Of a stretch of 27,032 nucleotides of DNA, positions 1 through 27,032 are shown piece after piece. The first letter of the stretch is position 1. Every line of letters begins with the position of its first letter. The position numbers were made by a program, and so were the translations under genes. The notes beneath the pieces are model-generated. The model searched no databases. It saw nothing but the letters and a program-made list of their open reading frames with translations, and was not told where the DNA came from. Source of the stretch: a virus; IMG/VR virus record IMGVR_UViG_3300023301_000079, positions 1-27,032 of that record, one strand, 5' to 3'.

Positions 1-177
1 TATTAAAGGGTTCTTTGTATCTAACCCTGTGTCTAATTGTCCTTTAGTTGCTAAATGTGTGGATAGAGTTGCGGGTGAGGCTGTTACTGTACCCCCAAAG
101 GTAGCGTTGCCTGTTACTTCTAAACTATTTAACTCAGCAGTAGATCCACTAAGTATTACTTTCTTCCAATTGGGCAT
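1..177 (-). CDS. Fibre-like structural protein, N-terminal part only
   Basis: The frame is open from an ATG at 177 to the left edge, giving 59 residues of a protein whose C-terminus lies outside the window. It begins MPNWKKVILSGS, nearly the same start as the 398-residue fibre-like protein at 697-1893 (MANWKKVIVSGS). The next residues (LEVTGNATFGGTVTA) have the Thr/Gly/Ala-rich, beta-repeat look of phage tail fibre or appendage proteins. The shared N-terminus suggests that both proteins dock at the same virion site or share a trimerisation seed; that is inference. An ATATTTATAG-like box lies about 64 bases upstream. The class (fibre/appendage) is fairly likely; the exact role is unknown. Confidence 0.6.
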   Translation of the reverse strand, partial: MPNWKKVILSGSTAELNSLEVTGNATFGGTVTASPATLSTHLATKGQLDTGLDTKNPLI

Positions 178-241
178 GTTTATAATTTTATTAGGTTGGC
201 TACTAGTTTGCTAGTCCACTCCCTTACGGGCCATAATATAC

Positions 242-252
242 CTATAAATATG
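242..252 (-). promoter_or_regulatory. Variant of the recurrent ATATTTATAA box
   Basis: The coding strand reads CATATTTATAG here, one base from the motif found just before six other genes. It lies in the gap between the 59-residue gene and the partial fibre gene, 64 bases before that ATG, further away than the other copies. It is a possible promoter for the fibre gene. Confidence 0.3.
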
Positions 253-260
253 AAGAAAAA

Positions 261-440
261 TTAGTTAGTTTCAGAATTTGAAATTTCTATTTCATTTTCT
301 ATAGACTCTATCTTAGCATTTAATTTAACTTGCATTGTACCTATAAAGATAGCATCAATACCTGTTATTGGAATAAAATCTGTGGATTTTCTGAGGGCTT
401 TGATTTCCCTTAGTGATAGATTGGTTAGGTTATATGACAT
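261..440 (-). CDS. Small hypothetical protein (59 aa)
   Basis: ATG at 440 opens a 59-codon frame ending in TAA at 261-263. The product begins MSYNLTNLSLREIKALRKS and ends in an acidic helix-like stretch (KIESIENEIEISNSETN). It fills what would otherwise be a gap between two phage genes and is only 9 bases downstream of the 68-residue gene, so the pair is probably co-transcribed. The charge pattern, with a basic first third and an acidic amphipathic tail, looks like real protein rather than noise. I do not recognise the family. It may be a small fibre-associated or host-directed protein, but there is no direct evidence for either. Confidence 0.55.
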   Translation of the reverse strand: MSYNLTNLSLREIKALRKSTDFIPITGIDAIFIGTMQVKLNAKIESIENEIEISNSETN

Positions 441-449
441 AACTTGATT

Positions 450-656
450 TTATTTAAAACTTTTATATTTTTCTTGTAAATTTAGGGTTAAAGTGTAAAG
501 AGTTTCTACATATTCTCCTTTAAACAAACAATTTTTTATAGTTACTAGTAAAAACTCTAATTCTTTTTCACTTAATTCAACATTAACTATTAAAGGAGTA
601 CCTAGTTTTTTAGCAGGTACCCCTTTTATTTCTACGTGGTTAGATACAAATCCCAT
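450..656 (-). CDS. Small hypothetical protein (68 aa)
   Basis: This 68-residue protein lies between the fibre-like gene (start of that gene at 1893, stop at 697) and the 59-residue gene. The N-terminal third is beta-like (VEIKGVPAKKLGTPLIVNVELSEKE). The rest is a leucine-rich helical region (ELEFLLVTIKNCLFKGEYVETLYTLTLNLQEKY). That helix pattern (ELEFLL..I....F.G...E.LY.L...LQ..Y) resembles short conserved phage proteins found near structural genes, but I cannot name the family. There is no signal peptide or membrane segment. Co-transcription with the fibre genes is likely from the close spacing. Confidence 0.6.
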   Translation of the reverse strand: MGFVSNHVEIKGVPAKKLGTPLIVNVELSEKELEFLLVTIKNCLFKGEYVETLYTLTLNLQEKYKSFK

Positions 657-696
657 ATAACTTTTTAATTTTTTTAATAAATTCTATTTAATGTGT

Positions 697-1893
697 TTAA
701 GAGTAAATATAAATTTCTCCATTTGCTGCAGAAAAAATGTTACCTTTTTTAATGTATTTAGCTACTACTGAAGATGGGTCTGATGTTGTGCCCTCTATTA
801 CTAAAGACATAAAGGCATCTGGTATCAAAGAATTTTGTGATGCATTAAATGAACCAGTTACCCCCCAACGAGAAACTCCTGAATCCCATCCTAAGGCCTC
901 GGCATCTGATGACCCTACTTGTTGAATTGCTATACCACCATCACCATTTGCTTGTGAACCAGAAGCCATTCTAATAAATCTATCAGTTATGTCTAAGTTA
1001 GTTTCACTATTAAAAGAAGCTGTACCTTGTACTGTTAAGTTTCTGGTGACTATTAAATCTTGCCCAATTGTTACATCTTGAGATAAAGCAACATCCCCTG
1101 ATGAAACTGTAAAGTTATTTGATGTGAATGAAGCTACACCTTTATTTGCAGATGAAGCATCTTCTCCAGAAATAGTGATTGATTGACCGCTCGCTACTGT
1201 ATTAATACCTTCACCAGCTAAAATTGATAGAGATTGTGTTTTTAATGCTACAGTACCTGTTCCTGTTTCACCTGCTGTTGTTAAGTTAGAAGCTATACCT
1301 GTAATATTAGAACCATCTCCTTCAAATGAACCACTGAATGATCCACTTGCAACTACACCTGTAAGTGTTAAGCCTGCTACTGAAGAAGCGGTTGCTCCTA
1401 AAGATACTGGAGTTGAACCTATAGTTATGGCACTGTTTGTTAGTTTGGAGTTTGCAATTGATCCTGCTAACATGGAGTTAGTAATACCTTCTGCTTTTAC
1501 ATTTAAAGTATCCGTTGAAATTTCAATTGATGAATTATCTACGTTTACTGCTAATGCTGTTCCTGCACCACCTACTAAACCTGCCCCTGCAACTGAAGTT
1601 GCAATTTGAGTTGATGTGATTCCTGCATCCGCTACTTTTACACCACCCCCGGTTACTGTTAAAGTAGAACCATCAGCTTGTACTGAGAAAGTTGTTGGTG
1701 ATGAACCATCATAGGGTCCACCGGTTAAACCATTACCTGTTGATAAATTAGGTAAGTCTGAGGTTCCTGTGAAGGACCCACTAAATGAACCTGTAAGAGT
1801 GGCTCCGGATTGTCCATCTATTAAATAGTTTGAGTTATTTGCTAATTGTGATATAGCAGATCCACTAACTATTACTTTTTTCCAATTTGCCAT
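697..1893 (-). CDS. Tail fibre / appendage-like structural protein
   Basis: This 398-residue protein is dominated by Ser, Thr, Gly, Ala and Val with almost no Cys, typical of repetitive beta-structured phage fibres. It starts MANWKKVIVSGSA. It then has repeated short units (TLTGSFSGSFTG near residue 33 and SGSFSGSFEGDGSNITG near residue 183). The C-terminal third contains a more complex globular region with RFIRMASGSQANGDGGIAI and EALGWDSGVSRWGVTGSF. Similar wording occurs in fibre-like proteins of marine myoviruses, from general knowledge of the family. It lies downstream of the gp15-like gene with another small fibre-like gene between, so it is probably part of the tail or adhesion module. 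The shared N-terminus with the truncated gene at the left edge suggests gene duplication. Confidence 0.65.
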   Translation of the reverse strand: MANWKKVIVSGSAISQLANNSNYLIDGQSGATLTGSFSGSFTGTSDLPNLSTGNGLTGGPYDGSSPTTFSVQADGSTLTVTGGGVKVADAGITSTQIATSVAGAGLVGGAGTALAVNVDNSSIEISTDTLNVKAEGITNSMLAGSIANSKLTNSAITIGSTPVSLGATASSVAGLTLTGVVASGSFSGSFEGDGSNITGIASNLTTAGETGTGTVALKTQSLSILAGEGINTVASGQSITISGEDASSANKGVASFTSNNFTVSSGDVALSQDVTIGQDLIVTRNLTVQGTASFNSETNLDITDRFIRMASGSQANGDGGIAIQQVGSSDAEALGWDSGVSRWGVTGSFNASQNSLIPDAFMSLVIEGTTSDPSSVVAKYIKKGNIFSAANGEIYIYS

Positions 1894-1961
1894 TTTATTA
1901 CTTTATTTTAAGAAGTTGTTTTTATTTTATTTATTATACATATTATAGAGAAATGTGGTAA

Positions 1962-2327
1962 TTATAACCCTACATAAAAATCATTAGAATGGTATGCTAT
2001 TCCCCCAGTAATAGCTGTGGGTAATGTGTCAAATTCTAATAGTGATAAAATACCTAAATTATCTATTTTTATACCATTATTATCTATATTTTTTATTAAT
2101 ACTAAATCTAAATTATTAATATCATGTATCTCGAATCTTGCCCCAGAAGAAGGACCACCTATGCCTAGGTTAATACCATCAAACTGTAGTTGGGCATTAC
2201 CCTGTATTTCTGTGGTACCAGTAGCTGTAAGAACATAGTTATCTACATTATCTATAACACCAGTTACAGAACCCCCAGCAGAGTATGCTCCTACTTTTAA
2301 ACTATCTACAAATCGTATATTACTCAT
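1962..2327 (-). CDS. Short fibre-like structural protein (121 aa)
   Basis: The product starts MSNIRFVDSLKVGAYSAGG. It contains the segment NYVLTATGTTEIQGNAQLQFDGINLGIGG, written here in parts: NYVLTATGTTEIQGN, then LQFDGINLGIGG. This LTATGTT ... LQFDG..LGIG pattern is common in phage tail-fibre repeats. The C-terminus (GGIAYHSNDFYVGL) resembles the end of such fibres. At 121 residues it is much shorter than typical fibres, so it may be a small accessory tip, a truncated duplicate or an assembly subunit. It starts 9 bases after the gp15-like gene ends, in the same apparent operon. The assignment rests on motif style only. Confidence 0.6.
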   Translation of the reverse strand: MSNIRFVDSLKVGAYSAGGSVTGVIDNVDNYVLTATGTTEIQGNAQLQFDGINLGIGGPSSGARFEIHDINNLDLVLIKNIDNNGIKIDNLGILSLLEFDTLPTAITGGIAYHSNDFYVGL

Positions 2328-2336
2328 TTTTTAGTG

Positions 2337-3317
2337 TTATTTTAAAGTATTACCTGGGGTTATATCTGATATGTTAGAAATACCACCTTGATTTTCCCTT
2401 TGACGTCTTGTTCTTCCATCTTTAGTTTTTGTTACTCCTTCTTTAAATATCTCACTATTCGAAGTAGTTTCCATTGAAATTATAAATTTGGATTTTGAAT
2501 TATATTTAGAAATAGAATTCATATCTTTTTGGATAGTGTCTGGTATAATATATCCTCTTAATCTAATATTAAATGTTCCTTTTACTAATCTATCCTCCCC
2601 GGTTGTAAGTTCAGTTGCTGTAGTAAAACTATCAATAAATGCCCTAAATTTAAATCTCTCAGGATTACCCCAGTATGCATCTGATGCGTATTCACATGCT
2701 TCTATTATTTTATTTAGTTGTTCCATGTAGTAGGTTTGGACTATTACACTATATTCTAAGTTAACGAAATCAGGAACAGCTACAGCATAAAATTGTTGTG
2801 CAGGAATTGCGTTGTTAATAGCTGAGAAGTTGCTGTAGAAGTTTTTAGGATTATAGGCACGTTGAAAAGATCCGTATAAGTTAGGGCTATTTGCATCTAA
2901 CTTATTATAGGTAGTTCGATCCTTTGTGATAGAGTTTCTTTTTACTACTATAATAGGTAACATTATTGCTCCCTTTTTATCTCTATAATAGTTGTCTTTT
3001 TGAAAAGATTTCCACCTTTCAGGAGAACCATAAATTATGGGTACTTCTCTTCTTTCACCATTTTGATAAACAAAGGGTTTAATCACATTTTCAAAATAAT
3101 AAAAAACAGCCTCATCTAGGTCCTTTAAACCAATTGAGAAAGGTTTGGTAGTATCACCAGCCCAAGATAATTTCTCAGATCTATTAAATTCAATACCTGT
3201 TTGACTTTCATTAGAATTTAAAGGTATATTAGGATTACCATATCTAGAGGTAGAAGGTACCTGTTGATCTATACTTAGTTCTTTTTGGGTTTTGGGTATG
3301 GGTTTTCTTATTGCCAT
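2337..3317 (-). CDS. gp15: Tail completion / sheath terminator protein, T4 gp15-like
   Basis: This protein is predicted to cap the tail tube and sheath and join the tail to the head neck, as gp15 does in T4. Several blocks line up with what I remember of T4 gp15. VPIIYGSPERWKSFQKDN matches the VPITYAS...F block. LEYSVIVQTYYMEQLNKIIE matches the YELSIFTRYEDDMFQIVEQ block. TFNIRLRGYIIPD matches the FEVNGWMYPP block. It is 326 residues against roughly 270 in T4; the extra length is mainly a charged N-terminal extension and a C-terminal tail (TKTKDGRTRRQRENQGG). Its place just after gp14- and gp13-like genes supports the call. The ATG at 3317 is preceded directly by an AT-rich TATAAATA. Confidence 0.68.
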   Translation of the reverse strand: MAIRKPIPKTQKELSIDQQVPSTSRYGNPNIPLNSNESQTGIEFNRSEKLSWAGDTTKPFSIGLKDLDEAVFYYFENVIKPFVYQNGERREVPIIYGSPERWKSFQKDNYYRDKKGAIMLPIIVVKRNSITKDRTTYNKLDANSPNLYGSFQRAYNPKNFYSNFSAINNAIPAQQFYAVAVPDFVNLEYSVIVQTYYMEQLNKIIEACEYASDAYWGNPERFKFRAFIDSFTTATELTTGEDRLVKGTFNIRLRGYIIPDTIQKDMNSISKYNSKSKFIISMETTSNSEIFKEGVTKTKDGRTRRQRENQGGISNISDITPGNTLK

Positions 3318-3336
3318 TTATTTATATTTTTTACAT

Positions 3337-3870
3337 CTAGAATCTTTCACGATATGGTGAAATTGATACTTTATCACTTGGAATATAATAAGTTGAAACT
3401 AGAATTGAAACATTTTCTCCAAATTTATCTAGGCCCGGGTTTAAAGGATTTTCAGTACCATCAGAATTATTATTGGGATAAGCAGGATTTTTACCACCCC
3501 AATATTGGTTAGAAACGGTACTCTGTACACCATAATATCCTTCTTGGTATAGAATAATATCCCCTACTTCAGGAACAACATTTGCTACTTTTAAATCATC
3601 TCTTAGAAAATAAAAGTCAATACTTTGAGCAAATCGAATTCCTTCTCCATCTCCACTATATTCCTGGTCTTTTCTGTTTATTAAAACGTTGAATAAGAAG
3701 GGACCATTGTAAAATTTTTCACCAGCCGCCTCACCATATATATTTACTTTAGTTTCTTCTAATTTAAATTGGTATATAGCACATTGTTGGGTAATAATAT
3801 TACCCATTAATTCACGATTTAAATGTTTTAACAAAGAAGTATCTCTCTGTCCTGTATACATTGCTGCCAT
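3337..3870 (-). CDS. gp14: Neck protein, T4 gp14-like
   Basis: This 177-residue protein follows the gp13-like gene with a 1-base gap. It contains SIDFYFLRDDLKVANVVPEVGD and then IILYQEGYYGVQSTV (quoted in two parts), a pattern resembling the neck-protein core in which a VPE.GD.I.Y segment is followed by a beta strand. In T4, gp13 and gp14 form the neck collar that closes the filled head before tail attachment. The N-terminus (MYTGQRDTSLLKHLNREL) is helical and also typical of this family. It is shorter than T4 gp14 (about 256 residues). The call leans on order (13-14-15) as much as on motif similarity, so another neck or head-closure protein is possible. Confidence 0.55.
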   Translation of the reverse strand: MAAMYTGQRDTSLLKHLNRELMGNIITQQCAIYQFKLEETKVNIYGEAAGEKFYNGPFLFNVLINRKDQEYSGDGEGIRFAQSIDFYFLRDDLKVANVVPEVGDIILYQEGYYGVQSTVSNQYWGGKNPAYPNNNSDGTENPLNPGLDKFGENVSILVSTYYIPSDKVSISPYRERF

Positions 3871-3871
3871 A

Positions 3872-5050
3872 TTATCCTATATAAATAAATGTTGGGATTC
3901 CATCTAATTCTTTATCTCTACTTTCTTTTTCTGCTGCCCTTCTAGCTAACAATGAAGAACGAGAGGTTTCATCAAAATATGCTCTCAATCTTTCTAATAA
4001 TGATATTTTTTCAGTAGTTGCTGCTCCTAGTAAATCTGCTTGATTTAGAGTTATATCAGAGTTAGGAATTGGAATAGTACCATATTTACCTCTAACATAT
4101 CCTAAAATTTCTTTAGATATTGCTAGGGTATATTCAAAAACCCATTGTCTACCTATTGAATTTATCAAATCATAATTAGGATTAGAATAAGGCATATTGG
4201 AAGCATTAGTGACCTGACCTAATGATGGTTTTACACTTTCGCTTATTCTTTCATTTACTTTAATATATTCAAACCATATATTACCGGCCATAGAACCCGT
4301 ATCCGAGACATCTACATTATGAACATAGGGACCAGGGATTGGGAATACTCTTAATATGTTATTATGCATTTCAAAACTATAATTAGACATTCTAACCGTA
4401 TTGTTCATTTCAATAGCCTGAATGAGTTGGATATCATAACTAAGAGGCATCATTAGGTAGTTAGAACCAATCCCCATCATTCCCGCTGCTGGGGCTCCCC
4501 CAAAACCAAAACCAAAACCACCATAAGGGGCTAAGTATTGAGCAGATGCCGGAACAGGCTCTTGGTAAAATACTCTTTGGATTTCTATACTCCCTGTTAT
4601 ATTTTGTGATGCAGCCCAGGCTTTTAGATCATAATCTTGAATACTAGAAGTAAGAGCGATACTTCCCTTATACCAAGGTACATTACCACCGGTACCAGCC
4701 GAAGCCCCATACTGTTCGGACATCTTGATAATTGGTCCTAAATTTGGGGTTATTATACTATTATTTAAATCTACAAGGTCTTCAATTTCAAACCCCTCTA
4801 AAGATAACATATTATCTCTAACAATGTATGAATATAATTCATTACCATATATAGTAATTGCTTCTTCAAAAGCTGTAAAAAATGAACTAGATTGTAGTTC
4901 TATATCAACTAATGGATAACCTAACCTAATAGCACAAAACTCTGCTACTTTTACACAGTCAACTTGAAAATCAACACTGCTGTTGTAAAAACCAAAAGGC
5001 ACGGAGTTAGGATTCCATATTGGGTTACCATCATATATAGGTACATTCAT
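3872..5050 (-). CDS. gp13: Neck / head-completion protein, T4 gp13-like
   Basis: This 392-residue protein probably closes the portal vertex after packaging. The N-terminal region holds VAEFCAIRLGYPLVDIEL followed by FFTAFEEAITIYGNELYSYI, a helical block I associate with neck proteins of marine T4-like phages. Near the C-terminus are WVFEYTLAISKEILGYVRGK, IPIPNSDITLNQADLL, and the ending IPTFIYIG, which resembles the terminal P..F..G of gp13 relatives. A Gly/Ala/Pro/Met-rich insert (around residues 170-195, GGFGFGFGGAPAAGMMG) is unusual and may be a flexible loop. It is longer than T4 gp13 (about 309). The recurrent ATATTTATAA box lies 12 bases before the ATG, so this gene probably begins a transcript. 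Confidence 0.58.
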   Translation of the reverse strand: MNVPIYDGNPIWNPNSVPFGFYNSSVDFQVDCVKVAEFCAIRLGYPLVDIELQSSSFFTAFEEAITIYGNELYSYIVRDNMLSLEGFEIEDLVDLNNSIITPNLGPIIKMSEQYGASAGTGGNVPWYKGSIALTSSIQDYDLKAWAASQNITGSIEIQRVFYQEPVPASAQYLAPYGGFGFGFGGAPAAGMMGIGSNYLMMPLSYDIQLIQAIEMNNTVRMSNYSFEMHNNILRVFPIPGPYVHNVDVSDTGSMAGNIWFEYIKVNERISESVKPSLGQVTNASNMPYSNPNYDLINSIGRQWVFEYTLAISKEILGYVRGKYGTIPIPNSDITLNQADLLGAATTEKISLLERLRAYFDETSRSSLLARRAAEKESRDKELDGIPTFIYIG

Positions 5051-5062
5051 AGTGTAATTTTG

Positions 5063-5073
5063 TTATAAATATG
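5063..5073 (-). promoter_or_regulatory. Recurrent ATATTTATAA box before the gp13-like gene
   Basis: The coding strand reads CATATTTATAA, 12 bases before the ATG at 5050. It is one of six near-identical copies at 12-18 bases before start codons. It could be a -10-type late promoter with a very short leader, or a translation-start element. A second related copy in a dyad lies about 120 bases further upstream. Confidence 0.5.
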
Positions 5074-5189
5074 GTAGTATTATTTAATATTATAATTTTT
5101 TTATATGAGTTGAATATTTAATTAAGTTATTTTACGGGAAATAAAATAAAATTGTGTTGTAATGTAAAACGATGTGATATATAAATTTA

Positions 5190-5206
5190 AACGTTATAAA
5201 TACGTT
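5190..5206 (-). promoter_or_regulatory. Dyad containing a TATTTATAA core
   Basis: The sequence AACGTTATAAATACGTT has 5-base inverted arms (AACGT / ACGTT) around a TATAAAT core. It lies in the 201-base gap between the HNH gene and the gp13-like gene, which otherwise holds only AT-rich sequence. A similar dyad-framed core occurs at 21088-21101. It may be a promoter or protein-binding site. Confidence 0.3.
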
Positions 5207-5251
5207 AAATAACACATAATATAATATTATTAATATACAACCCATAATTGG

Positions 5252-5836
5252 CTACAATATTTTATCTCCTTTTAAACGATTTTCGAGGGCTTCCATAGGT
5301 TGAGTGTTAGTATAATGGAAGCATTTATATAATTCTTCTTCATCATTTAAATCAAAAGATGCAATAGGGAGTATGTGGTCTATTTGCCAATACGTTCCTT
5401 GATTATCCCAACCCATTTTATTATCGAATTTAGATTCTAAATAAATACAATATTCTCCTATAGGGCAACCTAGATATTCTAGGGTTTTATCCTTTTTTAG
5501 TAGTTGGTAAGTTTTTAAAGCTTGGTGTATTCGGGAAGAGACAGTGTGTTTTGTTCTGTATTCATTGTCTGTAGAGTATCTATCTCTGTTGTATTTTCGG
5601 TATATTTCCTTTTTGGTGTGGTAGTGGGTGTGGCTGTAGTCGTTAAAATATTTTTTATTTTCGTCTCGGTAGGATTTGTAGTAGTCAGAGTCCTTCCTAC
5701 CTGAAGTATGGTAGTATGTTTTGGAGTCTCCATTTAGACAACTTTTACAGTACCGGTGTTTTCCATCTTTTTCACCTTTTCGGCTACAATATTCAGTTAA
5801 AGATTTTGTTTGGTTACATTTTTTACATTGTTTCAT
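5252..5836 (-). CDS. HNH homing endonuclease, free-standing
   Basis: This 194-residue protein has an N-terminal zinc-finger-like part (Cys4, Cys7, Cys30, Cys33) and a basic Tyr/Lys/Arg-rich linker (residues 50-100). Its C-terminal HNH domain contains WQIDHILPIA (Asp153-His154), FHYTNTQPM (Asn177) and ENRLKGDK (Asn186). The beta-beta-alpha-metal layout suits a DNA-nicking homing endonuclease. It sits alone between the major capsid gene and the neck genes, behind the capsid terminator, a typical place for a selfish intron-less endonuclease. The stop is TAG. A six-codon upstream frame (ATG at 5853, TGA at 5833-5835) overlaps its ATG and could damp translation. All catalytic residues appear present, so it is probably intact. 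Confidence 0.85.
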   Translation of the reverse strand: MKQCKKCNQTKSLTEYCSRKGEKDGKHRYCKSCLNGDSKTYYHTSGRKDSDYYKSYRDENKKYFNDYSHTHYHTKKEIYRKYNRDRYSTDNEYRTKHTVSSRIHQALKTYQLLKKDKTLEYLGCPIGEYCIYLESKFDNKMGWDNQGTYWQIDHILPIASFDLNDEEELYKCFHYTNTQPMEALENRLKGDKIL

Positions 5837-5867
5837 AGGCGGGAATTATTCATGTCGATTATATATA

Positions 5868-5895
5868 TAAAAAAGGGACGCAAAACGCGTCCCTT
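5868..5895 (-). terminator. Rho-independent terminator after the major capsid gene
   Basis: On the minus strand a 7-bp GC-rich stem (GGGACGC / GCGTCCC) with a 5-base loop is followed by a run of six T. With flanking A/T pairs the stem extends to 9 bp. It lies 26 bases after the capsid stop codon and before the HNH gene, so most capsid transcripts should end here. Confidence 0.88.
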
Positions 5896-5921
5896 CTTAT
5901 AAAATATTGGTTTAGTAAGTA

Positions 5922-7592
5922 CTATATAGTATCTAAACCAGATACATTTATGGTACCATAGAATTCGCTTCTCACCATTTTCTTAGCATATCTAGTTAAT
6001 AATCCTTTTCTTGGTGTGAAAGTTTCAGGATCATAGATTAGAGGAGTCATGATTAATGGGATGTAAGGAGCAAATACAGCACCACTTTCTAAGAACTGAG
6101 TACCACGGTATCCTAATAGGATTGTGTTAGCGTTCATGTAAGGGTTTTTGTATACTTTTTGACGGCTGTTTAAAGAACCAACTTTTTGTACACCAAATGC
6201 ATAATCCATTTTAGCAGCATCACCATCTGAATTAGCTGCAAATCCTGGGATTGATTCCAAAATAGTAGCTACGGTTGGAGAAACAACCATAAAGTTAGCA
6301 CCACCACGAAGAGTTTTCGTATGGATGATATTACTTAACTTTTGGATTTTAGTTCCTAATGTTTGGAACCATTGTCCTTGAGAATTATAAAATCCTAAAT
6401 CTGTTTGTGAAATTCCGGCACCAGTACCTGTGATAGATACGTTGTTTATAGCTGACCAAGTTTCAGTTCCGGCAGAAGCTCCTTCGATCAACATAGAAAG
6501 AATTTCTAAATCAATTTCTAATGAAATATACTCGCTTAAGATTGAAGTTAATTCTGCTTCAGCATCTAATGCATGGTATGCATTTAAATCTTGTGCAAAT
6601 TCTGGTGTCCATACTGCTTTAAGTTTTCTAGTTTTAGCAACAATTGCAGAAGATTGCATTTGGATGTTGATTTCTGGGATAACTTGTGAACTTTCGTTAT
6701 AGCTGTTAGGTTTGCTGTTACCGGCTTCAAAGTCACCTCTAAATACGTCTTGTGGTTGTATTTGGTAGTTTACTAATACTTTAGTAGGATCTACGAATGC
6801 TGTATCTAATACAACAAAATTGATATTAGCACCACCATCATAAGTTGTAAATTCAGATACTTGACTACCAGCTACTTGTCCGTTAGAACCCGTAATTACT
6901 GAAGTTGAAAGTGATCCAGAAAATAATTGGAATCCTTTAACACCTTCTACATCAGCATATAATAAAGATGCAGTAGGTACAGAAATTGTAGTATAATTCC
7001 CAGCAGCAACAGAAGAAGAATAATCTGAATTGAAGTTTACTTGGTCCCAAGTTGTATTTGCAGAAGTTGCAGTTGCAAATGATTCAGTGTTTTGAACAGA
7101 ATATCCAAATCTACCTGATCCATACAATCCACCAGCATTTGTATTACCAAATGGAGCATTTTCAGATGTTTTATTACCATATAATGAATCACCGGCAGTG
7201 AATGGAGATTTACTAGATCCGTATTGGAAATCTAGGAAAAATACAAGACCTGAGGGTAAGTTCATTGGTTGTACAGATACAAATTCTTGTGCTGCAATTT
7301 GACCAAATACTTTACGTACTAATGGTAAAGCTACTCCAGCCCATTGTCCACCTACATTTACACCAGTTTGAGAACTAAATGTACCTGTTGATGAGGCACC
7401 ACCACCTGTTTGAGATGATTCAACTACCAATTGTTTAGCTTGGTTTTCAAGAATCATTCCCATGTTGTTTTTATTAGAACCTTTCAGTCCTTCTAATAAA
7501 CCTGTTTTTTCCCATTTACTAGCTAACCTAGCGGCATCAGACTGTAAAGACTGGTAGGGGTTTGCACTTTCTAATAGAGAATTTAAGCTCAT
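5922..7592 (-). CDS. gp23: Major capsid protein, T4 gp23-like
   Basis: This 556-residue protein builds the capsid shell. It follows the scaffold gene (31-base gap) as in T4, and is close to the T4 gp23 length (521). Recognisable blocks are WAGVALPLVRKVFGQIAAQE with FVSVQPMNLPSGLVFFLDFQ in the N-terminal third, TRKLKAVWTPEFAQDLNAYH in the middle, and YDPETFTPRKGLLTRYAKKM near the end. Like gp23 it should lose an N-terminal peptide to the prohead protease; acidic sites fitting (Ile/Leu)-x-Glu are at residues 32-34 and 47-49. The start has no Shine-Dalgarno sequence, only an A-rich leader, as expected for a Bacteroidetes host with high expression. The stop is TAG, followed by a strong terminator, which shows TAG is a normal stop in this phage. 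Confidence 0.95.
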   Translation of the reverse strand: MSLNSLLESANPYQSLQSDAARLASKWEKTGLLEGLKGSNKNNMGMILENQAKQLVVESSQTGGGASSTGTFSSQTGVNVGGQWAGVALPLVRKVFGQIAAQEFVSVQPMNLPSGLVFFLDFQYGSSKSPFTAGDSLYGNKTSENAPFGNTNAGGLYGSGRFGYSVQNTESFATATSANTTWDQVNFNSDYSSSVAAGNYTTISVPTASLLYADVEGVKGFQLFSGSLSTSVITGSNGQVAGSQVSEFTTYDGGANINFVVLDTAFVDPTKVLVNYQIQPQDVFRGDFEAGNSKPNSYNESSQVIPEINIQMQSSAIVAKTRKLKAVWTPEFAQDLNAYHALDAEAELTSILSEYISLEIDLEILSMLIEGASAGTETWSAINNVSITGTGAGISQTDLGFYNSQGQWFQTLGTKIQKLSNIIHTKTLRGGANFMVVSPTVATILESIPGFAANSDGDAAKMDYAFGVQKVGSLNSRQKVYKNPYMNANTILLGYRGTQFLESGAVFAPYIPLIMTPLIYDPETFTPRKGLLTRYAKKMVRSEFYGTINVSGLDTI

Positions 7593-7623
7593 TTTTTTAG
7601 TTTTTAAGTGTTTAATTGTTTTT

Positions 7624-8658
7624 TTAAATTAATCCTGCAAGTTTACGCATACGATCATACACTTCATTGCTTTCAATAATTGGTTTTTTAGCCTCAGTAA
7701 TTATTCCTGTTGCTTTTGAAGCAGAACCTTTGATGTGGTTATGTTTAGGTGTTGTTTTAGTAACTATACCTTCGTTTAACGTTTCAAATATAAATTTTGC
7801 TTCTTTTACTGTTGATACTTTATCAAATGCTTTTAACACCTTGATTTTTTTATCTTCAGTTAAGTTTTTTTCTTTAAAGATTTTATTAGTGTAAAGTAAC
7901 TTAGCGTTTAAAAGATTAACTTCATTTAATTCAAATTTAAGGGCATTGATTTCATCTATTGCCTCTTTAAATCTCATTTTTTCAGTTTCTTTTTCAGTTG
8001 GAGAATCACCTTTATCTCTATCCTTGTTATTAAACTCCTCATCAATTTCTACATCAACTTCCATATCCTCCATGTCTTCCATATCCTCCATGTCTTCCAT
8101 ATCTTCCATGTCTTCCATGTCTTCCATGTCTTCTCCGGCTTCAATAGTTCCGTCTGATATTAAATCTTTAATAACATCTTCAATAAAACTTTTAAGGTCG
8201 TCTTCTGACATATCTTCTAGGTCGATTTCTTCATCTTCCATACCTTCCATGTCTTCTTCTTCATCCTTCATACCATCTTTGTAGCCTTCTTCTTCAGCAT
8301 CTGTACGAGCATCTTCATCTAATTCTAACTCAGCTAATAGCTCGTCTAAATTAAATTCTTCTTCCTCTTCTTGAACTGTTGATTTTCCTACTTTTTGTGG
8401 TACTAAGTTTTTTAAAGAATCCCCAGCAGGAGAATTTTTTCTTCGGAAGCTTGGAGCGTCCATTTCTTTAACTTCTTCTTCAGATTCCATTACATCATCA
8501 TCATCATCTATATCCATCTCCGCTAATTTAGCAGATAACATTGATTTTAAATGAGGGGTAAAAGCTTCTTCAAGAGCAAGTTTAGCGTTTGCGATTGCTG
8601 TTTCCTTAACGGCTTTAGCATCTGCAATTGCTTCTTTTAACAAATCGGTGTTTGCCAT
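7624..8658 (-). CDS. gp22: Prohead core / scaffold protein, T4 gp22-like
   Basis: This 344-residue, very acidic protein is expected to form the core on which the capsid assembles and to be degraded by gp21. I chose the ATG at 8658 (MANTDLLKEAIADAKAVKE). A longer frame from 8754 adds hydrophobic residues that do not look like scaffold and would read through a leader hairpin. The C-terminal helix block (NLLNAKLLYTNKIFKEKNL, then KVLKAFDKVSTVKEAKFIFE) matches the conserved part of gp22 in marine T4-like phages. The middle has eight perfect Glu-Asp-Met tripeptides (residues 176-199) and a motif RTDAEEEGYKDGMKDE (118-133) that recurs in the acidic protein at 24822-25298. It sits between protease and capsid genes, as in T4. 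Confidence 0.87.
   Translation of the reverse strand: MANTDLLKEAIADAKAVKETAIANAKLALEEAFTPHLKSMLSAKLAEMDIDDDDDVMESEEEVKEMDAPSFRRKNSPAGDSLKNLVPQKVGKSTVQEEEEEFNLDELLAELELDEDARTDAEEEGYKDGMKDEEEDMEGMEDEEIDLEDMSEDDLKSFIEDVIKDLISDGTIEAGEDMEDMEDMEDMEDMEDMEDMEDMEVDVEIDEEFNNKDRDKGDSPTEKETEKMRFKEAIDEINALKFELNEVNLLNAKLLYTNKIFKEKNLTEDKKIKVLKAFDKVSTVKEAKFIFETLNEGIVTKTTPKHNHIKGSASKATGIITEAKKPIIESNEVYDRMRKLAGLI
8062..8133 (-). repeat. Eight 9-base repeats encoding Glu-Asp-Met
   Basis: Eight tandem copies of GA(A/G)GA(C/T)ATG lie inside the scaffold gene and encode (EDM)8. The copies differ only at third positions, so they may be recently expanded and variable in number between relatives. Confidence 0.9.
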
Positions 8659-8682
8659 AATCTCAAAATTTTTTTTGTGAAA

Positions 8683-8702
8683 TACGATTATTGGAAATCG
8701 TA
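8683..8702 (-). promoter_or_regulatory. Hairpin in the scaffold gene leader
   Basis: A 7-bp inverted repeat (TACGATT / AATCGTA, 6-base loop) lies 24 bases before the scaffold ATG. It is preceded on the coding strand by TATTTATA (8705-8712 region). It is probably part of the leader between the upstream terminator and the scaffold gene and could affect mRNA stability or translation. Its function is unproven. Confidence 0.35.
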
Positions 8703-8775
8703 ATATAAATAAGTATAATTTAACATCATATAAAGTACTCATGACGCATTGCATTTATACATATGATGAAATCTT

Positions 8776-8808
8776 TAAAAACGCAAAAGACGCTCTAAAA
8801 GAGCGTCT
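8776..8808 (-). terminator. Terminator after the prohead protease gene
   Basis: On the minus strand a perfect 9-bp stem (AGACGCTCT / AGAGCGTCT) with a 3-base loop is followed by TTTGCGTTTTT. It lies 53 bases after the protease stop and before the scaffold gene, separating the portal-protease unit from the scaffold-capsid unit. The T tract is interrupted by GCG, so termination may be partial. Confidence 0.65.
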
Positions 8809-8861
8809 AATGTTTAAATCCGTCGGTAGCGTCCGAAGAAATAGGGTTTAGGTCATATTGT

Positions 8862-9467
8862 TTATGTTAGGGGGCATGAACCTTTTGAACAAAGGATTTC
8901 GTGTATTACTTTATTTACACTTGTATAATCATAGGTAACTATATTTTTACCTTCATTTAGGGTAGTCATATAAGAACCCGGGTTTGATGGTGTTGAAACA
9001 AAATCCCAACAAAGTAATTCAAAGTCATCTTGTACTTCCATTACTCCTTGTCTATTTTCTTCTAATGAACCCATTCCACGAGATGATACACCTACAGTAA
9101 CACCACTTTTAATTAATTCTTTAAGTATATTTCCTGAGGGAGTTGGTAATATTTCTATTTTACCTACTACATTATCTTCATCCCACCAATATTCTGCTAT
9201 AAGATGTGATACATTTTTTAGGTTTATTACGGTAGATTCAGGGTGATCTAATTCCCCCATTGAGCGTCGTTGCTCAATAAGTTCCTTATATTTGTCCATT
9301 TCTCTATTCCATAATTGTTTAGAATAATAGCGACCATTACCATTTTTTACTTCAGCCGTTGCTAAAATACCTTCAACAAAAAGATTACCACTTTCTTTAC
9401 TAATATTTTCGGTTAATTGGTTAGGGGATATTCTTATGGTATGGGTTTCTATTAATAATTTTTTCAT
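8862..9467 (-). CDS. gp21: Prohead maturation protease, T4 gp21-like
   Basis: This 201-residue serine protease should cleave scaffold and capsid proteins during head maturation, acting inside the prohead. T4 gp21 is 212 residues. The catalytic His is in GELDHPES (His75). The nucleophile is in GVTVGVSSRGMGS (Ser128 or Ser129), a spacing and context matching the gp21 / herpesvirus-like protease fold. NGNGRYYSKQLWNREM at 42-57 is another family signature. It follows the 415-residue protein by 10 bases and precedes a terminator. The C-terminus (ILCSKGSCPLT) carries two Cys and is variable in this family. The assignment is firm; which of the two serines is catalytic is not settled. Confidence 0.92.
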   Translation of the reverse strand: MKKLLIETHTIRISPNQLTENISKESGNLFVEGILATAEVKNGNGRYYSKQLWNREMDKYKELIEQRRSMGELDHPESTVINLKNVSHLIAEYWWDEDNVVGKIEILPTPSGNILKELIKSGVTVGVSSRGMGSLEENRQGVMEVQDDFELLCWDFVSTPSNPGSYMTTLNEGKNIVTYDYTSVNKVIHEILCSKGSCPLT

Positions 9468-9477
9468 TTTTTACGTA

Positions 9478-10725
9478 TTATTTTTTAGCCTCGTCTACAC
9501 TATCTAAATTTAGGTAATAATTTTCTCTTTCATCTTCATCCTCAAAGTCATCACCATCCATTTCATCAACCATTTCTGGTTTTGAGTATTTTGTACCACA
9601 CATTTTCTCATACAATTTTTCCATTTGGGCTTTTTTCTTATCTAAGAGCTTAACCTCCCTTTGCATTTCTTTCATTTTCTTCTTATCTACTAATTCCGAT
9701 AAGTTTTCATCTTCATCTATAGAGCTTAATCTGTTAGATTTTTCTTCTATAATTTCATCTAAATAATTAATTTGAGCTTCTAATTTAACAATGTCACCTT
9801 GTTTAGCAATTTCTGATAGTTTGAAGTCAATGGTTTCTTTTTTAGGTTTTTTAGCTTTCTTATCTCTACCAGCCTTTTTCATAGATTCTTCTTTATCTCC
9901 GTCATCATCTATGTCCATAAAGTCAGGTTTATCTTCCTCTTTAATTCCTGCTTTTTCTTGAGATGCTTCGATTGCTTTATCTTTAGCTTCATCAAATTTA
10001 TCAAAATCTTCTTCCATAGCTCTTGGACCGTTTAAAGATTCTTTTATAAGTCTTGAAATTTTTTGATTTTTAGATTCTTTAACGGGTACTAAGGCTTCAC
10101 TACTTTTTTTTAATTTAGTACTATATCCTGATCCTCCATACGTTTCCCCATCATTTATATCTACTTTTTGTTCAGTATAACCTAAACCCTTAATACCAAA
10201 TTGTCCCTCTTTAACATAATGTAAAGGATCTTTAGTAAGATTTTTAATAGCTAATTCTTTTGCTTCATCTAGGGTTAAGGCACTATTATATTTAATTTCT
10301 AATTGGACTCCTGTTAGTAGTTCTTGGGTATTTATGTTATTAATATTCTCAGCTTTATAATCATAATTGTGAGATTCGATATTTTCAACTGCATCAGAAA
10401 CTTTATAAGAACCTCCCAATTTATTATCCATTGTAAACTTTACATTAGAGTCAGATTTTATTTTTCCTTCTTGTTCTAAGGTGTTAGTTTTCATATCATT
10501 ATTAACAATCGCTTCTAAGGATTTTGATTTTTCTTCATTAACAAAAGCCTCGAATTTAGTTTCCCAAGGTTGTTTATTTGAATTAAAATCTTCAGAGGTT
10601 AATTGTACTAAAGGTTTTAAGGTAACAATACCTCCTAATTCTTCTGAGATAATGTGTTTGGTTCTTTTTTTATTATTAGAAAATTTTTCTGTAAGTTCTC
10701 TAAATAATTCTTCTGATTGTTTCAT
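9478..10725 (-). CDS. Acidic/charged head-associated protein (415 aa)
   Basis: I do not recognise a named family. The protein is rich in Lys and Glu, mostly helical, with coiled-coil-like stretches at about 305-375 (LEAQINYLDEIIEEKSNRLS, then MKEMQREVKLLDKKKAQMEK). At 266-280 is KPDFMDIDDDGDKEE followed by a lysine-rich patch. The DxDDDGD spacing resembles an EF-hand or dockerin Ca-binding loop, and a KPDF.D.D.DGDK.E motif is seen in head-region proteins of marine T4-like phages. It lies directly upstream of the protease, where T4 keeps the prohead core proteins gp67 and gp68. A role as a prohead core or internal head protein is plausible by position only. Confidence 0.6.
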   Translation of the reverse strand: MKQSEELFRELTEKFSNNKKRTKHIISEELGGIVTLKPLVQLTSEDFNSNKQPWETKFEAFVNEEKSKSLEAIVNNDMKTNTLEQEGKIKSDSNVKFTMDNKLGGSYKVSDAVENIESHNYDYKAENINNINTQELLTGVQLEIKYNSALTLDEAKELAIKNLTKDPLHYVKEGQFGIKGLGYTEQKVDINDGETYGGSGYSTKLKKSSEALVPVKESKNQKISRLIKESLNGPRAMEEDFDKFDEAKDKAIEASQEKAGIKEEDKPDFMDIDDDGDKEESMKKAGRDKKAKKPKKETIDFKLSEIAKQGDIVKLEAQINYLDEIIEEKSNRLSSIDEDENLSELVDKKKMKEMQREVKLLDKKKAQMEKLYEKMCGTKYSKPEMVDEMDGDDFEDEDERENYYLNLDSVDEAKK

Positions 10726-10726
10726 A

Positions 10727-10966
10727 TTAATTGGGTTGTAATAGTGTTTCTATATCGTTAAAATAATCGTTAAGTATATCAGTTCCTATAAGTACATTAT
10801 AACTGTTAGGATTGTCTCTGTAATGTTTTATGGTTTCAATTTTACCTAATTTGATTAACTTTTTAATTTCAATCAATCTTGATTCTAAAACATCAAAAGC
10901 TAATATACGTTTTTCGTGAAATTTGGAAACTTCCTCCTTTTCTTCTTTTATTATACGTTTATACAT
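10727..10966 (-). CDS. Small hypothetical head-region protein (79 aa)
   Basis: This 79-residue protein ends one base before the 415-residue gene begins, so the two are surely co-transcribed. It is helical and charged, with a basic N-terminus (MYKRIIKEEKEEVSKFHEKR) and a second helix (LESRLIEIKKLIKLGKIETI). The ending is VLIGTDILNDYFNDIETLLQ. No membrane segment or metal site is seen. Its size and its place between portal and protease recall T4 gp67 (80 residues), but I see no convincing sequence match. Function unknown. Confidence 0.62.
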   Translation of the reverse strand: MYKRIIKEEKEEVSKFHEKRILAFDVLESRLIEIKKLIKLGKIETIKHYRDNPNSYNVLIGTDILNDYFNDIETLLQPN

Positions 10967-10980
10967 ATTAGAATGGAATT

Positions 10981-11391
10981 TTAAATAGATTTTTGTTTTT
11001 TTGGTAATTTAAATGCATATTTACCTAAGTAGGCACCTGCACCCCCCGAAGTAGATATTTCATCTATTTCATCTTCATTTATACCAATTGATTTTTTATA
11101 TTCTTCAGGGTAGTTATTTCTAACGTGAGTGCGAATTAAGTTTCTTAAGTTTCTAGCTTGTTCGTATATATCTAAAAATTTTTTATCATCTTTAGCTTTA
11201 ACATAAACCCCCTTAGCAGTTTCAGTTAATTCTGATGAATCTTTTATGAGTTTATCTAAATTAGGAACATAATCAATAGTCCAAGATACGGTTCCAGTAG
11301 TAGGGTTAACATTAGTAACTTGAGATTTAACACCCCTATCTACTTTAACATCACCTACTTCAAATTCTTTAAGCTTATACTTGTATACCAT
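10981..11391 (-). CDS. Conserved hypothetical head-region protein (136 aa)
   Basis: This 136-residue protein starts inside the end of the upstream gene (17-base overlap) and is likely translationally coupled to it. The N-terminal half is beta-rich (YKLKEFEVGDVKVDRGVKSQ, then TGTVSWTIDYVPN); the middle is helical. The C-terminus has STSGGAGAYLGKYAFKLPKK. A similar Ser-Gly-Gly-Ala-Gly-x-Tyr...Tyr-Ala-Phe tail occurs in several head-region proteins of marine T4-like phages, where it is often near the maturation protease. It may be a prohead component or a cleavage substrate, but this is inference from position and motif. Confidence 0.6.
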   Translation of the reverse strand: MVYKYKLKEFEVGDVKVDRGVKSQVTNVNPTTGTVSWTIDYVPNLDKLIKDSSELTETAKGVYVKAKDDKKFLDIYEQARNLRNLIRTHVRNNYPEEYKKSIGINEDEIDEISTSGGAGAYLGKYAFKLPKKQKSI

Positions 11392-12250
11392 TTGATATTT
11401 TTATTTCGTTTGCTAATTGATAATAACGTAATAAATCAACTAAATTACTATCTCCAACTTTATCAGTTTTCTTTAGTTCAACTAAATATTTTACTACTTC
11501 GGTGATTTTAACTTGGGTGACTTTATCTTTAACTTCTTTAACTATTTCTTTGATTATAGATTTTAAATCTTCAATTTTACCATTATAGAAATTTCTTAAA
11601 TCTGGGGTAGAGTCTACTGAATTTATGTATTCTTTGAGAATTTGTTTTTGTTCATTAGTTAGATTGTCGTATTTCCCATTAAATTTTTCTAATAAGATTC
11701 TATAGGTAAGAGTTCTTATATCTTTATCATAAGTAGCAAATTCTTTTAGTACTGTTTGTTTAGTATCTTCTTGAATTTCTTTCTTAGTTAAATGTTCTAG
11801 CAAAGTTACTTTATTTTCAATTAACTGGTTAGGGTCTATAGATAAAGTAGAGTTTGTATTTTCTATTAAAGTATATAGGGCAGCTAATTCTTTATAGTTA
11901 GCTACTTTTGAACCAAAAAAAGATTCTAAATTGTAATGTTTTTTGATCTCATTAATTAAATTATATTTTTGCTTTTTTAATGAAGTTCTATTAAACTTAG
12001 AAGAAGCCCCCAATATAGTATCAACTACTAATGCCGCTCTACTTTCATTTAATACTTTGGATTTTAGAATAGACTCATAGAGTTTATATTCTTTACCTAG
12101 GCTAGTCTTAACAAAGTATTCTTTTAATATATCTATAGCAGGAGAATCACTACCTTTTAAAGTATCAGAGGTTATTTGACGTACTAATAATTCAAAAAGA
12201 ATTCCAGTATTCTTGTATTTAGAATGTGTGATTTTATTATTTTTTTTCAT
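11375..12250 (-). CDS. Conserved hypothetical protein after the portal gene (291 aa)
   Basis: I chose the ATG at 12250; the codon before it is TTG and gives no better context. The product is highly helical and basic-acidic mixed. It begins KNNKITHSKYKNTGILFELL and has repeated Lys/Glu/Leu helices through residues 40-280 without membrane segments or metal motifs. The opening, K.SKYKNTGILFELLVRQIT, looks like a conserved signature, since proteins with a similar start occur next to portal genes in marine T4-like phages (from memory, no search possible). It sits between portal and the small head genes, with an ATATTTATAA box 16 bases before the ATG. A head-assembly or packaging accessory role is plausible but unproven. 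Confidence 0.62.
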   Translation of the reverse strand: MKKNNKITHSKYKNTGILFELLVRQITSDTLKGSDSPAIDILKEYFVKTSLGKEYKLYESILKSKVLNESRAALVVDTILGASSKFNRTSLKKQKYNLINEIKKHYNLESFFGSKVANYKELAALYTLIENTNSTLSIDPNQLIENKVTLLEHLTKKEIQEDTKQTVLKEFATYDKDIRTLTYRILLEKFNGKYDNLTNEQKQILKEYINSVDSTPDLRNFYNGKIEDLKSIIKEIVKEVKDKVTQVKITEVVKYLVELKKTDKVGDSNLVDLLRYYQLANEIKISNGIQV

Positions 12251-12266
12251 CAAAGAATATATTTGT

Positions 12267-12277
12267 TTATAAATATT
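12267..12277 (-). promoter_or_regulatory. Recurrent ATATTTATAA box after the portal gene
   Basis: The coding strand reads AATATTTATAA, 16 bases before the ATG at 12250, in the 36-base gap after portal. Its presence in so short a gap between two co-directional genes suggests selection for it rather than chance. Confidence 0.5.
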
Positions 12278-12286
12278 GAAGGGAAA

Positions 12287-14203
12287 TTACTCCTTTAATT
12301 GTTTTTCATCTAATAATGATGATGTGTCCCTATCAGCGTCAAATACTAGGTTTTTCTTGTCCATAGATTCAAATAGTTGTTTATTTTGCAAGTAAGCCTT
12401 TTTAGCACCTTCGAGTGCTAAGGGGTTTCCACCCTTAAATTTAGGACGAAGTGAATCTGCGCTTTCTTTATCTTTACCTTTCATACCTTGAACCCCTAAA
12501 CGGTCTTTACCAAAATTAGAATCTTGTTTATTTCTTGAGGTAACTGTGTCTTTTGGACGTCCTAAATCAGGCTCGTCCTCATTATAACCATCAGGTACAT
12601 TTCCAGGGTCAGACATTGTTCGGCCTTTACCATATAGTGAAGCTAAATCATGAGGAGTACCGTAGGATTTACCTGTTTCTAGGGGGTCATTCCCTTCAGA
12701 AGCAATTTGTTCCATCCTAAACTTACGTTTTGCATCTTCTCTAGTTAAATCTCTATACTCATCAAATTGGTCTTCACTAAATTGGTAAACATTATCGTAA
12801 ATCCAATCAGAGGGTACTAAGCCTTGCTCTAACAGCATAGCGGCTAGTTCAGTTTTTGATTTCAATAATTCAATCTTTTCCTGTTCTAATACAATAGAGG
12901 GACTAGACATATGAAGTGTAAAATTGGTTAAGGTTTCATCAGTATAACCCTGGGTGTATAGGTGAACTAGGGCTATTTTATTTAATTCTGATAGTATAAT
13001 GCGTTGTAATCTTTCTATAGTACGTGCGAATCTAATATCTTGAGCTGCTAAAGTAGATTTTCCTTCAATATCTTCTTCATATCCTAAGAATGCTTTTGGT
13101 ATTTTAAGAGCAGCAAATAATTTACCTCTTAAATATTCAACATCTTGGATACCATCATATTGTAATCCAGGTGCGGTCTCAATTTTAGTTGTTTGATCAT
13201 TTCCACGAACGGGGATATAGAAATCTTCCAACATATTTTGTTGGTTAAACTTTAAATTATATTCCCCTGTTTTATTATCTTGGAAAGGGGTACGTTTTAA
13301 ATTACTAATAGTTTTTTGCATAAATGCATCTATCTCATTTGGGGGTATAGACCCAACATTCATATAAAAAATACGTTTTTCAGGAGCACGAGAGATTCTA
13401 TGAATTAACATAGCATCTTCCATTAGCACGTATTGTTTGTATAATTTTCTAGCGGGTTCAATATATGATCTACCATAAGGAAGATAGTTAACATCAGAAA
13501 GTAACCTAAAATGGGCCATTTCATAATTGTCAAAATAAATACCAGGTTCATTTTGTAAATTACCAGCAGTAGCCCCTTGAACCGGATACATACCCGAGCT
13601 ATGACTTCCCATTCCATCGGCTGCAAATTTATATCTTATAGATGCTGGGTTTTCTGGGTTGTATCCTTCTTGTCTTTCAATATTATAGGCCGTATAGGGA
13701 ACTACATTATAAACCCCATATTTTTCTGCTATTTCTAATTTTAAAAAGAAATCACCATATTTACACATTTGACGTATCCACATCCATAAATTAAATTCTA
13801 TATTTAATACATCATAAAATAGATTATATAGTATCTTTTGTACATCTTCATTAGCACTTCTAATTTGGAGTACTTCACCCATGTCATTTTTTAAGGTTGA
13901 TTCATCAGCTAATATATCAAGAGCAGAAGCAATAATAGCATCTTGATCCATTACATCATAATCTGAGTATAGTTGGGGTCTTAGATATTGATAATTTTGA
14001 TTAACTTGGGCTCCATATAATGAAGTTGGATTTGTTGAATATATTCTATTATATCTATCCATCAATGAATTAGTCTCTAATTCACCTGTGGATTGGATTT
14101 GGCCACTATCTATTACTTTTACTTGATTACCACCAACATTTCTAATTATTACATCAGTTGAAAATAATCTTTTTAATCTTGTAAATACACTTTTGTCAGC
14201 CAT
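12287..14203 (-). CDS. gp20: Portal vertex protein, T4 gp20-like
   Basis: This 638-residue protein should form the dodecameric portal through which DNA enters the head and on which the prohead starts. Family blocks include YSDYDVMDQDAIIASALDIL with ADES, EFNLWMWIRQMCKYGDFFLK, ISRAPEKRIFYMNVGSIPP, LKIPKAFLGYEEDIEGKSTL and AAQDIRFARTIERLQRIILS. These are the conserved core of gp20 in T4-like phages. It is longer than T4 gp20 (524), with extra charged C-terminal sequence (DPGNVPDGYNEDEPDLGRPK). The gene starts 31 bases after the terminase stop with no sheath or tube gene between, unlike T4. An ATATTTATAA box lies 18 bases before the ATG. Confidence 0.95.
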   Translation of the reverse strand: MADKSVFTRLKRLFSTDVIIRNVGGNQVKVIDSGQIQSTGELETNSLMDRYNRIYSTNPTSLYGAQVNQNYQYLRPQLYSDYDVMDQDAIIASALDILADESTLKNDMGEVLQIRSANEDVQKILYNLFYDVLNIEFNLWMWIRQMCKYGDFFLKLEIAEKYGVYNVVPYTAYNIERQEGYNPENPASIRYKFAADGMGSHSSGMYPVQGATAGNLQNEPGIYFDNYEMAHFRLLSDVNYLPYGRSYIEPARKLYKQYVLMEDAMLIHRISRAPEKRIFYMNVGSIPPNEIDAFMQKTISNLKRTPFQDNKTGEYNLKFNQQNMLEDFYIPVRGNDQTTKIETAPGLQYDGIQDVEYLRGKLFAALKIPKAFLGYEEDIEGKSTLAAQDIRFARTIERLQRIILSELNKIALVHLYTQGYTDETLTNFTLHMSSPSIVLEQEKIELLKSKTELAAMLLEQGLVPSDWIYDNVYQFSEDQFDEYRDLTREDAKRKFRMEQIASEGNDPLETGKSYGTPHDLASLYGKGRTMSDPGNVPDGYNEDEPDLGRPKDTVTSRNKQDSNFGKDRLGVQGMKGKDKESADSLRPKFKGGNPLALEGAKKAYLQNKQLFESMDKKNLVFDADRDTSSLLDEKQLKE

Positions 14204-14221
14204 AATTGGTTGTTATTATTA

Positions 14222-14232
14222 TTATAAATATT
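14222..14232 (-). promoter_or_regulatory. Recurrent ATATTTATAA box before the portal gene
   Basis: The coding strand reads AATATTTATAA, 18 bases before the portal ATG and in the 31-base gap after terminase. It may let portal be expressed apart from terminase. Confidence 0.5.
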
Positions 14233-14234
14233 AT

Positions 14235-17075
14235 TTAAAGAAGCCATTTAATGGATTCTTGTTTTCCATCTATTTCCTGATGGTAAGGATTATCAGTTCC
14301 TTGTGAAAAGCCATAACCTCCTTGATATGATGTTCTGTTTACTTTTATACTACTTAAAGCATTTTTAGTAGCCTGTAATCCTTGTTGGTTTAATTTTAAA
14401 GCAGTATCTCTAATGTACATCCCTATACCAAAAGACATTACTAAGTCATCATTGTACCCACTTTGAGCCTCTGCTCGGTTATTCCTCCAAATAAAGGTTT
14501 TCATTTCTTCTATTAACCTTTTTGATTGAATAGTTACACCTTTATCACCAACATATTCTTGAAATTTACCTATAACCATAGGTCTAGTTCTAGAGGACAT
14601 TGTAAAACCTGCTACTCGTTTTGAATTATCTTGGTATTTGTCAAAATACGAATTGGCTGTTGGGGAATCACTCTTTTGTGAATAATAAAGGTTAGGGTAT
14701 TGTCTGTCTATAGCGACTTGTATTGTTGCCCAACCTATGTTAGCATTTTCTATTACTAACATTGCCTCATTATATTCTGTGGCTAGTCCTACTAATAAAT
14801 GACCAAATTCTTTTGTACCTAATTGTCCTTTATATTCAGCAACTTGCACATTATTTTCTACGTCAATTACGTGACAGGCCGAATTATCTTTACCATCTCC
14901 ACGGGCTACATCGGCTACAACAATATATTCTCTAGTGTAGTCAGGTGACTCCCAAACCCACAAATTTTTATCCGCCCCTCTTCGCTCCATAGGGTCCTTT
15001 ATAAATGATTTTTCATAATATTCTATATTTTCATTATAAAATACTATATCACCTGATGTACTGAAGTCACAATCACATTCTTGTGCCGCTAATCTAGGGT
15101 CACCTAATAGAGCATCTTGAGCATCTCTCCATATTTGGTCTCGTTCTGGGTGTACATACCAGGGTAATTTTATTGGTAAAAAGTCGTTTTCTCTATTTTC
15201 TGCTTTAACCCAGGTTTGATGGAACCAATTACCAGTTCCATAAGGTGTGGATAATACAATTGCCCCACCCCCTGTATTATGGTTCACTATGTTATTGGCA
15301 ATAAAAGAATGGGATGAGGGTATCTTTAAATCGTAGGTTTCAATTTCCTCATGTTCTTCTATAGATATTATCTCATTATAATAAACTTCGTCTAATAAAT
15401 TAAATTGATATTCTAATTCTTTATATTCAGGAAGAGAAGGATTACAATTTTTTAATAATTGTATTGTAGCCTGTTTAGATATATTTTTATTGTTCCTCCA
15501 TAAAAAACCTTCAATATTAGTGAATTTTCTATTCCACCCAGATAAACTATACCCACTTTTTTTAATAAGAGAACTAATTAATGGTGGGTTAATATTATTT
15601 AAATTAATACCACCCCAATCTTTTATATTTTCTAATAGAGTCTTGTTATTTTGTTTTCTTTCTAATTTAAATCCTATATTATCATAGAATTTTATGCTAT
15701 TTTCTTTATTTATGTCTAATCTATACCCCTCAGAATCTACAGATACCAGTTTGTTTTTCTTCCAATAGACTTTTTTAAACTTGGATTTAATCCCAAAATT
15801 TAAAAGCATTATGTGGATATCTAAAACTAGCTGTTTTGATGTAGAGACATAGGATATTCCTTTCTTATGAGCACACCCATCCCCATCAAAACAACCACTT
15901 AAAAATTGTATTTGTTCTTCTTTTGAAGATGCTAGTATATGTGAAGGGACTAATTTATTGGAAGCACCTGAGGGAATTTGGAGGAATTCTTTAAATAATT
16001 TATAGGTTATGTTGGATGATAAATTATAGTTAACTCTTCCCCCATATTTAAACCCTATGGATTCTAACCAATTTTGAAGGGGTTTATCCCCTGTTGCTAT
16101 ATTAATCCTACGTTTACCATAACTACCTTCAGCTACCCATAACCCAATCAAATATGCTAAATCTATATTGTTTAAACTCCAAGGTTTTGTGTTAAAATGT
16201 TCATTTTCATATTTTGGGTAAACAATGGGTTTACCAAAAGTATTTTGATTATAAACACACTTTATAGTATCCCCAGGTTTAAGGTGTTGGGTTTGAATCC
16301 ATTCCTCTTTTTGGGTTAGAAGTGGGTGTTCTTTGGTTGTTATTAAATGATTACCATCTTCAAACGAAATTTTATATGTTTGAGATTTTGGGGATTTATA
16401 AAAATGAGTGGTTTTTTCAATTTTGTTATCTCTATTGAATATTGAAATTTCTAGGTCATTAAATCCTTCTTGGGGGTCCTTATATAAATCCTTAATCCTA
16501 TATAAACCCTTAGATGTATAAACTATACTATTTTCCTCAATACAAGCTAGAGTTTGCTGTGCAGAAGCCCAAGTTTCAGCAATATTATCAATAAAGGCCG
16601 CTTCATCTATTATTAGCAAGGATACTGCCTCTGAACGTGCAGCATCTACATTAGAAGATTTTGCTTGGATTTTTGAACCGTTTGATAATCTAAGAGATAA
16701 TTTATTATTTTCTTCAGAATCTACTTTTAACCATGAAGGTAAGTTCTTCCACATAAATTGAACTTTAGTTACTAAGTTTCTTGCAGTTGCTTGTGTTGTT
16801 GCTAAGGCTAATATATTTTTATCCTTGTGAAAAGTCATTAACCAAAGAGAATAACCAGCAGATAGGGTTGATATACCTAATTGTCTAGATTTTAATATAG
16901 CGGTGTAATCGTGTTTTTGAAATAACGTTAGTACCTTTTCTTGGAAGGGAAATAAATTAAATTGTATGCGCCCACGTTGGGGGTGTTGTATATAACAATA
17001 TTTACGCATAAAATGTACAGGGTCTTTACAACAGCGAAGGTATTCTTGGCGTATTACTTGTTTTATATCTGACAT
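14235..17075 (-). CDS. gp17: Terminase large subunit (gp17-like) with in-frame intein
   Basis: This DNA-packaging motor cuts and pumps phage DNA into the head through the portal. The 946-residue product is an N-extein of 177 residues, a 423-residue intein (178-600) and a C-extein of 346. The joined exteins give 523 residues, near the family size. The ATPase has a Walker A-like SRQLGIST (63-70) and Walker B LLIIDEAA (153-160), with the coupling motif LSTPYGTG (608-615). The nuclease domain has VVADVARGDG (Asp722), LVIENANIG (Glu776) and YNDDLVMSFG (Asp876/877). No small terminase is seen next to it. The intein must splice out for activity, because it splits the ATPase between Walker B and the coupling motif. 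The gene starts 4 bases after the spanin-like gene. Confidence 0.96.
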   Translation of the reverse strand: MSDIKQVIRQEYLRCCKDPVHFMRKYCYIQHPQRGRIQFNLFPFQEKVLTLFQKHDYTAILKSRQLGISTLSAGYSLWLMTFHKDKNILALATTQATARNLVTKVQFMWKNLPSWLKVDSEENNKLSLRLSNGSKIQAKSSNVDAARSEAVSLLIIDEAAFIDNIAETWASAQQTLACIEENSIVYTSKGLYRIKDLYKDPQEGFNDLEISIFNRDNKIEKTTHFYKSPKSQTYKISFEDGNHLITTKEHPLLTQKEEWIQTQHLKPGDTIKCVYNQNTFGKPIVYPKYENEHFNTKPWSLNNIDLAYLIGLWVAEGSYGKRRINIATGDKPLQNWLESIGFKYGGRVNYNLSSNITYKLFKEFLQIPSGASNKLVPSHILASSKEEQIQFLSGCFDGDGCAHKKGISYVSTSKQLVLDIHIMLLNFGIKSKFKKVYWKKNKLVSVDSEGYRLDINKENSIKFYDNIGFKLERKQNNKTLLENIKDWGGINLNNINPPLISSLIKKSGYSLSGWNRKFTNIEGFLWRNNKNISKQATIQLLKNCNPSLPEYKELEYQFNLLDEVYYNEIISIEEHEEIETYDLKIPSSHSFIANNIVNHNTGGGAIVLSTPYGTGNWFHQTWVKAENRENDFLPIKLPWYVHPERDQIWRDAQDALLGDPRLAAQECDCDFSTSGDIVFYNENIEYYEKSFIKDPMERRGADKNLWVWESPDYTREYIVVADVARGDGKDNSACHVIDVENNVQVAEYKGQLGTKEFGHLLVGLATEYNEAMLVIENANIGWATIQVAIDRQYPNLYYSQKSDSPTANSYFDKYQDNSKRVAGFTMSSRTRPMVIGKFQEYVGDKGVTIQSKRLIEEMKTFIWRNNRAEAQSGYNDDLVMSFGIGMYIRDTALKLNQQGLQATKNALSSIKVNRTSYQGGYGFSQGTDNPYHQEIDGKQESIKWLL
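15276..16544 (-). mobile_element. Intein with LAGLIDADG homing endonuclease in terminase
   Basis: The intein begins with Cys178 (CIEENSIVYT) and ends with His-Asn (ANNIVNHN, Asn600); the first C-extein residue is Thr601. The splicing block B-like region is HLITTKEHPLLT (243-254). Two LAGLIDADG motifs are present: LIGLWVAEG (309-317, acidic residue Glu316) and LSGCFDGDG (392-400, Asp399). Both acidic residues are intact, so homing activity is likely retained. After the endonuclease a helical basic region (about 498-545, with ISSLIKKSGYSLSGWNRKF) may be an extra DNA-binding part. It is inserted in the most conserved ATPase region, the usual choice for inteins. Confidence 0.93.
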
Positions 17076-17079
17076 GCAG

Positions 17080-17484
17080 TTATTTTAATATAAAGATGGT
17101 ACCTATCACTGATATTATTCCGATTCCACCTATTAGTTTGGTTTGGATTTTTTGCTTTTTTAGGGATGTCTTTAATTGTAGATTTAAATCCTCAGAAAGT
17201 TTATTTTGCATTTGAAGATTTTGAGTTATAGATTCAAAATTAGTTACTTTAGAATTCAAAATACTAATAACACTATCTTTAAAAAATACCTTTGTTTCTA
17301 ATAAGGATACTTTACCATATACCAAAGATAATTCTTCTTTAAAACTGTCGCCTTGTATTAAATCTTTAATTACTAATCTTACTATAGGTTTTTTTAATTG
17401 TATCGTTGTACTGTCTGTAACGGTTTGTGAAAAACAATTTAAGCTCATCATCATTAAAAAAGTTAACAGAATTAATTTTTTCAT
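17080..17484 (-). CDS. Spanin-like exported protein with signal peptide and C-terminal membrane anchor
   Basis: This 134-residue protein has an N-terminal signal peptide (MKKLILLTFLMMMSLNCFSQ), either cut after Ser19 or lipid-modified at Cys17 (the lipobox is not canonical). A coiled-coil-like periplasmic region follows (about 45-110). A single C-terminal membrane segment is at 117-133 (LIGGIGIISVIGTIFIL). Signal at one end and membrane anchor at the other is the layout of unimolecular spanins, which fuse inner and outer membranes at lysis. It overlaps the upstream membrane protein by 119 bases in another frame, recalling Rz/Rz1 pairs. The Cys-Phe-Ser-Gln ending is typical of flavobacterial secreted proteins. 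Lysis function is inferred from topology and overlap, not from sequence similarity. Confidence 0.55.
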   Translation of the reverse strand: MKKLILLTFLMMMSLNCFSQTVTDSTTIQLKKPIVRLVIKDLIQGDSFKEELSLVYGKVSLLETKVFFKDSVISILNSKVTNFESITQNLQMQNKLSEDLNLQLKTSLKKQKIQTKLIGGIGIISVIGTIFILK

Positions 17485-17749
17485 TTGTTTGTTTTTTTAA
17501 AATAATAATATTTTTATTTTGAGTATTTATTTTTTGATCTAAATTTGATATTTGAATATTTAAAGTATCAATTTGAAAAGTTAGTTCGTCATTTATGTTA
17601 TGTAAGGAATCAACTTTTTTTTCTAGTTCTTTAATTTTAGTATTATATTCTTTAGTATATCCATTAGGATTTAATGTAAGAAGATATACTATATAAGAAC
17701 CAATAACTAAAATAAGTGCTATATATAAAAACCTTTCTTTTAATGGCAT
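17366..17749 (-). CDS. Small inner-membrane coiled-coil protein, Rz-like candidate
   Basis: This 127-residue protein has one N-terminal membrane segment (FLYIALILVIGSYIVYLLTL, about 7-26) followed by a long coiled coil (about 35-95, with EYNTKIKELEKKVDSLHNIN). That is the layout of an Rz-type inner-membrane spanin. Its start shares one base with the stop of the upstream gene (TAATG). Its last 119 bases overlap the signal-peptide protein in a different frame. Nothing like a holin or lysozyme is seen beside it, so the rest of the lysis set must be elsewhere. It could equally be a structural membrane protein. The pairing with its neighbour is the main evidence. Confidence 0.5.
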   Translation of the reverse strand: MPLKERFLYIALILVIGSYIVYLLTLNPNGYTKEYNTKIKELEKKVDSLHNINDELTFQIDTLNIQISNLDQKINTQNKNIIILKKQTNEKINSVNFFNDDELKLFFTNRYRQYNDTIKKTYSKISN

Positions 17750-18288
17750 TACATTTTCTTTTTAAATACTATACTTTCTAATTCCTTTTTTAATTTAGTT
17801 TTATCCTTTAAGGCTTTAACTAATTTTTCTTTTTCTTCACCTTCAGCACTAGAATATTTTTTAGCTAAAGATTTCATTTCTTGAGTTAATAAAGCAAGTT
17901 CGTCTTTTGCCTTATTAAAGCCCTTGTTAGCCTTAATATCAGATTTTTTAGGTTCAGCGTCCTCGTCTTCATTTTCATTTAAACCATAAGAACTAGCATT
18001 ATCTACAAACCCTTGAATGTATCCTTTTTTAAAAGATTGAAAATCGGGTTTATTTTGGAATTGACCCTTTACTGATTCAAAGGCGTTTTCTCCTGCTTCA
18101 TATCCCATTTCTTCTAGATCTGCTAACCCTATATTCATTTCCTCTATACCTGCTTCATCCTTAGCCTTTTTTAAGCCTTGAACTGCTACAGTTAAATCAT
18201 TAGTAGATTTTATTTCTTCTTCATTCCCCTCAGATAGTGAGGTTAAAATGTTTTCTTTAATATACTTTTTTAAGTCAGATTTTTTCAT
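17749..18288 (-). CDS. Acidic hypothetical protein (179 aa)
   Basis: The product is acidic in the N-terminal two thirds and becomes lysine-rich and helical at the end (ELALLTQEMKSLAKKYSSAE, then KALKDKTKLKKELESIV). Residues 58-94 have two Gly-Tyr-type blocks (LEEMGYEAGENAF and FKKGYIQGFVDNASSYG), which may be a repeated small helix. No membrane, signal or metal motif is seen. The start ATG at 18288 is supported by the ATATTTATAA box 15 bases upstream. Start and stop arrangement (TAATG) couples it to the spanin-like gene. I do not recognise the family. An internal head or assembly protein is possible from composition, but its position is away from the head genes. Confidence 0.62.
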   Translation of the reverse strand: MKKSDLKKYIKENILTSLSEGNEEEIKSTNDLTVAVQGLKKAKDEAGIEEMNIGLADLEEMGYEAGENAFESVKGQFQNKPDFQSFKKGYIQGFVDNASSYGLNENEDEDAEPKKSDIKANKGFNKAKDELALLTQEMKSLAKKYSSAEGEEKEKLVKALKDKTKLKKELESIVFKKKM

Positions 18289-18303
18289 TATAATTAAATT
18301 TTA

Positions 18304-18314
18304 TTATAAATATG
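18304..18314 (-). promoter_or_regulatory. Recurrent ATATTTATAA box before the 179-residue gene
   Basis: The coding strand reads CATATTTATAA, 15 bases before the ATG at 18288 and overlapping the last base of the gap after the kinase gene (stop at 18315). It could start the transcript running through spanin-like genes into terminase. Confidence 0.5.
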
Positions 18315-18863
18315 TTAAGATTGTATAAAATGTAAAAGTTGTAAGATTCGTTCTTCTGTAGACCCGGATAGTATTCCAAGTTTGTTGATTTTATGGTCGT
18401 GTTTCTTAATTAAATTTACAATTGTTGAATTTATTAAATCTCTATATTGTTCGTTTGTTTCTCTAATACCATTAAACTCAATAGGGATACCTTCAGGTGA
18501 AATATAAAAGATATAATCATACTCACTAATAAAATTACTGGCATAGGTTTCAAATAAATCCTTGTCTGATTGTTTTATTGATTTGGATTGGGAAGTAAAG
18601 GCCATAACATCAATAATAGTCCTATCTGTAATAATATTTTCATGCATCAACTCACTACACCTTTCAGCTAAAAATATTGTTTGCCCCTTTAACGTAGAAT
18701 CTGTATTTAACGGAATACCTAAGGACATTAAATGTTGACTTCGTTCTGTTGCAAAGGTATAATCTTTAAATTGCTCTAATTTTTTTAAAGAATTTACCAG
18801 AGAGGTTTTGCCAACACTCATGGTACCACATATTCCTATGCGATTTGTTTTTCTTTTTTCCAT
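18315..18863 (-). CDS. P-loop NTPase / kinase, NadR (AAA_28)-like
   Basis: This 182-residue protein has a clear Walker A loop GTMSVGKTS (13-21). A second family feature is HENIITDRTIIDVMAFTSQS (Asp80-Arg81), the DRT..D pattern of small-molecule kinases and the NadR-like AAA_28 group. YDYIFYISPEGIP (about 115-127) is the strand and loop that usually follows the core in these kinases. Such phage proteins probably phosphorylate a nucleotide or nucleoside-like substrate; the exact substrate cannot be read from sequence. It lies between a small conserved gene and the acidic 179-residue gene. A metabolic role rather than a structural one is likely. The family call is good, the substrate unknown. 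Confidence 0.78.
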   Translation of the reverse strand: MEKRKTNRIGICGTMSVGKTSLVNSLKKLEQFKDYTFATERSQHLMSLGIPLNTDSTLKGQTIFLAERCSELMHENIITDRTIIDVMAFTSQSKSIKQSDKDLFETYASNFISEYDYIFYISPEGIPIEFNGIRETNEQYRDLINSTIVNLIKKHDHKINKLGILSGSTEERILQLLHFIQS

Positions 18864-18867
18864 ATAA

Positions 18868-19134
18868 CTAATTTCTATAATCTGAAAGTGATGCTTTCAT
18901 AGATTGGTTTTTGTAGTAGGGTAGTCCTTCTCTTTGTTGTCTAGCTTCGTTCCATTCATCTTTAGTATGTTGAATACCGTATAAATAGTATTCAGCATTT
19001 TTTCTTTTACCTTCGGGTATAAGAGCGGGTCCTTCCCATTTATGAAGTTTACCATCCCAAACATACGCTATGGTACCATCTTCTTTTTTTAATTTTCTAC
19101 TCTGTGGGAATGGTGTCTTTTCTATTTTAGCCAT
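18868..19134 (-). CDS. Small conserved hypothetical protein (88 aa)
   Basis: The core is AYVWDGKLHKWEGPALIPEG (23-42) followed by KRKNAEYYLYGIQHTKDEWN. The pattern of W-DGK-H-EGPA-IP-G-EYY-YG resembles the short WDGK..H...GPA repeats common in phage and bacterial proteins of unknown function, related in look to MORN/YwqK-type repeats. It ends 4 bases before the kinase gene, so the two are probably one unit. An exact T4-type TATAAATA box lies 55 bases upstream of the ATG on the coding strand. No catalytic motif is evident. Confidence 0.65.
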   Translation of the reverse strand: MAKIEKTPFPQSRKLKKEDGTIAYVWDGKLHKWEGPALIPEGKRKNAEYYLYGIQHTKDEWNEARQQREGLPYYKNQSMKASLSDYRN

Positions 19135-19189
19135 GATATTATATTATTTGTAGTTAATATACGAAATTTAATTTAATTATCCAAATTTT

Positions 19190-19197
19190 TATTTATA
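19190..19197 (-). promoter_or_regulatory. TATAAATA, T4-type late promoter match
   Basis: The coding strand has an exact TATAAATA 55 bases before the ATG at 19134, in the 123-base gap after the FAD gene. TATAAATA is the T4 late-promoter consensus. In AT-rich DNA a chance match is possible. Confidence 0.4.
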
Positions 19198-19205
19198 TCT
19201 CTACT

Positions 19206-19213
19206 CAAAACTA
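19206..19213 (-). promoter_or_regulatory. Possible Bacteroidetes-type promoter (TAGTTTTG)
   Basis: The coding strand reads TAGTTTTG, matching the Bacteroidetes -7 pattern TAnnTTTG, 71 bases before the ATG at 19134. No good -33 TTTG at the usual spacing was found, so confidence is low. Confidence 0.2.
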
Positions 19214-19257
19214 TAGTGGGTATTATTGTTTATATTTACAATATTTTATAAACCTAA

Positions 19258-20553
19258 TTATATTAAATTACTAACACAATGAGCTCCCTGTGCTGCACTT
19301 ACTGCTATCCCCCTTGAACTTAAACTATCTCCAACAAAGTGTATATTGGGATAATCCACTAAAGATAGATCACTGTATTTAACTAAAACCTCTTCCGATA
19401 AAAACTTGACTTCTGGGATATATATCCCATAATCATCTCCAAATTCAAACACAACATTTAAATCTGCTATGAAATTAACTATATATTTAGCGTATTCCCC
19501 ATAAGATCGTTTAAATAAATCTAGACTATCTAATTCTAAAACATTTTGGGGGTTACCTTCGGCATTTAATGATGGTTTGCGAGTTTGATTTGGAGAGTAA
19601 TATAACCCCCTATAATTATTTTGACATTTGTCTACTAATTGTTTTTGAAATTCAAACGGATATTCTATCCCTTTAATTTCCATAATAATACCAAAGTTAT
19701 TCATATTATTAATCATATTCTCTTGTTTAAAACTATGACCGTTATATGATTTCATACCATATGTATTTTCTTCTGCTACATATGCACCGCCTGAATTAGT
19801 GCAAAAAGTTCGGAGAGATATTTTATCATTTGGTTTTTGGTATAATTTGAAATCATAGGATATATCTAACATTTTTTGAGTGTATTTTTGTGGTAATTCC
19901 ATTCTAACCCCAATTTGTACACTTTTTGGTTCTTTCTTTAAATTATATTTATCTATTAATTTTTGAGTTAAATCTATACCTGATTTTCCAGTGCCAAATA
20001 TTAATTTATCAAAAGTTACTTCAAAATCTTCGGTATATATTTTTTGTTGTTCAAAATCTATATCTTGCACACTAGTTTCCCATATAAATTTTACATCTTT
20101 TTCTACTAACCAATCATACCATTTTTTACCTAAATCATGTAAATAATTTGTTCCTATATGATAGGTAGGAGCCATTCTTAAATTAAAATAAGGACGTATA
20201 AATTCAGGTTCCTCTACAGGGTTAGAAAACATAACTTTTGATTTATCGGGGTGAAATCGTAATAATACTTCCCAAGTTTCATCTATAAGTTGAGTAGCTT
20301 TACCATCCCCAACATATTTAGATAGATGCCCCCCAATAGTATTATGTAAATAAACCCATTTCCCATCTGAAAAAAGTCCACACCCGGCGTATCCTTCCAT
20401 TACTTCTTCGGGTAATCTATTATAAGGGTCTTTGCCTTTATCTATAATAGTAATTAATTCTCCAGGATACCCGTTATCTATTAATTTTGTAGCAGCATTA
20501 ATTCCACTTACTCCACTTCCTACAATAACGATTTTGTTTTTTTTATTATTCAT
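19258..20553 (-). CDS. FAD-dependent dehydrogenase, COG2509-like (auxiliary metabolic gene)
   Basis: This 431-residue flavoprotein has an N-terminal dinucleotide fold (VIVGSGVSGINAATKL, Gly12/14/17; acidic strand end Asp38). Next comes GCGLFSDGKWV (57-67), matching the G..FSDGKL signature of uncharacterised FAD-dependent dehydrogenases. Other family marks are HIGTNYLHDLGKKWYDWLVE, IFGTGKSG, QIGVRMELP and LRTFCTNSGGAYVAEE. The C-terminal FAD contact is HFVGDSLSSRGIAVSAAQG (405-423). The substrate is unknown for this group. It has no obvious virion role and is set apart by a strong terminator upstream and its own leader, so it looks like an acquired metabolic gene. It is full length with no frameshift. 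Confidence 0.85.
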   Translation of the reverse strand: MNNKKNKIVIVGSGVSGINAATKLIDNGYPGELITIIDKGKDPYNRLPEEVMEGYAGCGLFSDGKWVYLHNTIGGHLSKYVGDGKATQLIDETWEVLLRFHPDKSKVMFSNPVEEPEFIRPYFNLRMAPTYHIGTNYLHDLGKKWYDWLVEKDVKFIWETSVQDIDFEQQKIYTEDFEVTFDKLIFGTGKSGIDLTQKLIDKYNLKKEPKSVQIGVRMELPQKYTQKMLDISYDFKLYQKPNDKISLRTFCTNSGGAYVAEENTYGMKSYNGHSFKQENMINNMNNFGIIMEIKGIEYPFEFQKQLVDKCQNNYRGLYYSPNQTRKPSLNAEGNPQNVLELDSLDLFKRSYGEYAKYIVNFIADLNVVFEFGDDYGIYIPEVKFLSEEVLVKYSDLSLVDYPNIHFVGDSLSSRGIAVSAAQGAHCVSNLI

Positions 20554-20626
20554 ATTTATATTTAAATCCCTGGTTTGTTTTTTGTCTTTTATTACTATCT
20601 TTTTACTAATATTGATACTTTATTTA

Positions 20627-20640
20627 TGTATTAATATACA
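20627..20640 (-). promoter_or_regulatory. Dyad TGTATTAATATACA before the FAD gene
   Basis: A 5-base inverted repeat around TAAT lies just after the upstream terminator's T run and 73 bases before the FAD-gene ATG. On the coding strand CATAAATA, one base from the T4 late consensus, overlaps it on the downstream side. It may be the promoter or operator of the FAD gene. Confidence 0.3.
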
Positions 20641-20673
20641 AAAAAAAATGACGCAATCCTAATAATTGCGTCA
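20641..20673 (-). terminator. Rho-independent terminator upstream of the FAD gene
   Basis: On the minus strand a perfect 9-bp stem (TGACGCAAT / ATTGCGTCA) with a 7-base loop is followed by eight T. It ends the transcript of the upstream acidic gene and isolates the FAD gene. Confidence 0.87.
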
Positions 20674-20755
20674 CAGATGCGTTTTTTTGAGTTTTGAAAT
20701 CGAATGGGCTATGAATCCATTCTATAAGTTTTTTTGTTTTTATTAATGTTTTTTG

Positions 20756-20857
20756 TTATTCATCACCAAAAGGAGTATATCCTTCTTCGGAACCATCATA
20801 TTCTTGAGGGCTTCGAAGTTGTTGTCCTGAGGTGTTGTAATAATATTCACCATCAAA
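20756..20857 (-). other. In-frame continuation past the TAG stop (33 codons)
   Basis: After the TAG at 20858-20860 the same frame stays open for 33 codons to TAA at 20756-20758. It begins FDGEYYYNTSGQQLRSPQEY and ends DGSEEGYTPFGDE. Its acidic, Tyr-rich composition matches the part before the stop (EEEYYPPSNSFE), so the two look like one 95-codon gene. It may be a recent nonsense change, programmed readthrough, or a sequence error. TAG is also used as the real stop of the capsid and HNH genes, so the phage has not simply reassigned TAG. Confidence 0.6.
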
Positions 20858-21043
20858 CTATTCGAAACTATTTGAGGGCGGGTAATATTCTTCTTCCATG
20901 TTAGAGGTATCAAATTCGTCATGCTCCTCATCATATTCAACTTCCCCTACTTGACCATAATCTAACTTATACTCTGTATCATTGGTTGTTTGGGTTGTAT
21001 TTTCTTCTGCCAAGTATTTTCTAAATGTATATAGTTCTTTCAT
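20858..21043 (-). CDS. Small acidic protein (61 aa), possibly truncated by TAG
   Basis: The product begins MKELYTFRKYLAEENTTQTT and continues with an Asp/Glu/Tyr-rich tail (YGQVGEVEYDEEHDEFD) to a TAG stop. The opening MKELY.FR.YLAE is a style often seen at the start of small phage virion-associated proteins in this kind of cluster. No fold or active site is evident. The frame continues past the stop for 33 more codons of similar composition. The leader holds four TTATTATTC-type repeats and a dyad-framed ATATTTATA core. A terminator follows downstream, so this gene ends a transcript. Function unknown. Confidence 0.6.
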   Translation of the reverse strand: MKELYTFRKYLAEENTTQTTNDTEYKLDYGQVGEVEYDEEHDEFDTSNMEEEYYPPSNSFE

Positions 21044-21044
21044 T

Positions 21045-21080
21045 TTATTATTCTTATTATTCTTATTATTCTTATTATTT
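21045..21080. repeat. Four 9-base repeats (TTATTATTC)
   Basis: Four tandem copies of TTATTATTC (the last ends in T) read on the plus strand just before the 61-residue gene. On the coding strand they give an A/G-rich leader (GAATAATAA units), which may serve as an A-rich ribosome-loading region or may vary in copy number. Confidence 0.85.
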
Positions 21081-21087
21081 TATTTCT

Positions 21088-21101
21088 CGTATAAATATAC
21101 G
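21088..21101 (-). promoter_or_regulatory. Dyad CGTATAAATATACG containing the recurrent box core
   Basis: Perfect 6-base inverted arms (CGTATA / TATACG) surround AA. The coding strand contains ATATTTATA, the core of the recurrent box. It lies 44 bases before the ATG at 21043. Confidence 0.4.
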
Positions 21102-21138
21102 AAAATTCTTCAACGTATCCAAATCTAATACCATATAT

Positions 21139-21468
21139 TTACCAAGCTTTACAAGACCAATATCTTGCCATTGTTTTAGGTCCTGGCGAATCACAATTAA
21201 ATCTTGCTCTAAATGCTTTTCTACGTTTTGGGTTAGATTTTCTAATACTCATAGTTGGACGTTTTGCAGACGAACCACCATGTCCAAAATTTACTTTTTT
21301 TACTTTAATAGAACCATCAACATTTTTCTTGCCAGAGTTGACGTATACTTTAAATTTTTTACTATCCCCTCGTGTTGGTTTATTTAAAGTAACGGTTTTT
21401 CCTTGATACTTTGCCTCCGTAATATTTTCATCAATAATTTCCATTTCTAACAATGCATTAATTTCCAT
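21139..21468 (-). CDS. Conserved small basic phage protein with ARYWSCK tail (109 aa)
   Basis: The first 20 residues are acidic (MEINALLEMEIIDENITEAK). A beta-like block follows (GKTVTLNKPTRGDSKKFKVY), then KVKKVNFGHGG. The end is very basic with conserved Cys: NPKRRKAFRARFNCDSPGPK followed by TMARYWSCKAW (Cys92, Cys106). I recall this K-F-x-V-Y-V ... RRK.FRARH.CD.PGPK.KARYWSCK.W layout as widespread in marine myovirus genomes, without known function. The basic tail and paired Cys suggest nucleic-acid or metal binding. A GAGG sequence 8 bases before the ATG is one of the few Shine-Dalgarno-like sites in the window. Confidence 0.72.
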   Translation of the reverse strand: MEINALLEMEIIDENITEAKYQGKTVTLNKPTRGDSKKFKVYVNSGKKNVDGSIKVKKVNFGHGGSSAKRPTMSIRKSNPKRRKAFRARFNCDSPGPKTMARYWSCKAW

Positions 21469-21479
21469 ATCTACCTCAT

Positions 21480-22097
21480 CTAATTCAAGGGTTTTTTTTT
21501 TAGATCTTTAACAATTTCTTTTACATCATCTAAAGTTAATCTACTTGCTACCAGTTTTCCATTAGCACTATTAACTTCATAAATATTATTGGAAGATGTT
21601 GCTTTTGTAATATTATTTTTATTGGATATTTTTTCGACCTCGTTTAAGGGTTCATCTTGGTAAATATATGTGTGGTCTTTTCCATCTTTATCTGCTTTTA
21701 CTAACTTACCATTTTTATGAAGTTTGGACATATCTTCCTTAGTAAATGTTATAGTATGCTCAGTTAAATCCAAGATTTCTTCCAGGGATACACAATCATC
21801 AACAGTTTTACCACCTTTGTTAATTTTAACTTTATCACCTATTTCAACTTCGTTTAAATAAGTTTTTATTAGTACTTCATCTTCTTCACTTAAATCTAAT
21901 ATATTACGAGAATACATTTTTCTAGCTTCTTTAATTAGAAGTGCTTTGGATTTTAATCCAAGTTTTGATTCACATAAAGGTATATTCTGGTCAATATGAA
22001 ATTGTAAGTTTTCAGATAATAAAGATTTAACTTTAATTTCAGTAAGTAAAGGTCCTGTTGTTTTTGTTTCGCAAGTATTACATCCGCATTTACACAT
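21480..22097 (-). CDS. Hypothetical protein with N-terminal Cys cluster (205 aa)
   Basis: The protein opens MCKCGCNTCETK, with Cys at 2, 4, 6 and 9, a spacing that could bind Zn or an Fe-S centre. The rest is mixed alpha/beta: LLTEIKVKSLLSENLQFHID, then EARKMYSRNILDLSEEDEVL. A beta-rich middle follows (EIGDKVKINKGGKTVDD, with HTITFTKEDMSKLHKNGKLV). The ending is LTLDDVKEIVKDLKKKPLN. Residue blocks such as GDKVKINKGG resemble a small SH3-like barrel, but this is only impression. It lies 21 bases after the 481-residue gene and 11 before the basic protein, so it is in the same operon. Family unknown. Confidence 0.6.
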   Translation of the reverse strand: MCKCGCNTCETKTTGPLLTEIKVKSLLSENLQFHIDQNIPLCESKLGLKSKALLIKEARKMYSRNILDLSEEDEVLIKTYLNEVEIGDKVKINKGGKTVDDCVSLEEILDLTEHTITFTKEDMSKLHKNGKLVKADKDGKDHTYIYQDEPLNEVEKISNKNNITKATSSNNIYEVNSANGKLVASRLTLDDVKEIVKDLKKKPLN

Positions 22098-22118
22098 AGT
22101 TAACTACATTTTAATATA

Positions 22119-23564
22119 TTATGATGCCTTTACAAAAATAGCGCTATCTTGGGTCTGTGATGACGCATAGTTAAGTAAATCAGCAACAATTTCGTTTGGG
22201 TTATTTGAGTTGTTTATACCATTAATTACTTCTAAGGCTAGGTATTTTGATATTCTATAAGATAGATTTTGGTTTAAGGTTTTCTTTGGGTTATCATAGT
22301 ATTTTTCAAAATCCTCGTCTTCTAAACCAGGTGTTGATTTCCACAAGTTTTCAAATTTTGCTTTAAAATTTGGGTCTTCGTTTAATACTAAATCTTTTAC
22401 TTTTGATGGTGAAGTTAATTCAACATCATTATCATTTAATGCTTTTTTGATAATACCATATCCTACTTTCCCACCTGCGGCTTTTTTGCCTAATATTTCA
22501 CCTTGAAACCCACTTAAACCATTAAAGTTTCTGAATTCCATGGAGGAATCGTTGAATAGGATATATCCTTTGGCTGCATTAGGGCGAGGATCGATACCCT
22601 TAAAATCATATATTTCTTTTGATTTTTCAGGGAGGTTAAATACTTTTAAAGTAGCCTCTTTACCTGCTTTTTTTAATGAAACACCAATAATTTTCCCTTC
22701 ATTATACTTTTTTAATAATAATGAATTTATTTCTTCTAAAGTATTAGGCCAACTAATACCCATTTCTTCAGGAGAAACCATCCATATGTCAGCCGGGCTC
22801 CATTTATTAATATCGCTTATACCAACGTCTTTTAATAGGGGCTTTACTGATTTTTCCAGGTTTTTAACCCAATTTGATCCTCTGTTTTGTGTAAATTTAC
22901 CACTATATTGTGATGCCAAGGCATTTGCTATACTAATACTAGATATTAACCACCCTATATTTGATTGGAGTAATTCCCTAGCACCTTCAAAGTCGGTAAC
23001 TTCTACTTGGTTTTTTATGTCTAATACAGATTCATCATTTACCTCTTCACTGCTTATGTCTCCGGAATATGAATATCTAATGGCATTAACTATAGATTGG
23101 GCAGATTCTCCTTGAGCTGTTAAAGCGGATCCCCCCCTCATACCTCCTCCCCCACCGAAATCAGCAGTTTTTTTTAGTTTTGATGTATTTATTTTATTAC
23201 CCTCTTTATCTATTAAAGTAATAGCCTTCTGTAATTGAGTTTTTCCTTGAAGTTGACTTATAACTTCGTCAACATTATCAACTATAAATACCCCTCCTGA
23301 ATTTAGTTCTAACTCCTCTCCATTTTGAATCTTATTAATCAAAATTTCAATTCTTGGGGTTTTCACACCACCAGGTAAAGTAGCATCTTTACTTAGTTCA
23401 GATGGGGATAAAGCTGTTTCTGATATTTTGAATTTAAGCCCACCTAAGGTGTCACTAATTAAAGATTCTAACAATAAAACATCATGCTCATTATCCATGT
23501 CAGGATATCCTTTGCTAAACTTATAAGCATATTTTGTAAAAAATGTATCGAATGTGTCTTTCAT
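22119..23564 (-). CDS. Conserved phage protein with PD-(D/E)XK-like segment (481 aa)
   Basis: The segment at 254-300 reads KWSPADIWMVSPEEMG, then about 20 residues of helix (TLEEINSLLLKKYNEGK), then IIGVSLKK. The spacing Asp259 ... Ser-Leu-Lys298 matches the D...(E/S)xK core of PD-(D/E)XK nucleases, where SPADI is the metal-binding turn. I recall this SPADIW ... IG.SLKK block from other marine phage proteins of unknown function. The N-terminal part has a glycine-rich linker (DFGGGGGMRGGS, 135-146). The C-terminus is helical. The start ATG shares a base with the stop of the 151-residue gene (TAATG). Nuclease activity is inference; the acidic residue normally before xK is Ser here, so activity may be lost or altered. 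Confidence 0.65.
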   Translation of the reverse strand: MKDTFDTFFTKYAYKFSKGYPDMDNEHDVLLLESLISDTLGGLKFKISETALSPSELSKDATLPGGVKTPRIEILINKIQNGEELELNSGGVFIVDNVDEVISQLQGKTQLQKAITLIDKEGNKINTSKLKKTADFGGGGGMRGGSALTAQGESAQSIVNAIRYSYSGDISSEEVNDESVLDIKNQVEVTDFEGARELLQSNIGWLISSISIANALASQYSGKFTQNRGSNWVKNLEKSVKPLLKDVGISDINKWSPADIWMVSPEEMGISWPNTLEEINSLLLKKYNEGKIIGVSLKKAGKEATLKVFNLPEKSKEIYDFKGIDPRPNAAKGYILFNDSSMEFRNFNGLSGFQGEILGKKAAGGKVGYGIIKKALNDNDVELTSPSKVKDLVLNEDPNFKAKFENLWKSTPGLEDEDFEKYYDNPKKTLNQNLSYRISKYLALEVINGINNSNNPNEIVADLLNYASSQTQDSAIFVKAS

Positions 23565-24019
23565 TATGCTTCTACTTCTACATCAACCTCTACTTCTTCA
23601 GTATCAGTCGAATCGGTTGTTTCTGTATCGGATGTATCTCCCATATCTACTCCTACAGTAGGTCCAATTCTTAAAATACGATTAATAGCTAATGATGCTC
23701 TTTCTTCTTCATCTAAGTTAAGTAGATAATATTTTTTACCTGCTACTTGAGCTATCCAACTACGTTCAGTGTACATAAGCAGGAAATTTTGCCCGTTTAA
23801 TAAGTTTATACGGAAAGTGGTTGGACGTGGAGCAACCCAATCAACAGATTCTAAGAAGGAGTCGAATTGACCCGTTAATAAATCAACTATAACATCTTTA
23901 AGGGCAGGGAATTTAACTAATTCATCGTACGCTAAAGCAGCATCATCCGTCTTAGATCTTTCAGCCATAACCTTAACGGCTAGGTTTTTAATTTTATCTC
24001 TTAATTCTGCTTTAGTCAT
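23564..24019 (-). CDS. Hypothetical protein with acidic tail (151 aa)
   Basis: The N-terminal helix (TKAELRDKIKNLAVKVMAER) is followed by a beta-rich core (RPTTFRINLLNGQNFLLMYT, then SWIAQVAGKKYYLLNLDEEE). The last 35 residues are a low-complexity acidic tail (DTSDTETTDSTDTEEVEVDV). The compact core plus acidic tail would suit a virion or assembly protein, but I do not recognise the family. TAATG junctions on both sides couple it to the 264- and 481-residue genes, which implies fixed relative amounts of the three. Confidence 0.65.
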   Translation of the reverse strand: MTKAELRDKIKNLAVKVMAERSKTDDAALAYDELVKFPALKDVIVDLLTGQFDSFLESVDWVAPRPTTFRINLLNGQNFLLMYTERSWIAQVAGKKYYLLNLDEEERASLAINRILRIGPTVGVDMGDTSDTETTDSTDTEEVEVDVEVEA

Positions 24020-24813
24020 TATTTTATATCTTTGAATTGTTTTGATACTTTTTCCCAGGGGTAATTTTGGTCAACCCAACCTTGGAGTCTTTCTTCATCC
24101 CAATCTTTTTTAAACTTGCCTGATGAATTTAGAGATTTTAATATTGCTAATTTTTTAGCAGTACGTGAATTCCACTCTTTACTGTCAAGTCCTTTTTCAG
24201 CCGTTCTACTTACATCTATGGAGTTCCATTCTTTTTCAGAAGAGTTTGAAGAAGTGTTTTCTAATAATTTTTCTTGCATTATAGACTTAATACGTTCTGA
24301 TAATGATTTATGGTTATTTGGGTTGGAGGTTATGATTTCATAATAACCCATTTTTACTGCTTTTTCAAAGTAGGGTTGTTTCCATTCGGTATCAAAATTT
24401 TTACCATTGGGGGTATAACCATGACCATAATCTTCTTTACTAAAGATACTCCCAAGGGGATACATTTCTACACCTGGGTATAGTTTGAGTAGCTTAAATG
24501 AAGGGTAACTCTTAAAATTTTCTTCTTTCAATTTTTCTTGTTGATCCATGAGTTTATCTACTTTCTCTACACGTTCGTCTAGATCATCAACCACTTCATT
24601 TTTTATTAATGCCGATTGGATTAACTCTCTGATTTTTTCTTTATTCATGTTTTCGACTTTATTTTTGGATTGTTTTGTTGCTATACCATACATAACTTTT
24701 TCAGCACCCCTACCATACTTTTTTACTAATTTACGTTTATTAGATAATAGACCCTTAAGTGCCTCATCACGTTTGGTTATTTCTCTTTCTGTAAGCTTGC
24801 GTTCGTTGAGCAT
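24019..24813 (-). CDS. Hypothetical helical protein (264 aa)
   Basis: The product starts MLNERKLTEREITKRDEALK, with KYGRGAEKVMYGIATKQSKN next (about 36-55), a pattern reminiscent of other phage structural-cluster proteins (YG..AE.VM..IAT..A). A charged coiled-coil-like part follows (about 75-98). A middle globular segment is FKLLKLYPGVEMYPLGSIFS. A C-terminal part contains two EWNS blocks (KEWNSIDVS and KEWNSRTAK) and DEERLQGWVDQNYPW. The paired EWNS blocks may mark a short duplicated unit. Function unknown. It is co-transcribed with its neighbours (8-base gap upstream, TAATG downstream). Confidence 0.65.
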   Translation of the reverse strand: MLNERKLTEREITKRDEALKGLLSNKRKLVKKYGRGAEKVMYGIATKQSKNKVENMNKEKIRELIQSALIKNEVVDDLDERVEKVDKLMDQQEKLKEENFKSYPSFKLLKLYPGVEMYPLGSIFSKEDYGHGYTPNGKNFDTEWKQPYFEKAVKMGYYEIITSNPNNHKSLSERIKSIMQEKLLENTSSNSSEKEWNSIDVSRTAEKGLDSKEWNSRTAKKLAILKSLNSSGKFKKDWDEERLQGWVDQNYPWEKVSKQFKDIK

Positions 24814-24821
24814 GTTTATTA

Positions 24822-25298
24822 TTATCTGCTCCCCACTACATACTCTCTAGTGAAAAATGTAATGGTATTTCCGATTTGATTTGCTAATTTCGTATTACCT
24901 AGGGCCTCGGCAGTATCCATTGCTACTTTTAGAGAATCTTGAATAGCTTCTTCTTCTGGGGATAAACCCGCTTCTGCTTTAGTAGGGGTTCCTTGTTTAG
25001 TGATTTCGATATCGTCTGTCTCTATATCAACATCTATTTCATCTTCAGATTCCATATCAACATCAACATCATCTTCTTCTTCACTCAATGATAGTTCAGC
25101 TAATATATCTTGTTTAATTTTAGCTTTTAATTCAGATACTTTCATTTTTGATGATTTTTTCATATCTGCTTTTTCATCTTTGATACCATCTAAGTACCCT
25201 TCTTCTTCGGTATCAGTACGTAAGTTTTCAGCTAATAGTGTGTTATCAGAGTGAAGTCTTCCACTTGCTATATAACCTTGTAAATTAAAGTTGTCCAT
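24822..25298 (-). CDS. Acidic protein sharing a motif with the scaffold (158 aa)
   Basis: Residues 27-46 read RTDTEEEGYLDGIKDE and KADM, almost the same as RTDAEEEGYKDGMKDE and EEDM in the gp22-like scaffold. The middle is Asp/Glu-rich (EEEDDVDVDMESEDEIDVDI). The C-terminus is a helix plus a short basic end (AMDTAEALGNTKLANQIGNT, then REYVVGSR). The shared motif suggests a common partner, for example prohead core packing, protease recognition or capsid targeting; that is inference. An ATATTTATAA box lies 15 bases before the ATG. It may be an internal head protein encoded far from the head cluster. Confidence 0.65.
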   Translation of the reverse strand: MDNFNLQGYIASGRLHSDNTLLAENLRTDTEEEGYLDGIKDEKADMKKSSKMKVSELKAKIKQDILAELSLSEEEDDVDVDMESEDEIDVDIETDDIEITKQGTPTKAEAGLSPEEEAIQDSLKVAMDTAEALGNTKLANQIGNTITFFTREYVVGSR

Positions 25299-25313
25299 TA
25301 TATTGTATTTTAT

Positions 25314-25324
25314 TTATAAATATT
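25314..25324 (-). promoter_or_regulatory. Recurrent ATATTTATAA box before the 158-residue gene
   Basis: The coding strand reads AATATTTATAA, 15 bases before the ATG at 25298. It overlaps the stop of the upstream 99-residue gene. Confidence 0.5.
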
Positions 25325-25622
25325 AGTTTTTGTTTGTAAGATTAGATTTGAATATTTTAAAGTCTTTACCTTTATATTTTTGTTCTTTAGCTTTTGCTAG
25401 AGCCTCTTCCTCCGAATTAGCTTTTATATTGATATAATCATCATCATAATCATCATTTCGATATACCCAAAATTGAACTGTATATTCATTTTCTGGGGTT
25501 TCATTTAAATATCGGTTCTTATTCCATTCGTGTAAATCAAATTCTTTTAGTGGGGTTGAAGTTGAATCTTCGGAATGGTATTCCCCCCTTTTCCAATCAT
25601 AGACGTCAAAATTGTCTTTCAT
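25323..25622 (-). CDS. Small acidic hypothetical protein (99 aa)
   Basis: The protein has two similar N-terminal blocks, FDVYDWKRGEYHSED and FDLHEWNKNRYLNET, which look like an internal duplication of FD.(Y/H)(D/E)W.(R/K)..Y. The second half (YTVQFWVYRNDDYDDDYINI, then KANSEEEALAKAKEQKYKGK) has the strand-then-helix look of a small ferredoxin-like domain in which an A.S.EEAL.KA helix is typical. Function unknown. An ATATTTATAA box lies 13 bases before the ATG. It follows the zinc-ribbon gene by 25 bases. Confidence 0.65.
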   Translation of the reverse strand: MKDNFDVYDWKRGEYHSEDSTSTPLKEFDLHEWNKNRYLNETPENEYTVQFWVYRNDDYDDDYINIKANSEEEALAKAKEQKYKGKDFKIFKSNLTNKN

Positions 25623-25635
25623 AATAATTAATTTG

Positions 25636-25646
25636 TTATAAATATG
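25636..25646 (-). promoter_or_regulatory. Recurrent ATATTTATAA box before the 99-residue gene
   Basis: The coding strand reads CATATTTATAA, 13 bases before the ATG at 25622, in a 25-base gap. Together with the copy at 25314 it gives two boxes within about 320 bases. Confidence 0.5.
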
Positions 25647-25647
25647 G

Positions 25648-26226
25648 TTATTCTTTTGTTTTTAAACTTTCTAAATGTTCTATAATAATTTCTGAGTATT
25701 CATCTACTTTGTTATTATCTAATTTACCAACCCATTTTTCAATATCCCCGTTTTCTGCTATAAAAGAATCATTACTTTCATTTAATCTATCTTGAACAAA
25801 TTGTTTAAATTCTTCTATTCTATTATCAATAACTTTATTATTTATGTTATTAAAGTAGTTGTGGTATTCATTATCTGCTTTTAATTTATCTTCAAATTTA
25901 GCATAACAATCTAAACAGAATTTGTGAACATTATAATATGGTTTATCTACACGTTTCATTAGTTTACTACAATCAGGGCAAAATAAGGGCATATTATGTG
26001 CTTTTTTTGCTTTATCTAATTTGGTAATATTTTGTTTAATACCATCTTTAATAGTCCAAGTACGTTCATCTAGTTCCCATACATCTCCTTCAGCATAAAA
26101 TATTTCAGCTTTAGAAAAACCAACACTAGAACGTGTTTTATCTCCATACTTACCGGTCATTAAATTTCTAAGACGTTCTACATCTTTCTTTTGAAATTCC
26201 TTTTTTAAAACTGTATCTTTACTCAT
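25648..26226 (-). CDS. Conserved phage protein with zinc ribbon (192 aa)
   Basis: A zinc-ribbon-like site is formed by CPDC (Cys83, Cys86) and CLDC (Cys104, Cys107), in the context AHNMPLFCPDCSKLMKRVDK and NVHKFCLDCYAKFEDKL. The N-terminal part (MTGKYGDKTRSSVGFSKAEI) and a middle DVWELDERTWTIKDGIKQNI are well ordered. The C-terminal 80 residues are helical and acidic. I recall proteins with this HKMP.FCP.C...M ... H..C.DC layout in marine T4-like phages, without assigned function. It could bind nucleic acid or organise a protein complex. It lies 33 bases after the LRR gene. Confidence 0.7.
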   Translation of the reverse strand: MSKDTVLKKEFQKKDVERLRNLMTGKYGDKTRSSVGFSKAEIFYAEGDVWELDERTWTIKDGIKQNITKLDKAKKAHNMPLFCPDCSKLMKRVDKPYYNVHKFCLDCYAKFEDKLKADNEYHNYFNNINNKVIDNRIEEFKQFVQDRLNESNDSFIAENGDIEKWVGKLDNNKVDEYSEIIIEHLESLKTKE

Positions 26227-26259
26227 AGTCTAAGATTTTTTACTTTTATCATTATATTT

Positions 26260-26907
26260 TTATTTGTAAATTCTACCTCTTATTCTGGGTACCATTTGTC
26301 TAATTTGTTCTTCACTATATTTTTTAGAGATGGGGGTATCTCTTAAATAAAGACCATCGTCTACTGTTAAATCTTTAGGTAATGAGGTGATAGGAGTATA
26401 TGATAAATAAAGATCACCTCCTACTTTTAAACCTTGAGGTAGGGAGGTTATTGGTACATTTCTTAAGTAAAGACCACCTCCTACTTTTAAATCTTGAGGA
26501 AGGGAGGTTATTGGGGTATTTCTTAAATCAAGATCACCTCCTACTTTTAAATCTTGGGGGAGGGAGGTTATAGGGGTATCGTTTAAATTAAGATCACCTC
26601 CTACTTTTAAACCTTGAGGTATGGAGGTTATGGGGGTATTTCTTAAATCAAGATCACCTCTTACTTTTAAATCTTGAGGTAGGGAGGTTATGGGGGTATC
26701 GTTTAAATCAAGAGAACCTCCCACTTTTAAACCTTGAGGTAGGGAGGTTATTGGGGTATTTCTTAAATCAAGATTACCTTTACCCCCATCCTTCATATAT
26801 TGTTGAATTTTCTTTTGCGTAGCAATTAAAAAATTCTTAGAGCGTTCTTCTTTAGAGCGTCTAGGGACTAGTATTTTATTTTCTAAAAGGTCTATTAATT
26901 TTATCAT
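26260..26907 (-). CDS. Leucine-rich-repeat-like protein with seven 20-residue repeats
   Basis: After a basic N-terminal helix region (MIKLIDLLENKILVPRRSKE) come seven 20-residue repeats at residues 51-190, consensus TPITSLPQGLKVGGDLDLRN. The SLP.GL.V..(D/S)L.L pattern and exact length resemble bacterial LPX-type leucine-rich repeats (IpaH/YopM style), though GG replaces part of the usual strand. The fold would be a right-handed solenoid used in protein binding. A conserved cap follows (KKYSEEQIRQMVPRIRGRIY). A second gene with the same cap lies just upstream. The function may be host interaction or virion decoration, but nothing in the sequence decides it. Confidence 0.75.
   Translation of the reverse strand: MIKLIDLLENKILVPRRSKEERSKNFLIATQKKIQQYMKDGGKGNLDLRNTPITSLPQGLKVGGSLDLNDTPITSLPQDLKVRGDLDLRNTPITSIPQGLKVGGDLNLNDTPITSLPQDLKVGGDLDLRNTPITSLPQDLKVGGGLYLRNVPITSLPQGLKVGGDLYLSYTPITSLPKDLTVDDGLYLRDTPISKKYSEEQIRQMVPRIRGRIYK
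26338..26757 (-). repeat. Seven 60-base coding repeats
   Basis: Seven direct 60-base units in the LRR-like gene are highly similar at DNA level, with blocks such as AAGATCACCTCCTACTTTTA (plus strand) repeated. This suggests recent expansion or gene conversion. They are coding, contiguous, and without spacers. Confidence 0.92.
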
Positions 26908-26930
26908 TTTATATTAATTTTATCATTTTA

Positions 26931-27032
26931 TTATTTTAAATATATACTACCTTTTACTCCGGGTACCATTTGTCTAATTTGTTGAATTTTGTTATTTTTA
27001 GAGATGGGGGTATCTCTTAAATAAAGACCATC
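26931..27032 (-). CDS. LRR-like protein, C-terminal end of a tandem paralog
   Basis: The frame is open from the right edge to TAA at 26931-26933 and gives 33 residues: DGLYLRDTPIS followed by KNNKIQQIRQMVPGVKGS and IYLK. It matches the end of the neighbouring LRR-like protein (DGLYLRDTPIS, then QIRQMVPRIRGRIYK). The last 38 bases at the edge are identical to 26321-26358 in that gene. The start and most repeats lie beyond the window. The two genes are therefore a tandem duplication, 23 bases apart. Confidence 0.75.
   Translation of the reverse strand, partial: DGLYLRDTPISKNNKIQQIRQMVPGVKGSIYLK

Follow-up and report, generated by a model that had tools for sequence, protein, structure and literature searches.

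The COG2509 family of flavoproteins has members in Clostridia and includes VP0956, for which a structure is available (PDB 3nlc); despite this structure, no reaction assigned to the family was found. Among phages, a putative NAD(FAD)-utilising dehydrogenase (phrog_12409) is found in Campylobacter Fletchervirus, and an uncultured Caudovirales protein, A0A6J5M0P4, is assigned to COG2509 by database annotation only, so that the gene had previously been annotated in uncultured phage contigs. On the regulatory side, attenuation is typically recognised by competing RNA structures that share a strand. It is, to our knowledge, rare for a new structured regulatory RNA to be linked one-to-one with a single gene, and rarer still for such an RNA to be phage-specific.

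The window analysed here, a stretch of 27,032 nucleotides representing the IMG/VR virus record IMGVR_UViG_3300023301_000079, carries a gene of this known kind behind an elaborate leader. The reading that is preferred here, and considered reasonably probable from sequence comparison, is that of an autonomous flavoenzyme gene, read-through into which from the upstream genes would be controlled by a new kissing-loop attenuator. A gene with the appearance of stray metabolic cargo also turns out to be a constant component of a widespread phage lineage, under separate regulation.

The flavoprotein gene and its predicted product

The gene for a COG2509-type FAD-dependent oxidoreductase of 431 amino acids starts with ATG and occupies positions 19258-20553 on the minus strand; the interval up to 20673 given in an earlier, sequence-only reading of this DNA also takes in the leader and the terminator. 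A search against Pfam gave a general FAD/NAD-linked reductase match and nothing more specific, and PHROGs gave a full-length match to phrog_12409, 'dehydrogenase' (E 2e-23). The profile built from 15 phage homologues and compared with all PDB chains by hmmsearch had VP0956 as its top match (E 2.1e-8). The AlphaFold2 model (pLDDT 83, pTM 0.81) likewise ranked 3nlc first in Foldseek and was aligned with it by VIA-align over 382 residues (Z 28.0, rmsd 3.9), with HI0933/aminoacetone oxidase as the runner-up group (Z 19). By sequence profile and predicted fold the flavoprotein is a member of COG2509 with a predicted enzyme activity, and it may oxidise or reduce a small molecule.

The signatures of FAD binding comprise GxGxxG (VGSGVSG, residues 11-17), FSDGKW (61-66), GTG (187-189) and a C-terminal GD (408-409), and D38 represents the acidic residue past the second strand. 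Residues G12, G14, S62, D63, K65, G189, G408 and D409 are invariant across the 15 phage homologues, those of Campylobacter phages among them. The sequence-only description of a COG2509-like flavoprotein with an intact dinucleotide fold and an FSDGKW signature is therefore borne out, while of the 'NAD-utilising' label the predicted model backs the flavin domain alone. Besides the profile match and the fold, the protein shares with VP0956 and the Clostridia members the FSDGK signature and a conserved SFC/TFC segment. It differs from them in its low identity (about 16-30%), its shorter length, the lack of the CMCPGG variant of VP0956 and its placement in a separate phage clade.

Bacterial relatives confirmed by tblastn number 461, and the phage-homologue profile matches bacterial loci with E of about 1e-40 to 1e-44; the nearest bacterial homologues are 25-31% identical. 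Inspection of 80 bacterial loci revealed no shared gene neighbourhood and hence no functional clue. The giant virus Terrestrivirus, too, encodes a COG2509-like protein (BFVD A0A3G4ZPX6), the predicted fold of which is similar.

Gene neighbourhood and origin

A scan of viral contigs with the homologue alignment as query revealed at least 592 confirmed relatives of the flavoprotein. Across about 100 loci the gene order is flavoprotein, 88-aa protein, AAA_28 kinase, two small genes, terminase and portal. In the window the 88-aa protein, which has no assigned function, is encoded at 18868-19134, and the P-loop kinase of the AAA_28 type (nucleoside/nucleotide kinase-like; PF13521, E 9e-9; phrog_2107 and phrog_3462) at 18315-18863, both on the minus strand. 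Of the 68 loci where the downstream sequence extends for 4.5 kb or more, 67 have the kinase, 59 the 88-aa gene and 60 the terminase. The location of a redox gene amid morphogenesis genes, which had seemed unusual from the single sequence, is thus the rule in this lineage. The flavoprotein gene is conserved in these phages and evolves under purifying selection, with dN/dS among close relatives of about 0.15, compared with 0.10 for the terminase.

In some phages GIY-YIG endonuclease genes, a pyrimidine-dimer-glycosylase-like gene or a five-gene cassette are inserted at the flavoprotein spot. In about ten phages (L010, L006, L116, L124, L131, L157 and L177 among them) the cassette separates the flavoprotein gene from its partners. 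Its products include an AAA ATPase and a protein resembling metallopeptidases/VWA proteins, both recognised by eye, together with a DUF6884 protein recognised by Pfam. The terminase large subunit of the window (14235-17075, minus strand) contains an intein with a LAGLIDADG domain at about residues 178-600 of 946; only 3 of 72 related terminases have this length (those of the window, L110 and L111).

According to the portal protein, the closest cultured phages are Flavobacterium phage immuto (55%), with which the window is collinear, and Microcystis phage Mel-JY01; the flavoprotein gene is absent from both. The phage collection searched contained no cultured phage with both the gene and the leader element described below. 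The source lineage is one of T4-like phages that probably infect Bacteroidota. In immuto (L189) the AAA_28 kinase is located elsewhere, and a 907-aa gene annotated as NadR and a 5'-nucleotidase are found at 1132-5012, upstream of the terminase. This NadR-like gene and the resemblance of the conserved kinase to the NadR kinase domain were the starting point for considering an NAD-salvage cassette. The proposal was dropped, as the kinase fits thymidylate/nucleoside kinases as well as or better than the NadR kinase domain, and adenylyltransferase-like matches in large contigs are weak.

In an earlier interpretation the flavoprotein gene was an auxiliary metabolic gene acquired from the host, with late expression serving to alter the redox metabolism of the host. 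The metabolic type of the enzyme and its distant homologues in Clostridia and other bacteria agree with this interpretation. However, no close copy was found at E<=1e-15 in 296 sampled Bacteroidota genomes, where the reference genome alone has a distant homologue, and no late-type motif precedes the gene (see below). The donor phylogeny that had been suggested was constructed: the copies from T4-like phages fall into a single group (99*) on a long branch of their own, the Campylobacter phage copies are nearest and Clostridia-type bacterial sequences stand apart, but owing to very long, saturated branches no donor can be named. A recent transfer from the host is rejected, since Bacteroidota genomes lack a close copy and the tree unites all T4-like phage copies. 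The auxiliary label is thus unsupported, and host origin with late expression appears unlikely.

The leader RNA element and the promoters

The leader contains an RNA element consisting of two hairpins with complementary 9-nt loops capable of a 6-bp kissing interaction, and the 3' strand of the second hairpin is common to a terminator. All components in the window are on the minus strand. The first hairpin, P1 (20702-20722), pairs GAATGG and CCATTC around the loop ATTCATAGC, and appears in a plus-strand listing as a terminator-like site; the second, P3 (20668-20680), pairs GC and GC around the loop ATCTGTGAC. The kissing pair of the window, TCATAG (20714-20709, loop 1) with CTGTGA (20676-20671, loop 2), is shifted by one base. 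The intrinsic terminator (20639-20674) comprises an 11-bp stem (20674-20648), the 5' arm of which shares bases with loop 2 and the P3 3' strand, and a U-run. The window element folds with z = -3.5, none of 200 shuffles being as stable, and here too the most stable fold is the terminator. The shifted kissing pair, the P3 of just 2 bp and a -33 box reading TTAG make it an outlying representative. The strong terminator noticed in the sequence-only reading is real and belongs to a conserved RNA element, of which it forms the 3' end. The dyad noticed in the leader corresponds to the palindrome GTATATTAATAC (20628-20639), visible by direct reading, and shares positions with the -7 box of a promoter-like site.

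Placed side by side, the upstream regions of the relatives show a hairpin with the loop ATTCATAGC, followed after 20-30 nt by AGCTGTGGC, which leads into the terminator. One copy of the element is present in each of 175 loci, representing 135 distinct sequences. A simple H-type pseudoknot was replaced by two kissing hairpins after the covariation of P3 emerged. In the alignment of 62 non-redundant elements the 14 pairs of P1, P3 and the loop-loop helix are 98.2% paired against 81.5% in shuffles; the covariation score is 0.435 against 0.123, a value reached in none of 500 shuffles, and sliding the partners by 1-3 columns lowers pairing to 27-53%. Compensatory changes are found in all three helices, including both-sided changes at 5 of 5 P1 pairs. 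Since P1 pairing had been required for the collection of these 62 elements, the matches to the loop pattern collected regardless of the stem are important, and 162 of 163 of them have all five P1 pairs perfect. P3, the short stem around AGCTGTGGC, is paired in 132 of the 135 unique elements (shuffled mean 49), and both P1 and P3 are recovered in the relatives by RNAalifold, unprompted.

The kissing combinations observed are CATAGC/GCTGTG, CATTGC/GTAGTG, CATTAC/GTAGTG and TATAGC/GCTGTA. The search for them demands complementarity; yet all 11 hairpins with CATTGC or CATTAC had a matching second loop in the matching place. Four of the six kissing pairs never vary in the alignment, and direct kissing covariation therefore rests on few alternative loop pairs. 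In most elements the 5' arm of the terminator extends over loop 2 and P3, and in 113 of 135 it includes the 3' nucleotide of P3, with the three-way identities (P3 5' / shared / terminator 3') being G-C-G in 54, C-G-C in 23, T-A-T in nine and A-T-A in six; the U-run at the terminator is weak in a few elements. As judged from this comparison, the structure of the element is close to certain. Duplicated forms also occur: in L005 (5297-5934) and L142 (9447-9925) a doubled P1 hairpin flanks an inserted small gene, as though the element's first half had been duplicated by the insertion, and L258 (10177 and 11613) has two elements about 1.4 kb apart, with the kissing sequences CATTAC/GTAGTG and CATAGC/GCTGTG.

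The element might instead act as DNA, as a packaging, recombination or homing site, as each genome has one copy, no further than about 10 kb from the terminase, and homing endonuclease genes are nearby. However, the kissing helix contains an invariant U-G pair and P1 shows G-U changes, both of which fit RNA, and the element is always in the sense orientation of the flavoprotein gene. A DNA site is thus very improbable.

Scanning viral contigs with a DNA pattern for the element alone, ignoring the protein, revealed 114 new loci. In all 111 loci with room for it, the flavoprotein gene follows the element within four ORFs, and in 92 it is the very next one; the contigs of the remaining three run out within 1.5 kb. 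The genes upstream of the element vary between loci. A covariance model built from such loci, the window included (its match there is by construction), found one significant copy in 11 of 15 large phage contigs, always just upstream of the flavoprotein gene. The other four keep the gene without a recognisable element, suggesting that the switch is not essential. In Bacteroidota genomes a single weak match (28 bits) was found, with no phage gene nearby. A search of the window against Rfam 15 gave no family at or above gathering, and neither a permissive search with the element (ncr1241, 20.9 bits against a cut-off of 60) nor a search with the elements of six relatives gave anything above noise; known riboswitches and Rfam families were rejected as its identity.

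A promoter-like site of the Bacteroidota type, TTAG-N20-TATATT (20633-20662, minus strand), has one mismatch to TTTG-N20-TATnTT and overlaps the terminator. The motif TTTG-N18-21-TATnTT is present upstream of the flavoprotein gene in 72 of 139 relatives (1.6 expected from shuffles), with a spacer of 20 nt in 65 of the 72. Perfect copies precede the 88-aa gene (TTTG-N20-TATATT, 19185-19156) and the gene starting at 21043 (21123-21094). The consensus of Bacteroidota sigma-ABfr promoters is TTTG / TANNTTTG (PMC6847099); the phage motif is similar in TTTG, the 20-nt spacer and the TATnTT box, and differs in that its -7 box usually lacks the final G and its -33 box is often inside the terminator loop, the -7 box in many phages lying past the U-run.

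Another motif, ATATTTATAA, occurs in six copies on the minus strand of the window (5063-5072, 12267-12276, 14222-14231, 18304-18313, 25314-25323 and 25636-25645), each shortly upstream of a minus-strand gene, a number reached in none of 100 shuffles. In relatives it is located upstream of three structural-cassette genes in 25/40, 20/55 and 32/85 cases, and represents a candidate late promoter of the phage lineage. It was found upstream of none of 92 flavoprotein genes. Together with the promoter motif of the gene itself, this supports separate control and leaves late control unsupported; the conserved switch-like RNA with its terminator and overlapping host-type promoter goes beyond the independent control originally proposed. 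A T4 late promoter TATAAATA touching the start codon (20553-20560) was rejected, as it looks like AT-rich chance.

A possible transcription switch and its known counterparts

The element likely works as a transcription switch. The flavoprotein gene, long resident in the T4-like phage lineage and predicted to encode a soluble FAD-dependent oxidoreductase, would be transcribed from its own host-sigma-type promoter, and since this promoter is downstream of the element, the latter would act on read-through only. Transcripts from the upstream genes would run into the RNA attenuator before the flavoprotein gene. When the loops of P1 and P3 kiss, P3 would hold the strand that the terminator needs, and the polymerase would continue through the flavoprotein gene and the genes next to it; if kissing fails to occur or is not stabilised, the stronger terminator would form and transcription would stop. 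A metabolite, a protein or a ribosome may set the switch. The median energy of the terminator hairpin is -16.8 kcal/mol, compared with -10.2 for P1 and P3 without kissing, suggesting that stopping is the default and that stabilised kissing leads to read-through.

The same locus could be described as the 3'-end structure of the upstream operon, in which a terminator and a stabilising or processing hairpin shield the flavoprotein promoter and nothing switches. P1 begins at a median of 10 nt past the upstream stop codon, the terminator is the most stable fold, in the window as well, and the promoter of the flavoprotein gene is downstream, all as expected of such a structure. However, it is the upstream genes that vary and the downstream gene that is constant, a second hairpin with a complementary conserved loop would be superfluous for a plain terminator, and a strand common to P3 and the terminator with three-way covariation is a mark of alternative structures. 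A passive 3' end is therefore regarded as unlikely. Two structures that compete for one strand and are both selected suggest attenuation, and the compensatory changes, the strand common to terminator and antiterminator and the single associated gene are the features of an attenuator.

The position of P1 also bears on what may set the switch. In most loci it is near the upstream stop codon (quartiles 6-24 nt), within reach of a terminating ribosome, which might cover P1, block kissing and let the terminator form, with read-through when upstream translation is slow or absent. About a quarter of the elements, however, are more than 24 nt from the stop, and the loops are far more conserved than this mechanism requires, making ribosome coupling distinctly unlikely. 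The attenuator may alternatively be a new phage-specific metabolite-sensing riboswitch, its ligand tied to the reaction of the enzyme and turning on read-through into the flavoenzyme and kinase genes. This is a tentative suggestion with well under an even chance of being right, and if true it would offer a route to finding what the uncharacterised COG2509 enzymes act on. The comparative evidence for the element is strong and comes from more than 100 viral contigs.

Among known systems, A0A6J5M0P4 is the close counterpart of the protein (44% identity, model TM 0.91). The Campylobacter Fletchervirus gene is alike in its full-length homology (26-27% identity), its T4-like phage context and its single copy, but its neighbours are dUTPase and clamp loader genes, and a search with the RNA element gave no significant copy there. 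No record of the leader RNA having been described was found, and on sequence evidence it is the RNA that is new, an attenuator-like element with kissing loops that is confined to a single gene of one phage lineage. It resembles transcription-attenuation riboswitches and attenuators in its aptamer-like conserved loops, loop-loop pairing, common strand, U-tract terminator and single regulated gene. Unlike those systems, it has no match in Rfam 15, and it combines a two-hairpin layout joined by a 6-bp kissing helix with a second promoter that overlaps the terminator.
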